In this document: positions 1 through 64,000 of the stretch, one piece after another | Numbering within the stretch: position 1 is the first letter of the stretch | Layout: the number at the start of each line of letters is the position of its first letter | Assembly (NCBI GenBank): GCA_030602705.1 | Contig: JAUVZF010000003.1 | Location: 18,875-82,874 of the forward strand | Direction: 5' to 3' | DNA: 64,000 nucleotides | DNA from: Planctomycetota bacterium | GTDB lineage: Bacteria; Planctomycetota; Phycisphaerae; FEN-1346 | Position numbers and translations under genes: made by a program | Notes under the pieces: model-generated | What the model was told of the DNA's origin: nothing | Databases searched by the model: none | The model's input: only the letters and a program-made list of their open reading frames with translations

Positions 1-2
1 TC

Positions 3-863
3 AGGCGATTCATGCCGCACTTTCGAACACCGATTCGGAACACGTACGGCCAAAACTACACCCTGGTCTACAAGGGTAACGAGATCGGCACGATCTCCGG
101 GCAACAGGTGTACAAAGAGGCTTATGTCGGGGCCGTCTATCACCACATGGGGAAGCCTTACCGTGTCGAGAGTCACGGCGCAGACACCATCGAGCTCGTG
201 GATGCAAACTCGTACGAACGCACGGAGCCATTCACGTGGTCCGTCGCTTCGGTCTCCAACGTCTTGGCTGGCCGAAGGTACCGGGAATGCGTGGCTTGGC
301 AATACGGGGACCTCACTATCTTCGACAATTACCAAGGGTACCGCCTCATCGATGACCGAACTGAGAAAATCATTGAAGAACACCGGCTGGACAACCCAAT
401 CGCGGTGACGCATTCAGTGCGTGGCTGCTGGCTGGGAATCGAAAAGCCGACATGGGAGGGGATGGGCAACATCGGCGACCGGCTCCGTATCGTGGAGTAC
501 CTGATCCGGATTGGCACTCCGTTCATCATTCCGTGCGATAGGTTTGACCTCGGCAGTTGTCACAGCAGTAGCAGCCTCCCACCCGAGATCTACGTTTACG
601 AGACAGTGCCCGGAGGGATTGGTGTGGCCGAGAAACTGTTTGAAGTGTGGACGAAAGTGCTAAGGCACGGCACTATGATCGCCAGGAAGTGCGACTGCGA
701 AACCGGGTGCCCTCGCTGCGTCCACGTTACGCGTTACGACAGGAGCGTGGGGGCCATCGATAAAAGAGACGGCATAGAGCTGGCCGAAGCCCTCCTGAAA
801 CTCGAAGAAGACAGGTCCTACGAGGTGTTCAAGCCTGAACTCTATGGCTGGCGGCCCGCGTAA
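3..863 (+). CDS. C-terminal part of DEAD/DEAH-box helicase with DUF1998/MrfA-like Zn-binding domain (5' end outside window)
   Basis: Frame is open from the window edge; EAYVGAVYHHMGKPYRV, VPGGIGVAEKLFE and CDCETGCPRCVH cysteine cluster typical of DUF1998-type helicase C-termini. Confidence 0.75.
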   Translation, partial: RRFMPHFRTPIRNTYGQNYTLVYKGNEIGTISGQQVYKEAYVGAVYHHMGKPYRVESHGADTIELVDANSYERTEPFTWSVASVSNVLAGRRYRECVAWQYGDLTIFDNYQGYRLIDDRTEKIIEEHRLDNPIAVTHSVRGCWLGIEKPTWEGMGNIGDRLRIVEYLIRIGTPFIIPCDRFDLGSCHSSSSLPPEIYVYETVPGGIGVAEKLFEVWTKVLRHGTMIARKCDCETGCPRCVHVTRYDRSVGAIDKRDGIELAEALLKLEEDRSYEVFKPELYGWRPA

Positions 864-867
864 CGCG

Positions 868-890
868 GAGTTCCGAGTTCCGGGAGTTCC
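868..890. repeat. Short array of 7-mer GAGTTCC (x3)
   Basis: GAGTTCC GAGTTCC gg GAGTTCC directly after the helicase stop codon. Confidence 0.6.
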
Positions 891-1205
891 GGTGACACAC
901 ACCTTAATTCGCCTTGACGTGGGTGGGGTGTGGCAATAGGGGCGGTGGTTGCGAGACACCACACGTCCACGCCGGTAGCAACGGACCGCGCGGGTCCGCA
1001 GGACACGCCCTGGACGCTGGAGCCGTAGCGCGGGGGCGGTCGGTCCGAACATGGTCGCCCTTCGGGATGACCGTGCCACCCGCCGTGTCAAGGGCCCGAA
1101 TTCACAGCCCAAGACCACCCATAGCGACGCCAAACCCTTGAGGTCGAACGGCTCCCGCCGTTGCCGTCCGCCGCTTGCCCGCCGGCCTGTTATTCGTTGC
1201 TTTTC

Positions 1206-1236
1206 AATCCGCACTCCGCAATCCGAAATCCGCAAT
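1206..1236. repeat. 7-bp period array (AATCCGC-like x4)
   Basis: aatccgc actccgc aatccga aatccgc aat. Confidence 0.65.
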
Positions 1237-1267
1237 GGCTTCCTTCCCCATTCCCTATTCCCTGCCG

Positions 1268-1327
1268 TTTTGTTAGAACTCTAACAAAATCCCTGCCCCT
1301 CTCCCCATTTTGTTAGAACTCTAACAA
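1268..1327. repeat. Duplicated palindrome TTTTGTTAGA-AC-TCTAACAAAA (1268-1289) and TTGTTAGA-AC-TCTAACAA (1310-1327)
   Basis: Two inverted repeats with identical core, centres 40 bp apart. Confidence 0.8.
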
Positions 1328-1400
1328 CTTTTCGGCCTCTGCGGCCCTCCCGTCCGGCCTGCCATTGTGGCATGGTGACTTACATCAATTTTGCCCCCTC

Positions 1401-1479
1401 AAAAACCCCTCAAAAACGGAACAAAACGGAACAAAAACGGACAAAAACGGACACATAAATCGCAAAAACGGATCAAAAA
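1401..1479. other. Helically phased A-tracts / CAAAAACGGA direct repeats (predicted curved DNA)
   Basis: A4-A5 tracts start at 1401, 1412, 1423, 1433, 1443, 1464 and 1475. Confidence 0.75.
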
Positions 1480-1881
1480 CCAGCGCGTTTTGCCTTACCT
1501 ATCTTAACATTTGGGGCCAAATCGCCCCTCACGGCCCAGAATCAACGATTGGAGCCAAAAAAAACGCGCATTTGCCCGTTTCGGCGAGGTGAAAATTGAC
1601 GTAAGTGTTATAGAGGTGGCCGCATGTGTGGGGCAGGGCGGGGCGAATCACGACCGGCGGCCGCAGCATTTCTTGTACTTCTTGCCGCTACGCAATTGTA
1701 ACAACCCTCGACGGCCACGGCGTGCGAGCCCTGAAGCCGTTTCCTCGCATTCGGCGGTTTTTTTGCCGTAACAGACTGAACGGTGACCCCCTTTTTTGCC
1801 GACATAGATAGGGCACCCGCCCGCACCCGCGCACCCCTGCCGGTCACCGAATATCCCCTGCTCCTGGCGTCTGGGGACGCG

Positions 1882-3087
1882 ATGTACGATTACCACGTTC
1901 AGGTGCTTCACGATGCGGCCGATGTGCTGAAAGGGCTGCTGGAGATCGGCATCAACCTGTCGGCGCTGTCCGACCGGCGTAAGATGCTGGAGATGATCCT
2001 GCTGGAGGCCCGCAAACTCGCCCGGGCCGAGGCGGGCAGCCTGTACGTTCTGCGCAAAGGGCGGCTGCGGTTCGTCGCGGCCCAGAACGACCGCCTGCCG
2101 CAAGGCGAGATCTCCCAGGTTTTTCTCGACAAAGAGATCCCCGTGACGACCGACTCGCTGGCGGGGTTTGTGGCGTCCACGGTGCAGGTGGTCAACATCC
2201 CGGACGCCGACAACCTGGCGGAGGATTGGCCGTTCCGGATCAACCGCGATTTCGACGCCACGAGCGGGTACCACACGCAGAGCATCCTGGCGATTCCGCT
2301 GCGGCGGCCGGATGAGTCGTGCGTGGGTGTGCTGGAACTCTTGAACCGGCTCGACGATGAGGGCCGCGTCGTCGCGTTTCCGAGCGCCGAAGGCAGCGGC
2401 ATTTTGTCGCTGGCGTCGATGGCGGCCGTCACGATCTCGAACGCCCTGCTCCAGGAAGACCTCAAGACGGCCCACCTCGACACGATCATCCGGCTGAGCG
2501 TGGTCGTGGAGCACCGCGACAACGCGACCTCGCAGCACGTCCGCCGCATCAGCCAAACGGCCAAACTCATCGCCGAGGCGATGGGCCTGGACGACCGGCA
2601 GGTGGAACTGATCGAGCGTGCCGCACCGATGCACGACGTCGGCAAGGTCGGCATCCCGGACGCGATCCTGCACAAGCCCGGGCCGCTGACGGCCGAGGAA
2701 CGCGGCATCGTCGAACAGCACGCCCTGATCGGGGCCGACATCCTGGGCCAGCCGGCGAACGACCTGATCGCCATGGCCCACGACATCGCCGTCTCGCACC
2801 ACGAGCGATGGGACGGCCGGGGGTATCCGTACGGCCTGGCGGGGCAGGAGATTCCGCTGTCGGGGCGCATCGTCGGTCTGGCCGATGTCCTGGACGCGCT
2901 GCTCTTGGAGCGGTGCTACAAGGCCGCATACAGCGAAGAAACGACGCTCGAGATCATCCGGTCGGAGAGCGGCAAGCAGTTCGACCCGTCGGTGGTGGAC
3001 GCCTTTTTCCGTGTCATGGACCGCATCCTGGAGCCGTACAGTTCGGAGGCGCCCGCGCCGGCCATCGCCGCTGAGAGCGCGACCTGA
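1882..3087 (+). CDS. GAF domain + HD-GYP domain signalling protein (ORF open from 1783)
   Basis: GAF-like N-terminus; HDVGK, HHERWDGRGYPYGL, RIVGLADVLDAL motifs of HD-GYP phosphodiesterases. Confidence 0.88.
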   Translation: MYDYHVQVLHDAADVLKGLLEIGINLSALSDRRKMLEMILLEARKLARAEAGSLYVLRKGRLRFVAAQNDRLPQGEISQVFLDKEIPVTTDSLAGFVASTVQVVNIPDADNLAEDWPFRINRDFDATSGYHTQSILAIPLRRPDESCVGVLELLNRLDDEGRVVAFPSAEGSGILSLASMAAVTISNALLQEDLKTAHLDTIIRLSVVVEHRDNATSQHVRRISQTAKLIAEAMGLDDRQVELIERAAPMHDVGKVGIPDAILHKPGPLTAEERGIVEQHALIGADILGQPANDLIAMAHDIAVSHHERWDGRGYPYGLAGQEIPLSGRIVGLADVLDALLLERCYKAAYSEETTLEIIRSESGKQFDPSVVDAFFRVMDRILEPYSSEAPAPAIAAESAT

Positions 3088-3187
3088 CGGCGGCGCGCCT
3101 CCGATTGTGTTTCACACTCCCCCCGAGCGCGGCCGCGCATGGCGCCTCAATTCCAGGCGGGTTCAGGTAAGTTCTGTCCACTTGCCG

Positions 3188-3207
3188 CGCGGCCCGTACG
3201 GGCCGCG
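3188..3207. repeat. 20-bp perfect palindrome CGCGGCCCGTACGGGCCGCG
   Basis: Perfect self-complementarity; same core recurs at 18095-18120. Confidence 0.8.
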
Positions 3208-3392
3208 TACAGCCCCGTTTTTGCGAGGTCGGTCCGGAGGCCCACCGCGTGAGATTCCGCACACTCGACCGTGAAGTGCTTTCGTACCGCGATTTGCGCG
3301 TGGCAGAGGACCACGGTTTGGGTTTAAGATGGCGGCAGGCAACGGGGCGAAACCGTGAACCAAGTTCAGCAACCTGAAGCGGCAAGCGCGCC

Positions 3393-4637
3393 ATGACCTC
3401 TCTCGTCCGATCTCTCCGGCACCGCAACTTCCGCCTTTACTTCTTCGGCCAGGGCATCAGCGTAACCGGCACGTGGATGCAGAGCGTGGCGATGGGATGG
3501 CTGGCGTACCGCCTGACGGGCTCGGCCGCACTGTTGGGGGTGGTCGGGTTCACGAGCGGGATTCTGACGTTCGTTATTGCGCCGTTCGCGGGGGTTGTGG
3601 CCGACCGGTGGAACCGGCGGCGGCTCATCATCGTGGCTCAAGCCACCGCGATGGCCCAGGCGCTGGCGCTGGCGGCCCTGACTCTGTCGGGCGTCATCGA
3701 TGTTGGGCTCCTGATTGCACTGAGCGTTTTCACGGGCCTGGTCCGCGGGATCGAGGTGCCGACCCGCCAGTCGTTCATCCTCGAAATGCTCGATGAACCG
3801 ACCGACCTGGCGAACGCTATTGCGTTGAACTCCTTTCTAGTGAACGCGGCCCGGCTGGTCGGACCGCTCCTGGTCGGATGCATCGTGGCGTGGTGGAACG
3901 AGGGGCTGTGTTTTCTCATCAACGGCGTCAGTTACGCCGCCGTCATCGTGGCGCTGGTGGTGATGCGGATCGCGCCCCGGAGGATCGAGGCGCCGAAGAC
4001 CGGTGTCCTCATCGGTCTGAAAGAGGGGTTCCGCTACGCCTTCGGCTCGCCTGCCCTGCGGTCGATCCTCCTGATGCTCGGCGTGACGAGCCTGGCGGGC
4101 GTGCCGTACATCTGGCTGATGACCATCTTTGCCAAGGACGTGCTCGGCGGCGAGGCCGACACGCTGGGATACCTGATGGGGGCCACGGGCGTCGGCGCGC
4201 TGGCGGGGGCGGTGTTCCTGGCGACGCGGCGGAGCGTGGCGCGTCTCGGTGGAATGCTGCGGCTGGCGGCGATTGCCTTCGGGATGGGGCTGATTGCCTT
4301 CGGCCTGTCGGACAATTTCTGGCTCAGCCTCGTCATCCTCGTCTGGCCGGGCGCAGCCATGATGCTCCAGATGTCGATGAGCAACACGCTGCTTCAGACC
4401 CTTTCGGACGAGCACAAGCGCGGCCGGGTCATGAGTTTCTACACCGTGATGTTCATGGGGATGATCCCGTTCGGGAACCTACTGGCGGGGTTCGTGGCGG
4501 GGGCCGTGGGCGCGCCGCTGACCGTGATCCTCGGCGGGGGCGTGTGCATCCTCGGCGCCCTCGTCTTCGGAGGTCACCTGCCGCGGCTGGCAGAGAAGGT
4601 CACGCCCGGCGTCGAGGAACCCGGCGCCGCGGCGTAG
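3393..4637 (+). CDS. MFS transporter (MFS_3/EntS-like)
   Basis: RNFRLYFFGQGISVTGTWMQSVAMGWLAYRLTGSA and VADRWNRRRLI signatures, about 12 hydrophobic segments. Confidence 0.9.
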   Translation: MTSLVRSLRHRNFRLYFFGQGISVTGTWMQSVAMGWLAYRLTGSAALLGVVGFTSGILTFVIAPFAGVVADRWNRRRLIIVAQATAMAQALALAALTLSGVIDVGLLIALSVFTGLVRGIEVPTRQSFILEMLDEPTDLANAIALNSFLVNAARLVGPLLVGCIVAWWNEGLCFLINGVSYAAVIVALVVMRIAPRRIEAPKTGVLIGLKEGFRYAFGSPALRSILLMLGVTSLAGVPYIWLMTIFAKDVLGGEADTLGYLMGATGVGALAGAVFLATRRSVARLGGMLRLAAIAFGMGLIAFGLSDNFWLSLVILVWPGAAMMLQMSMSNTLLQTLSDEHKRGRVMSFYTVMFMGMIPFGNLLAGFVAGAVGAPLTVILGGGVCILGALVFGGHLPRLAEKVTPGVEEPGAAA

Positions 4638-4662
4638 GCGAGCGCCGCCGCGCGTCCCCGGC

Positions 4663-5280
4663 CTACATGCCGGCCGGTTTGACCGCCCGCACGAAACACA
4701 TCGGCAGGTACCAGGGTTTCCTGAACCGCAGGATGCGGAAGCCGGCGGCCTCCAGCGCCTCGCGGAGTTCCGAGGCATCGAACGGGACGTGGCCGAACTG
4801 GCGGTTGAACCGCCACGGGCGGTCGGAAATCAGCGCCTCCTCCAACGCCAACACGCCGCCCGGTTTGAGGACGCGGTGCGCCTCCGCGATCGCGCGACGC
4901 CACGCGTTGATGTGGTGCAACATGCCAAAAATCAGTACCGCGTCGAACGCGGCCTCGCGGAAACTCAGGGCCGCCGCGTCGCCGCAAACAAACGTGATGC
5001 GCTCGGTCGGTGCGTCTCTCGCCCATCGCGGCGGCCGGGCCACCTTGTGCCGCGCACCTGCGATGATCTCCTCATCGAGGTCCACGCCGACGACCCGCGA
5101 GCCGCCGAATCGCCGGGCAATCAGCAGCGCCCCGTCGCCGTAACCGCACCCGATCTCCAGGATCTCGGCCCCGTCGGGAAGGTTCACGCCGCGAAAGACC
5201 CTCGGCGCCTCCACCCGCCGCAGCCCCCACCGGCGCAGGGCACATCGCATCATCCACTTCTCGAAGCGTGTCAGAAGCAT
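4663..5280 (-). CDS. Class I SAM-dependent methyltransferase
   Basis: ILEIGCGYGDGALLIARR motif I; DAVLIFGMLHHI; HRVLKPGGVLALEE. Confidence 0.9.
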   Translation of the reverse strand: MLLTRFEKWMMRCALRRWGLRRVEAPRVFRGVNLPDGAEILEIGCGYGDGALLIARRFGGSRVVGVDLDEEIIAGARHKVARPPRWARDAPTERITFVCGDAAALSFREAAFDAVLIFGMLHHINAWRRAIAEAHRVLKPGGVLALEEALISDRPWRFNRQFGHVPFDASELREALEAAGFRILRFRKPWYLPMCFVRAVKPAGM

Positions 5281-5531
5281 GATCTCAGCAACCTATGCCG
5301 TGTGTCGCTCTTCGTGCGGGCGATGAACCCCATCTTACTCGACCGGCAGGACAACGAACACCAAGGCAAGCCACAACGCTTTTATGTGGGCCTCCTCACA
5401 TTCACGTCGCCATTCGGGCGATGGCTGAACGCCGCGCGGCGGCCGGCGACATTTGTAGGTTGAACCCGCCATGCGGATGGCGGTATGCTGGAAAGTGTAC
5501 CGCACGCCACAGGTGAGTGAAAGGAAACGCG

Positions 5532-5780
5532 ATGGCCGATTACGTGAAGCGGGCGCGCCACGTCGTCCGCGAGGTGATGAAAGAGTTCGAGCCCGCCAAA
5601 GACCATGCCGTCGGCGCCGGGCGGGAGATGCTGCTGGCGCTTCGGGCGGCGATCGATGCCGAGATTAACCTCCTGGACCGCGCGACGAAAAAGAAACCGC
5701 CCGAACCGGAGCCGCTCGCCGACCCGTCCGCCGCAGACGACGCTGACTGCGAGAGCGACCGGCCGAAGGTCATCGAGTAG
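5532..5780 (+). CDS. Small hypothetical protein (82 aa)
   Basis: ATG with upstream gtgaaaggaaacgcg; coherent helical N-terminus MADYVKRARHVVREVMKEFEPAKDH. Confidence 0.55.
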   Translation: MADYVKRARHVVREVMKEFEPAKDHAVGAGREMLLALRAAIDAEINLLDRATKKKPPEPEPLADPSAADDADCESDRPKVIE

Positions 5781-5800
5781 CCCAGGCGGGCCCAAGCCCG

Positions 5801-6430
5801 TCAGTCCGGTGAACGCCTGGCGGCCGCAACGGCCGCCAGAACGCGGGCGGCGAGGGCGTCTTTGGTGACCTGCGTGAGGTGCTCGCAGGCGCCGTCGCGG
5901 GTGATGAGAAGGGCGTCCTGGCGCTGTGCGGCGATGGCCTCCGGCGAGTTGGCGACGACCAGGTCGAGGCCCTTGGCCTCGAGTTTGCTCCGCGCGCGGG
6001 CCGCCAGGTCTTCCGATTCCAGGCAGAAGCCGACGAGGATCTGCCCCGTCTTGCGGCGGCTCATTTCGGCGAGGATGTCGGCCGTCGGCTCGAGTTCCAG
6101 CGTGACCTTTCCCTCGCCCTTTTTGAGTTTGCGGCCTGCCCGCGCGGCGGGACGAAAGTCGGCCACGGCGGCGGCGGCGATGAAGACGTCGCAGGAGTCG
6201 AAGCGTGCCGCAACCGCCTCGAGCATCTCGGCAGCGCTCATGACGGCGACGAGTTCATCCACCTCCGGCGGCTCCAGCGCGACCGGGCCGCAGACAAGCG
6301 TGACGCAGTGTCCCTGCGCCACGGCGGCGGCTGCCAGGGCGGCGCCGATCCGCCCGCTCGAGGCGTTCGAGACGTACCGGACGGGGTCGAGGTACTCGCG
6401 CGTCGGGCCGGCGGTAATGAGAATGCGCAC
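5801..6430 (-). CDS. coaB: Phosphopantothenate--cysteine ligase (CoaB domain, stand-alone), GTG start
   Basis: RILITAGPTREYLDPVRYVSNASSG, ILVGFCLES, VVANSPE. Confidence 0.9.
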   Translation of the reverse strand: MRILITAGPTREYLDPVRYVSNASSGRIGAALAAAAVAQGHCVTLVCGPVALEPPEVDELVAVMSAAEMLEAVAARFDSCDVFIAAAAVADFRPAARAGRKLKKGEGKVTLELEPTADILAEMSRRKTGQILVGFCLESEDLAARARSKLEAKGLDLVVANSPEAIAAQRQDALLITRDGACEHLTQVTKDALAARVLAAVAAARRSPD

Positions 6431-6447
6431 CCGGCTTCACCTCGGAC

Positions 6448-6593
6448 AATGAATGTCTAATGCCTAATGACTAATGACGAAACGGCAATGGCGAAAACCG
6501 AAAAAACAGGCGCCGTCCCGCTTTGCGCCTCCGGCGACTGGTCATTAGGCATTGTCTTTTGATTAGTCATTCGTCATTAGACATTAGTCATTG
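6448..6593. repeat. Composite element: (TAATGAC)n left arm, ~60-bp GC-rich core, (GTCATTA)n inverted right arm
   Basis: aatgtctaatgcctaatgactaatgac ... gtcattaggcattgtcttttgattagtcattcgtcattagacattagtcattg. Confidence 0.8.
6500..6530 (-). terminator. Possible intrinsic terminator in the core of the composite element
   Basis: Minus strand: AGGCGC-AAAGCGGGACG-GCGCCT followed by GTTTTTT. Confidence 0.4.
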
Positions 6594-7181
6594 TTTTCCC
6601 GGCAGGTCCCGAGCGAGGTCTGCCAGCGTCTCCAGGATCTCTTCCGGCTCGGCCATGCGGCCTTGGGCGACCGTGCCGCAGGCCAGGCGGCCTTCGACCG
6701 GCCCGACGAACCGCACGCCGCGCGACCGCAGCACCTCGCAGTTTGCCGCCACGGCGGGATGCCGCCACATGCGGACGTTCATGGCCGGGGCCACGATCAG
6801 CGGCGCGTCGGCAGCCAGCAGGAACGTCGAGAGCAGGTCGTCGGCGATGCCGTGGGCGAGTTTCGCCAGGATGTTGGCCGTCGCGGGCGCCACCACGACC
6901 AGTTCGGCCCGGTCCGCGAGGGCAACGTGCTCGGCCGCCTGCGCCGCGAGCGGCGTCCAGAGGTCAGAGTGCACCGGCCGGCCGGAAAGCGCGCGGAACG
7001 TGAGCGGCGCGACGAACCGCTTCGCCGCTTCGGTCATAACGACGGTGGCGCCCGCGCCCGCGCCGGCGAGGCGCGACACAAGATGCGCGGTCTTGTAGGC
7101 CGCGATGCCGCCCGTCACGCCGACGACGATCTCGCGGCCGCTCAAAGGTTCCAGGTTCGGTCCGGGCTTCGTCATGGTCAC
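6588..7181 (-). CDS. coaC: Phosphopantothenoylcysteine decarboxylase (CoaC domain, stand-alone)
   Basis: IVVGVTGGIAAYKTAHLVSRL; PAMNVRMWRHPAV; ends ...LPGKQ*. Confidence 0.9.
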   Translation of the reverse strand: MTMTKPGPNLEPLSGREIVVGVTGGIAAYKTAHLVSRLAGAGAGATVVMTEAAKRFVAPLTFRALSGRPVHSDLWTPLAAQAAEHVALADRAELVVVAPATANILAKLAHGIADDLLSTFLLAADAPLIVAPAMNVRMWRHPAVAANCEVLRSRGVRFVGPVEGRLACGTVAQGRMAEPEEILETLADLARDLPGKQ

Positions 7182-7193
7182 ACGCTCCGGCCG

Positions 7194-7445
7194 CTAGCCG
7201 CCGGCCTCTTCGTCGGACACTTCCGCTTCTGCGAGGGCGCCCGCGATGCGGGCGCGCGGCTCCAGGGTGATCTTGCCTTCGAGGACCTCCTGGACGACGG
7301 CCTCCATCAGCGTCATGTCGCCGCGCTCGACCAGCAGTGGGGCGCCGAACGTCACGTCCACGAGCCGCTTCTGGATAAGGGCGGCGAGTTTGAACCGGCC
7401 GCCGACCTTATCGACCACTTCATCGCTCTTGAGGGCTTCAATCAC
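7194..7445 (-). CDS. rpoZ: DNA-directed RNA polymerase omega subunit
   Basis: KVGGRFKLAALIQKRL; position next to gmk and coaC. Confidence 0.85.
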   Translation of the reverse strand: MIEALKSDEVVDKVGGRFKLAALIQKRLVDVTFGAPLLVERGDMTLMEAVVQEVLEGKITLEPRARIAGALAEAEVSDEEAGG

Positions 7446-8077
7446 GCTTGCTTCCTCCGTGTTTGAACGAGTTCAATCACCTGCCGGACGGCGTCGTCGA
7501 GCCGGTCGTTGACGACCTCGGTGTCGTAGCACCCGGTCTGCCTCGCCATCTCGATTTCCTGCTTAGCCTTGGCGAATCGCCGCCGGGCCTCATCCGACCC
7601 TTCGGTGCCGCGACCCGACAGGCGGGAGCGCAGGGCCTGCGGGTCCGGCGCCAGCAGCAGAATGGCCAAGGCGTCGGGGAACTTGTTCTTGATCTGGATT
7701 CCTCCCTGGACGTCGATCTCCAGCAGGAGCACCTTGCCGGCGTCTGAGGCGCGGGCGAGTTCCTCGACGGGCGTCCCGTAGAGTTGGCCGAACACCTCGG
7801 CCCACTCGACGAACCTGCCGTCGGCGATGCGGCTGCGGAACTCTTCCTCGCTGATGAAGGTGTAGTCCCGGCCGTGGACCTCATCGGCCCGCTTCGGGCG
7901 CGTCGTCGCGCTGGTGCTGATGAGGGCGCCGGTGCGCTCGGCGACCGCGCGGCAGAGGGTGGTCTTTCCCGCCCCGCTCGGGCCGCTGACGACGACGAGG
8001 TTGCGGCCGGTCCGGAGCGAGTGCGTCCCGCGGCCTTGGCGTGTTTCGTGTTCGGTCATTGGTTCGTGGCCGGTCAT
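7442..8077 (-). CDS. gmk: Guanylate kinase
   Basis: VVSGPSGAGKTTLCRAV; STSATTRPKRADEVHGRDYTFISEEEF. Confidence 0.95.
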   Translation of the reverse strand: MTGHEPMTEHETRQGRGTHSLRTGRNLVVVSGPSGAGKTTLCRAVAERTGALISTSATTRPKRADEVHGRDYTFISEEEFRSRIADGRFVEWAEVFGQLYGTPVEELARASDAGKVLLLEIDVQGGIQIKNKFPDALAILLLAPDPQALRSRLSGRGTEGSDEARRRFAKAKQEIEMARQTGCYDTEVVNDRLDDAVRQVIELVQTRRKQA

Positions 8078-8940
8078 TCGATGTTGCGCGTGTGCTCCCT
8101 CAGGCGGTCGACGGCGACTTTGATCTCGACGACCTCGCGTGAGATTTCCGGATCGTTCGCCTTCGAGCCGATGGTGTTGACCTCGCGGTACATCTCCTGG
8201 GCGAGGAACTCGAGTTTCCTGCCGGCGGGCCCGGCGTCGGCCAGCAGTTCGCGGAACTGGTCGGCGTGGCTCGCCAGCCGCGTAAGTTCCTCGTTGACGT
8301 CGGACCGTTCGGCAAAGAAGGCGACCTCGCGAATGAGGCTTTGGTCGTCCACCGTGATCTCGATGCCCTCGAGCATGGCCTGGATCCGCTGCTGGAGGCG
8401 GGCGCGGTAGTCGTCGACCACGGCCGGGGCACGCTTCCGGACGGCGGCGATCCGCTGCTCGATCTCCACCAGCACCGCCGCCATGTCACGGGCGGTGGCC
8501 TCGCCTTCGGCGTCGCGCATGCGATTGAGGTTATCGAGTGCCTCGGCAACGGCGGCCTCGATCTCCTCCTGAAGGTTCTCAATGCCCGTGAGCAGGACCT
8601 CCTCGCTGCCGAGGACGCCGGGCAGGGCCAGCAGCGCGTCGTCCGACAGGCTGTCCGTCACTTGGGCGAGGTCGCGCTTGTATGCCGCCAGGACGTCGGT
8701 GTTGATCGGCACGCGAGCCGCCGGGCCGCGCGGCTCGACGGTGACGCCGACGTTTACCGTCCCGCGGCTGATGGTATCGCGCAGCAGCCGCTCAATCGCC
8801 ACCTCCGCAGCGCCCAGACCATCGGGCAGACGCTGGATCACCTTGAAGAACTTGTTGTTGATGGTCCGGATCTCGACCGCGATACGGGCCTGGTCGCTCT
8901 CGCGTTCGGCTGCGCCGTAACCTGTCATGCTGCGAAGCAT
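8074..8940 (-). CDS. yicC: YicC family endoribonuclease
   Basis: [15 protein letters not shown] start; C-terminal [40 protein letters not shown]. Confidence 0.93.
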   Translation of the reverse strand: [288 protein letters not shown]

Positions 8941-8970
8941 TCGATAACCTTTCGTGGCACGATCAAGAAC

Positions 8971-9070
8971 GCGCGGGGCAAGCCCCGCGGCTAACCACTC
9001 ATTATACGCGCGGGGCAAGCCCTGCGGCTAACCACTCATTATACGCGCGGGGCAAGCCCTGCGGCTAACC
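8971..9070. repeat. 37-bp tandem repeat (about 2.7 copies) carrying GCGGGGC-AA-GCCCCGC hairpin
   Basis: gcgcggggcaagccccgcggctaaccactcattatac repeated at 8971, 9008, 9045. Confidence 0.88.
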
Positions 9071-9655
9071 TTGCCCGGGTCGTTTGCGGCTGCCGGGTTT
9101 GACAAGCGGCAGCCCATCACGGCACAGGGGGCAATCGTCGGGTTCGTACGTCGGCACGTCGACACGGACGAGCGAAACGAGCGGCATGCCGAAACCGGGG
9201 TCGCGCCCGCTCGTCCGATCGACCAGGGCTGCGAGGCCAAGCACGTCGGCGCCGGCGGCCGCGACCATCTCCTGGACCTCGCGAAGGCTGCCGCCGGTCG
9301 TCACGACGTCTTCGACCAGAAGGACCCGCTCGCCCGCCTCAACGGTGAACCCGCGGCGGAGCGTCATGCTGCCGCTGCGGCGCTCGGCGAAAAGGGCCTT
9401 CGCCCCCAAGGCACGGGCCACCTCGTGGGCCACCACGATGCCGCCGATGGCCGGGCCGATGACGGTCCGGATGCCGGCGTCTGCAAACCGGCGGCCCAAC
9501 CGGGCACAAAGATGGGCCGCCCGATCAGGGTCCTGGAGAACCAAGGCGCACTGGAGATACGTCGGACTATGGAGGCCGCTTGCGAGCAGGAAGTGGCCCT
9601 CCAGGAGGGCTCCCGCGTCGCGAAAGACATCGAGGATGGCGTCCTGGTCGGTCAT
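9065..9655 (-). CDS. pyrE: Orotate phosphoribosyltransferase
   Basis: HFLLASGLHSPTYLQC; GPAIGGIVVAHEVAR; VLLVEDVVTTGGSL. Confidence 0.93.
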   Translation of the reverse strand: MTDQDAILDVFRDAGALLEGHFLLASGLHSPTYLQCALVLQDPDRAAHLCARLGRRFADAGIRTVIGPAIGGIVVAHEVARALGAKALFAERRSGSMTLRRGFTVEAGERVLLVEDVVTTGGSLREVQEMVAAAGADVLGLAALVDRTSGRDPGFGMPLVSLVRVDVPTYEPDDCPLCRDGLPLVKPGSRKRPGQG

Positions 9656-9674
9656 GATGATTCCAGTGCCCGCG

Positions 9675-10073
9675 TTACTTGGCGGGCGTGGTTTCCTCGG
9701 GCGCAGGGCTCTTGGCGGCATCGGCGGCCGGTTTGCCCTTCGTGGCCTCGGCGCCGCCTGCTTCTTCGCCTGAAGGCGTCTGCGTAGCGCCGCCGGGTTC
9801 GGCGGGCGCCGGCGCCCCAGGCTTCTCGGGCGGGCGGGCGGCCGCTTCGGGCCGCATGATCCATGCCGTCACGATCGACAGGAGGAAGAAGATGCCGGCA
9901 ATCACAGCGGTGGCTTTGACGAAGATGTCGGCCGTCTTGGTGCCGAAGGCGCTATGTCCGCCCGGACCGCCGAACGCGCCGGCGAGCCCGCCGCCGCGAC
10001 CCTTCTGTACGAGGATCAGAAGGATCAGGACAACAGCCGTCAGAAGAAACAGAACCATGCATGCGGTTTCCAC
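9675..10073 (-). CDS. secG: Preprotein translocase subunit SecG
   Basis: [40 protein letters not shown]. Confidence 0.88.
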
Positions 10074-10096
10074 CGGCCACGCCTCCTTTACAAGAG

Positions 10097-10230
10097 CGAC
10101 TAATGACAAATGACTAATGGCTAATGACAAATGACTAATGACACGTGGCGGGTTCGCCGCACGGCAACGCCATGGCAACCTTGCCGTACCGCTCTCCGTT
10201 CTGCCGGTCGTTAGACATTAGTCATTAGAC
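10097..10230. repeat. Second composite element with 7-bp (GACTAAT) arms in inverted orientation around ~66-bp core
   Basis: gactaat gacaaat gactaat ggctaat gacaaat gactaat gacac ... gttagacattagtcattagac. Confidence 0.8.
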
Positions 10231-10241
10231 CTTCTGTTGTT

Positions 10242-11012
10242 CTACAGCCGTTTGGCTTTGGCGGCTTCGGCGATGATGGCGGCGAAGGAATCGGCCTTGA
10301 GGCTCGCGCCGCCGACAAGAGCGCCGTCGATGTCGGGCTCACGCATCAGGTCGTACGCGTTCTCGGGCTTGACGCTTCCGCCGTACTGGATGCGGACCGC
10401 CTGGGCCAGACGTGCATCGTACAGGTCTGCCAGAAGCGTGCGGATGAAGGCATGCACCTTCTGGGCCTGGTCGGGTGTGGCGGTCTCGCCGGTACCGATG
10501 GCCCAGACGGGCTCGTAGGCGATGACGATGGCGGCGGCCTGCTCCGGCGAGAGGCCTTCAAGGCCGGTTGCGACGTGGCGCCGGACCACGGTTTCGGTCT
10601 CGCCGGCGCGGCGCTGCTCGATGAGTTCCCCGACGCAGAGGATGGGCTTAAGGCCGCACGCGAAGGCCGCGTGGACCTTTTTCGAGATGAGATCGTCGGG
10701 TTCGCCGAACACGTGCCGCCGCTCGCTGTGGCCGAGGATGACGGTGGTGCATCCGAGGTCGGCGAGCATGGGGCCCGCGATCTCGCCCGTGAAGGCGCCC
10801 TTCTCTTGAAAGTACATGTTCTGCCCGCCGACGACCAGAGGCGTGCCCTGTGCGGCGGCCAGGACCGCCTCGAGGTAGCACGCGGGTGGGCAGGCGCCCA
10901 CCTCGACGACCGTGACCTCTGCGGCCGCGGCGGCAGTGGCTTCGGCCAGGGCGACGGCCTCGGCCCGGTTCGTGTTCATTTTCCAGTTGCCACAGATGAA
11001 AGGTTTCCGCAT
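10242..11012 (-). CDS. tpiA: Triosephosphate isomerase
   Basis: FICGNWKMN; ILGHSERRHVFGE; AYEPVWAIGTG; IQYGGSVKPENA. Confidence 0.97.
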   Translation of the reverse strand: MRKPFICGNWKMNTNRAEAVALAEATAAAAAEVTVVEVGACPPACYLEAVLAAAQGTPLVVGGQNMYFQEKGAFTGEIAGPMLADLGCTTVILGHSERRHVFGEPDDLISKKVHAAFACGLKPILCVGELIEQRRAGETETVVRRHVATGLEGLSPEQAAAIVIAYEPVWAIGTGETATPDQAQKVHAFIRTLLADLYDARLAQAVRIQYGGSVKPENAYDLMREPDIDGALVGGASLKADSFAAIIAEAAKAKRL

Positions 11013-11134
11013 TCGGCAGGTCTCCGTTCGTGGCGGTCGGTTGTATTGTTTGTGGACAACGCGCTCCCCTTCGGGTCGCGGCTAAAAGGTCGCGGCGCAT
11101 CGTGGCCGTGCAGGCGACGGCTAAACGTTCGCGA

Positions 11135-12163
11135 CTACGTATTCGGTTTTTGGAGTTCTCGTCCGACGGCTTCGGCGATGGGGGCGAGTTCGGCCATCAT
11201 CCGCCGGAAGGCGTCGGGCGTCAGTTGCTGGGGGCCGTCGCTCAGTGCCTTCTCGGGATCCGGGTGCACCTCGACAAAGACGCCGTGCGCGCCGCCGGCA
11301 ACGGCCGCCAGGGCCATCGGCGGCACGAGTTCCCGATGCCCGGTCGCGTGGCTCGGGTCCACGATGACGGGCAGGTGGCAGACGCCCTGAATGACCGGCA
11401 CGGCCGCAAGGTCGAGCATGTACCGGGTAGCCGTATCGAATCCGCGGACGCCACGCTCGCAGAGCATGACGCGCAGGTTGCCCTCGGTCAGGACGTACTC
11501 GGCCGACATCAGAAGTTCCTCGGTAGTGGCGGCCGGGTTGCGTTTCAGGAGGACGGGTTTGCCGGCCTGGCCGACCTCCGTCAGGAGCCGGAAGTTTTGC
11601 ATGTTGCGTGCGCCGACCTGGAGGACGTCGGCGTAGCGGGCCACCAGTTCGACCTCGCGGACATCGAGGACCTCCGTGACGGTCGGCAGGCCGACCTCTG
11701 CACCGACGCCCTGGAGGATCTTGAGTCCCTCTTCGCCCAGTCCCTGGAAACTGTACGGGCTGGTGCGTGGCTTGAAGGCGCCGCCGCGGAGCATCACGGC
11801 GCCGGCGTCGCGGACGACGCGTGCGCTGGCGCGGAGTTGCTCCTCGCTCTCGATGGCACAGGGCCCCGCGATGACCGACAGATACGGCCCGCCGGCCTTG
11901 AACGGTCCGATCTCGAGGACGGTGTCGTCGGCGTGAAAGTCGCGGCTGGCGAGTTTGTAGGGCTTCATGATGGGCATGACGGTCTCGACGCCCGCCAGCC
12001 CTGCAAAGAACTCGGGTTTCAGGAGGGTCTCATCGCCGATGGCGCCGATGATGGTGCGGAACTCGCCGCGCGAAATGTGGGCCTTCAGCCCCAGGTCTTC
12101 GATGCGGTGGACGACGCCTTCGACCTGCGCCTCCGCCGCTCTGGATTGCATCACAATAATCAT
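11135..12163 (-). CDS. aroF: 3-deoxy-7-phosphoheptulonate synthase (Thermotoga/Bacillus-type with N-terminal regulatory domain)
   Basis: VIAGPCAIESEEQL; LRGGAFKPRTSPYSFQG; VDPSHATGHRELV. Confidence 0.93.
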   Translation of the reverse strand: MIIVMQSRAAEAQVEGVVHRIEDLGLKAHISRGEFRTIIGAIGDETLLKPEFFAGLAGVETVMPIMKPYKLASRDFHADDTVLEIGPFKAGGPYLSVIAGPCAIESEEQLRASARVVRDAGAVMLRGGAFKPRTSPYSFQGLGEEGLKILQGVGAEVGLPTVTEVLDVREVELVARYADVLQVGARNMQNFRLLTEVGQAGKPVLLKRNPAATTEELLMSAEYVLTEGNLRVMLCERGVRGFDTATRYMLDLAAVPVIQGVCHLPVIVDPSHATGHRELVPPMALAAVAGGAHGVFVEVHPDPEKALSDGPQQLTPDAFRRMMAELAPIAEAVGRELQKPNT

Positions 12164-12186
12164 CGAAGAGAGGCCCTACGAGTCGA

Positions 12187-13266
12187 TCACTCGGCGGTGA
12201 CGGTCACGGGGAACGATCCCAGGACTTCGAGTTGGCGGCAGTGGCGCCGCGCTTCGGCCAGAGCGTCCTTGACGTTCTCGTCCTCGGCGTGGCCCTCGAT
12301 ATCCACGAAGAAGTAGTACTCCCAGGTTTTCGTCGGGAACGGGTGCGATTCGATCTTGGTCATGTTGAGCCGATAGCGTCGGAAGATGTCGAGTACCTCG
12401 ACCAGGGCCCCCGCCTCGTGGGTGACGCTGAACAGGAGGCAGGTCTTGTCGCGGCCGGTGCGTGCGGCGCTCTCGCGGCCGAGAACGAGGAACCGCGTCT
12501 GGTTCTGGGAATTGTCCTCGATGGTAGAGGCGAGGACGTCCAGGCCGTAGACGGAAGCGGCCATCTCGGAGCCGACGGCGGCCGTTGCTTCAACCCGCGA
12601 CGCCAGAAGCGCCGCCTCGGCCGTCGAGCCGACGGCCACGAGGTCGGCCTGGCTCGCGTTCTCCGTCAGCCAGCGGCGGCACTGGTCGAAGACCTGAGGC
12701 TTCGAGTAGACCTTCGTGACCCGATCAAGCGTCGTTTTCGACAGCAGGTTCTGGTGGATGGGCAGGGCCATCTCGGCACAGACCTTGACGGGCCCGTGGA
12801 CCCACAGGAAACACTCCATCGTGTCGCGGACGGCACCGCCGGTGGTGTTCTCGACGGGCACGATGCCGTAGTCGGCCGCGGCTCGGGCCACCTGGTCGAA
12901 GACCGAGGAGATGTCGCGCACGGCGACCAGTTCGACGCTGTGCCCGAACTTGTCAAGGGCCGCGAGATGGCTGAAACTGCCCTCCGGCCCGAGATAGGCC
13001 ACCTTCAGGGACTTCTCGAGCGAGAGGCTCCCGCTCATCATCTCCTTCCAGATGGCCATCAGGGCGTGGTCTGGGAGGGGGCCGTTGTTGGCCTTGGCGA
13101 TCTGCTCGAAAACCTCACGTTCGCGCGCGGGACGGTAAACCGACGCCTCGCCGGTCTCGCGTTTGATCTTTCCAACTTCGACCGCGTAACGGGCCCGCTT
13201 GTTCATGAGGGCCACGAGTTCGGCGTCGATCTCGTCAATCTGTTTTCTGAGGTCTTCGAGGTCCAT
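12187..13266 (-). CDS. pheA: Bifunctional chorismate mutase/prephenate dehydratase with ACT domain
   Basis: DLRKQIDEIDAELVALMNKRA; VAYLGPEGSFSHLAAL; GIVPVENTTGGAV; NQTRFLVLG; KIESHPFP. Confidence 0.93.
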   Translation of the reverse strand: MDLEDLRKQIDEIDAELVALMNKRARYAVEVGKIKRETGEASVYRPAREREVFEQIAKANNGPLPDHALMAIWKEMMSGSLSLEKSLKVAYLGPEGSFSHLAALDKFGHSVELVAVRDISSVFDQVARAAADYGIVPVENTTGGAVRDTMECFLWVHGPVKVCAEMALPIHQNLLSKTTLDRVTKVYSKPQVFDQCRRWLTENASQADLVAVGSTAEAALLASRVEATAAVGSEMAASVYGLDVLASTIEDNSQNQTRFLVLGRESAARTGRDKTCLLFSVTHEAGALVEVLDIFRRYRLNMTKIESHPFPTKTWEYYFFVDIEGHAEDENVKDALAEARRHCRQLEVLGSFPVTVTAE

Positions 13267-13569
13267 GCAAAACCCCGGTTGGTCTGGTGTTCCAGCGGCC
13301 GCGCGGCAGCGCCTGCGATGCGCACACTCTCCCCGCTTCCTGAAGCGGCGTAATCTACACTCACCCAGCCGCACCGTCAACCCTAAAAGGACAACGAGAG
13401 GGAGGCCCATTGCGGGGGCACCTCGGAAAAGTGGCAAGAGGGGCGTGCCCCCGATTGAGCCGAATGCGTGAAATCGTTGACTTCGCCAAGGGCGACTGCT
13501 ACACTCCCGGCGCTCGTCAGCGGGCACCTGTGCGGCCCCAAGGGCGCGATTCGTGGAGGGAGGGAGAGG

Positions 13570-13899
13570 TTGCAGATCGAAGTAACCGTGCGGCACAAGT
13601 CGATTGCCGCCGACATGAGAGACCGAGCGGACGAAAAAGCCCAGCGCCTCCTGAAATACTATGACAAGATCCAGTCGATTAGCGTGGTGCTGAATAAGGT
13701 CGGCGGCGGCTTCTCCTGCGAGATGATCGCCGACCTGGAGCACAGCAGCAACCTTGTGGCACAGACCACCGGACACAACATGCCTGCCGTGATCGACCAG
13801 GCGGAAGAGCGGCTGGAGCGGCAGTTGCTCGAGCACAAGGACCGCACCCGGCACCGGAAGGGGCGCGGCCCGAACCCGCATCAGCCCACGCGCACCTGA
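13570..13899 (+). CDS. hpf: Ribosome hibernation promoting factor (short HPF/RaiA), TTG start
   Basis: LQIEVTVRHKSIAADMRDRADEKAQRLLKYYDKIQSISVVL; RBS ggagggagggagagg upstream of TTG. Confidence 0.85.
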   Translation: MQIEVTVRHKSIAADMRDRADEKAQRLLKYYDKIQSISVVLNKVGGGFSCEMIADLEHSSNLVAQTTGHNMPAVIDQAEERLERQLLEHKDRTRHRKGRGPNPHQPTRT

Positions 13900-13922
13900 G
13901 AGTGGCGAGGAGTCCGGCCCAC

Positions 13923-14393
13923 ATGAAGTTGATGGAATTCATCGCAACCTCGGCCATCATGCCCGACCTGAAGGCCGATACGGCTCGCGGCGCGATCGAC
14001 GAGATGGTCGGCCAACTCATCACGACCAAGGCGGTCTCGGCAAAAGACCGGCGCAAGGTGGTGGACGCCATTCTGCGCCGCGAGAAGAAGGGCACGACGG
14101 GGTTCGGCAACGGCGTGGCCATCCCGCACGCCAAGCATGAAGGCATCAAGGGGGTGGTGGGTCTGGTGGCCCGCAGCGCTGTCGGCATCGACTTTGCCGC
14201 CCTCGACCGCCGGCCGGTCCATTTGCTTTTCCTGCTGCTGTCGAACCCGGATCAACCCGAGCAGCACCTGAAAGCGATGGAGCATATCTTTCGGAGCATC
14301 AAGAGCGACCACCTCCGCCGCTTCATGTGCCAGGCGTCCACCCGCGAGGAACTGGTGGCCCTGCTGCGCGAGGCCGACGAAGACGCGGGATGA
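13923..14393 (+). CDS. ptsN: PTS EIIA-type protein (PtsN/fructose IIA family)
   Basis: EKKGTTGFGNGVAIPHAKHEGIKGVVG with active-site His. Confidence 0.9.
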   Translation: MKLMEFIATSAIMPDLKADTARGAIDEMVGQLITTKAVSAKDRRKVVDAILRREKKGTTGFGNGVAIPHAKHEGIKGVVGLVARSAVGIDFAALDRRPVHLLFLLLSNPDQPEQHLKAMEHIFRSIKSDHLRRFMCQASTREELVALLREADEDAG

Positions 14394-14425
14394 CGGCACG
14401 GCGGCCCTCGCGCGTTTGGAGAGAT

Positions 14426-14716
14426 ATGCTCGTGCCCGTACGCGAGGTGACAATCCTCGACCCCACGGGGCTGCACATGCGGCCGGCGGCTGAGTTCGTC
14501 AAGGCGGCGAACCAGTTTGGCTGCACGCTTACGGTGCGCACCGACAAGAAGGCGGTGGACGGCAGGAGCCTTCTCGGGCTGTTCGAACTCGCGGCGGTTT
14601 CCGGAACGACCCTGCGTCTGGAGGCGGAAGGCGACGACGCGGAGGCCTGCCTGGAGCGGCTGACCGGACTGATCGCCGAGTTCAACGAGGACTTCGCGAA
14701 GAAGCACAGACGGTGA
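14426..14716 (+). CDS. ptsH: Phosphocarrier protein HPr
   Basis: DPTGLHMRPAAEFVKAAN; DGRSLLGLFELAAVSG. Confidence 0.92.
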   Translation: MLVPVREVTILDPTGLHMRPAAEFVKAANQFGCTLTVRTDKKAVDGRSLLGLFELAAVSGTTLRLEAEGDDAEACLERLTGLIAEFNEDFAKKHRR

Positions 14717-14726
14717 TTCGACAGGG

Positions 14727-16484
14727 GTGCCGGCCGAACCGATGGAAACGCGCAAAGGTATCGCGGTCTCGCCGGGCGTTGCGATCGCACCCGCGATCGT
14801 CCTGGACAGCGAACAGTTTCGCATCCCCCGCCGCGTCATCGAGCCGGCCGAGGTCGAGCCGGAACTCGCCCGGTTCCAGGGAGCCGTCGAGCGCGCCAGG
14901 GAGGAGATACGCGAACTGAGGGAGCGCGTCGCCGCCGATATCGGCGAGAAACTCGGCGCCATCTTCGACGTCCAGGACGCACTGCTCGGCGATCCCTCCG
15001 TCATTGACGAGATCCGCGAACTCGTCCAGCGCGAACGCTACGCCCCCGAGTACGCCGTCTCTCAGATCCTCAAGGGCTACGCCAAGAAGGTCCTCGCCCT
15101 GCCGAACCGGTACATGTCGGAACGCGTTGCCGACGTCTGGGACGTCGAGAAACGGCTGCTGAGGAACCTGATCGGGGCCAAACGCGAAAGCCTGCACCAA
15201 CTGACCGAACCGGTCATCGTCATCGCCCATGATCTGACGCCGAGCCAGACGGCGGGACTCGACCCGTCGAAGGTCCTGGCTTTCGCCACGGACATCGGCG
15301 GCCGCACCAGCCACACCACTATCGTCGCCCGCGCCATGGGCATCCCGGCGGTGGTTGGTCTCCAGAACGTCACGGCCGACCTCTCGGGCGGCGATACGGT
15401 CATCGTGGACGGCAACCGCGGCCTGGTGGTCATCGAGCCCGACGCGCCGACCATCACGCGCTTTCGGGAGGCCGAGCAGCGGTTCCACCGCATGGAGGAG
15501 GAACTCGGCCACCTGAAGGACCTGCCGGCCACCACCACCGACGGCCATGAGGTCCTCCTCTGGGGCAACATCGAGTTCCCGCACGAAGTCCAGACCTGCA
15601 TGAACCGGGGTGCGAGCGGCATCGGCCTCTACCGCACCGAGTTTCTCTACCTCGACCGCGACGTGGAACCCAGCGAAGAGGATCACTACCAGGCCTACGC
15701 CGAAGCCATCGAGGCCTGCAAAGGCCGGCCCATCACGATCCGCACCTGCGACCTGGGGGCCGACAAGTTCACCCACCTGTCGGGCGATTACGACGAGCGC
15801 AACCCGTTCCTGGGGTGCCGGAGCATCCGATTCAGCCTCCAGCACATCGCGGCCTTCAAGAGGCAATTGCGGGCGATCCTTCGCGCGAGCGCCCTGGGCG
15901 CCGTTCGGATCATGTTCCCGCTTATCACGAACCTCAAGGAACTCAGGCAGGCCAAGATGCTCCTGGCCGACGTCCGCGAGGACCTCGAGGAGGAAGGCAT
16001 CCACGTGGACGCCGGCATCAAAGTCGGCATGATGATCGAGGTGCCCAGCGCGGCAATCATGGTGCGGCGTTTCATCGGGGAATGCGATTTCTTCAGCATC
16101 GGCACCAACGACCTGACGCAGTACGTTCTGGCGGTGGACCGCACGAACGAGCGCGTGGCGGGCATGTACACGCCGGGCCATCCGGCGGTCCTGCGCATGA
16201 TCAGAATGGTGACCGATACGGCGCGGGACGCCGGGATCGAGGTGGCGGTCTGCGGCGAAATGGCCGGCGAGCCGAACTATGCGCTCGTCCTGCTGGGATT
16301 GGGGATCCAGATTTTCAGCGTATCCTCGGCCACACTTCTGGAGATTAAGAAGGTAATCCGCAGCGTGACGATGGACCAGGCCAAGGAGGTCTGCGAGAAG
16401 GTCTTCCAGTTCGACTCCGACCGAGAGGTGGACGCCTACCTGGCCGAGATCACACGCCGGCTCCTGCCGGAATTGGTGGTGTGA
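14727..16484 (+). CDS. ptsI: Phosphoenolpyruvate--protein phosphotransferase (Enzyme I)
   Basis: GGRTSHTTIVARAMGIPAVVG; IGLYRTEFLYLDR; DFFSIGTNDLTQYVLAVDR; VCGEMAGEP. Confidence 0.96.
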   Translation: MPAEPMETRKGIAVSPGVAIAPAIVLDSEQFRIPRRVIEPAEVEPELARFQGAVERAREEIRELRERVAADIGEKLGAIFDVQDALLGDPSVIDEIRELVQRERYAPEYAVSQILKGYAKKVLALPNRYMSERVADVWDVEKRLLRNLIGAKRESLHQLTEPVIVIAHDLTPSQTAGLDPSKVLAFATDIGGRTSHTTIVARAMGIPAVVGLQNVTADLSGGDTVIVDGNRGLVVIEPDAPTITRFREAEQRFHRMEEELGHLKDLPATTTDGHEVLLWGNIEFPHEVQTCMNRGASGIGLYRTEFLYLDRDVEPSEEDHYQAYAEAIEACKGRPITIRTCDLGADKFTHLSGDYDERNPFLGCRSIRFSLQHIAAFKRQLRAILRASALGAVRIMFPLITNLKELRQAKMLLADVREDLEEEGIHVDAGIKVGMMIEVPSAAIMVRRFIGECDFFSIGTNDLTQYVLAVDRTNERVAGMYTPGHPAVLRMIRMVTDTARDAGIEVAVCGEMAGEPNYALVLLGLGIQIFSVSSATLLEIKKVIRSVTMDQAKEVCEKVFQFDSDREVDAYLAEITRRLLPELVV

Positions 16485-16577
16485 CGAGCGCAACGTGGCC
16501 GTAGTTTAAGGAATCGGGGGCGGGCGGCGGTTTCTGTCGCCGGGCAACGTGTGAATCTGGTGCAAAGGGACAAGACC

Positions 16578-16718
16578 GTGGACCGACGCAACTTTCTGAG
16601 AACGTCCGCAACGGGTGTCGGGGCGGCCATGTCTGTGGGGATGGCCGCCGAGGCCACGGCACAGGGGGCGGAGCAGTCTTGTCCGCAGCGGTTCCGGGCA
16701 AAACAGAGTTGATTTAGT
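16578..16718 (+). pseudogene. 46-aa remnant: Tat leader fused to C-terminal tail of a Gfo/Idh/MocA-type protein (internal deletion)
   Basis: GTG ORF: (V)DRRNFLRTSATGVGAAMSVGMAAEATAQGAEQSLSAAVPGKTELI*; tail matches ...AVPGKTKLI* and ...AVPGKAKLV* of the next two genes. Confidence 0.7.
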
Positions 16719-16805
16719 CGCCTGTGCGCGGCTGACTCTTCGCTTTGGCACGCAGGCAAGGTTATTCGAACAGCGCACCGACGCGCAAGACGGAAAGGAA
16801 AGACG

Positions 16806-18077
16806 ATGAGCAAACCACCGACCAAGCAGGTATCACGCCGCGACTTTATGAAGGGGACGGCGGCCGCCGGGGCCGCTACCCTGATGACCGGATTCGCATC
16901 GAACGTCGCCCACGCCGCAGGAGCCGACGTCGTCAAGGTAGGCATAATCGGCTGCGGCGGCAGGGGCAGGGGCGCCACCGGCAACTGCCTCGAGGCGGCC
17001 AAACTCGCCGGTATCAACGTCCAGATCTGGGCGTGCGCCGACTTGTGGAAGAACCGCGCCGTCGGTCACGGCAAGAGACACCAAGTACCCGAGGAACGCT
17101 GCTTCGGCGGGTTCGACGCCTACAAGAAACTCCTCGCGAGCGGCGTGGATTCGATCATCACCGCCGCGCCGCCGGGCTTCCGGCCGTACCACTTTACGGC
17201 GGCCATTGCAGCCGGCAAGCACGTCTTCATGGAAAAGCCCGTCTGCGTGGACCCCTGGGGCTACAACCAGGTCTGCGCCGCGGCCGAGGTGGCCAAGGAG
17301 AAGAAACTGACCGTCGTGGCCGGCACCCAGCGCCGCCATCGCACACGCCGACAGGAAAACCTCAAACGCATCCACGACGGCGCCATCGGCGACCTCGTGG
17401 GCGGCCAGTGCTACTGGATGGGCGGACCGGTCACGCACAAGCGGCCCCGCAAACCGGGCATGTCCGACATCGAGTGGCAGATCTTCAACTGGTTTGCCTG
17501 GTGCTGGACGTGCGGCGACCACATCGTCGAGCAGCACGTCCACAACATCGACATGATCTTGTGGGCGTTCAACACCCACCCGGTCTCGGCCATCGGGATC
17601 GGCGGCCGCGCAGCGCGGCCGGAACCCGGCAACATCTTCGACCACCACGCCGTCGAGTTCGGGTTCGAGAACGGCGCCCGCGTCGCCAGTTACTGCTCGC
17701 AATTCGGCAAGTCGTCGCACCGCGTTTCAGAGCGAGTCGTCGGCACCAAAGGTGCGTCCGGCCTCAGCGGAAGCATCGAAGGTGAGAACGCCTGGAGGTT
17801 CGAAGGCAAGGACATCAGCCCCATGGTGCAGGAACACATCGACTGCCTGAACAGCCTCACGGGCAAGGGCAAGCACTGGAACGAGGGACGCCAGGTGGCC
17901 GAATCGTGCATGTCTGCCGTCCTCGGTCGCATGTGCACCTACACCGGCCGCGAGATCAAGTGGGACTGGGCCGTCAACGCCTCGAAACTCAAACTCGGAC
18001 CCGCGAACATGAACGTCTCCTTCGGGCCGTACACGCCGCCCCCCGTCGCGGTGCCCGGCAAGGCGAAACTCGTCTAA
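16806..18077 (+). CDS. Gfo/Idh/MocA family oxidoreductase with Tat signal
   Basis: SRRDFMKGTAAAGAATLMTG leader; VKVGIIGCGGRGRGATGN; FMEKPVCVDPWG; GDHIVEQHVHNIDMI. Confidence 0.92.
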   Translation: MSKPPTKQVSRRDFMKGTAAAGAATLMTGFASNVAHAAGADVVKVGIIGCGGRGRGATGNCLEAAKLAGINVQIWACADLWKNRAVGHGKRHQVPEERCFGGFDAYKKLLASGVDSIITAAPPGFRPYHFTAAIAAGKHVFMEKPVCVDPWGYNQVCAAAEVAKEKKLTVVAGTQRRHRTRRQENLKRIHDGAIGDLVGGQCYWMGGPVTHKRPRKPGMSDIEWQIFNWFAWCWTCGDHIVEQHVHNIDMILWAFNTHPVSAIGIGGRAARPEPGNIFDHHAVEFGFENGARVASYCSQFGKSSHRVSERVVGTKGASGLSGSIEGENAWRFEGKDISPMVQEHIDCLNSLTGKGKHWNEGRQVAESCMSAVLGRMCTYTGREIKWDWAVNASKLKLGPANMNVSFGPYTPPPVAVPGKAKLV

Positions 18078-18094
18078 TACTACTACGCTACTTC

Positions 18095-18120
18095 GTGCGC
18101 GGCCCGTACGGGCCGCGCAC
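18095..18120. repeat. 26-bp perfect palindrome GTGCGCGGCCCGTACGGGCCGCGCAC
   Basis: Self-complementary; shares core with 3188-3207; follows the stop codon of the upstream gene. Confidence 0.88.
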
Positions 18121-18255
18121 CAACTTCAAGAGACTTATGTCGTACCGCATAGTTACACGCGATACCATCTCCGCGCGGTGGCCCGCCCGGTTGCCGCTGC
18201 CCTCTCGTCCGGCAGCGGGCGAGTCCCCGACCCGCCTTCGATAAGGGGCAGGACC

Positions 18256-19500
18256 GTGACAGCACGCAAGAACCTCGTCTCGTCCGGCGCCGTTGCGGCC
18301 GGTCTGTCCAACGTCGCCCACGCCGCCGGCACCGATACGATCAGGATCGGCCTGGTCGGAACCGGCGGCCGCGGCACTCGCGACGTCGCCAACTGCGCCA
18401 TATCGGCGCCCGGGGTCGTCATCCGGGCGCTCGGCGACCTGTTCAAAGACCGCGTGGATGCCTGCTACAACCGGCTCAAGAAAACGAAGCAACTCACGGC
18501 CGACCAGTTCCAGGTGACGCCCGAGCGATGCTTCGCCGGCTGGGACAACCATAAGAAGGTGATCGAGTGCGTGGACCTGGTGCTGCTGTGCCAGCCGCCC
18601 GGCTTCCGGCCGATCCATATGCGGGATGCCATCGAGGCCGGGGTGCACGTCTTCGCCGAGAAGCCGGTGGCGGTCGATCCGGTCGGCGTCCGCAGTGTCA
18701 TCGAGACCGCTCGCCTGGCCGGCGAGAAGAAACTCGCCATCGTCGCCGGCACCCAGATACGCCACAGCGCCAAGGCCATCGAAACGATCAAGCGCGTGCA
18801 CGACGGCCGCATCGGCCAACTTCGCACCGGGGCCTGCTACTGCCTGACGGGCGAACTGTGGCATCGAGGCAGCGACCCGAAATGGTCCGAGATGGAGTAC
18901 CAGTGCCGCAACTGGTACTACTTCACCTGGCTCTCCGGCGACCACATCGTCGAGCAGCACGTCCACCAGCACGACATCATGAACTGGGCTTTTCAGTCGC
19001 CGCCCGTCAAGTGCATCGCGACCGGCGGCCGCCAAACCCGCACCGACCCCAAGTGGGGCAACATCTGGGACCACTTCGCCGTCGAGTACGAGTATCCCGG
19101 CGGCGTGCGCGTCATGAGCCTCTGCCGCCAGGCCAACAACACCGGCCACCGCGTGGACGCCTGGGTCGTCGGCTCGAAGGGCACGGCGTTTCCGTCCAGG
19201 GGCGCCATCACGGGCCCGGCCGCCTGGACGTACGAGAAGCAGGTCAAGGACCCCTCGGTCCAGGAACACGCCGACCTGATCGCGAGCATCCGCGCCGCCA
19301 GGCCGCTGAACGAGGGCAAGCGGGTCGCCGAGAGTTCCATGACCGCCATCCTCGGCCGCATGTCGGCCTACACCGGACGCGAGATCAAGTGGGACTGGGC
19401 CATGAAGGCGTCGAAACTCGACATCGTCCCGAAGGAGTTCAAGTTCGGACCGAACCCCGTGCAGCCGCTGGCGGTGCCGGGCAAGACGAAGCTGATCTGA
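18256..19500 (+). CDS. Gfo/Idh/MocA family oxidoreductase, paralog of the preceding gene (GTG start)
   Basis: IRIGLVGTGGRGTRDVANC; FAEKPVAVDPVGV; GDHIVEQHVHQHDIM; RBS aaggggcagg before GTG. Confidence 0.9.
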   Translation: MTARKNLVSSGAVAAGLSNVAHAAGTDTIRIGLVGTGGRGTRDVANCAISAPGVVIRALGDLFKDRVDACYNRLKKTKQLTADQFQVTPERCFAGWDNHKKVIECVDLVLLCQPPGFRPIHMRDAIEAGVHVFAEKPVAVDPVGVRSVIETARLAGEKKLAIVAGTQIRHSAKAIETIKRVHDGRIGQLRTGACYCLTGELWHRGSDPKWSEMEYQCRNWYYFTWLSGDHIVEQHVHQHDIMNWAFQSPPVKCIATGGRQTRTDPKWGNIWDHFAVEYEYPGGVRVMSLCRQANNTGHRVDAWVVGSKGTAFPSRGAITGPAAWTYEKQVKDPSVQEHADLIASIRAARPLNEGKRVAESSMTAILGRMSAYTGREIKWDWAMKASKLDIVPKEFKFGPNPVQPLAVPGKTKLI

Positions 19501-19615
19501 AGATTCCTGGATTGCATGCCTGACGCGCTCGGTTTATAATGCGGGTTCTGAAACCGAACGACTCCGCGCCGGGCGCGGCAGGAATACGAGGGGTTTTGAA
19601 GCAGGTGGGGGACGT

Positions 19616-20245
19616 TTGTTTCGTCAACGATTGCGTCTTTGGTTTCGTGTGGAGGGAGACAAGCGGTACCTCAGCCATCACGACATGATGCGTCTGTGGG
19701 GGCGGGTGCTTCGGCGTGCGGGGTTGCCCCTTCGAATGAGCCAGGGGTTTAACCCGCGGCCGAAGATGTCGCTTGTGGAACCGCGCAGCGTCGGTATTGC
19801 CTCAGAGGCCGAAATCCTCGAATTCGAACTGGCCGACTGGGTCAATCCTGAGGCTGTCCTCGGCGATCTTCGCCGTCAGGTTCCCGACGACGTCCGGATC
19901 GATTCGCTCGATCTCCTGCGCCCCACCGACAAGGCCCGTCCTGTGGCCGTTGTCTATGTCGCGAACCTGGAGGCGCCGTGCGTTGACCTCGAAGAGCGGA
20001 TCGCCCGATTGCTCGCGCTGTCCGAGGCGCCGGTCCTGCGCCGCCGGCCAAGGGGCGACAAGCATCTCGATGCCCGCCCTTACCTGGAGCGGATCGAGGC
20101 GGCCGGTGACCGAGGCGTCCGGATGGTCCTGGCAACCGGCCCCAAAGGCACGGTCCGGGCCGACGAGGTCCTTCGGCTGCTCGGCCTCGGCGACGAGGCG
20201 GTCGCGCGGGCCGACGTGCACCGGACCGAGATCCGACTCGCGTGA
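19616..20245 (+). CDS. TIGR03936/DUF2344 family protein
   Basis: RLRLWFRVEGDKRYLSHHDMMRLWGRVLRRAGLPLRMSQGFNPRPKMS; located upstream of rne. Confidence 0.9.
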   Translation: MFRQRLRLWFRVEGDKRYLSHHDMMRLWGRVLRRAGLPLRMSQGFNPRPKMSLVEPRSVGIASEAEILEFELADWVNPEAVLGDLRRQVPDDVRIDSLDLLRPTDKARPVAVVYVANLEAPCVDLEERIARLLALSEAPVLRRRPRGDKHLDARPYLERIEAAGDRGVRMVLATGPKGTVRADEVLRLLGLGDEAVARADVHRTEIRLA

Positions 20246-20307
20246 GCGCCGCTCCTGCGGGACCGATGCCCTCCACGAAACCGACAACTCGAAAGGATAC
20301 CGTCCGC

Positions 20308-21894
20308 ATGAGCACAGAAATGTTGATCAACGTCGCTGAAGGCCAGGAGTGCCGAATCGCCATCGTTCGCGGAGGCATCCTGGAAGAACTCTACATGGAA
20401 CGCGCCAGCGTCGAGCGGCACGTCAGCAACATCTACAAGGGCCGCATCAACAACATCGAGCCCTCCATCCAGGCCGCCTTCGTCGAAATCGGGATGCCCA
20501 AGAACGGATTCCTCCACGTCAGCGACGTTATCTCCAGGGCCTATCCGCGGCGCCTGCGAGGCGGCAACGCAAAGGGCAAGGAAAAGGAAAATGGCAAGGA
20601 AAAGGAAAAGAGAAGAGGCAGGGACCACCGCCGCCGCAGAACCATCCAGGAGATCTTCCGGCCCGGCGACGACGTCGTCGTCCAGATCACCAAAGAGGGC
20701 ATCGGTACCAAGGGGCCGTCGCTGACAACCGCCCTCTCGATCCCAGGCCGGTACCTCGTCCTGATGCCGCACCTGGGCCGCTTGGGCGTGTCGCGAAAGA
20801 TCGAGGACGAGGCCACCCGCAAGCAACTGCGGGAACTGCTCGCCGGCCTTAAGCCACCCCCCGACATGGGGTTCATCGTGCGGACGGCCGGGCTCGGGCG
20901 AAGCAAGCGCGACATCCAGAGAGACCTCAACTACCTCGTCCGCCTCTGGAAGGTCGTCAAGACGCGAGCCAAGTCCGAGAAGGCCCCGGCCGAGATCTTT
21001 CGCGAATCGGACCTGGTCTTGCGCACGCTCCGCGACATCTACACACCCGAGGTCACAACCATCTGGGTCGATTCCGAGCCCGCCCTGCGCCGCGTTCGCG
21101 ACTTCATGAAGATCATCATGCCGCGCTACCAGCAGCGAGCAAAACTCTACGACGGCAAGATCCCCCTGTTCCACAAGTACCGGATCGAGGAAGCCATCGA
21201 GGTAGCCTGTAGCCGGACGGTTCCCCTGCCGAAAGGCGGGAGCCTGGTCATCGACCAGACGGAGGCCCTGGTGGCCATCGACGTGAACTCCGGCAAGTTC
21301 CGCCACGGACGCGACGCCGAGGAATCGGCTCATCGACTCAACCTGATGGCCGCCAAAGAGATCGTCCGCCAGATCCGGCTCCGCGACCTCGGCGGCCTGC
21401 TCATCCTCGATTTCGTGGACATGGAAAAGGCCCAAAACCGCCGGCACGTCGAAAAGGTCCTGCGCGACGCCTTCAAGACCGACCGGGCCCGGTCTCAGAT
21501 GTCTCACATCTCGAAGTTCGGCATCGTCGAAATGACCCGTCAGAGGGTCCAGCCCAGCCTCGAACGCACGACCTACATGGACTGCCCCTACTGCAAGGGG
21601 TCCGGCATCATCAAGAACCCCGAGTCGATGGCCCTGGAGGTCATGCGGTGCCTGAAACTGCTCGCCGGCCGCGACCAGATCGCCCGGATCGAGATCCGCC
21701 TCCATCCGAACGTGGCCGAGTACATCGGCAACACCAGGCGCGCCGCGCTGGCGAGAATAGAGAGCAACAACCAGCAGCGCATCCGCCTGGTCAACGACCA
21801 CCAGGCCAGCATGGACCAACTCGTGTGCCGCTGCTTCGACAGGCACGGCAAGGAAATCCGCCTCGATAGCGAGTCCCTGGCAGCGCGCGGCTAG
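20308..21894 (+). CDS. rne: Ribonuclease E/G family protein
   Basis: IYKGRINNIEPSIQAAFVEIG; VTKEGIGTKGPSLTT; AIDVNSGKF; GGLLILDFVDM; MTRQRVQPSL; CPYCKGSG. Confidence 0.94.
   Translation: MSTEMLINVAEGQECRIAIVRGGILEELYMERASVERHVSNIYKGRINNIEPSIQAAFVEIGMPKNGFLHVSDVISRAYPRRLRGGNAKGKEKENGKEKEKRRGRDHRRRRTIQEIFRPGDDVVVQITKEGIGTKGPSLTTALSIPGRYLVLMPHLGRLGVSRKIEDEATRKQLRELLAGLKPPPDMGFIVRTAGLGRSKRDIQRDLNYLVRLWKVVKTRAKSEKAPAEIFRESDLVLRTLRDIYTPEVTTIWVDSEPALRRVRDFMKIIMPRYQQRAKLYDGKIPLFHKYRIEEAIEVACSRTVPLPKGGSLVIDQTEALVAIDVNSGKFRHGRDAEESAHRLNLMAAKEIVRQIRLRDLGGLLILDFVDMEKAQNRRHVEKVLRDAFKTDRARSQMSHISKFGIVEMTRQRVQPSLERTTYMDCPYCKGSGIIKNPESMALEVMRCLKLLAGRDQIARIEIRLHPNVAEYIGNTRRAALARIESNNQQRIRLVNDHQASMDQLVCRCFDRHGKEIRLDSESLAARG
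20575..20610 (+). repeat. 18-bp tandem duplication encoding GKEKEN/GKEKEK within rne
   Basis: ggcaaggaaaaggaaaat ggcaaggaaaaggaaaag. Confidence 0.85.
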
Positions 21895-22307
21895 GCAGGA
21901 GACCCCGCATCAAGGTAGGACTGAAGGATGAGGGCTGCGGCCACCTTGTCGCGGCGGGTCTTTCGTTTCTTGGCCTGAAGGCCGGCCTCCCGCATCGCCG
22001 CCTCCGCCTCCTGGGTGGTGAACCGCTCGTCCCAGGTGGCCACGGGCACCTCGAGGGCCTCGGCCAGGGCCGACACGACGGCCTCCGTCCACCGGGCCTG
22101 CTCCCCTTTCCGCCCGTCCACGAGGACCGGCATCCCGACAACGACCCGTCCGGCCTCCTGTTCGGCCACGAGGCGTCTGACGGTGGCCACGAGGTCTCGC
22201 CGCCCCTTGGGTTCGAATTGCAGAAGGGGGTGCGCGATGGTACCATTCGGGTTGCTGACGGCAACGCCGACGCGCCGCCGACCGAGGTCCAGGGCCAGAA
22301 TCCGCAT
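21891..22307 (-). CDS. ruvX: Holliday junction resolvase RuvX/YqgF
   Basis: MRILALDLGRRRVGVAVSN; VVVGMPVLVDGRKGEQA; TWDERFTTQEAE. Confidence 0.92.
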   Translation of the reverse strand: MRILALDLGRRRVGVAVSNPNGTIAHPLLQFEPKGRRDLVATVRRLVAEQEAGRVVVGMPVLVDGRKGEQARWTEAVVSALAEALEVPVATWDERFTTQEAEAAMREAGLQAKKRKTRRDKVAAALILQSYLDAGSPA

Positions 22308-22446
22308 GGCGGGATGATAGCCCGCAGGCCGAGTCCGTGTCAATCGGCAGGTGCGTTCCGCTCCCCGGCGGGCGCGCCGCGAGCAGGTGGGTGCCGCAAT
22401 CGGCCGCAATAACCGCACCCGAAGGCCGTTTAGACAGGCGGAAGGC

Positions 22447-22995
22447 ATGACCGAACGCACAGGCGACTCTCCGGATATCGAGCGCCTGCTCGTGTCATTC
22501 GCGCCGCGCGTTTACGGCCTCCTGCTTCGCATGGTCGGCCGGCCCGACGTGGCCGAAGACCTGATGCAGGAAACACTCCTGCGTGCCTTCCGAAGTATGG
22601 GAACGTACCGTCCGGAAGGCAAATTCCGGGCGTGGATCTTTCGCATTGCGGTAAACTTGGCACGCGACTGGATCCGCCGGCGACCGCGCCAGCGGGTATT
22701 CGCCCTCGGCGACGACGGCGACGAGACCTCGCCGCCACTGACACCGGCTGCCGACTCGCCGCCCGACGCCGACGTGCTGAGGTGCGAACGGGCCCGATGG
22801 GTCGAACAGGCCCTGGCGCGGTTGCCGAACGCAGACCGGGAGGTTCTGCTCATGCGGTACTACGGCGACCTGACGTTCAAGACCATCGCCCAGGCCACCG
22901 GTGAGCCGCTCGGAACGGTCCTGGCCCGGGCCCATCGCGCGCTGAAGAAGTTGGGGGACATGTTCCCGGGGGAAAGCCATGAACCGATGCCCTGA
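22447..22995 (+). CDS. ECF-type RNA polymerase sigma factor
   Basis: PDVAEDLMQETLLRAFRSMGTYRPEGKFRAWIFRIAVNLARDWIRRR; DREVLLMRYYGDLTFKTIAQATGEPLGTVLARAHRALKKL. Confidence 0.93.
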   Translation: MTERTGDSPDIERLLVSFAPRVYGLLLRMVGRPDVAEDLMQETLLRAFRSMGTYRPEGKFRAWIFRIAVNLARDWIRRRPRQRVFALGDDGDETSPPLTPAADSPPDADVLRCERARWVEQALARLPNADREVLLMRYYGDLTFKTIAQATGEPLGTVLARAHRALKKLGDMFPGESHEPMP

Positions 22996-23548
22996 CAACA
23001 CGGAATGGGTGCTGTATGCGACGGGCGAGGTGCCGCTGCGTCGCCGCCGCGCCCTCGCGAGCCATCTGGAAGGCTGCCAGGCCTGCCGCCGCGAGGTGCA
23101 GGCCGTCGAGCGCGGCCTGGCGGTGCTCGAGACCCTCGACCGGCAGCCGCCCGTCAGACCGCAGGCGCTCGAAATGCTCCGGAAGCGCCTGTCGGTCGCC
23201 GCGGCGCGCAAGGCCGCGCGGCCGGGCGTCCTGGCGCGGATCTATCCTTACCGCTGGGCGGCCGCGGCGGCCGTTATCATCGCCGTTGCGCTCGCCTATG
23301 CCCTCGTGCCATCGACCGACCGGCCGCCGCCTGTGGCCGGTGGGACACAGGCTGCATGGATGGACGAGGCCCAGTTCGAGGAAGAGATCGCAGGAATCTC
23401 GACAGAGATCGAAATGCTCGAACTTGGCGCGCTGGCTACGCTATGGGAGGGTGGCAACGGCTCTAACGGCACCGTGCCGGAATCGATCAACGGGGAGAGC
23501 CGCTGGCCCTCGGATAGTCTGGGTGGGGAGATCGGCGTTCCGGGCTGA
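22979..23548 (+). CDS. Anti-sigma factor (zf-HC2-like) with one TM
   Basis: ASHLEGCQACRREVQAV; TM AAAAVIIAVALAYALV; overlaps the sigma gene. Confidence 0.8.
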   Translation: MNRCPDNTEWVLYATGEVPLRRRRALASHLEGCQACRREVQAVERGLAVLETLDRQPPVRPQALEMLRKRLSVAAARKAARPGVLARIYPYRWAAAAAVIIAVALAYALVPSTDRPPPVAGGTQAAWMDEAQFEEEIAGISTEIEMLELGALATLWEGGNGSNGTVPESINGESRWPSDSLGGEIGVPG

Positions 23549-23617
23549 CGCGCGTTGCGCTGCTAACCGTCAGCCGCCGGGCTTGCCCGGCGTGCCGTGA
23601 CGTGACAGGAGGAAACC

Positions 23618-24445
23618 ATGCGACAGGTACTGACGGTCCTGGCCCTTGCGGTGGCGCTCGTGGCGACCTCGAGCCTGGCCATGGCCGAGGAACGGGGTCC
23701 GCAGCCGGCGTCGGACAAGCCTCGCCGTGGCCCGTCGGCAACCGACAGGCGGCCCGGACCGCCGCCACCGCCGCACGGGACGCGACCGCGCCGGCCGCCC
23801 GAGGGCGAGCGCCCCCGGCGCGGCGAGCGCGGGCGCTTCGGCCGCAGTCCGTCGATCTTCCGCGACGTCACGGACGAGCAGATCGAGACCATCCTCGCTT
23901 TCATCGACAAGCACATGCCGTGGCGGCGCGAGGCCCTGGAGAAAATGCGCCGGTCGGAACCCGAACGGTTCCGCCAGTTCTGCCGGCGGCTGCGGTTCGA
24001 GATCGCTCAGTTGCAGCACCTGAAAGGGCGCGACGAGGCGGCCTTCCGCAAGGCGATCGAGGAACGGCGGTTGAGAATGCGCGCCGTGGATCTGGCCGCC
24101 AAAGCGCGCACCGCCGAAGACCCCCAAGAGAAGGAGGCATTCACCAAGGAACTGCGAAAGGTTATCGACCGGATGTTCGGACTCGAACTCGCCACCCACG
24201 AGGCCCGCATCCGTGGACTCGAAGAACGCATCGAGCAACTGCGGCGCGAACTGAAGGAGCGCGCGGAGCACCGACGCGAGATCATCGAGAAGCGGCTCAA
24301 AGAAGCACTCGAGGGCAAACCGGAACCGCCATTCCGCAGACCGTCTAAAGGACCACCCAAGGGACCACCCAAGCGCGGCAAGCACTACAAAGAAGGCCCT
24401 CGCCCCGACAAGCCCCGTCGTGACGAACCGGCGCCCACCCTATGA
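23618..24445 (+). CDS. Secreted Arg/Pro-rich helical protein, function unknown
   Basis: Signal peptide MRQVLTVLALAVALVATSSLAMA; low-complexity R/P/G then coiled-coil-like segment. Confidence 0.7.
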   Translation: MRQVLTVLALAVALVATSSLAMAEERGPQPASDKPRRGPSATDRRPGPPPPPHGTRPRRPPEGERPRRGERGRFGRSPSIFRDVTDEQIETILAFIDKHMPWRREALEKMRRSEPERFRQFCRRLRFEIAQLQHLKGRDEAAFRKAIEERRLRMRAVDLAAKARTAEDPQEKEAFTKELRKVIDRMFGLELATHEARIRGLEERIEQLRRELKERAEHRREIIEKRLKEALEGKPEPPFRRPSKGPPKGPPKRGKHYKEGPRPDKPRRDEPAPTL

Positions 24446-25162
24446 TTCCGGATCGGCCGGCGGCTCTTCCAGCACCGCCAGGATGCAGGCCATCGCCAGC
24501 AGCACCGGCCCCACGACTTCCAGCGACTCCTCGAGGTAGTCCTTCAGGTCCCACGCCGAAAGGTTCGTGCCGAGCAGGACATCCGTCGAGCGGTGCTTAT
24601 CCAGCATCTGAGCACCGACCAGCATCAGGCCTGCCAACGCGATGAACAGGGCGCTGAACGAGACGACCTTCTCGCGAACGATCCGGCCAAGCGTGCGGCT
24701 GTTCCACAGGACGTATCCCACCAGGAGCGCCGCCGCCAGGATCGACCCGCCGCCGAACACCACTTGCGCCCACAGGGGAACGTCGGGACTGCCGAGATAC
24801 TTGGCCCAACTGAAGGTATTGGCGCCGAGCACTCGCTCATCCCACGGCAACTCGCGCCACAGCAGCCATGCCGCCACCGCCGCCAGAACGACCCAATAAG
24901 GCAGCCGCTCCGACCGCCGCCGCAAACGCGCCGCCATGACAACGCACACCAGCAACGCAACCGCGTAGGGCGGCTCCTGGAACCAGTCCATCGCCGTCTC
25001 CTGCGGCTCGTGAAGCGGGGTGTACGCCCTGGCGAGGCGCTTCGCGCACTCGCGGTCAACAGCAGGAACGACAGCCAGAGCGACGACGAGCGCCGCCAGC
25101 AGGACGACGAAAAGCAGGAGCACACGCGCCCGGAGCCGAGATGACCCTCCTGCGGGCGTCAT
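24440..25162 (-). CDS. Multi-TM membrane protein, unknown function (paralog of 25159-25926)
   Basis: ~6 hydrophobic segments; LLWRELPWDERVLGANTFSWAKYL. Confidence 0.75.
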   Translation of the reverse strand: MTPAGGSSRLRARVLLLFVVLLAALVVALAVVPAVDRECAKRLARAYTPLHEPQETAMDWFQEPPYAVALLVCVVMAARLRRRSERLPYWVVLAAVAAWLLWRELPWDERVLGANTFSWAKYLGSPDVPLWAQVVFGGGSILAAALLVGYVLWNSRTLGRIVREKVVSFSALFIALAGLMLVGAQMLDKHRSTDVLLGTNLSAWDLKDYLEESLEVVGPVLLAMACILAVLEEPPADPES

Positions 25163-25926
25163 GGTGACGGTGCCTCCTCAGCGGCGGCAGGGGTGTCTGC
25201 CGGCGGTGCGGCGCCGATGGCGGCCCGACGCCGGAAATGGTTGAGTACGCCCATCAGGATCGCTGCCGCCCCTATCAACTCAAACCACTCCTCCCAGAAG
25301 TCGTCGCGATGGCCGCCGAAGCCAGGCAGGTAGAAACTGTAGGCCTTCACCCACCCCCACGCCCGATCGTACACTTGGCCGAGCAGGTAGAAACCCAGCC
25401 CCAGGGCAAACAGGTACACGCCCACCCGCAGATCACGCCGCCTCAATGTCCTCAGCAGCGGCCGCACGTTCACCAGGCATGTCGCAAGGACCAGGAGGGC
25501 CAGCCCCACGCTTGGAATTCCCAACAACAGACGCTCTTGAAGAGGCGTCGTCGCCTCGAACAAGTACTTCCACGAGAACGCGTGCACTCGGAAATACCGT
25601 TGGTCCAGTTCAATCTCGCGCCAACACATGAACAAACAGATGAAGGCAGGGCCGACCCACCACCAGTAGCCGGCGCGGCGGCGCACCATCGCCACCAGGC
25701 ACAACACGCCGGCGCCGCCCAGTAACACCGCCTGGGCGATCTCGATCGCTCGATCCTCTGCCTGGATCCGGCGGGCCGTCTCTTCCGCTACCAGCGTGCG
25801 GATCGCCTCGCCGACCCCGAGCATGACAAGCAGGATCAGGACGGGGACAATCCAGCGCCACCGCGAGTCTCTCCCCATATCAGCCGCTCCCTGCCGCGCA
25901 CGGCCGCCCCCATTCGTCGCGGCCAT
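25159..25926 (-). CDS. Multi-TM membrane protein, unknown function
   Basis: ~7 hydrophobic segments; CWREIELDQRYFRVHAFSWKYL; 4-nt overlap with downstream paralog. Confidence 0.75.
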   Translation of the reverse strand: MAATNGGGRARQGAADMGRDSRWRWIVPVLILLVMLGVGEAIRTLVAEETARRIQAEDRAIEIAQAVLLGGAGVLCLVAMVRRRAGYWWWVGPAFICLFMCWREIELDQRYFRVHAFSWKYLFEATTPLQERLLLGIPSVGLALLVLATCLVNVRPLLRTLRRRDLRVGVYLFALGLGFYLLGQVYDRAWGWVKAYSFYLPGFGGHRDDFWEEWFELIGAAAILMGVLNHFRRRAAIGAAPPADTPAAAEEAPSP

Positions 25927-25937
25927 GCGCTCGGTTT

Positions 25938-26891
25938 CTACAAGGGTCTTTCCTGTGCCGCCGACACCTGTCGCACGAGTGCGGTCACGGTGCGGTTCGC
26001 CGGAACCGGAACGTCGTGCTGGTCGGCAACGCGGACGATCGCACCGTTCAGATAGTCGATTTCGGTCGTCCGACCGCCCTCCAGGTCCTGAAGCATCGAG
26101 CATCGGTTCTCGGCCGTCTCTCGGGCCGTGTCGATCGCCGCCTTGGCCGCACTCTCATAGGGGAGCGCCACGCCCGCGGCGTTTGCGGTCGCCTGCCCTT
26201 CTTCGGCAACCGCCTCGGCCATTGCCCGAAGCGCCGGCCTGGCGGCGACCTCGCCGTTTCGCACCGCCGCCAGCGCCGCCACCGGATTGATGGCCGCATT
26301 GACGAGCAACTTGCCCCAGACGACCGGCGTCATGTCGGCCTCGGCCGTGGCGGGCAGGCCGGCCTCGTTCAGCAGATCGACCGCCTTCCGGACCGTCGCA
26401 TCCGGGCCGCGGCCCTCGTACCCCAGGTGCGTCTCGCCGCAGGCAACGTGCCGGACTTCGCCCTCGCCGGTGAGGTTGGCCGCCTGGTACGTGACGCCGG
26501 TGATGACGGTGGCGTGCGGCAGCGCCTGGGCCACTTCGGCCGCCACACCCAGGCCGTTCTGAATGGTCAGAAGCGGCGCGTCGCCGATCCAGCCGGCCGC
26601 CCCCTCGGCCGCGCCACGAGCCTGGTGCGCTTTGGTCGTGAGGATCACGAGGTCCGCCGGGGCGCCGGGCGCCAGGCGAACCGGGATGCCGGCCTCCAGG
26701 TCCCCCGACGGTGACGACAGGCGGATGGGCTTGGCGCTCAGCCGCCGCGCACGCTCGGCATCGTGGTCGATTAGCGTGACGCTCGGCCCCCCGGCAACGT
26801 GAGCGATGCGCACGGCCAGGACCAGACCGATGGCGCCAGGGCCGATGACCGCGACGTGTTGGAAAGTATGCCTCGTTGCGCTGCTCGGCAA
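25938..26891 (-). CDS. panE: 2-dehydropantoate 2-reductase (ketopantoate reductase family)
   Basis: VAVIGPGAIGLVLAVRIA; LTTKAHQ; TIQNGLG; WGKLLVNAAINPVAAL. Confidence 0.88.
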   Translation of the reverse strand: MPSSATRHTFQHVAVIGPGAIGLVLAVRIAHVAGGPSVTLIDHDAERARRLSAKPIRLSSPSGDLEAGIPVRLAPGAPADLVILTTKAHQARGAAEGAAGWIGDAPLLTIQNGLGVAAEVAQALPHATVITGVTYQAANLTGEGEVRHVACGETHLGYEGRGPDATVRKAVDLLNEAGLPATAEADMTPVVWGKLLVNAAINPVAALAAVRNGEVAARPALRAMAEAVAEEGQATANAAGVALPYESAAKAAIDTARETAENRCSMLQDLEGGRTTEIDYLNGAIVRVADQHDVPVPANRTVTALVRQVSAAQERPL

Positions 26892-26937
26892 GGCCGTGCC
26901 CTTTTGGGTGCGCGCCCGGCGCTAAGACAGCGGCCCG

Positions 26938-27288
26938 CTACGGATGGGCCTGCATCTGAGCCCTGCCCCGCTCGGCGTGTTTGACCGGGTTCGGGATGCG
27001 GACCGTCACGTCGCCACAGACGCGGGCGGTACAGGCGGTTCGCGTATCGGGTCCGCGGCCGAGTTCGGTGAGCAACTTCCGTTCGGACTCCGTCACGGGC
27101 GAGAGGGCGTCGGCCCCCTCAACGATCTGGACACAGCAGTTGCCGCACTCGTGCCGCCCTTCGCACAGTTCGCCGACGAAGAAATCGTCGTCCACCATCT
27201 CGGCGGCCTCGTCGGCGGCCGCCAGCAGGCTGGTTCCGCGCGGCACTTCCAGGCGAAGATCGTACGGCAGGAAAACGACCTGTGGCAT
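26938..27288 (-). CDS. [2Fe-2S] ferredoxin
   Basis: CEGRHECGNCCVQIVEG ... RTACTARVCGDVTVRIP. Confidence 0.9.
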   Translation of the reverse strand: MPQVVFLPYDLRLEVPRGTSLLAAADEAAEMVDDDFFVGELCEGRHECGNCCVQIVEGADALSPVTESERKLLTELGRGPDTRTACTARVCGDVTVRIPNPVKHAERGRAQMQAHP

Positions 27289-27298
27289 CAGAGTGCTC

Positions 27299-28552
27299 CT
27301 AGATGTTCTCCGTCATGACGCGGACGTAACCCCGCTTGTATAGGCCCTGAATATACTTGTTGACGGTCTCGTTGTACTTGCGGTCGCGGATCTCGTCCTC
27401 CAACTCGTCCTGAACTTCCGTGAAGGGAACCGTCCGCGCTTCCTGTCGCGCCAGGGCCTTGACGATGTAGAACGCCTCGTCGGTCTCGACGAGTGGCCCG
27501 ACCTGGCCCGCTTCCAGGGCAAAAAGGACCGCATCGACGGCCTTGATGCGGAACGATCCCTTCGTCACGAACCCCCAGTCGCCGCCGCCCGAGGCCATCG
27601 GGTCATGGCTGTAGCGGCGGGCGAGGCGGGCGAAATCCTCGCCCTTCGACGCCCGCTGGTGAACGGCATCCGCCACCGCGCGGGCCTGGGCCACGTCGGG
27701 CGACTCGCTCTTGCGGATGGCAATCAGGCCCAACCGCACCCGCGTCGGTTGGACGTACCGCTCCTGGCAGACCCGGCGGTAACGATTCAAGAGTTCGGAG
27801 TGCGTGATGTGGACGGTCGGCGAGATCTTGCTTCGCAAGTACCGTTGCACGATGAGTTGCTCTCGTCGCCGCCGGCGCTCCTCCCGGAGCGAGGTTCCCT
27901 CGCGCTCGAGTTTCTCTTCGAGCAGCAAGGCGCTGCCTGCCTGGGAAGCCAAGTTCTTCAGGATCTGGCCCAGCGTGGTGTCGATCTGCTTCTTCTCCTC
28001 CTCCGACAGTTCCGCCTTCGCCTCCTGGACGACGAGCCGCCGGCTGATCTCCTCCCGCAGTTTCATGTTGATGACCTGGCGGCAGCGGCTCTCGAAGGCG
28101 GCGGGTGAGTACTCCTTGCGCCATTTCGCCATCTGCGGACGGATCGGACCGAGAATGTCCTCCCGCGTGATGACCTCGCCGTTGACCTCGGCCAGAACCG
28201 TGTTGACCAGGATCGGCGAACCGCCGCTCTCGTCGGTGTCCACCAGAACGGGCAGGCGCTGCTTGGGAAGCGGCAGCGCCACTTCCCCGAGACGGGCCTC
28301 GTACTCGGCATCGCGGTCCGGCCGGGTTAGTTTACCCGTAGGCTCCGTCGATTCGGGCCTTTTCCTGCCGGTCGCGGGCCGGGCCAATCGGACGGGGTTG
28401 ACCTCTTCGCTCGCCGCGCCCCCGCCCGTGTCGAACTCACTCGGCGCAGCGGCCTGCGGTGTGAGCGAACCGAGTTCTCTGCCCCGGCGGCCACAGCCCG
28501 CCGCAACAAGAGCCAGCACGCCAACCACCGGCATCACCCACACGGGTTTCAT
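27299..28552 (-). CDS. Peptidylprolyl isomerase (SurA/PrsA-like, parvulin) lipoprotein
   Basis: Lipobox-like LALVAAGCGRRG; NTVLAEVNGEVITREDI; ARAVADAVHQRASKGEDFARLARRYSHDPMASGGGDWGFV. Confidence 0.85.
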   Translation of the reverse strand: MKPVWVMPVVGVLALVAAGCGRRGRELGSLTPQAAAPSEFDTGGGAASEEVNPVRLARPATGRKRPESTEPTGKLTRPDRDAEYEARLGEVALPLPKQRLPVLVDTDESGGSPILVNTVLAEVNGEVITREDILGPIRPQMAKWRKEYSPAAFESRCRQVINMKLREEISRRLVVQEAKAELSEEEKKQIDTTLGQILKNLASQAGSALLLEEKLEREGTSLREERRRRREQLIVQRYLRSKISPTVHITHSELLNRYRRVCQERYVQPTRVRLGLIAIRKSESPDVAQARAVADAVHQRASKGEDFARLARRYSHDPMASGGGDWGFVTKGSFRIKAVDAVLFALEAGQVGPLVETDEAFYIVKALARQEARTVPFTEVQDELEDEIRDRKYNETVNKYIQGLYKRGYVRVMTENI

Positions 28553-28590
28553 GGGTCGAACCCCCAAAAGGATCCAAAGAGGTTCGTATT

Positions 28591-31500
28591 CTATTTGCCG
28601 TCCTCGCAGCGGGCAAGCACCTTCTTCAGCAGCGCCAGCGCCCCGTCCGGGCCGCGATCTTCGTGCAGCCGCCAGACCAACCTGTGCGGGTCCAGGATGC
28701 GAACCACGCCGGCGCCGGAGACCTGCCGGTTACCCGATTCGCCCAGAAGCGGTGCAACCATGGCGGCGTCCTCGCTGGTAAACGCGAGATCCGCTCCCTT
28801 TCGGTGAATGGAGCGGATGCCCGCATCTCCGGCGGCCACGCGGACCGCCTCCAGGTCTACCAGCCTCTGCACCTCTTCCGGCATGGGGCCGTACATGTCG
28901 GCGATCTCGGCCGCCACCTCCGCGAGCGTCTGGGCGTTTGCCGCACGCTGCAACTGCCGATACAGGCTGATGCGCTGGCTCTCGGTCGGCACGTATCGGT
29001 TTGGGATGAACGCCGCCAGGTCCAACTGCACGTCCGCCCGGCACGGCTCGTCGGCGGGCCGGCCCTTGAGCCGACGCACGGCCGCCTCGAGCAACTGGCA
29101 GTACATCTTGTACCCGACGGCAGAGATGTGACCGGACTGTTCGAGCCCCAGGATGTTGCCGGCGCCGCGGATCTCCAGGTCGCGCATCGCGATCTGAAAG
29201 CCCGCTCCCAACTCGGCGTACTGCTCGATGGCACGCAGACGCTTCGACGCCGCCGGAGTCGGCGGACGCTTCTCGGGCAAGAGCAGGTAACAGTACGCCC
29301 GGTGCTTGTACCGTCCCACGCGGCCGCGCAACTGGTGCATGTCGGCCAGGCCGAACCGGTCGGCATCGTGGATGAACATGGTGTTGGCGTGCGGCACATC
29401 GAGGCCCGACTCGATGATGGTGGTCGAGACGAGGACGTCCACGTCGCCTGCGAAGAACCGAAGCATCCGGTCCTCCAATTCCCGCTCTTTCATCTGGCCG
29501 TGGGCCCATTCGATGCGGGCCTCCGGCACGAGCCGGCGCACCCGGTCGGCCGCGGCCTCGATCGTGCGGACGCGGTTGTGGACGAAGAAGACCTGCCCGT
29601 CGCGTGCGAGTTCCCGCAAGATGGCCTGGCGGATACGCCCGTCGTCCCACCGGCACACCTCGGTCCGGACGGCCCGCCGGTCCTGGGGGGCGGTCGTCAG
29701 GCTCGAGATATCGCGGATGCCCAGGAGCGACATGTGCAGCGTCCGCGGGATCGGCGTGGCCGTCAGCGTCAGGATGTCCACCGTCTGCCGCATCCGCTTG
29801 AGCCGCTCCTTGTGCTCGACGCCGAACCGCTGCTCCTCGTCCACGATCAGGAGGCCCAGGTCGGCCGGCACGACGTCCTTCTGGAGCAGCCGGTGCGTCC
29901 CGATGAGGATATCGACCTGCCCTTTGCGGAACCGGTTGAGGATCTCGGCCTGCGTCCCTCGCGTCTGGAACCGGCACATCATCTCGATGATGACGGGGTA
30001 ATCTGCCATTCGCTCGCGGAAGGTTCCCAGATGCTGGACCGTCAGGACGGTGGTCGGCACGAGCACGACGACCTGTTTGCCGGCTTCGACGGCCTTGAAC
30101 GCCGCCCGGATTGCCAGTTCCGTCTTGCCGTATCCCACGTCGCCGCACACGAGCCGGTCCATCGGCCGCGGCGAGCGCATGTCGCGTTTGATCTCCTGCA
30201 TGGCGGCCGTCTGGTCTTCGGTGTCGGGATACGGGAACGCGGCCTCGAACTCCTTCTGCCACAGGCTGTCGGAGGGGCAGGCGATTCCCGGCCGGGCCTC
30301 CCGGACGGCCTGGACGCCGAGCAGTTCCATGGCGAAGTTCTGGACGGCCTCTTTGACTCGCCGCTTCTTCTCGCCCCACGCCTTGCCGCCCACGCGCGAG
30401 AGGCGCGGCTTGCCCTTGAAGCCGCCCACGTACTTCTGGACAAGGGCCACTTGCGACGCCGGGACGTACACCTTGACCTTGTCGCGGAACTCCAGGAGGA
30501 GGTAATCGGCCGTCTGCTCGGCGGCCGCAACGCCGGGCAGTGGCAAAGCGCCTTTCATTTCGGTCAGGGCCTTGGCATCGCGGCGGAGCGTCTTCATGCC
30601 CAGGTACCGGCCGATGCCGTGAATCACGTGGACAACCAGGTCGCCGCGCGCCAGGTCCATCCACGTGTCGATGGCGCGGGTTTCAAGCCGCCGCCCGAGC
30701 CGCCGCCGCGTCTGGTACCGCTGAAAGACCTCGTGGTTCGACGCAACCGCCACGTTCTCGGCCACCAGGCGAAAGCCCGTGCCGAGGCGACCGACGCCCA
30801 GGCGGATGCGCACCTTGGTCTCCGTACCCATGGCGTCAACGATCTCGGCAAGGCGGTCGCGTTCGCCCTCGTTGTCCGAGAAGAGGAGCACCGCGTCCTC
30901 GGCCGCCAAGTCCGCAAGTTCCTCCCTCACGGCCTCGGCCTTGCCGCTGAAGGCGGGGAGGCTCTCGGTTCGAATGGCAAAGGCGTCGCTCGCGCCGCTC
31001 GTGGTGAAACTCGAGACGTCGAGCCGCGCGAACTCGCGGCTCTCGCGCACCACCGCCTCGAACGCATACACGCCGACGGGGCTCGCCAGCCGCGCGACGA
31101 ACGACCGCCCGACTTCGGCGATCTCGAGCGGGTCCTGCCAGACGATCCATGCGCCTTGCGGCAGGTAGTCCAGGAGGTTGGTCGAGGTCTCGGGGGCGAG
31201 AGGACCGCCTTTGCCGCTCGGCATGAACGAGACGGCGACGCGGTCGCGGTCGTCGAGGCTCCGCTGCGTTGAGGGGTCGAACGTGCGGAGGCTCTCGAGT
31301 TCGTCGCCGAAGAACTCCAGCCGATACGGCGCCGGGGCCGTCGGCGGGTACACGTCCATGATGCCGCCTCGCACGGCGTACTGGCCGGGCTCGAGGACGA
31401 GTTCCGCAGGGCGGAACCCGCGCTCGGCCAGCCACCGGCGGAGGTGCGACATGCTGTACTCGGCGCCGACCGTGAGTTCAAGCGTGTTCTCGGCCAGGTG

Positions 31501-32103
31501 ACGCGGCGAGGGAACCGGCTGCATGATAGCCTGGATCGGCGCGACGAGAACGCGAGGCAGCGGGGGAGCCGGAGAATCCGAGCCGCGACCCGCAGAATCC
31601 GAGCCGCGACCGTAAGGGAGCGGCCGGCGTGGGGCTTGGGCGGCGGTGCCCCGCTCCCTTACGGTCGTGGCTCGGAACTTGGCACGCACCCCGGCCTGTG
31701 ACGGTGCCCCGACGCTCCCGCGTCGGGCTCGGGGCTGCGCCGCCGCGAGCCGCTTGAGCACCCGCAGGCGGTCGGCCATGATTTCGTCCGAGACGTCAGA
31801 CTCGGTCGGCAGCGCCTCCCACGCGGGGAACACGGGCGGGTCAACGCCGGCGAACAGCCGCCAGTCGTCGCGGGCATCGTCCACGGAGTCGATGTGCGCG
31901 ACAACGTACAGAAGCGTGGACGAACAGTCCGGAAGAAGGGCCGCAGCCAGGGCGGGCGCGCTGGATCCCCACAGGCCTTCGACGCTCGCCCGCCCCTCCT
32001 CGCGGAGCGTCTGACGAATAGCGCCGACGACCTCCTGGCGGGCGAACAGGTCTGTGACCGCTTCGCCCGTAGCCGCGATGTCCACCTTCTGGCCTTCGGC
32101 CAT
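28591..32103 (-). CDS. mfd: Transcription-repair coupling factor
   Basis: DLVVHVIHGIGRYLGM; RLVCGDVGYGKTELAIRAAFKAV; LLIVDEEQRFGVEHKE; LTATPIPRTLHMSLLGIRDIS; QLRGRVGRYKHRAYCYLL. Confidence 0.97.
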   Translation of the reverse strand: MAEGQKVDIAATGEAVTDLFARQEVVGAIRQTLREEGRASVEGLWGSSAPALAAALLPDCSSTLLYVVAHIDSVDDARDDWRLFAGVDPPVFPAWEALPTESDVSDEIMADRLRVLKRLAAAQPRARRGSVGAPSQAGVRAKFRATTVRERGTAAQAPRRPLPYGRGSDSAGRGSDSPAPPLPRVLVAPIQAIMQPVPSPRHLAENTLELTVGAEYSMSHLRRWLAERGFRPAELVLEPGQYAVRGGIMDVYPPTAPAPYRLEFFGDELESLRTFDPSTQRSLDDRDRVAVSFMPSGKGGPLAPETSTNLLDYLPQGAWIVWQDPLEIAEVGRSFVARLASPVGVYAFEAVVRESREFARLDVSSFTTSGASDAFAIRTESLPAFSGKAEAVREELADLAAEDAVLLFSDNEGERDRLAEIVDAMGTETKVRIRLGVGRLGTGFRLVAENVAVASNHEVFQRYQTRRRLGRRLETRAIDTWMDLARGDLVVHVIHGIGRYLGMKTLRRDAKALTEMKGALPLPGVAAAEQTADYLLLEFRDKVKVYVPASQVALVQKYVGGFKGKPRLSRVGGKAWGEKKRRVKEAVQNFAMELLGVQAVREARPGIACPSDSLWQKEFEAAFPYPDTEDQTAAMQEIKRDMRSPRPMDRLVCGDVGYGKTELAIRAAFKAVEAGKQVVVLVPTTVLTVQHLGTFRERMADYPVIIEMMCRFQTRGTQAEILNRFRKGQVDILIGTHRLLQKDVVPADLGLLIVDEEQRFGVEHKERLKRMRQTVDILTLTATPIPRTLHMSLLGIRDISSLTTAPQDRRAVRTEVCRWDDGRIRQAILRELARDGQVFFVHNRVRTIEAAADRVRRLVPEARIEWAHGQMKERELEDRMLRFFAGDVDVLVSTTIIESGLDVPHANTMFIHDADRFGLADMHQLRGRVGRYKHRAYCYLLLPEKRPPTPAASKRLRAIEQYAELGAGFQIAMRDLEIRGAGNILGLEQSGHISAVGYKMYCQLLEAAVRRLKGRPADEPCRADVQLDLAAFIPNRYVPTESQRISLYRQLQRAANAQTLAEVAAEIADMYGPMPEEVQRLVDLEAVRVAAGDAGIRSIHRKGADLAFTSEDAAMVAPLLGESGNRQVSGAGVVRILDPHRLVWRLHEDRGPDGALALLKKVLARCEDGK
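31598..31727. repeat. Palindromic repeat element inside the mfd coding sequence
   Basis: TCCGAGCCGCGACCGTAAGGGAGCGG (31598-31623) inverted, with one mismatch, at 31651-31676; second hairpin CCCGACGC-TCCC-GCGTCGGG at 31708-31727. Confidence 0.85.
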
Positions 32104-32173
32104 AGACTCCAGGTTGTGGCTGCATTGTAATCGGCGCCGCGGCGCCCGTCAACCCACGAAAACGCCGCTTGCC

Positions 32174-32196
32174 AAAAAGGTTCCAGGTACCTTTTT
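32174..32196. repeat. Hairpin AAAAAGGT-TCCAGGT-ACCTTTTT, terminator-like, between divergent genes
   Basis: 8-bp perfect stem with 7-nt loop and T-run. Confidence 0.7.
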
Positions 32197-32233
32197 TTCT
32201 GTTATGCTGTGTGGGCCTTGGAGAGACCACGCC

Positions 32234-33019
32234 ATGCCCGAACCACTGACCGCCGCGTGCCTGAGTTTCACGGCAACGGACTCGGTCGCCGAAAACCGCG
32301 CCCGTATCACCAAGGGGATCGCCGCCGCCCGCGATGCAGGAGCGCGGCTGTTTCTTACGCCGGAATGCGCGCTGACCGGCTATCCGAGCGCGGCGCGCGA
32401 GGACCTGGCCGATATCAACTGGCCCGAGGTCCGCGGGGCGGAGCGCCAACTGGCCGCCTGTGCCCGCCAGGCCGGCCTTGCGCTCATCCTCGGAACGGCC
32501 GGCCCCACCGAGGACTCCGCCACGAACGACGCGCTCGCCTGCGGCAACACCTCGGCCGAGGTCCGCTACCGCAAGCGGTGCCTCACGCCGCTCGACAAGA
32601 AGGTCTTCGTCAGCGGCAACGAACCCGTCGTTGCCCAGTGCGCGGGCTGGCGGCTGGGTTTGGCCGTCTGCTACGACATCCGGTTCCCCCGCGTCTTCGC
32701 AGAACTCGCGCGTGACGGCGCCGACGCCTTCTGCGTCATCGCCCACATGGCAGGGCCCGACCCGGACCCCGGCACGAAGCCGACGGTCGTCCCCGCTCAC
32801 TTCGCCGGCCGCGCGGCCGAATGGGCCACACCGACGCTGCTATGCAACGCGAGTGCCGACGACCGGTGGCTGAACTCCGGCTGCTGGGACGCGCGCGGCA
32901 TCCGGACGGCCGACGGCGGCGAGGGCCTGCTCCTTGCCACTCTCACGCCGCGCGAGATGCTCGATCCCTGGTACGCGACCATCCGCGAAGACTCTTTCGC
33001 GTCGTTCTTCGGGGGCTGA
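32234..33019 (+). CDS. Carbon-nitrogen hydrolase (nitrilase superfamily)
   Basis: Glu in LTPECALTGYPS, Lys in YRKRCLTP, Cys in AVCYDIRFPRVF. Confidence 0.9.
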   Translation: MPEPLTAACLSFTATDSVAENRARITKGIAAARDAGARLFLTPECALTGYPSAAREDLADINWPEVRGAERQLAACARQAGLALILGTAGPTEDSATNDALACGNTSAEVRYRKRCLTPLDKKVFVSGNEPVVAQCAGWRLGLAVCYDIRFPRVFAELARDGADAFCVIAHMAGPDPDPGTKPTVVPAHFAGRAAEWATPTLLCNASADDRWLNSGCWDARGIRTADGGEGLLLATLTPREMLDPWYATIREDSFASFFGG

Positions 33020-33228
33020 CACGAGGGCTAACAGCCGCTGCGCGTCGCCTGCCAAAATGGCAGAGGCGTCTTCCAGGAATCCCCTCTCTCGACCACCAGG
33101 CGGTCCTTTGACGCTGGGAAACGGCCCCATGAGCGTGGCACGGCGTTTGCCCTTGAACAGAGCGGAGAGACTATGCATGGATGCCGGGGCACGCCCCGGC
33201 CTACATTCACAGGTGGGAGGCACACAGC

Positions 33229-35895
<2,667 letters not shown>

Positions 35896-36045
35896 AAAAC
35901 CCGCCCCGCCGGCCGCCGTCAACCGGATGGTGCAGCCGCCCACTTTCCTGCAATAAACCCCAGCACTCGCCGTTGGAACTGGTGGAGTAGAGAGCGAGTC
36001 CGGTAATCCAGTGCACCGCAAACGCGGAAGGAAAGGAGAGCGAAC

Positions 36046-36480
36046 ATGAGAAAGATTCTGTTAATCAGCCTTGCGGCCGTGATCGTGGCGGGGGGCATCG
36101 CCCTGGTGACCTACGCGCAGGACGTAGGAGGCCCGCCGCGGGATCGCCCGCGCGGCAGGCAGCCTGGAGACAGGCCGGGCGGCGGCAGACCGCCGCGGAT
36201 CGAACTGACCGAGGAGCAGAGCGCCGCCCTCAAAGAACTCATGAAGGAGGGAAAAGTTGGTGACCACCTCATGAAGGCCCTGACCGCGTTCCAGGAGGCG
36301 GTCAAGGGCGTCCTCGGGAAGGAAATAAAGGACGAGGCCCAACTCAATAGGGCCGTGCGGAGGTTCGTGTTCCAGGCCATCATGCGGCAAATGCGGCCGC
36401 CGGAGGGCGACAGAGACCGGCCAGGCAGGCGCACCGACCGCAGGAGAAGGCCGCCTGGTGGCCCGCCCCCGCCAGAGTAA
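36046..36480 (+). CDS. Small secreted Arg/Pro/Gly-rich protein, unknown function
   Basis: Signal peptide MRKILLISLAAVIVAGGIALVTYAQ; R/P/G-rich flanks around a helical core. Confidence 0.7.
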   Translation: MRKILLISLAAVIVAGGIALVTYAQDVGGPPRDRPRGRQPGDRPGGGRPPRIELTEEQSAALKELMKEGKVGDHLMKALTAFQEAVKGVLGKEIKDEAQLNRAVRRFVFQAIMRQMRPPEGDRDRPGRRTDRRRRPPGGPPPPE

Positions 36481-36506
36481 CACCTGAACACCGTTTACAT
36501 CTCGAC

Positions 36507-36594
36507 GCGGGCTCGTCATACCCGTTTGCGACCGGCGGACGTCCCCTGCCGAAACATCCGGCCGCGGAGCGGATCGACGAGCCCCGCTTTTTTT
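36507..36594 (+). terminator. Possible intrinsic terminator with a large loop
   Basis: GCGGGCTCGTC (36507-36517) pairs with GACGAGCCCCGC (36576-36587, one bulged C) followed by T7. Confidence 0.4.
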
Positions 36595-36712
36595 GCGCTC
36601 CGGCTTGGGCACCGCCCGCAGGGGCCAGACCGTGTTGAGCCGTCGCCGGTACGGCGACGTGATTGGGCGCCGACCCCTGCCGTTGGCAGGTTGACGGTTT
36701 CAGAAACCCGCG

Positions 36713-37216
36713 TCAGATAAAGTGGAGCAGGCGTCTGAGCATCTCCGTCGGCCCGGCCACCTCGCCCGCCTCGGCCGAGACGGGGGCAAACTCCTTCTGC
36801 ATCTCGGCCAGTTGCTCATCGTAGAGTTGTTGGGCAAACTCGCGATGGGCGGCCCGGCGCTCGTCGCCGCTCTCGTACTGGGTGCGGATGGTGGCCAGTT
36901 CGCCCGCGTCGAGCCAGACACCGCCGCATCTCGGGCACTCGTCCACCTCAACGGCGCGTTTCGGGCTGTAGAAATGGCGCGTCATCGCCGGGTGGCCGCA
37001 TTGCGGGCAGCCCCACTGGGCGTCGTGATCGACCGCGACGTTGGGGTCGCGCTGGACGTCGAGCAGCGCCTCGCCGGCGGCCTCTTCCCGGTCGTCCAAC
37101 TTCCGGATCTCCTGGCTGTCGAACCAGATGCCGCCGCAGCCGTCTTGACACACATCCACTGTAACGTCCGCCACCGTCATCCGCGTCAGCGTATTGCCAC
37201 AAGCCGGGCATTCCAT
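36713..37216 (-). CDS. Zinc-ribbon protein with two zf-TFIIB-like domains
   Basis: MECPACGNTL...VDVCQDGCGGIWFDSQEI and CPQCGHPAM...VDECPRCGGVWLDAGEL. Confidence 0.85.
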   Translation of the reverse strand: MECPACGNTLTRMTVADVTVDVCQDGCGGIWFDSQEIRKLDDREEAAGEALLDVQRDPNVAVDHDAQWGCPQCGHPAMTRHFYSPKRAVEVDECPRCGGVWLDAGELATIRTQYESGDERRAAHREFAQQLYDEQLAEMQKEFAPVSAEAGEVAGPTEMLRRLLHFI

Positions 37217-37347
37217 CGGCAGACCCCCTTTCCACATTCTGGACGCCGACCAGTGTAGCGACATGCCGCACGCCTTGTCACGTGGAAAGAGCGGCGCGGC
37301 GGCCAGCCACGGCCGCCGCGCGGGATTTCCATGCCCAGAAACGTCGC

Positions 37348-40300
37348 TCACACCGCTGCAGACCTGCGGCGGGCGAAGAACAATTTTGTCTTCATGCCGA
37401 CGCCGACAGCCAGCGCCAGCAGGCCCGCCACCGGGAAGATGCCCAGTGCAATGCCGACTACGCCCAGGATAATCAGCACCGTCGAGATCGTGCCCTGGGT
37501 TTTCAGACCGATCTCGCGGCCGCGCAGCCATCGCCGCACCAGCACGATCACCACGACGAGCACCACCACACCGGCCACGCGCTCCAGGCCCTCGATGAGC
37601 GGCCGCGACGCCGACCAGGCCGTGATCTCGATCTTCTTGTCGAGCGGGCTGGTGAACTGGAACAGCGTGCCGCGCCGAGGCAGTTCGACGTCCAGGCTGG
37701 CCATGCCTGTGGGAAGGTCGGCGGTTTCCGCCGGGGCCTCGGCCACGCCGAAAAAGCCCCTTCCTGAAATCCCGTGACCCTCGAAGCCGCCGACTTCTCT
37801 CAGTCCTACGCCCGTCCCTGTAATCGTGAGCGTCTTGCCGGCTCTTGTCACCCGTTTATCGATTTCGGCCCGCTGCGCCAGTTTCTGCTGATACCGCTCG
37901 ACGACCTCGGTCTGGCTGAGGCGGCGCTGCTGCTGCCTGGCGGATTGCTGGACCCCCTTCCGGTCGGCCATGTCTTTGTCGGCGAACATCTGGAACATCT
38001 GTCCTGCGGCCTGCGACGCGTGCCCCGGGTCCTGCTGCTGCGCCGAAGCGACCTTTTGTCCACCCACCTGGAACCGTGCGGCGCCCTTCTTCTGCCGCGC
38101 TTCGGCCTCCTTGTTGACGAGCCGGGTCTCAGCCAGCCAGGCGTCGTTGAAGTCAAACTGGCCGGCCGGCCGGGCGCCCGTCTGCGGCGGGGCCTTCCAG
38201 TTGGAGCCGAGGTCCTGGACGAGGTTCCGCGCCCGGCGATTGTCCTGCTTTTCGTACGCTTGCCTTATCAGATCGTTGTTGAAGTCCGCGTCCACCTGCC
38301 GGGCCTGCTCCTGTGCCTGGATCTCCTTGTCGACGTTCTTGAGGACCACGGCCGCATTCGACAGTTCCGATTGCAGCGTCACGTTTCCGTAGTACTTCTG
38401 TCCCAGCGATTGCTTGTGCGTCTTGATATCGCGAAAAATCTTGAAAAGGTTCGTCTTCGCTCGCGTCTGGGCAAACGGGTTGTCGGACCGCAGCGTCTGC
38501 ATCAGGCGGCCGGCCAGTTTGTTCCTGTACGCCAGGACGCCCGCCTGGAGGGTGCCCTCTTCCGTCACCCGGCTCATCGTTCCGCGGAACCAGAACCAGG
38601 CGTGCGTCTCGGGCAGGTACACCTGCACCTGGCTGAGTTCCGCGTTGATGTTAACCGGACGGATAAGCGGAAACGCGACCGACACGCGCAGCGCGCCGAG
38701 GTCGTCGATGCTGCCGCCGTACTTCAGGATGACCGCGTAATCGAGGTCGCCCTCGGCGGTCTTGACGATCGGGATGCGCACCTTGCGCGCATCGTCCATG
38801 AGCGTCGGCTTGACCGGCTGGCCGGCCACGACGGCGGTCCACAGGGCGGCCCCCTCCGGCAGTTCGATCTCGAGGAACTGTTCGGTCCGGTTGTCGATGC
38901 GATACGTCTGTTGGGCTCGGTAGGCGCCGCTGGAGTCGAAAACCAGGACCGTCTGTGCCAGGCCGATCTTCGCTTCGACGGTCTCGACGGTCTCCCGCTC
39001 TTTCGTGCTGAACGCCAGGCGCGGCGCCTCGGCCCCGGGCGAGACGATGAACGCCTGCGTCATGCCGCCGCGCAGCATCCGGGCCACGGCCGCCCACTCC
39101 TTCTGCTGGCGACTCAGGGGGTCGAGGCCTTGCGTCTTCTCCTGATCGACGATGACCTCATCGCGCCCGGCGCTCTCGAGGGCAACGTAGCGGCGGTCGG
39201 TCCGGCCGGTCTCGACTCTCGGAATCGGCGCGTCGTGCGTCCCGCCAGCCAGCAGACGGTCGTTCTCGATGAGCACGCGCAACTCGCCCATGACCTCGTC
39301 CTGAAGTTCCAGGTGCACGCGCACCGACGCCGCATCATCCGCAACCGGCGTAATCGTCTTCTGCCTCAGCAGAGGCACGCTGATGCGTGCGTCCTTCATC
39401 CACGCCGGCAGCACCAGCGAGACGTCGCGGATGCCGGCGCCACGGATCGTCCAACTGACGAGGATCGTCTCGTCGATCGACCGGTCGGTGACCCGCGCGT
39501 TCGTGACCGTGAAGCACGTGACATCCGGCTTTTTCGCCGTCAGAACCAGCCGCCCCGCGTAATCGGGACGCGTGTAATGTAGGGCCAGCGCGGCCAGGGC
39601 CTTCTGGTCGCTGCTCAGCCACCCGCCGGCGCGGCGCAAGAGCACCCGCTCGATGTTCTCAAGGGCCTCCGTCCGCACCTCGAACGCCGGGTCCACCTGG
39701 ATAACGATGTCGCCCTGCTGGCGATCGACGTCCAGGACCTCGAGGTGCGGCACGGCGGTCTCGAGCGTTTCCCGGTCCTCGCCCAGTTTGCCCCGGAGAA
39801 GGATCGGGCACGCGCCTTGCACGCCGCTCGCCAGGTACACCGTCAGAACCTTGCGACCCGCCTCGTCGGTCAGCGCCCACTCGAACATGCCGGGCGCGAG
39901 CACGCGGTCCACTTTCAAGTCCGCCGGCACGACGAACCGGGCCCAGTAAAGCGGCCGGTTCCGGACGGTGAGCGTCACCCGGGCCTCCATGCTCCGCTCG
40001 CGCTGGGCCACGCGCACGATCATCTGGACGGTCGCCGACTTCTTCGCCACGGCGGGCGCCGCCGCCAGACGGACCGAGAACGGCGTGGCCACGAAACGGT
40101 ACGCTTCCTGCGGGCGGATGCCGAGGGGGCTCTCGACGGCTTCTCCGCCGGGCCCCGTCCTCTTCGGTTCGGGCGGCAGATCGTCGCGGCGGACACCGCT
40201 GGTAGCGACCGTCCGCAGGTCCAGGAGCGGACTGCGACGGATCACGAGTTGCCCCGTGTGCCTGAGCGCACCCGTTACAGCGACCACCGGGGCGTCGAAC

Positions 40301-43300
40301 TCCCCACCCGCCACCGGCGAGGAGCCCGCATCGGCCTGTCGCCAGATGGTGATCGTGAAGTCCTCCGACCCCTTGGCCGGTTTCAGGAGGGTCACGGTCA
40401 CCTCCTGCCGGTCGCCGGCTTGCTTGGTCTCCCACCCCCGGACGTTCGTCCCTTCCACCTTCTCGACGGTGTAGCCGTTGGGCACCTCGAGGGTAAAGAA
40501 GTCGCGCTCGCCGTGGCGGAACTCAAGGTGAAGCGACCACACCAGCCGCAGGCTGTCTTCCTGAACGTCGAGGACGGCCTTCGAGGCGGCGGTCAGGGTC
40601 CGGTCGAGTTGTCCTTCGCTGACCTTCGGCCGCCACTGAATGGAGACCGAGCCGCCCGCGCCGAGGGCCGTTTCGATTGTCTGGCCGGCCGCCTTCGTGT
40701 CATAGGAGGCGCGGTCGGGTACGCCGCCCAGGCGAACCTCTGTCCCGGCGTCCGGGACGGTCAGCGCCAGGGCCGTGGCGGGGGCGACCGGCAGCCGCCC
40801 TTCGACGACGCGCCATCCGCCTCGCCGATGCAACCGCATCCGCACCGCCAAGTCCAGCCGGTGCCGCCCTTTGCCCGAAACGTAGAGCACGACGAAGGAC
40901 TTCGGCAGCGCTTTCGACGACTTCTTCCTGTTCGGCGGGGGCGCCGCCTCGGCGACGCTCAGCCGCGCGGGAGCGCCGTCCAGGTCGGCCTTCGCCAGGA
41001 CACCGCCCTCCAGCGGCAGCGGCACGACGGCGTAGGAGTCGGTGTACACCTCGATGTCGATGTACCCTTCGACGAGCAGGAACTCCTCGCCCTTGAGCGT
41101 GGCCGCCAGCGCCGCCCCGGCCAGCGCGTACGGCGCCGGCGGTTTCTTCTCGCCGATGGGTTTATCGGGATACGCCTGGTTCCACAGTTCGACGTACCTG
41201 GCGTACGGCACGAGCAGGCGGTCGGCGTCCTGGATGCCCGTCTTGGACCCAGGATCGTAGGGCACGATGATGGCGTCGGCCGGCACCTTGACGGGCTTCG
41301 GCGGGGGCACGACCTGGATGACGTACGGCGCGCCCTTCTCGTCGGCGACGGCCGATGCGCCGCCGGCCAGCAGCACGCCTGCGGCGATGGCGAGCACCAT
41401 CCCCGCCGCCGCCGTCGCCGGAGGCGCAAACGTGCCGCGAGCCTTCCCGACGAACCACCGCACACAACCCGCCACCAGGTAGTACAGGATCAGCAGGCAC
41501 GCCGCGTAGAACGCCCCGTTGACGAGCATCGCCAGTTCGATGCGGCCCGTGATGACGGGGATGAGCGTCGCCACCAGGCCCACGCCGACGACGTAGGCCG
41601 CCTTGGCGGCCGCCGGCCGCGCCGTCAGGGCGAGACCGACGACCACCACCGCCAGCGCGAGCGCCCACGCCAGCGAATCCATGCGGCCGGCGTCCACGAC
41701 GGTCAGGGCCAGTCGAGGCTCGGTGCCGAGGCTCTGGAACGTGACGGCCTCGCCGGTCGTGACGAGGTCGATCTTGAGGCTCGCGACGCCCTCCAGTGCC
41801 CAGGCCCGTTTGAGTTTCTTTTTGGCATCCTCCTTCTTCGCGGGCGTTACGGGCTTCTTGGGCAGCGCGGGAGGTGTGAGTTTGGGCCTCGCCGGTTTGG
41901 CCTCCGTCGCCGTGGCGACGGAAGGCGGTTTTTCGGCGGGTTTCGCCCCGGCCGGTGCCTCGGCGGCAATCTTCAAATCCTCCCTCGTCTTGGCTGCTCC
42001 CTCCTCCGACTCGTCGCCAAAGTAATCGTCTTGAGTCGCATCCGCACTATCACGGGCTTGGTCCCAACGTCCGACCGCCATCTCCTCCATCGCGCAGCCG
42101 CCGAACCCCATCAGGACGAGTCCCAGGGCGCCGTGGTCGAAATCCACGCCGCCCGAACCGGCGTAAAAGGCGCCGGCCACGCTGGCGACGGCCAGCGGCG
42201 GCGCCGTCACCTGGCCGGTCACGACGCTGCCCTCGGCCCGAACCACCCGGTAGCCGCTGGGCATGAACAGTTGCCACTCCAGATCCGCCACAGGCACCTC
42301 TTTACCTTCAGCGGTGGACTCGGCGTGAAGGAACAGGCGCGGGGCCGGAACGTCCAACCCCTTCCAGAACCCCATGCCGGCGACCGGCGTCTCGTAGACG
42401 ATGCGCAGGTCGCGGACGGCCCCGGCGGCGGCCGCCGGAAGGTTCAGCAACATGCTTTCGGCCTCACGCTGCGGCTTGATGGGCTCGCCGTCGAGGGCGG
42501 CCGACCACAGGGTCGAGTCCTCGGGCAACCGGACTTCGAGGAACAGGGCCTTGGTCCGCAGAAGGAACCGGGCGGATGTCTGGGCCAGGCCGTCGGCCGA
42601 CAAGACCGTCGCCAACTCCGCCCGCTGGATGATCGCCGGCGGAAGACCCAGCGTGGGATGCCGCGCCACCGACACCGCGACGGGCGCCGTATCGCCGACG
42701 AACCCGTAAGCGCCCAGGAGGCGGCGGCCCGGCTGGTACTCGGCATCGACGAGTTCGCCGATGTCGACTTTTCGGGCCCCGGTTTTAACGACGACGTCGA
42801 GTTCGGGACTGCCCTCAACGGCCACCAGGCCCGACTGGTACGCCACGCCGTCGGCCTCGACGATCGGCAAGGCCAGGTCCTCGGGTTCGAGTTCGCCGAG
42901 CCGCTGCTGGAAATCGACCGCCAGGCGGACGGTGCCGCTTCGGCGCTCGGCCAGAATGGCGGTCCACCGGCGCCGCCGGCTGGCTTTCTCGCCAACCAGT
43001 TCGCTCGTGTATTCCTTGAGCGCCACGCCGCCCAGGCCGCGGATCGAGAGCGCCGTGGGCGTGTCTTCGGGCAGCAGCAGCATCAGCCGCCGCGTCCGGG
43101 CCTGCGTCACGTCGTAGACGATCTCGTAATGGGCCGCCACGCGCCCGCGCTCGACGCGGAAGAACGAGAAGGTCTGGGCGGTGATGCGCGGCAGGGTCCG
43201 CTCGACCGTCAGGCGGGCCCGATACGGCTGAGCGTCGTATCGGTAGGCGAGAGCGGCGCCCACGCCCTGGAGACCGTAGCGGGTCTTCTCGTTCTCATCG

Positions 43301-45033
43301 AGCGGCATGAGGCGCTCGAGCGTCTCGGGCCGGACAACCATGTCGTCGCGAGCGTCTACGGCGATGGCGCCCACGTCGCGGGCGGCGCCCGAGACGGCGA
43401 ACACCGGAAACTCCATGGCCGTCCTGGTCCACTCGCTGAACCAGGTCTTCGGCACGTGGACGGCCGTGAAGAGCACCTGCCGCTCGGCCCCTGCGGGCAC
43501 GCCTTTGGCCAGGCGGACGCGGACGCGTCCGGCCTCGCCGGGCTTGCCGTACCGCTCGAACGTCACGCCGCCGCCGTCGGCCGTGACGCTGGTCACGTCC
43601 CATCCGGCGGGGACGGAGAAATCGAAGGCGAAGCGTTTCTCTTGCTCCGGCACCAGGGCGAACCCGCCGCGCACCGTCAGGCCGCCGTCCTCGAGGATCG
43701 CCAGCAGGTTGGTCGTCACGCGCAGTCGCGCGGGCGGTTTGACGAACCGTGCCGTCAGTCCGAACGCCGCTTGCGGCGCGTAATACGCCACGACGGGGCG
43801 GATCTTTGCCGCCCCCGGCCGGGCCTCCAGCACCGTGGCCGGCAGCGCCTTCGTCAGGACTGCCGTGTCGATGGCGATGAGGCCCTCGGGCGAGATGGCC
43901 TCGGCCTTCAGGCGGTCCTCGACCGCCAGGCCGACGACGGCCACGTGGCCGACGACGTCGAGCGGTTCGAGTTTCGCGAGCGCCCACCCTCCGAGGTCCG
44001 GCCTCATCCGCACGGCCGACAGGTTCAGGACGACCGTCTCGGTCGTCTCGTCGCGAAGGTGGACGTCGAGGATGCGGCGGCCGGATTCGGTCACGATGGC
44101 CCAGCGCGCCAGGTTCGGCGACCGGACGTCGGTTACCTCGAACCCCGCCGGGACGGCGAACCGGAACCCCTTCACGGCCCGGTGCAGGACGGCCATCGAG
44201 ACGGTGGCGTGCAGCCGCTCGTAGGCCTGCGTCACCTCGTCCAGAAAGACCGACCGGGCGACGACGATGCGGTCCTTTCGCAGGAGGCGGCTGTTGAGCG
44301 TCATGACGAGCGAGACGTCGCCTCGCTGCGGCAGGATTTCAATGCGCGTGACCTCGGCCGCCTCGTCGAAGACGCGCTCCACGACCGGCGCGCCGGACTT
44401 GACCTCGACGTCGCCCGGGATGGTCAGCCGCATGCGTGTGGGCGCGGGGGTCGGCAGGCGGAAGTTCAGAATCTGCCTGGCGGCGGTGGTCTGAAGCGGG
44501 GCCACGACGTCGAGAACGAGTTTGTGCTCGCCCTTGCCCTCGACGAACAGTGTGAGCCGCCCGTCGTCCGAGAGGCCGAGCGGGGTGTCACGGGCGTCGA
44601 GGCTCGCGCCGCGCAGGCCCACGCCTCCGATGTCGAGGCCGACCGCGTGCAGACCGTCTTCCAGGACACTGACGGTGAGCGTGCCGGTGATCTCGGCCCG
44701 CTCGTCGCCGATCTTGGCCTGGTAGTCTGCCGAGATGAGAAGTGCCTGGCGCGGAGCGCGGGCCTCGGCCTCCTTCTTCGCCTTTTCGAGCAGCGCTTGG
44801 TATTCTTTGCGCGACAGGAGCACGCGGTTCGGATCGCCTTCGAGCAGGACGCTGAGGTCCTCGAACGGGACGAGCAGTTCGCGGACGGTTTTCTCGGATT
44901 TCGGATTTCGGATTTCAGATCTGAGATTTGAGATTTGAGATTGCAGATTGGCCGGCGGCGGCTTGCTGACGGCCGCGGCGGGCACCGTCAGGGCTGCCAG
45001 GACCAGCAGCAGGATGGGGATGGTGTTACGCAT
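37348..45033 (-). CDS. Giant envelope protein: two fused signal peptide/beta-rich/TM modules, function unknown
   Basis: N-terminal signal peptide MRNTIPILLLVLAALTVPAAAV; internal TM cluster then second signal-like MVLAIAAGVLLAGGASAVA; C-terminal TMs; repeated LLVPFEDL / LLVPYARYVELW motifs. Confidence 0.8.
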   Translation of the reverse strand: MRNTIPILLLVLAALTVPAAAVSKPPPANLQSQISNLRSEIRNPKSEKTVRELLVPFEDLSVLLEGDPNRVLLSRKEYQALLEKAKKEAEARAPRQALLISADYQAKIGDERAEITGTLTVSVLEDGLHAVGLDIGGVGLRGASLDARDTPLGLSDDGRLTLFVEGKGEHKLVLDVVAPLQTTAARQILNFRLPTPAPTRMRLTIPGDVEVKSGAPVVERVFDEAAEVTRIEILPQRGDVSLVMTLNSRLLRKDRIVVARSVFLDEVTQAYERLHATVSMAVLHRAVKGFRFAVPAGFEVTDVRSPNLARWAIVTESGRRILDVHLRDETTETVVLNLSAVRMRPDLGGWALAKLEPLDVVGHVAVVGLAVEDRLKAEAISPEGLIAIDTAVLTKALPATVLEARPGAAKIRPVVAYYAPQAAFGLTARFVKPPARLRVTTNLLAILEDGGLTVRGGFALVPEQEKRFAFDFSVPAGWDVTSVTADGGGVTFERYGKPGEAGRVRVRLAKGVPAGAERQVLFTAVHVPKTWFSEWTRTAMEFPVFAVSGAARDVGAIAVDARDDMVVRPETLERLMPLDENEKTRYGLQGVGAALAYRYDAQPYRARLTVERTLPRITAQTFSFFRVERGRVAAHYEIVYDVTQARTRRLMLLLPEDTPTALSIRGLGGVALKEYTSELVGEKASRRRRWTAILAERRSGTVRLAVDFQQRLGELEPEDLALPIVEADGVAYQSGLVAVEGSPELDVVVKTGARKVDIGELVDAEYQPGRRLLGAYGFVGDTAPVAVSVARHPTLGLPPAIIQRAELATVLSADGLAQTSARFLLRTKALFLEVRLPEDSTLWSAALDGEPIKPQREAESMLLNLPAAAAGAVRDLRIVYETPVAGMGFWKGLDVPAPRLFLHAESTAEGKEVPVADLEWQLFMPSGYRVVRAEGSVVTGQVTAPPLAVASVAGAFYAGSGGVDFDHGALGLVLMGFGGCAMEEMAVGRWDQARDSADATQDDYFGDESEEGAAKTREDLKIAAEAPAGAKPAEKPPSVATATEAKPARPKLTPPALPKKPVTPAKKEDAKKKLKRAWALEGVASLKIDLVTTGEAVTFQSLGTEPRLALTVVDAGRMDSLAWALALAVVVVGLALTARPAAAKAAYVVGVGLVATLIPVITGRIELAMLVNGAFYAACLLILYYLVAGCVRWFVGKARGTFAPPATAAAGMVLAIAAGVLLAGGASAVADEKGAPYVIQVVPPPKPVKVPADAIIVPYDPGSKTGIQDADRLLVPYARYVELWNQAYPDKPIGEKKPPAPYALAGAALAATLKGEEFLLVEGYIDIEVYTDSYAVVPLPLEGGVLAKADLDGAPARLSVAEAAPPPNRKKSSKALPKSFVVLYVSGKGRHRLDLAVRMRLHRRGGWRVVEGRLPVAPATALALTVPDAGTEVRLGGVPDRASYDTKAAGQTIETALGAGGSVSIQWRPKVSEGQLDRTLTAASKAVLDVQEDSLRLVWSLHLEFRHGERDFFTLEVPNGYTVEKVEGTNVRGWETKQAGDRQEVTVTLLKPAKGSEDFTITIWRQADAGSSPVAGGEFDAPVVAVTGALRHTGQLVIRRSPLLDLRTVATSGVRRDDLPPEPKRTGPGGEAVESPLGIRPQEAYRFVATPFSVRLAAAPAVAKKSATVQMIVRVAQRERSMEARVTLTVRNRPLYWARFVVPADLKVDRVLAPGMFEWALTDEAGRKVLTVYLASGVQGACPILLRGKLGEDRETLETAVPHLEVLDVDRQQGDIVIQVDPAFEVRTEALENIERVLLRRAGGWLSSDQKALAALALHYTRPDYAGRLVLTAKKPDVTCFTVTNARVTDRSIDETILVSWTIRGAGIRDVSLVLPAWMKDARISVPLLRQKTITPVADDAASVRVHLELQDEVMGELRVLIENDRLLAGGTHDAPIPRVETGRTDRRYVALESAGRDEVIVDQEKTQGLDPLSRQQKEWAAVARMLRGGMTQAFIVSPGAEAPRLAFSTKERETVETVEAKIGLAQTVLVFDSSGAYRAQQTYRIDNRTEQFLEIELPEGAALWTAVVAGQPVKPTLMDDARKVRIPIVKTAEGDLDYAVILKYGGSIDDLGALRVSVAFPLIRPVNINAELSQVQVYLPETHAWFWFRGTMSRVTEEGTLQAGVLAYRNKLAGRLMQTLRSDNPFAQTRAKTNLFKIFRDIKTHKQSLGQKYYGNVTLQSELSNAAVVLKNVDKEIQAQEQARQVDADFNNDLIRQAYEKQDNRRARNLVQDLGSNWKAPPQTGARPAGQFDFNDAWLAETRLVNKEAEARQKKGAARFQVGGQKVASAQQQDPGHASQAAGQMFQMFADKDMADRKGVQQSARQQQRRLSQTEVVERYQQKLAQRAEIDKRVTRAGKTLTITGTGVGLREVGGFEGHGISGRGFFGVAEAPAETADLPTGMASLDVELPRRGTLFQFTSPLDKKIEITAWSASRPLIEGLERVAGVVVLVVVIVLVRRWLRGREIGLKTQGTISTVLIILGVVGIALGIFPVAGLLALAVGVGMKTKLFFARRRSAAV
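44896..44951. repeat. 56-bp array of 8 x 7-bp units (GGATTTC/AGATTTG) inside the giant ORF
   Basis: ggatttc x3, agatctg, agatttg x2, agattgc, agattgg; encodes NLQSQISNLRSEIRNPKSE on the minus strand. Confidence 0.9.
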
Positions 45034-48000
45034 CGTCGTCACCCCCTTCCTTGTCGTCGTCATTGTCTTGTGGCGGCGGCCGGCCTTCCTCGGCGGGTTG
45101 CGCTACGTTCTCGGCCGGAGGTTTGGCCGGCGTCGCTTTGGCCGCCGGCGTGCCCGCTTGCTGTGCAGCGGCCATGGCCCTGGCGAGCGCCGCCTCGCGT
45201 GCCGCCCGGCGGGCCTTCTTGCGCTGGCCGATGCGCGGATCGCGCGGGCGGGTCCACAGCAGGTACCACAGGAGCCAGATGACCGCCACGATGGAGACTG
45301 CGGCGGCCATCACGCCGTCGGCCACCTGCGGCGCAAACGTCGGCGCGAACACGCCCAGCAAGACCATCAGAGCGATGAAGGCGCCCACGGCGATGCACCG
45401 CGTCGTCCACGGCGTCAGCAGGAGCGCCACGCCGACAGCCAGGATGACGACAAAGACCGCGATGGCCAGGTACGTGCTGTCCCACGCCGCGAGGTGCAGG
45501 CTGCCCTCGGGCGGTTCCTGTGGCCGCAGCGTCGAGAACAGGTACGGCCGGCCGTCGGTCTGAAAACTCCCTTCGGCGCCGCCTTCGGTCTTCAGGCCCT
45601 CGCGGACCCAGTTGATGAGCGACGTATCGCGGCGGCCCGCCACCGGCAGCCACGTCAAGTCGCCGCCGCGGAAGTCCCAGACGTTCTCGTCGGTCCACGG
45701 ACCGGTGTAGCCGAGGTAGTCCCACTCGCTGGGCAGCCACGCCGCAACGTACACCTTCTGGACGGCGGGCTCTTCCGGAAAGACCGGGCAGTCGAGTGTC
45801 AGACCGGCGCCCTTGACGGTGTACCGCAGTTCCAGCAGGAACGGTTTCTCGGGCGTCAGCGAGACGAGCGGCACGAAGAACGTGGTGCGGTCGCCGCTGT
45901 GTTCCAGCGACACGGGGCGGCCGTTGATTCGCAGCGGGTCACGGTCAAACTCGTGGAAATCGGCCGGCAGCCTCACCCGAAGCCGCTGCCGCGCGCTCCG
46001 GGCGCGGTATAGGGCCTGGACGCTGATGAGGTCGCTGCGCGTCACGACCATCCGGACGAGCGCCCGTTCGATGGCGGTGTGCTTGATGTCCTCGAGTTTG
46101 TACATCGTGGCGACGACCGTAAGGGCCCAGTCCTCGTGGAACTCGAAGGCCCGGGCCGCGGCCTTGACGGCCGCGCCGGGCATCAGGTCGTGCTGGGGGT
46201 CAATGGGCCTGAGGCCCTTGACCTTGTCCTCGCCCTCTGCCCGTTGTACGTCGATGGTCTCGGCCTTCGCCAGGACGATCTGTCCCCATGCCCGGTCGAT
46301 GCCGCGCGGGATGAGCCGCGGGATCTCGAGGTTCACGCTCTTGCCGACGTCGAGTTTCTCGATCTTCTTCTCCCACGTCAGCGTCACCCTGACCGAGCCC
46401 ATGAACTCCGCATCGCCGGTCAACTGCCAGGCGACGTAGCCGTCGGCGAGATCGTCGGGCTTCTCGGCGACGGTTTCGTGGCGGATGGTCAGGGGCGTGA
46501 CGCGGATGTCGCCGGCCAGGTCCTGCGGCACGTCCAGCCGCAGGTTCTTCACGCCGCTGTAGAGCACGTCGTAGAAGAAGGCGGCCGAGTACTTGACGAC
46601 CCCCGAATCGATCCGCGCTACCAGCAGTTGCCGCACGGTGACGTGAGGCTTGCGGCGTTCGGCGGCCAGGGCCAACGAGGCCGGCTCCTCGGTGTAGGCG
46701 AACGCCAGGACGGGCCGCTCGCCGCCGCGCTGCGTCCGCCGCATGTCTTTGGTCGCTTCCTGGAACGTAACGGTCCGCAGGCCCGTCGGCTTGTCGGGGT
46801 TGACGCGAAGGCTCTCCGGCGCATAGACGACCAGGCGCCCGGTCTCGCGCTGGACGCTGTCGGGCGCCACTCGCGGGATGGCCAGCGGGATGTCGGCCGC
46901 CTTGCCGGTGGGGGCCAGGAGGTCCGGCTCGTGCAGCGTCTTGTGGAGCCCGACGGCGAGCGCCACTTTGCCCATGGCTTTGCGCGACAGGTTCACCACG
47001 AGGCGCGTCTTGTTCGGGCCCTCCAGGTGATGGGCCTCGACCTGGGCGGGCCGAACGGCCTTGCCCACCGCCACGCCGCGCACGCTGCGGACGTCGTACC
47101 CTTCAGGCACGTCGATCTCGAAACGAAAGACGCCGGCCCTCTCGACCGTGTAGACGGTCAGCAAATCCACCGTCAGCGCCTCGGTGCCGAGGTGGGCCTC
47201 GACGAGCGAGTCTGCGAGGATGCGCGGCTGGACCTTCTCGACGCCCAGGGTCAGGTCGAACGGCAGGGCGGCGTAGCGGTAGGAGAAATCCCACTTGCCC
47301 TTGGCGAGCGTCTTGGGCAGTTCGGCCGCATCGAGTTGCAGGAGGCCGGCGTGGGCGACGGCCTCGGCCCGCAGGCCGGAGGCCACCTTGACGACGACCA
47401 CTCCCTGCTGGCGTCCCACGCCGAGGGCCTTGATGACGGGCACTTTGACCTGGGGGGGCTGCTCGGCGCTGAACTTCTCGAGTTCGAGCGTCAGGTTCTG
47501 CGTCTTCTTGGCGGGCTCGAACAGTTGGACGGTGATCTTCTGGACGCCTCCGGCGGCGGCCACCGACCACTCGCGGACGTTCGGATCGAAGACGCCGGCC
47601 ACCTTCTGGTTGGCGGGGACCTCGACCTGGAGGCTCGCGAGTTCCGCCCGGCTGATCTCGTAGGCCAGCGTTGCCCGGGTCCGCATGACGCCTTCTTCGA
47701 TGGTCGTCTGCTGCTCGATCTGGACGCTCGCGAGCGCCGCGAGGCCTTTGGCGCCCTCGGCCTTGGGCGTCCAGTCGATGCGGACGGTGGGCGCAGCGCC
47801 GACGAACGCCAGGACGATGGTCTCCTTGGCGGCGGCGCCGGCAGCGGGCGGGACCTCGGTGGCTGCCAGGAGCGGATGGATGTTCACCTTGACGCCCGAC
47901 TCGGGGATGCGGACCTCCCACTTGCTGACGGGTGCCTGCGGACTCTCGAACGAGACGCTGTTCTGGCCCGGCGCCTTCGAGTAGGCCTTGGCGAAGCCGA

Positions 48001-48541
48001 GGCTCAGGGTAAACTGCTGCGGGTCTTTGCCCTTCTTCTCGACCAGGAGTTTGTAACCGGCCTTGGCGTCGGAGACGATGCGCGCGGGCTCGGCGCCGAG
48101 CGTCGCCTTCGTCAGGGCGACGTCGCGCAGGCGGAGCAGGACCTCGTTCCAGCCCTGCTTGAGGACCTCAAACTTGATTGTGGCCTCGACCGTGACGACG
48201 TCCTTCGAGACGGTGACCACGCCGGAGACCTCGGTGATGAGGGCGTCGATGGGTGGCTTGGCCTCGGGCGGCGGTGCGGTCTTGTCGCGTGCGGCCTTCC
48301 AGAGTTCCTGGAACTTTTCGTAGGGCAGGAAGACGCCGCGGCCCTGTTTCTCGAAGACGTCGCGGAGTTTCTCATAGGGGATGTAGATGCTCTGTTCGCG
48401 GACGGCCTTCGCCTCCTCGGCGGAGAGAGGCTTCGCGGCCGGTTCCGCCGGCGCCGCGTGCACCGCCTCCACCATCGGCAGGAAGACGGCCATCGTCAAA
48501 ACCACAACCATCGGCCAGATTCGAGACGTTCGCATGGTCAT
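45026..48541 (-). CDS. Large envelope protein (1,171 aa), homologous to the modules of the downstream giant ORF
   Basis: Signal peptide; IYIPYEKLRDVFEKQGRGVFLPYEKFQELWKAARDK; C-terminal TM cluster; stop overlaps the next start (8 nt). Confidence 0.85.
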   Translation of the reverse strand: MTMRTSRIWPMVVVLTMAVFLPMVEAVHAAPAEPAAKPLSAEEAKAVREQSIYIPYEKLRDVFEKQGRGVFLPYEKFQELWKAARDKTAPPPEAKPPIDALITEVSGVVTVSKDVVTVEATIKFEVLKQGWNEVLLRLRDVALTKATLGAEPARIVSDAKAGYKLLVEKKGKDPQQFTLSLGFAKAYSKAPGQNSVSFESPQAPVSKWEVRIPESGVKVNIHPLLAATEVPPAAGAAAKETIVLAFVGAAPTVRIDWTPKAEGAKGLAALASVQIEQQTTIEEGVMRTRATLAYEISRAELASLQVEVPANQKVAGVFDPNVREWSVAAAGGVQKITVQLFEPAKKTQNLTLELEKFSAEQPPQVKVPVIKALGVGRQQGVVVVKVASGLRAEAVAHAGLLQLDAAELPKTLAKGKWDFSYRYAALPFDLTLGVEKVQPRILADSLVEAHLGTEALTVDLLTVYTVERAGVFRFEIDVPEGYDVRSVRGVAVGKAVRPAQVEAHHLEGPNKTRLVVNLSRKAMGKVALAVGLHKTLHEPDLLAPTGKAADIPLAIPRVAPDSVQRETGRLVVYAPESLRVNPDKPTGLRTVTFQEATKDMRRTQRGGERPVLAFAYTEEPASLALAAERRKPHVTVRQLLVARIDSGVVKYSAAFFYDVLYSGVKNLRLDVPQDLAGDIRVTPLTIRHETVAEKPDDLADGYVAWQLTGDAEFMGSVRVTLTWEKKIEKLDVGKSVNLEIPRLIPRGIDRAWGQIVLAKAETIDVQRAEGEDKVKGLRPIDPQHDLMPGAAVKAAARAFEFHEDWALTVVATMYKLEDIKHTAIERALVRMVVTRSDLISVQALYRARSARQRLRVRLPADFHEFDRDPLRINGRPVSLEHSGDRTTFFVPLVSLTPEKPFLLELRYTVKGAGLTLDCPVFPEEPAVQKVYVAAWLPSEWDYLGYTGPWTDENVWDFRGGDLTWLPVAGRRDTSLINWVREGLKTEGGAEGSFQTDGRPYLFSTLRPQEPPEGSLHLAAWDSTYLAIAVFVVILAVGVALLLTPWTTRCIAVGAFIALMVLLGVFAPTFAPQVADGVMAAAVSIVAVIWLLWYLLWTRPRDPRIGQRKKARRAAREAALARAMAAAQQAGTPAAKATPAKPPAENVAQPAEEGRPPPQDNDDDKEGGDDDA

Positions 48542-48970
48542 GCCCTCGGTAATGGGTCCCTAGAGTGCTTCGGTATCGGACGTGCGCCCTCGCCGCCGGC
48601 GCGGCGAAGACGCGCATGCGCTTTCCTGAATAGACGCACCTTGCCACATGGGGTTCCGCGCATTTTCCGGCCTCCCTATGGCGCTCGCCGGCGAAAAGCC
48701 CGCTGCCGGCGAGGCGCGGACGGTCTGGCACACTGTCTCTCTCGTCCTGTTGTACACCAATCGTTGACTCGACGGTGTAAACGGTTTGTAACTTACGGGA
48801 CGATGGTGATGTGCGCTAAGCCCTCGACCTTCAGAATCAGATTGCCGGCCGGGAGGTACTCGTGGGGCTCGGACACCGCCACGTCCTTGCCGCACGGCGA
48901 CCCGCCACTTCGCCGCTCCGCCGCCACGGGTTCCTTGCGTCGAGCCGGATGGTACGGTAGCCTGTGGCGT

Positions 48971-51763
48971 ATGGCACACGGGCGCCAACACCCGGAAACG
49001 AGATGCATGTGCCGCCTCTTGGCGATGGTCGTCTGCCTGGCGGTTGCGTGCGCGACAGCGCTCGGGGCCGAGGCGCAAACGCCGGCACGAGATGCCCTGA
49101 CCTGGACCGACCTGCCGCCACTGCCGCCCGCGCCGGGGCAGCAGACCCAACCCGGCGTGGCCGGCCCGTTCGTCGGTGTGGACTGCGGCAGGCTCATCGT
49201 TGCGGGCGGCGCGAACTTCCCCGACGCGCCGCCGTGGCGCGGCGGCAAGAAGGTCTGGTGGGCCAACGCCTTCGTCCTCGAACCCGCTCGCGACAGCACC
49301 TACGAATGGCGCACCAACGAGCATTGCAAACTGCCGCGGCCGTTGGCTTACGGCGCATCGGTCACCACAAAGCACGGCATACTTTGCATCGGGGGATGCG
49401 ACGCCCAGCGGTGCTACACCGAGACGGTGCTGGTCACGTACGATGCGGCCGAGCAGCGCCTTGTCCATCGTCCGCTTCCGTCCCTTCCCCGTCCGCTGGC
49501 CTTCATGGCGGCCGCCAAGGTCGGCGACGCCATCTACGTTGCCGGCGGGCAGGAGACGATGACCGACGCCCGGGCGATGAAACATTTCTGGCGGCTGGAC
49601 CTGTCGCGGTTCGATCCGAAAGAGACCGACCAGAACCCGGACTTTGCGTGGGAGAAACTCGACCCCTGGCCCGGACCGCCGCGCGTCCTCCCGGTGGCTG
49701 CCGCGCAGAGCGACGGGGCGACCGACTGCTTCTACCTCTTCAGCGGTCGAAACATCGCCCCCGGCGCCGAGACCCAGGTCCTGACCGACGCTTACCGGTA
49801 CAACCCCAAGACCGGTACGTGGACGCGTCTGGCCGACGTTGCCCCCCAAGGCGAACCGCCGCGCTCGATCATGGCGGCCACGGCCATCGCCTCGGGCGCG
49901 GGTCACATCCTGGTGTTCGGCGGCGCCGACGGGAAACGGTTCCTCGAACTCGAGCGCCTCGGACGCCGGGCGGACGAAGCAACGGATCGCCGAGACGCCG
50001 CCGAAGCCGATGCGCTCACCAGGCGGCAGAACCGCATCCTCGACAACCATCCCGGTTTCAGCCGCGCTCTTCTCGCCTACCACACGATCACCGACACGTG
50101 GACCCGCGTCGGCCGGTTCCCGGGCGCCTGCCCCGTGACGACGACTGCCGTCGCGCTCGGCGACTCGATTCTCATCCCCAGCGGCGAGGTCCGGCCCGGC
50201 GTGCGCACGCCGAAGGTCTGGAAGGCCGACCCGCCGCCGGCCCGGTCGTTCGGATGGATCAACTACGCGGTGCTGGGCGTGTACCTGGCCGCCCTGGTGG
50301 CGATGGGCGTGCACTTCTCGCGGCGCGAAAAGACGACCGACGACTTCTTCAAAGCCGGCGGCCGCATCCCGTGGTGGGCGGCGGGTCTCAGCATCTACGG
50401 CACGCAACTGAGTGCCATCACGTTCATGGCCATCCCCGCCAAGACCTTCGCCACCGACTGGCGATACTTCATGGGGAACATGGCCATCGTCATGGTCGCG
50501 CCGCTGATCATCTTCCTGATTCTGCCGTTCTTCCGCCGCCTGAACGTGACCACGGCGTACGAGTACCTGGAGAAACGTTTCAACGTGGCGGCCCGTCTGT
50601 TCGGCAGCGTGATGTTCATGCTGCTGCAACTGGGGCGGATCGGGATCATTCTGTTCCTGCCGTCGATCGCCCTGAGCATCGTGACGGGCATCGACGTGCG
50701 GGTCTGCATCGTCGTGATGGCCGTCCTGAGCATCACCTACACGGTACTCGGCGGTATCGAGGCGGTCATCTGGACCGATGTCCTCCAGGTGGTCGTCCTG
50801 CTCGGCGGCGCAGGGCTGTCGCTGATGCTGATGCTCGCGCACATTCCGGGCGGTTTCGGCGGCATGATCGACATCGCCCGGGAGGCCGGCAAGTTTCACA
50901 CCTTCGACTTCCGGTTCGACCTCCAGACGCCGACCTTCTGGGTCGTCCTGCTCGGCGGACTGGCTGCCAACTTCATCTCGTACGGCAGCGACCAGACCGT
51001 CATCCAGCGGTACCTGACCACCAAGGACGAGAAGGCCGCAGGCCGCGGCATCTGGACCAACGCCGTCCTGTGCATCCCCGGCTCGATGCTCTTCTTCGGC
51101 CTGGGCGCGGCCCTGTACGTATTCTTCAAGACGCGCCCGGACCTGATGAACCCGACGCTCGCCAACGCCGACGCCGTCTTTCCGTGGTACATCGTGACGC
51201 AGTTGCCGACGGGCGTGGCGGGCCTGCTGATTGCTGCCCTGTTCGCGGCGGCGATGTCGAGCCTCGATTCGAGCATGAACTCGGTCGCCACCGCCGTCAC
51301 CACGGATTTCTACCGCCGCTTCAAGCCGGACGCGAAGGACCGCACCTGCCTCGCCCTGGCCCGATGGGTCACGGTCGTCGTGGGGCTGGCCGGGATGGGC
51401 CTTGCGCTGCTCATGACGGGCTGGGACATCAAGAGCCTGTGGGACGAGTTCAGCAAGGTTCTCGGCCTGTTCGCCGGCGGACTGGGCGGCCTGTTTCTAC
51501 TGGGCATCTTCAGCCGCCGGGCGCACGGCATCGGAGCGCTGGTGGGCCTGGCGGCCAGCGCCGCCGTCCAGTTCGCCGTCAGTTGGACGGGCATCGTGTA
51601 CCTGTTGCTGTACAGTTTCACTGGCGTGGTAACGTGTGTCGTGGTCGGATACGTCGCGAGCCTCATCATTCCTGTCAGGTTGGCGAGGGTCTGGTGGCTG
51701 AGGCAGGGGCCGATTGACGGTCTGACGCTTCACACGCTCCGCAAGAAGGACGAGGACGGGTGA
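48971..51763 (+). CDS. Fusion: kelch-type sialate mutarotase-like (NanM-like) domain + sodium:solute symporter
   Basis: Signal peptide; kelch-like repeats IVAGGANFPDAPPWRGGKKVWWANAFVLEP, GILCIGGCD, IYVAGGQE, ILVFGGADGKRF; then GWINYAVLGVYLAALVAMGVHFSRREKTTDDFFKAGGRIPWWAAGLSIYGTQLSAITFMAIPAK. Confidence 0.9.
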   Translation: MAHGRQHPETRCMCRLLAMVVCLAVACATALGAEAQTPARDALTWTDLPPLPPAPGQQTQPGVAGPFVGVDCGRLIVAGGANFPDAPPWRGGKKVWWANAFVLEPARDSTYEWRTNEHCKLPRPLAYGASVTTKHGILCIGGCDAQRCYTETVLVTYDAAEQRLVHRPLPSLPRPLAFMAAAKVGDAIYVAGGQETMTDARAMKHFWRLDLSRFDPKETDQNPDFAWEKLDPWPGPPRVLPVAAAQSDGATDCFYLFSGRNIAPGAETQVLTDAYRYNPKTGTWTRLADVAPQGEPPRSIMAATAIASGAGHILVFGGADGKRFLELERLGRRADEATDRRDAAEADALTRRQNRILDNHPGFSRALLAYHTITDTWTRVGRFPGACPVTTTAVALGDSILIPSGEVRPGVRTPKVWKADPPPARSFGWINYAVLGVYLAALVAMGVHFSRREKTTDDFFKAGGRIPWWAAGLSIYGTQLSAITFMAIPAKTFATDWRYFMGNMAIVMVAPLIIFLILPFFRRLNVTTAYEYLEKRFNVAARLFGSVMFMLLQLGRIGIILFLPSIALSIVTGIDVRVCIVVMAVLSITYTVLGGIEAVIWTDVLQVVVLLGGAGLSLMLMLAHIPGGFGGMIDIAREAGKFHTFDFRFDLQTPTFWVVLLGGLAANFISYGSDQTVIQRYLTTKDEKAAGRGIWTNAVLCIPGSMLFFGLGAALYVFFKTRPDLMNPTLANADAVFPWYIVTQLPTGVAGLLIAALFAAAMSSLDSSMNSVATAVTTDFYRRFKPDAKDRTCLALARWVTVVVGLAGMGLALLMTGWDIKSLWDEFSKVLGLFAGGLGGLFLLGIFSRRAHGIGALVGLAASAAVQFAVSWTGIVYLLLYSFTGVVTCVVVGYVASLIIPVRLARVWWLRQGPIDGLTLHTLRKKDEDG

Positions 51764-51779
51764 GGAAGGAGTCTGTGCC

Positions 51780-52697
51780 ATGACAGAGCACATCGAAGGG
51801 CTGATTGCGGCGCCGTTTACGCCGATGGGTGAAGACGGCGGCGTGAACCTCGCTGCCGTCGAACCGTACGCCGACCTGCTGGCGCGAAACGGCGTGGCGG
51901 GTGTGTTCGCGTGCGGCACGACCGGCGAAAGTTTGTTGCTGACGGTCGCCGAGCGGATGGATATTGCCAAGCGCTGGACGGACGTGGCGGCCGAGGGGTT
52001 CAAGGTCATCATCCACGTCGGGCACAACAGTCTGGCCGAGTCCAAAGCGCTCGCTGCCCACGCGGCCGAGATCCGCGCCTATGGCATCGGCGCGATGGGG
52101 CCGTGTTTCTTCAAGCCGCAGACCATCGAGGACCTGGTGGCGTTTTGCGCCCAGGTTGCGGCGGCGGCGCCCGCGCTGCCCTTCTACTATTACCACATCC
52201 CCGGGATGACCGGCGTCGAGTTCCCGATGGCCGACTTCCTGGAAACCGCGACCGAGGCCATCCCGACCCTCGCCGGCATCAAGTACACGTGGGAAGACCT
52301 CGTGGACTTCGGACGGTGCCTCAACGTCGGGGACGGGCGGTTCGACCTTCTCTACGGCCGCGACGAAACGCTGCTCGCCGGCCTGGCGATCGGCGCGCGC
52401 GGCGCGGTCGGCAGCACGTTCAACTTTGCGGCCCCGCTGTATCGGCGGCTCATGGAGGCGTTTGAGGCGGGCGACCTTGACACGGCCCGCGACCTTCAGC
52501 GCAAGTCCCGCGAGATGATACACCTGCTGTACCGCACGGCCGGTTCGTTCCTGCCGGCCGCCAAGGCCGTCATGAAGATGGTCGGCCTGGACTGCGGCCC
52601 GGTTCGCCTGCCGATGCGAAACCTGACGCCGGAGGAGGCCAAGCACGTGCGGGCCGAACTCCAACGCCTTGGCTTCGATGAATACTGCGCGAAATAG
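51780..52697 (+). CDS. nanA: N-acetylneuraminate lyase / dihydrodipicolinate synthase family aldolase
   Basis: GLIAAPFTPMGEDGGVN; GVFACGTTGESLLLTVAER; FYYYHIPGMTGV; LAGIKYTWEDL (Schiff-base Lys). Confidence 0.85.
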   Translation: MTEHIEGLIAAPFTPMGEDGGVNLAAVEPYADLLARNGVAGVFACGTTGESLLLTVAERMDIAKRWTDVAAEGFKVIIHVGHNSLAESKALAAHAAEIRAYGIGAMGPCFFKPQTIEDLVAFCAQVAAAAPALPFYYYHIPGMTGVEFPMADFLETATEAIPTLAGIKYTWEDLVDFGRCLNVGDGRFDLLYGRDETLLAGLAIGARGAVGSTFNFAAPLYRRLMEAFEAGDLDTARDLQRKSREMIHLLYRTAGSFLPAAKAVMKMVGLDCGPVRLPMRNLTPEEAKHVRAELQRLGFDEYCAK

Positions 52698-52861
52698 GAG
52701 CCGTCTACCCGGCCCGAACTGATTTGACTCGTCGCCGAGAAGCGATGCCCTATGACTCTTGACTGTGCCTTTCTTTCCCTTATGCTGAGTCATCGCCGGG
52801 GGCCGCCCAAGAGGGTGGACGACAGGTTCCGTATCCCCAACTCCCGTTTGGAAAGGAGAGC

Positions 52862-54154
52862 GTGATGAAACGCGAAGCATTGATTCTCGGTGTCGTGTGC
52901 GTGGTGTTGGCTCCGTTGTCGGCGGCCATGGGGGCAGAAGAGGCGATCGAACCAACGGAGAAGACCGTGCTGTTCGACGGCAAGACCTTCGACGGTTGGG
53001 TCCGCCATCTGCGAGGCGAAGGCAAGGTGGATGAGACCTGGACCATCAAAGCCGGAGGCATCCTGGCCTGCACCGGTAAGCCGACCGGCTACATCCGCAC
53101 CGCCAAGGCCTACAGGAACTACAAGGTCCGCGTCGAGTATCGCTGGCCCGGCCGCACCGGGAACAACGGCATCCTTGTCCACATGGTCGGCGAAGACCGC
53201 GTCTGGCCCAAGAGCCTCGAATGCCAGGGCATGTTCCGCAACCAGGGCGACTTTTTCGAAATCGGCGGCGTCGAGTTCAACGAGCACACCAGCGGCGGCC
53301 ATCGCGTCGGGGGCCGAAGGGTCGCCAAGTACGACGCCCACAACGAAAAGGAGCCCGGCCAGTGGAACGTCTACGAGGTCTGGTGCGTCGGCGACACCGT
53401 CCGGCCGTACGTCAACGGCAAACTTATGAACGAGGCGACCGCCTGTTCCCTGAGCGGCGGCAAGATCTGTTTTCAGAGCGAAGGTGCGCCCATTGAGTTC
53501 CGCAACATCACCATCGAGCCCGCAAGCGACAAGAACAAGCCCTGGCCCGTTGTCCCCACCAGGAAAATCGTCCTTTTCAACGGCAAGGACCTCAGCGGTT
53601 GGGTCCGCTTCATCCCGAACGACCGGCGCGGCCCCGACAAGAAATGGATGGTGGACAAGGCCTGGAGCGTCCGCGACGGCATCATCCGCTGCGAAGGCAA
53701 ACCCAACGGATACATCCGCACCTGCGAGGAGTACGCAAACTACAAACTGCACGTGGAATGGCGATGGGCCGAGAAGCCCACGAACAGCGGCGTGCTGCTT
53801 CACCGCGCGGGTATCGACAGGGTCTGGCCCAAGTGCATCGAGGCTCAACTCATGCACCAGAATGCCGGAGACTTCTGGCTGCTGAGCCACTCGACGATCA
53901 AGGTGGATGGAAAGCAGATCGGGCCCAAAGCCTACGCCAACGTCAAGAAGAAGAACCCCTCAAACGAGAAACCCGCCGGCCAGTGGAACACCTACGACAT
54001 CATCTGCGACGGCGGCACGGTCAACCTCACCGTCAACGGCCAGATTCAGAACGAGGGCACAGACGCCAACCCGTCCAGCGGTGCCATCTGCCTACAGAGC
54101 GAAGGCAGCCCCATCGAGTTCCGGAACATCTATCTGGAGCCGCTCGACAAATAA
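52862..54154 (+). CDS. Secreted protein with two tandem DUF1080 (3-keto-disaccharide hydrolase-like) domains
   Basis: Signal peptide; VLFDGKTFDGWVRHL...NNGILVHMVGEDRVWPKSLECQ and VLFNGKDLSGWVRFI...NSGVLLHRAGIDRVWPKCIEAQ; both end ICFQSEGAPIEFRNI / ICLQSEGSPIEFRNI. Confidence 0.9.
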   Translation: MMKREALILGVVCVVLAPLSAAMGAEEAIEPTEKTVLFDGKTFDGWVRHLRGEGKVDETWTIKAGGILACTGKPTGYIRTAKAYRNYKVRVEYRWPGRTGNNGILVHMVGEDRVWPKSLECQGMFRNQGDFFEIGGVEFNEHTSGGHRVGGRRVAKYDAHNEKEPGQWNVYEVWCVGDTVRPYVNGKLMNEATACSLSGGKICFQSEGAPIEFRNITIEPASDKNKPWPVVPTRKIVLFNGKDLSGWVRFIPNDRRGPDKKWMVDKAWSVRDGIIRCEGKPNGYIRTCEEYANYKLHVEWRWAEKPTNSGVLLHRAGIDRVWPKCIEAQLMHQNAGDFWLLSHSTIKVDGKQIGPKAYANVKKKNPSNEKPAGQWNTYDIICDGGTVNLTVNGQIQNEGTDANPSSGAICLQSEGSPIEFRNIYLEPLDK

Positions 54155-54197
54155 GCGCACCTGAGAGCCTGCCCGCACAAGTTACCAGAGGGCTTCC

Positions 54198-54267
54198 GCG
54201 TGGTGGCCTTCCCAGGCCACCACGCATGATTTGGAGCGTCTCGCGGCGGCCTAGGAAGGCCGCCGCG
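54198..54267. repeat. Two adjacent hairpins: GCGTGGTGGCCT-TCCC-AGGCCACCACGC and CGCGGCGGCCT-AGGA-AGGCCGCCGCG
   Basis: Perfect 12-bp (54198-54225) and 11-bp (54242-54267) stems in the intergenic region between convergent genes. Confidence 0.85.
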
Positions 54268-54367
54268 CGGTTCGTGCAACAGACACCTGAGGGCACTTTG
54301 TCAACTTCCGTGAGCAGGCGTCTGGACGCTTACGGGAGCGCCCCGCCGCATCCTGGCGACCGTGGTT

Positions 54368-55276
54368 CTACTCCAGGTACTGGCCACGGATGAGGCGCAC
54401 GATGATGGGGGCGAAGATGACGAGGACGACGGCGATGAGGATGAGCATGGACGGAATGAGCATCTTGACGGCGGCCTCTCCGGCTCGCCTCTCGGCCTTC
54501 ATGCTGCGGCGCATCCGCAGGAGGTTTGCCTGGAGTTTGAGGACATCGGCCAGCGGCGTGCCGAGTTGCTCGGCCTGAAGGACGGCCGAAATGATGCCGT
54601 CGAGGCCGTCCACGTTGATGCGTTGGCCCAGATGGGTGAGGGCGTCCTGGCGGCTGCGGCCGAAATCGATCTCCCGGATCATCATGCCGAACTCCTGGTT
54701 CAGCGGTTCCTCCGGGTCGTCGCGGATAACGGCGTTGGCGGCCTCGTAAAACGTCGCGCCGGCGTCCATCGCCATGGCAATCAGGTCGAGCGTGTACGGC
54801 AGGCGCTTGGCAATCATACGCAGACGGGCCAAGGCCCGCTCGCGAAGCAGCAGGTACGCCGCGAAGAACCCCACGGTAAAACCGACCGCCAAGTAGCCCA
54901 GCAGGGCCAGAAGCGAGAGGTACCCCAGCATCGCCCAGACCCCCCACCACAGCGCGATGGCCCCGATCAGGCCCCACACCGTGCAGATGACCAGGTACTC
55001 GTCCGACGTGTATTGGTTCGGATTGCCGAGGGCCAGAAGCAGTTTCAGGATGTGCCGCTTCAGACCCGGCATGTTCAGCCGCCGAACCACGTGGTAGATG
55101 GGAACCAGGAACGGCCGCATGAAAGCGCTCTCGAAGATGGTGTCGCGATCGATGTTGTCCACCTCGATCCGGAATGCGGATGCATCCTCCGTCTCGATCG
55201 GCGTGCGGAACAGCGCAGAGACGAACAGAAACACCGACGCGAACACCAGCAGGTTGATGATGACGATCAGAATCAC
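54368..55276 (-). CDS. tadC: Type II secretion system F family protein (TadC-like)
   Basis: YTLDLIAMAMDAGATFYEAANAVIRD; EFGMMIREIDFGRSRQDALTHLGQRI; QAEQLGTPLADVLKLQA. Confidence 0.88.
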   Translation of the reverse strand: MILIVIINLLVFASVFLFVSALFRTPIETEDASAFRIEVDNIDRDTIFESAFMRPFLVPIYHVVRRLNMPGLKRHILKLLLALGNPNQYTSDEYLVICTVWGLIGAIALWWGVWAMLGYLSLLALLGYLAVGFTVGFFAAYLLLRERALARLRMIAKRLPYTLDLIAMAMDAGATFYEAANAVIRDDPEEPLNQEFGMMIREIDFGRSRQDALTHLGQRINVDGLDGIISAVLQAEQLGTPLADVLKLQANLLRMRRSMKAERRAGEAAVKMLIPSMLILIAVVLVIFAPIIVRLIRGQYLE

Positions 55277-55300
55277 GTCGTGCGTCTCCCTCGGTGCGGC

Positions 55301-56200
55301 CTAGATCTCGAACGTCACGATCTTGCGAATCCAGAGGAACCCGACAAGGTTCAGGAAAATGGCAATCACGAGCAGGAGCATTCCGTACTCGTCATTGAAG
55401 AGCGCCTCCACCCAGGTCGGCTCGATCATATAGTAGATGCCCGCGACGACCAGGGGCATGAGCCCCATCATGATGGCGCTCATCTTGTTCTCGGCCGTTA
55501 GCGCCCTGACTTTTTCTTCGAGCCGAATGATCTCGCGGAGCGACTCGCCGAGCCGGTCGAGCGTCTCGGGCAGGTTCCCGCCGCGAATGCGTGCGGTCTC
55601 CATTGCGGCAAACAGGAGTTGGTAGTGGTGCAACTTCAGCCGGGCCGACGCCCGCCGCATGACCTCATCGACGCTGGTGCCGTGCTCGAACTCTCGGAGC
55701 ATGAGGCCGAACTCCTGGCTGATGGGCGGCTCGGTGTTGTCCTCGATCAATTTCATCGATTGAACCAGGTTCAGCCCGGCTCGCATGCCGTTGGCCAGGG
55801 TCACCAGGCCGTCGATCAGTTGCTCGTTGAGTTTGTCGCGCCTGCGCCGCTGGAGGACGAAGATGACGAGGCGCGGCATCCAGTAGCCCAGAACCATGCC
55901 GACGCCGAAGGTGATGATGACGCCGAGTACTCCCGCCTCGGCGTGGTTGGCAAGCAGCGCGAGGATGAGGCCCGCGACAAGCGCCCCGGCAAACATGACG
56001 TAGGTCAGTTGGCGCGGCGTGACGTCGAACAGGAACAACTCGACCAGCGCGCCGTGGAAGTCCTCCTCCTGCTTGCGGATGAGCGTGCGAAGCGGCAGCC
56101 GCAGCGAGATGACGGCGCAGAACGCCGCAAACATCGCCAGCAGGGTCGCCCCGCCGCGATACAGCAGCACATCCTGAGCCAGTGGAACGAGGTCGGTCAT
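55301..56200 (-). CDS. tadB: Type II secretion system F family protein (TadB-like)
   Basis: QLIDGLVTLANGMRAGLNLVQSMKLI; SQEFGLMLREFEHGTSVDEVMRRASARL; GGNLPETLDRL. Confidence 0.88.
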   Translation of the reverse strand: MTDLVPLAQDVLLYRGGATLLAMFAAFCAVISLRLPLRTLIRKQEEDFHGALVELFLFDVTPRQLTYVMFAGALVAGLILALLANHAEAGVLGVIITFGVGMVLGYWMPRLVIFVLQRRRRDKLNEQLIDGLVTLANGMRAGLNLVQSMKLIEDNTEPPISQEFGLMLREFEHGTSVDEVMRRASARLKLHHYQLLFAAMETARIRGGNLPETLDRLGESLREIIRLEEKVRALTAENKMSAIMMGLMPLVVAGIYYMIEPTWVEALFNDEYGMLLLVIAIFLNLVGFLWIRKIVTFEI

Positions 56201-56203
56201 GGT

Positions 56204-58093
56204 TTACATGAACGCATCAACGGTCAGGAGGCCCTTGTGAAGCAGATCCTTGGCGAACAGCGGTATATACCCGGTGTGCATCAGTTCTCCGCGCTTGCCG
56301 CGCTCCGTGCCGATCGTCGGCCGCACGAAGATGTCTTCCACGATGATGTCGTCCTCGTCGCGGTCCAGGCCGGCAATCTCGCTGATGGCGGTAACCTCGC
56401 GGCGTCCGTCGGCGAAGCGCGTCAGGTGGACGACGACGTCGAGGGCCGTGACGATCTGCTCGCGGATGGCCCGCACGGGCATGTCCACGGCCTCCAGGAC
56501 GAGGCCCTCGAGGCGTTTCATGGAGTCCTGGGGGCTGTTGGCGTGGATGGTTGTGAGGGACCCGTCGTGGCCGGTGTTCATGGCCTGTAGCATGTCGAGA
56601 GCCTCGGCGCCGCGGACCTCGCCGACGATGACGCGGTCCGGCCGCTGCCGCAGCGCGTTCTGGACGAGGGCCCGAATGGTGTAGCGGCCCTTGCCCTCGA
56701 CGTTGGCCTGGCGTGTCTCGACGCGTACCACGTGCTCCTGGCACAGCTGCAACTCGGCCGAGTCCTCGATGGTGATGATGCGTTCGTGCGGCGGGATGTA
56801 GGCGCTGACGACGTTCAGGAGGGTCGTCTTGCCGGAGGACGTGCCGCCCGAGACCAGCACGTTCTTTCGCCCCAGGACGCAGGCCCGCAGGAAGTTGGCG
56901 GCAAACGGCGTGATCGTTCCGAAACTGATGAGGTCGTCGATCGTGAACGGCGTCTCGGAGAACTTGCGGATCGTCAGGACCGGTCCGCAGAGACTCAAGG
57001 GCTCGATCGTGGCGTTGACACGGCTGCCGTCGGGCAGCCGGGCGTCGACGATGGGGGTTGAGCGGTCGATGCGCCGGCCGAGGGGCGTGACGATGCGCTC
57101 GATGACCGTGAGGACGATCTCGTCGGAGAAGAACGAGCGGCCGGTGTTGCGGATGACGCCGTTCTCTTCGATATAGATCTTGCTCGGCCCCACGACCATG
57201 ACCTCGGTTACGTTCGGCATGTCGAGCAGGTCCTGGATGGGGCCGAGGCCGACCACGATGTCGAGGATGTCCTTCAAGATGTAGCGGCGAACGATGTAGA
57301 CCCAGAGCGACTCGGTGACCTGCGGGGCCTCGCGGTCGAACTCTTCGTGGAACCGTTCCTCGACGGCCTCGACGTCTTCCTTGACGTTCTCTGCACCGAA
57401 TTTCAGGCCGAGGTCCTGGATGAGGAGGTCGCGCATTCGCAGCAGGCCCGCCTCGTACTGCGGGTCGAGAACGGCGTCGCCGGCCTTCAGGATGGCCGGC
57501 CGCATCTTGCTGCCCGCGCGGCGGGAGATCTCGGTAATGACGTCGCGCTTCAGTTGCTGCGCCACCAGGAACCAGCCCGCCTCATCGTCGACCTCGCTGA
57601 TGATGCCGTCGATGACGGCCGACAGGTGGGCCTTGATGTGGTCCACATAGCGGGGGTCGTCCTGCGCCTCGACGTCGATGGTCCGGAGGTTGAGCCGGCG
57701 CAGGAGTTCGCCGTGGACCTTCTTCTCGACAGCCATCGCCTTGGCCAGTGGGGTGCGTTCTCGGCGAATCCTGATGGCCTTGTCTGTGGGCTGGACGGCC
57801 TCGTCGGCCGACAGGTACAGCGCCCACTCGCCGATGTGAATCTCCTGCCCGGGTGCGATCTTGACCTGCTCGCCCATGCCCACCATGTTGTCATCGACGA
57901 GGGTTCCGTTCATGCCGACGTTCTCGATGAAGTAGTCGCCGTCGCGTGCGATGATGCGGGCATGCTCGCGCGAGACGAACGGGCTGGGCAGTTCGAGGTC
58001 GTTGGCGGGGTCGCGGCCGATGCGCAGGACCTCCCCGGTCAGTTCGATCTCCTGCCGCACGTCGCTCAACTGGCTGTAGGCGATAACGCGCAT
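56204..58093 (-). CDS. cpaF: Tad secretion ATPase CpaF/TadA with N-terminal FHA domain
   Basis: [28 protein letters not shown]; ATPase: [67 protein letters not shown]. Confidence 0.95.
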
Positions 58094-58118
58094 GGGCTCT
58101 CCGTGCCCCGTGGCCTGC

Positions 58119-58886
58119 TTACGGCGAGACCGGCGGCACCCCTCTCCTCATTTTGGCAATGTGGTCGAGTATCTGGTCCGAGAACTTCGGCTCGCCCGCC
58201 TTGCCCGTCGGCGACGGGCTGAGCGAGACGATAAAGTGTTTGTCAACGAGGGCCTCCTTGATCTGGAGCACCTGCTTGACCTGGGTCGTTTTCAACTCAA
58301 TCTGGATGTTGTTGTCGGCCCGCCGCCTGCCCTCGGTCGGCTCGGCCGACCCGCCGACGGCCTTGACCTGGATATTATACAGAACGTCCATGATCTCGCG
58401 GTCTTCTTTCCTTTCATCGGGGTTGGTGTCGAAGGCCCCGCGGATGGTGATGAAGGCCCCCGGTTGAAGGAGCGGTTCGGGCCGGATTTCGATCGTCATC
58501 CGCTCGTAGCCCGGGCGAATCTTATCAAGTTTCTTGGCCGAACCGGGCAGGAAATCGGTCCACTGGATGAACTCGCCCTCGTGCAGGTCGCGGCGGGGCT
58601 TGTTGCCGAGGACCGAACTGTCCTTGTACTGCGCCTTGACGACTTGGGAGAAACTCGGAAGCAACTTCTGGGGAACGCAGAACGCCATGATGTCAGCGGA
58701 CTCGATGGGCTTACCCTTCGCCACGTCCCTTCTCATCTGGAGGAACATCTCGGACCCGGCCTCGTAGGAACTCTTCAGATACATGACGTACACGTTGAGG
58801 AGGATCCCGGCCAGGACGGCCGCTAGCACCGCCACGACCAGCACGCCGCCGCTCGGAAGCCAGGGGTTTTGCTTTCGTCTCGCCAT
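58119..58886 (-). CDS. cpaB: Flp pilus assembly CpaB/RcpC-like protein (SAF domain)
   Basis: N-terminal TM; KGKPIESADIMAFCVPQKLLP ... GNKPRRDLHEGEFIQWTDFL; position in Tad operon. Confidence 0.7.
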   Translation of the reverse strand: MARRKQNPWLPSGGVLVVAVLAAVLAGILLNVYVMYLKSSYEAGSEMFLQMRRDVAKGKPIESADIMAFCVPQKLLPSFSQVVKAQYKDSSVLGNKPRRDLHEGEFIQWTDFLPGSAKKLDKIRPGYERMTIEIRPEPLLQPGAFITIRGAFDTNPDERKEDREIMDVLYNIQVKAVGGSAEPTEGRRRADNNIQIELKTTQVKQVLQIKEALVDKHFIVSLSPSPTGKAGEPKFSDQILDHIAKMRRGVPPVSP

Positions 58887-58921
58887 CGGTGCTCCTTCGC
58901 TTCGCCTGTCCCCGCGTGGCT

Positions 58922-59671
58922 CTAATACCGCGGATCGTAAATGGCTACCAGCGTTTCTTCGCCGCCGGCGCGGGCGCGGGCGTACACGATGCGTTCGCGT
59001 TTGCCCTTGCGGAACCGGACGAGCCACCCGCGGTCCGGCTGGGAGTCACGGTCTTTTCGGGGATTGGCAAGTTCGTCCCACCGCCACCCCTTCTGGTCGT
59101 AGTGTTTGCAGAAGGCCTCGAGCGCCGCGCCGACGTCCTTGCGCATCCGGACGAGGACCATGCGGCAACCGGCGCGCTCGGGATTCTCGAAGACCATCAG
59201 GACCTGGGCATCGCGGGGCATGAGGTCGGCGGGGGCCTTGTTGCGCGGATAGTCGTACGGCAGGCCGAAGGCGTCGGCGATGAACCGCCGCTTCGACTCG
59301 GCGTCCTGGTTGCGCGGGTCGTCGGTGTCGGCGCCGTCGCCGATGGCGGCCATCACGAGTCCGGCCATGATCTGTCGCAGATCGTCTGTCGCCTCCTCGT
59401 TGGTGGTGGGTCTCGCGTCGGGCTTCGGCGGACCGCCCATACGGACCGTACCGCCGGAGGGCTTGTCCTCGGGCGGCCATTGGCCGAACGTCAGGTTGCC
59501 GCCGCCCTCATCGCCGTCCCAGATCCCGGCCGGGTGCCGAAGGTAGTGCGCCAGGGCGAGCGTCACAAGGATCACGACGACGACGGCCGCAACGCGCCAC
59601 ACGCGTGAGCGTCCCTTGCGCCGCTTGTCGGGCGGCCGGCCGCCTTCGGAACTGGATGACTCGTGCGTCAT
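58922..59671 (-). CDS. Single-TM hypothetical protein in Tad operon
   Basis: TM RVWRVAAVVVVILVTLALAHYL; no family recognised. Confidence 0.65.
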   Translation of the reverse strand: MTHESSSSEGGRPPDKRRKGRSRVWRVAAVVVVILVTLALAHYLRHPAGIWDGDEGGGNLTFGQWPPEDKPSGGTVRMGGPPKPDARPTTNEEATDDLRQIMAGLVMAAIGDGADTDDPRNQDAESKRRFIADAFGLPYDYPRNKAPADLMPRDAQVLMVFENPERAGCRMVLVRMRKDVGAALEAFCKHYDQKGWRWDELANPRKDRDSQPDRGWLVRFRKGKRERIVYARARAGGEETLVAIYDPRY

Positions 59672-59692
59672 GGCCTGCGTCTGTCCTCCCGG

Positions 59693-60358
59693 TCAGTTGT
59701 ACTGGTTTTCTTCGCTGAGGATGTCGTCGCCGTGCCACCAGCGGCGCATGATGTCGTCGCGGGTCGGTTCGAAATGTGGCGCGAAGGTCTGCATTTCGAG
59801 GTTCTGGCGAAACGCCTCGAAGATCTCTTTGAGCGGGCCGGCCCGGGCGATCTTCCAGGCATCGATGTGATAGAAATGCCAAGGGCTCGAGTCGCGCTTG
59901 TGTTCGGCCCGGGCGGGGCCTTTAATGAAGTTCCAGAGCGGCGCCGTCTTGAAGGGCTGCTCGGCCTTGCTCTCATGGCGGCCGGGCAGGTTGTCCCAGA
60001 TGCGGTACCAGTACTCGCGGCCCCGGGGGTTCGTCGTTCTGGCGATGGTTTCCGGCTCGACATCCTGCTGAAGGCGGTCGAGTTCCTCCCCCTGGCCGCG
60101 CGGACGCTGTGTGCCGTCGTCCTCATCCATGCCGGGCACGGTTCCCTCGAGTTTCATGCTGGTCCAGCCCCCGTGGCCGGCGCTGTGCCAGAGGCTGCGG
60201 CGGCAAGCCACGAGGGCATTCTGCCTGGCCAGCATGGCGAACGACATGTACATCGTCACGCCGGCCATGAAGATGATGATCGGCAGGGTCAGCATGAACT
60301 CCAGCAGTGCGTTTCCCCTGCGTGCCCGTCGTCGGGTTTGGGTTCTTGTCGCTTTCAA
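59693..60358 (-). CDS. TadE-like pseudopilin/assembly protein
   Basis: RRARRGNALLEFMLTLPIIIFMAGVTMYMSFAMLARQNALVACRR. Confidence 0.75.
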   Translation of the reverse strand: MKATRTQTRRRARRGNALLEFMLTLPIIIFMAGVTMYMSFAMLARQNALVACRRSLWHSAGHGGWTSMKLEGTVPGMDEDDGTQRPRGQGEELDRLQQDVEPETIARTTNPRGREYWYRIWDNLPGRHESKAEQPFKTAPLWNFIKGPARAEHKRDSSPWHFYHIDAWKIARAGPLKEIFEAFRQNLEMQTFAPHFEPTRDDIMRRWWHGDDILSEENQYN

Positions 60359-62343
60359 TGGGTGAACTCCGCCACAAACTGATCATCGTAGGCGTCGACC
60401 ATGCGCTCGACCGGCTCGATCCGTTCCCGCGTCAACACACCCGACAACTGGCCCGGAACGGACTTGCCGAGTTCGCTCGCCAGGCTCATTGCCACCATGC
60501 GGTAGTCCGGCCGCAGCCCCCCCTGCCACCGGTCGGTCCGCATCAGTTTGACCTTCCAGTGCTGCGTGAACAGGTCCCAACTGTACCGGGCGTACACGCG
60601 GGCCTGGGCGTAGGCGATGAGTTCTTCGATGGGGTTCGGATTCAGGAACCCCGTGGTCTGCCCTTCCGACTCGGTGGGCTTCCGCCAGTGGCGGACCTTG
60701 CCGGACCGGTAGGCGAACCCGTTGAAGGTGAAGTACCTGTCGATGTTCTCCCAGGTGTGCTCGCCCGTGACGAGGTCGAACATGATGGGTGCGAAGGGGG
60801 CGTTGCCGCCCGGCGGCAGGTAGTTGCGGTGCAACTCCTCGTCGGTATCGAGTTCCGCCCCGTCAAATCGGCGCATCTGTACCCTGTAGTACACCTTCCA
60901 GTCCGACGGGTCCGTGTACTCCCACTTCGAACCGTCCGGATGCATGGGCGGGTGCGGTGCAAAGATGCCCAACTGCGGGAAATTGTACGTCCAGTGCTTG
61001 GTGACGGCATACCAGACCGCCTCGCGGGGGTCGCGCAGGTCGGCGACATCATTCGGCTGCGGGCGCCGCTGCCAGCCCTGCGGGACCGCCACCCCCTGCT
61101 CGACACCCGGCATGGGAGGCTGCCCCGACCGCGGCGGAGACGGAAGGTCCCGCCAGCCATTGTACGCATGCGTGTGGATCGTCGGACGGTGAGGGTGCCG
61201 CAGGTCAATGTTCGAGAAGAACGTGGCTTGCGGGAACGGGTGGCGGCAACTGAACGAAACGGTCTCCCACCACGTGCGGAGGATATCGTTGTCGCTCATG
61301 TCCTCGGCCTTGTCGTACTGCATCTCCCAGTTGCGCAGCGATACCTGGGGGTCGGGTGTGCCGAACATCATCTCCAGTTTGCGCGACGAGACCAGGTTGA
61401 AGAGGACCGAGAAGCGGCTGATGTCCAAGAGGCCCATCGGCCGGGTGGCCGTGAACGGTTCACGCCAGTACGACCATGGCCCCATGACGGGTCCCCGGCC
61501 GCGTTGGATCTCGCCTTTGTACAGGTAATCCGGGTAATAGCCGCGGTAGTTCATAACGTGTGCGAAGCCGCCGATGGTCGGCTCGCGGGTGGAGACGCCA
61601 CCCCCCGGCGGCGGCATCTTGCCAAGGACCATCGGGTTCTCGAAGTCGCCCCACTCGCCGTCTCGGACGGGCAGTTCCGGATTCAGCGGCAGGATGAATC
61701 CGAAATCGGCGCCGCATTCGTCGGCGATGTCGACGGCCTCTCGCTGTGCCGCCAGCGGCGTGATTTCGCGCATCACGTGCATGAAGCCGTCCATGAGTTT
61801 CGTGCATTCCCACAGGACGCCGTTGTCGTACGCCAGGTAATCGGGCCAATCGATCTCGCGGACGATATCGTCGAGTTTCCGGATGATCTGCTTCTCGGAA
61901 GCGGCATTGCCGACCGCCAGCCACTCCGAGATCCTGTCGTCGATCGGAATGTCGCGCCCGGCCTTCGAGGAACCGATGTTCTTGACCAGGTCGTCGATGC
62001 ACTCGGAGGCGGGCGGCGTGACCGTCTCCAGCGTGTCCAGCAAAATGATGAGGCTCAACAGTTGCGTCTCGGCCACGTTGCACATCGAGATGACGTTCAG
62101 GCCTCGGGCGAACCACGCCGCGCCCGTGGCGGCTGCCGAGTCGGCCGCGCTCTGCATCTGCACCTTGTGGTTGAGTTTCTCGCCGCTTGAGAGGACCAGG
62201 AACAACAGGCCTGCCAACAGGAAGAAGAACAGGATCATCACGTAGATCGCTTGGCCGCGCTCGCATCCGTGCAGCCGCCCGAGCGCGGCACGAGCGCGTC
62301 CGATGCGGGACCGATGCGCCTCAGGATTGCGTGAACCGGGCAT
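60355..62343 (-). CDS. TadG-like pilus assembly protein
   Basis: CERGQAIYVMILFFFLLAGLLFLVLSSGEKLNHKVQMQSAADSAAATGAAWFARGLN; overlaps the TadE-like gene by 4 nt. Confidence 0.75.
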   Translation of the reverse strand: MPGSRNPEAHRSRIGRARAALGRLHGCERGQAIYVMILFFFLLAGLLFLVLSSGEKLNHKVQMQSAADSAAATGAAWFARGLNVISMCNVAETQLLSLIILLDTLETVTPPASECIDDLVKNIGSSKAGRDIPIDDRISEWLAVGNAASEKQIIRKLDDIVREIDWPDYLAYDNGVLWECTKLMDGFMHVMREITPLAAQREAVDIADECGADFGFILPLNPELPVRDGEWGDFENPMVLGKMPPPGGGVSTREPTIGGFAHVMNYRGYYPDYLYKGEIQRGRGPVMGPWSYWREPFTATRPMGLLDISRFSVLFNLVSSRKLEMMFGTPDPQVSLRNWEMQYDKAEDMSDNDILRTWWETVSFSCRHPFPQATFFSNIDLRHPHRPTIHTHAYNGWRDLPSPPRSGQPPMPGVEQGVAVPQGWQRRPQPNDVADLRDPREAVWYAVTKHWTYNFPQLGIFAPHPPMHPDGSKWEYTDPSDWKVYYRVQMRRFDGAELDTDEELHRNYLPPGGNAPFAPIMFDLVTGEHTWENIDRYFTFNGFAYRSGKVRHWRKPTESEGQTTGFLNPNPIEELIAYAQARVYARYSWDLFTQHWKVKLMRTDRWQGGLRPDYRMVAMSLASELGKSVPGQLSGVLTRERIEPVERMVDAYDDQFVAEFTH

Positions 62344-62351
62344 GGGCCACC

Positions 62352-63998
62352 TCACTTGTTCTTGTTCTTCTGCTTCTCCTGCTGCTGGATCAGCAGCACG
62401 AGTTGCTGGATGAGCGCCTGGACCTCCACAGTGTTCCTGTAGCGCTGCGCAATCCTCGCAACCGATAGACCCTGGTTGTAATGCATGCCGTCACGATACG
62501 ACTTGGCCTGGCCGAGGTACCGGCGGTAGTTGCATTCGGTAATCAGGTTGCGAACGTCCTGGGTATCCATCACCTTCTGGGCCCGCATGAGGGACTCCAG
62601 TGCCGGGACGTACTTGATCTGGCTCAGGAGTTCCTTGCCCAGGTCCAGGTGGCCGTAGTACTGGCGGTGGGTGTCGATCTTCTCGATGAGCGCGCCCACG
62701 TCGCTGGTGTCGTTGAAACTCTGGGCCTTCAGGGCGAGGGTCTCCGCTTCGTCGAAGTTCTTCTGGCTCAGGGCCTCCAGCGCCCGGGCCATCGCCATCT
62801 GGTAGTGCGCCTCCGTTTTCCACCCCTCGGCCTGGGTCTTGAGGTCGGCGTCGGCGTCGGTCAGGAGTTTCTCGATCTCCTTGCAGGTGTTGATGACCTG
62901 GTCCCACTGGGCCTTGGCGATGGCGGCCTTGGCGGCCTTGACGAAATTGTCGAGCGTCCGCTGGCGTCCGGCCTTCTTGAGAAACTCCAGGGCCCATGCA
63001 TGGTTGGGGTTGAGACTGAGGATCTCGGTCGCCAGCGCCGTGGCCTCCTCCATCAGTTTGTTCTCTGCCAGGGTTCTGGCCCGACCGGCAAGGTCCTCGG
63101 CCCTGGCGTTGTTCATGGCGGTCCGGACGGCCTCGGAGGGCCTGATCTTCATGATCGCCAGGTAGTAGGACGCCGCCTCGGCCCAGTTGCCGTCCGCTGT
63201 GGCCCTCTGGGCAAGCCCGACCACCTGAAGGTACTGCTTCTCGGTGGTGACCATTTGAAGCAGGCCGTCGATCTCCGATCCGGGCCGGATCTTGCGTGCG
63301 GCCTCAAAGGCCGTCTGTGCGGCGTCCAGATTCTTCCGCTCGAAGTGCTGCTTGCCCTGGTCCACCAGGCCCGTATATTCTCCGAGTTCCTTCCTCTCGC
63401 GGAACTCGGCGATCCGCTCGTTGAGGTCGAGATCGGCGTACTTGGCCTGAAGTTCTTCGAGCAGCGAAATCGCCTGCTCGTAGTTGCCATTGCCTGCGGC
63501 CAGTTCCACCTCTTTCATGACCTGTTCGACGTCCCGTGCCTTGTTGAACCGCCGCTTGAAGTCCGTGACCCAGAGGCTCCGCGCGCCGAACGTCTGATAA
63601 GCCAGGTTGGCGTTCGCGTCGGCCTTCTCCCACTGTTTCTGCTCCAGCGCCAGTTCCGCCCGCGCCATCAGGGCGTGCTGCTTGGCGTAGATCATCTTGT
63701 CTTCCAGTTTGCGGAACCTGTCGGTCCGGACGATGTCCGTGAAACTCTGGTCCGCCAGGGCCCACTCGCCGCGGTTGAACTGGTCCTCGGCCTCCGTCAG
63801 CACCGCCGCGATATCGCGCTCCAGTTCAAGCGTCTCGTAATGGTCCCAGATGAGCAGGCCCACCGCCGCCGCTATCAGCGGACCCCCGATGATGGTCCCC
63901 CAGAACGTGGCCCGCTTCCACGTCCACTTCGGCACGGGAAGCGGCGCGGTCGTCTCGCCGCTCTCGACGGGCGGCGCGACGCCCGGATGGGCCACCGC
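62352..63998 (-). CDS. TPR-like repeat protein with N-terminal TM (5' end at or beyond window edge)
   Basis: TM ATFWGTIIGGPLIAAAVGLLIW; repeated helix pairs AEDQFNRGEWALADQSF, AELALEQKQWEKADANANLAYQ. Confidence 0.7.
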   Translation of the reverse strand, partial: AVAHPGVAPPVESGETTAPLPVPKWTWKRATFWGTIIGGPLIAAAVGLLIWDHYETLELERDIAAVLTEAEDQFNRGEWALADQSFTDIVRTDRFRKLEDKMIYAKQHALMARAELALEQKQWEKADANANLAYQTFGARSLWVTDFKRRFNKARDVEQVMKEVELAAGNGNYEQAISLLEELQAKYADLDLNERIAEFRERKELGEYTGLVDQGKQHFERKNLDAAQTAFEAARKIRPGSEIDGLLQMVTTEKQYLQVVGLAQRATADGNWAEAASYYLAIMKIRPSEAVRTAMNNARAEDLAGRARTLAENKLMEEATALATEILSLNPNHAWALEFLKKAGRQRTLDNFVKAAKAAIAKAQWDQVINTCKEIEKLLTDADADLKTQAEGWKTEAHYQMAMARALEALSQKNFDEAETLALKAQSFNDTSDVGALIEKIDTHRQYYGHLDLGKELLSQIKYVPALESLMRAQKVMDTQDVRNLITECNYRRYLGQAKSYRDGMHYNQGLSVARIAQRYRNTVEVQALIQQLVLLIQQQEKQKNKNK

Positions 63999-64000
63999 CA

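Follow-up and report, generated by a model that had tools for sequence, protein, structure and literature searches.

Gene organization of the A–B locus

The window, the whole 64,000-nucleotide stretch of planctomycete DNA analyzed here, carries two overlapping minus-strand genes, named A and B, which encode one copy (A) and two copies (B1 and B2) of a large module. B is laid out as a signal peptide, B1, a transmembrane (TM) cluster, a signal-peptide-like segment, B2, and TM segments. The features of the locus are as follows.

45026..48541, minus strand: gene A, one-module protein of 1,171 aa with a signal peptide, double PY motif, beta chain, three TM segments, and charged C-terminal tail
37348..45033, minus strand: gene B, two-module protein (preferred start 45033; ORF open to 45063)
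45026..45033, minus strand: A/B stop/start overlap ATGCGTAA, 8 nt, with a purine-rich, ribosome-binding-like stretch ahead; kept in most orthologous pairs
48287..48394, minus strand: double docking-like motif of A, residues 50-85, IYIPYEKL..VFEKQGRGVFLPYEKFQELW, IYIPYEKLRDVFEKQGRGVFLPYEKFQELW with flanking residues; best-conserved part of A
45500..48253, minus strand: predicted extracytoplasmic beta-domain chain of A, residues 97-1014 (AlphaFold), with internal repeats of ~170 aa
45248..45499, minus strand: TM cluster of A, residues 1015-1098, three predicted helices (hydropathy; helices in the model)
44788..44883, minus strand: double motif of B1, residues 61-92, RELLVPFEDLSVLLEGDPNRVLLSRKEYQALL; pattern kept in most orthologues
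42214..44754, minus strand: beta-domain chain of B1, about residues 104-950 (profile matches at 104-408, 541-626, and 634-773)
41446..41688, minus strand: central TM cluster of B, residues 1126-1206 (hydropathy; present in orthologues too)
41341..41430, minus strand: internal signal-peptide-like hydrophobic segment, residues 1212-1241, ending GGASAVAD; opens module B2
41179..41280, minus strand: double motif of B2, about residues 1262-1295, IIVPYDPG...LLVPYARYVELW
38494..41088, minus strand: beta-domain chain of B2, about residues 1326-2190 (profile E 7e-26 for 1326-1666 and 5e-10 for 1678-1802)
37375..37602, minus strand: C-terminal TM cluster of B, residues 2488-2563 (hydropathy)

The longest ORF of B in the ORF list spans 37348-45063 on the minus strand (2,571 aa), and a start at 45063 would give an overlap of 38 nt with A. 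If the ATG at 45033 is used, the overlap is the 8-nt sequence ATGCGTAA, which includes the stop codon of A. At most loci of the main clade, the stop of A and the ATG of B likewise share an 8-nt overlap, with a GGAGG-like site ahead. The start at 45033 is supported because this arrangement is kept in most orthologous loci. The 8-nt overlap described in the initial annotation is thus real, given this start, and the coupled expression proposed there is upheld by the conserved overlap architecture. A search of positions 48400-49100 of the window for a sigma-70-like promoter or a terminator returned none.

Directly downstream of B lies a gene for a Zn_ribbon_TFIIB protein (36713-37531, minus strand), a homologue of which is also found 3′ of B at locus L032, in a genome from the window's family. 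Divergent to A, the plus-strand ORF 46079-51763 encodes, by eye, a kelch-repeat protein fused to a sodium-solute symporter, from about 48964, and is followed by a gene of the dihydrodipicolinate synthase/N-acetylneuraminate lyase family (51780-52697, plus strand; Pfam DHDPS). Together, the two genes resemble a catabolic unit of the sialic-acid type.

A, B1, and B2 are homologous modules with internal repeats

The three modules were compared by blastp, and significant similarity was found in all three pairs: A and B1 aligned with E 4e-27 (22% identity over 845 columns), A and B2 with E 1e-28 (23% over 767 columns), and B1 and B2 with E 7e-19 (24% over 876 columns). Locally shuffled module controls reached a maximum of 30.4 bits, compared with 80-112 bits for the real pairs. 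A, B1, and B2 are therefore mutual homologues, as expected of three tandem copies of one module, and they share the plan that had been read from the sequence, namely an export signal, a double "PY..LW" motif, a beta chain, and a TM cluster. The export signals and TM anchors of A and B were borne out by hydropathy, and TM segments recurred in the orthologues. With this topology, B1 and B2 would both be extracytoplasmic, and the segment at residues 1212-1241 of B may re-export B2 and is perhaps cleaved.

The P...V...W repeat noticed earlier is real. In an alignment of 65 sequences, W229 (residue 325 of A) was one of only three invariant columns in the repeat region, and P213 and V221 were nearly invariant. 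Profile searches showed a ~170-aa beta unit recurring inside every module (for example, A 463-632, E 2e-8; B 1678-1802, E 5e-10), and the P..V..W pattern falls within this unit. The true repeat is therefore shorter than a whole module.

The double PY motif of A (37 residues) had an identity to the window residue of 0.82, compared with 0.56 in the beta region, and the stretch at residues 49-85 ranked second by identity among 1134 sliding windows, the top one beginning at residue 48. B1 and B2 orthologues have their own versions of the motif. In the AlphaFold model, the motif of A had a pLDDT of about 40-60 and was predicted to be disordered or helical when alone. High conservation together with a low-confidence fold in isolation suggests that the double motif is probably a docking segment toward a partner.

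Structure prediction and family searches

The structure of A was predicted with AlphaFold. The whole protein, modeled with 28 homologues, had a mean pLDDT of 80.9 and a pTM of 0.41, so that the model does not define the domain arrangement; nearly everything outside the TM helices was modeled as strand, with most blocks at pLDDT 80-94. The fragment 97-440, modeled with 64 homologues, had a pLDDT of 91.9 and a pTM of 0.54. The module, as represented by A, is thus predicted to be an almost all-beta chain with TM helices.

Foldseek searches against the PDB were run for the fragment and for whole A, and a viral library was also searched. The top eight matches of the fragment were ribophorin I/Ost1 chains (E 3e-11 to 4e-8), which were also the top fold match for whole A. 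For the paired-beta-domain fold of ribophorin I/Ost1, the best match to the fragment joined a strong score (E 3e-11, probability 1.00) to a TMq of 0.43 and an rmsd of 11 Å, and it represents local similarity only. Integrins, inter-alpha-inhibitor heavy chain 1, and many M1 aminopeptidases followed, and LTA4H matched the fragment over 217 columns at 5 Å. These models place A in a beta fold class by prediction; common descent is not implied, and the domain arrangement is unmatched.

Ribophorin I/Ost1 and A both combine a signal peptide, lumenal or extracytoplasmic beta domains, and a TM anchor. Nevertheless, the two share only 8-11% identity in the fold alignment, with a TM-score of about 0.4, and A and B have many more domains and no STT3 partner. 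The inter-alpha-inhibitor heavy chain (VIT-VWA), a VIT-domain protein, matched the fragment with E 4e-5, and YfbK-type VWA proteins are operon partners of module genes in six relatives, whereas A and B contain neither a VWA domain nor a VIT sequence signature. The LTA4H match indicates a beta domain of the same kind as the N-terminal domain of M1 aminopeptidases, but A and B lack a peptidase domain (no Pfam M1) and HExxH. Integrin alpha ectodomains are likewise chains of beta-sandwich domains; this match was weak, with a low TM-score, and likely reflects a generic beta-chain resemblance.

The initial annotation recognized no named family, and this still stands. A and B had zero matches in Pfam, NCBIfam, and PADLOC, A matched no PDB sequence, and a 29-member profile of A found nothing at a meaningful level among families or PDB sequences. 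Pfam Ribophorin_I was not among the matches listed for 29 homologues of A at E up to 10. No description of the A/B family was found in open-licence papers.

The A–B pair is widespread in Planctomycetota

A scan of GTDB genomes retrieved 35 loci, nearly all in Planctomycetota MAGs, whose genes were called on the contigs with a custom script. Where contigs were long enough, A was followed by a B of about 2,500-2,900 aa, and the pair was also kept as a unit across many divergent families. Beyond the pair itself, no neighbour family was common to the A–B loci (about 35 loci). In an even draw, a homologue was detected in 30 of 81 Planctomycetota genomes, a lower bound given the single-sequence query; the pair is therefore spread through the phylum.

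In two genomes (G120 and G070; loci L087 and L089), three separate genes occur in the order A, B1, B2, each best matching the corresponding module of the window, which indicates that B comprises two once-separate or later-separated module genes. A split B at L032 (1,264 + 1,753 aa) was dropped from this evidence. It coincides with an assembly gap (X) and a frame change, and it was judged an assembly artefact because the break falls inside B1 instead of between B1 and B2.

In a quick ML tree, the A of the window's family fell inside a Pirellulales-rich clade with 100% SH-aLRT (no bootstrap), and A genes from other genomes of the window's class branched far off. This placement suggests horizontal transfer of A into the window's family. 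In a MAG labeled Kiritimatiellia (L033), A branches beside the window's family, pointing to wrong binning or recent transfer.

Two further arrangements were found. In type II, a single-module protein of ~680 aa lies behind a partner of 1,160-1,950 aa. The beginning of this partner weakly resembles a module, and depending on the member, the partner also carries TPR, Secretin_N, or VWA domains; this operon (L067-L073 and L078) is conserved in several families. In type III (G027, G059, G076, and G095), an ECF sigma factor, an anti-sigma/TM/VWA-YfbK protein, and a double-module protein of ~2,200 aa are encoded.

Some module genes are linked to ECF sigma/anti-sigma genes

In six genomes, module genes lie directly downstream of genes for an ECF sigma factor and a membrane anti-sigma/von Willebrand protein. 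Besides the type III genomes, G123 and G096 have ECF sigma and anti-sigma/VWA-YfbK genes directly ahead of the A–B pair in a four-gene operon with gaps of 3-18 bp or overlaps of 4 bp (in G096, the contig ends within B). G089 has, divergent from A–B, an ECF gene together with a gene for a large anti-sigma-like protein that is VIT-like by eye. Neighbourhoods had been picked by module matches and not by sigma factors, and among the 63 loci whose upstream sequence extended for 2.5 kb or more, 9 (seven genomes; some loci overlap) showed the link. YfbK_C domains number about 1-4 per genome, and this rarity makes chance adjacency very unlikely. With a rate of 0.2% assumed for each locus, the binomial P was about 4e-9, a value that is indicative only, as the loci are related. 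This link between ECF factors and module genes is new in this analysis. Together with the topology, the linked membrane anti-sigma/VWA proteins in relatives support the "envelope" label given to the modules at the outset.

ECF sigma/anti-sigma genes adjoining A–B are absent at the window locus, where the pair stands alone, as do the main-clade pairs; the regulatory link is therefore lineage specific. The nearest ECF gene of the window (22351-22995) was set aside as a regulator of A–B, because about 26 kb separate it from the start of A and it is paired with a zinc-finger anti-sigma factor of its own. It belongs to a plus-strand row (22351-24445) of an ECF sigma factor, a small zinc-finger-like anti-sigma factor with one TM segment, and a Pro/Arg-rich secreted protein, the last resembled by a small Pro/Arg-rich protein at 36046-36480 (plus strand). 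A trans-encoded anti-sigma/VWA fusion was sought in the window's genome, and none was found; the only YfbK-type protein found there is an ordinary predicted lipoprotein encoded elsewhere (L122, 8157-10403), where its gene diverges from that of an unrelated ECF sigma factor. In G005 (L123), too, a YfbK match was seen close to an ECF gene.

Proposed function and alternative explanations

The anatomy of A and B is well supported, and for their function we infer the following. A and B would be translated in a coupled manner off one message, and A, B1, and B2 may assemble into a stoichiometric three-arm complex anchored in the inner membrane. Each arm would be exported and would start with the double PY motif, the probable dock for a partner; its body would be a string of M1-N/VIT/ribophorin-I-type beta domains and its end a transmembrane bundle. 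The complex could serve as an extracytoplasmic scaffold or as a ligand- or surface-contact structure of the envelope. In some lineages, the ECF sigma factor and the membrane anti-sigma/von Willebrand protein of the same operon would handle expression and perhaps signal. We hold this scaffold or contact complex tentatively, at somewhat short of an even chance.

The strongest rival is that the modules form a receptor in which the effect of a ligand or mechanical load on the beta arms is relayed across the membrane to the anti-sigma factor and releases the ECF sigma factor. A sensory role is also allowed because the ECF sigma/anti-sigma genes, in operons with modules in six genomes and divergent in one, are the sole repeated functional link, and type II relatives pair the 680-aa module protein with a TPR/Secretin_N or VWA protein. 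The modules themselves are neither sigma nor anti-sigma factors, and most loci, the window's included, have no nearby sigma factor, yet the pair is kept regardless; we regard a receptor as unlikely, though a serious contender. A machine that secretes large polymers or fibres or assembles them at the surface, akin to the secretion structure put forward in the initial annotation, would suit the protein size, the membrane anchors, the spread across the phylum, and the Secretin_N domain of one type II partner (L070). It is improbable, as no secretion gene, be it for a channel, an ATPase, or a secretin, was a conserved neighbour of A–B at the loci compared.

The fold matches raise two further alternatives. 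A ribophorin-I-like accessory to a membrane enzyme, holding substrates near a glycosyl transferase, would accord with the leading ribophorin I/Ost1 matches; these reflect local fold similarity only, no sequence match to Ribophorin_I was found among the listed matches, and STT3 (PF02516) was absent from the window genome, G001, and G005, with no above-cutoff match in the 13 genomes tested. As STT3 was not found, such a partnership is very improbable. A secreted M1-type peptidase is suggested by the N-domain matches to M1 aminopeptidases (E about 1e-4 to 2e-5), but A and B lack the HExxH zinc motif and have no catalytic-domain match, which refutes catalysis and leaves this explanation with practically no likelihood.

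A membrane-anchored complex of three beta-chain arms accords with all that was observed, and for its function a scaffold or contact role is the reading we retain. The phylum-wide pair, the lack of a family model, and the sigma-factor operon in some genomes indicate that A–B is probably an unstudied part of the planctomycete cell envelope. More speculatively, and doubtful as a whole, the pair might form a planctomycete-specific machine whose PY-docked arms span or organize the wide periplasm and report to an ECF sigma factor in some lineages, with a possible link to crateriform structures.

The periplasm of planctomycetes is enlarged and their envelope carries unusual structures, and to our knowledge, few of the parts of these structures have been identified. 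A–B is a widespread conserved pair without a family model and big enough to build such structures. Its clear operon architecture, docking-like motif, and, in some genomes, linked regulator offer specific experimental targets. The predicted ribophorin-I/VIT/M1-N-like fold in long non-eukaryotic chains is also relevant to the origin of those domains.
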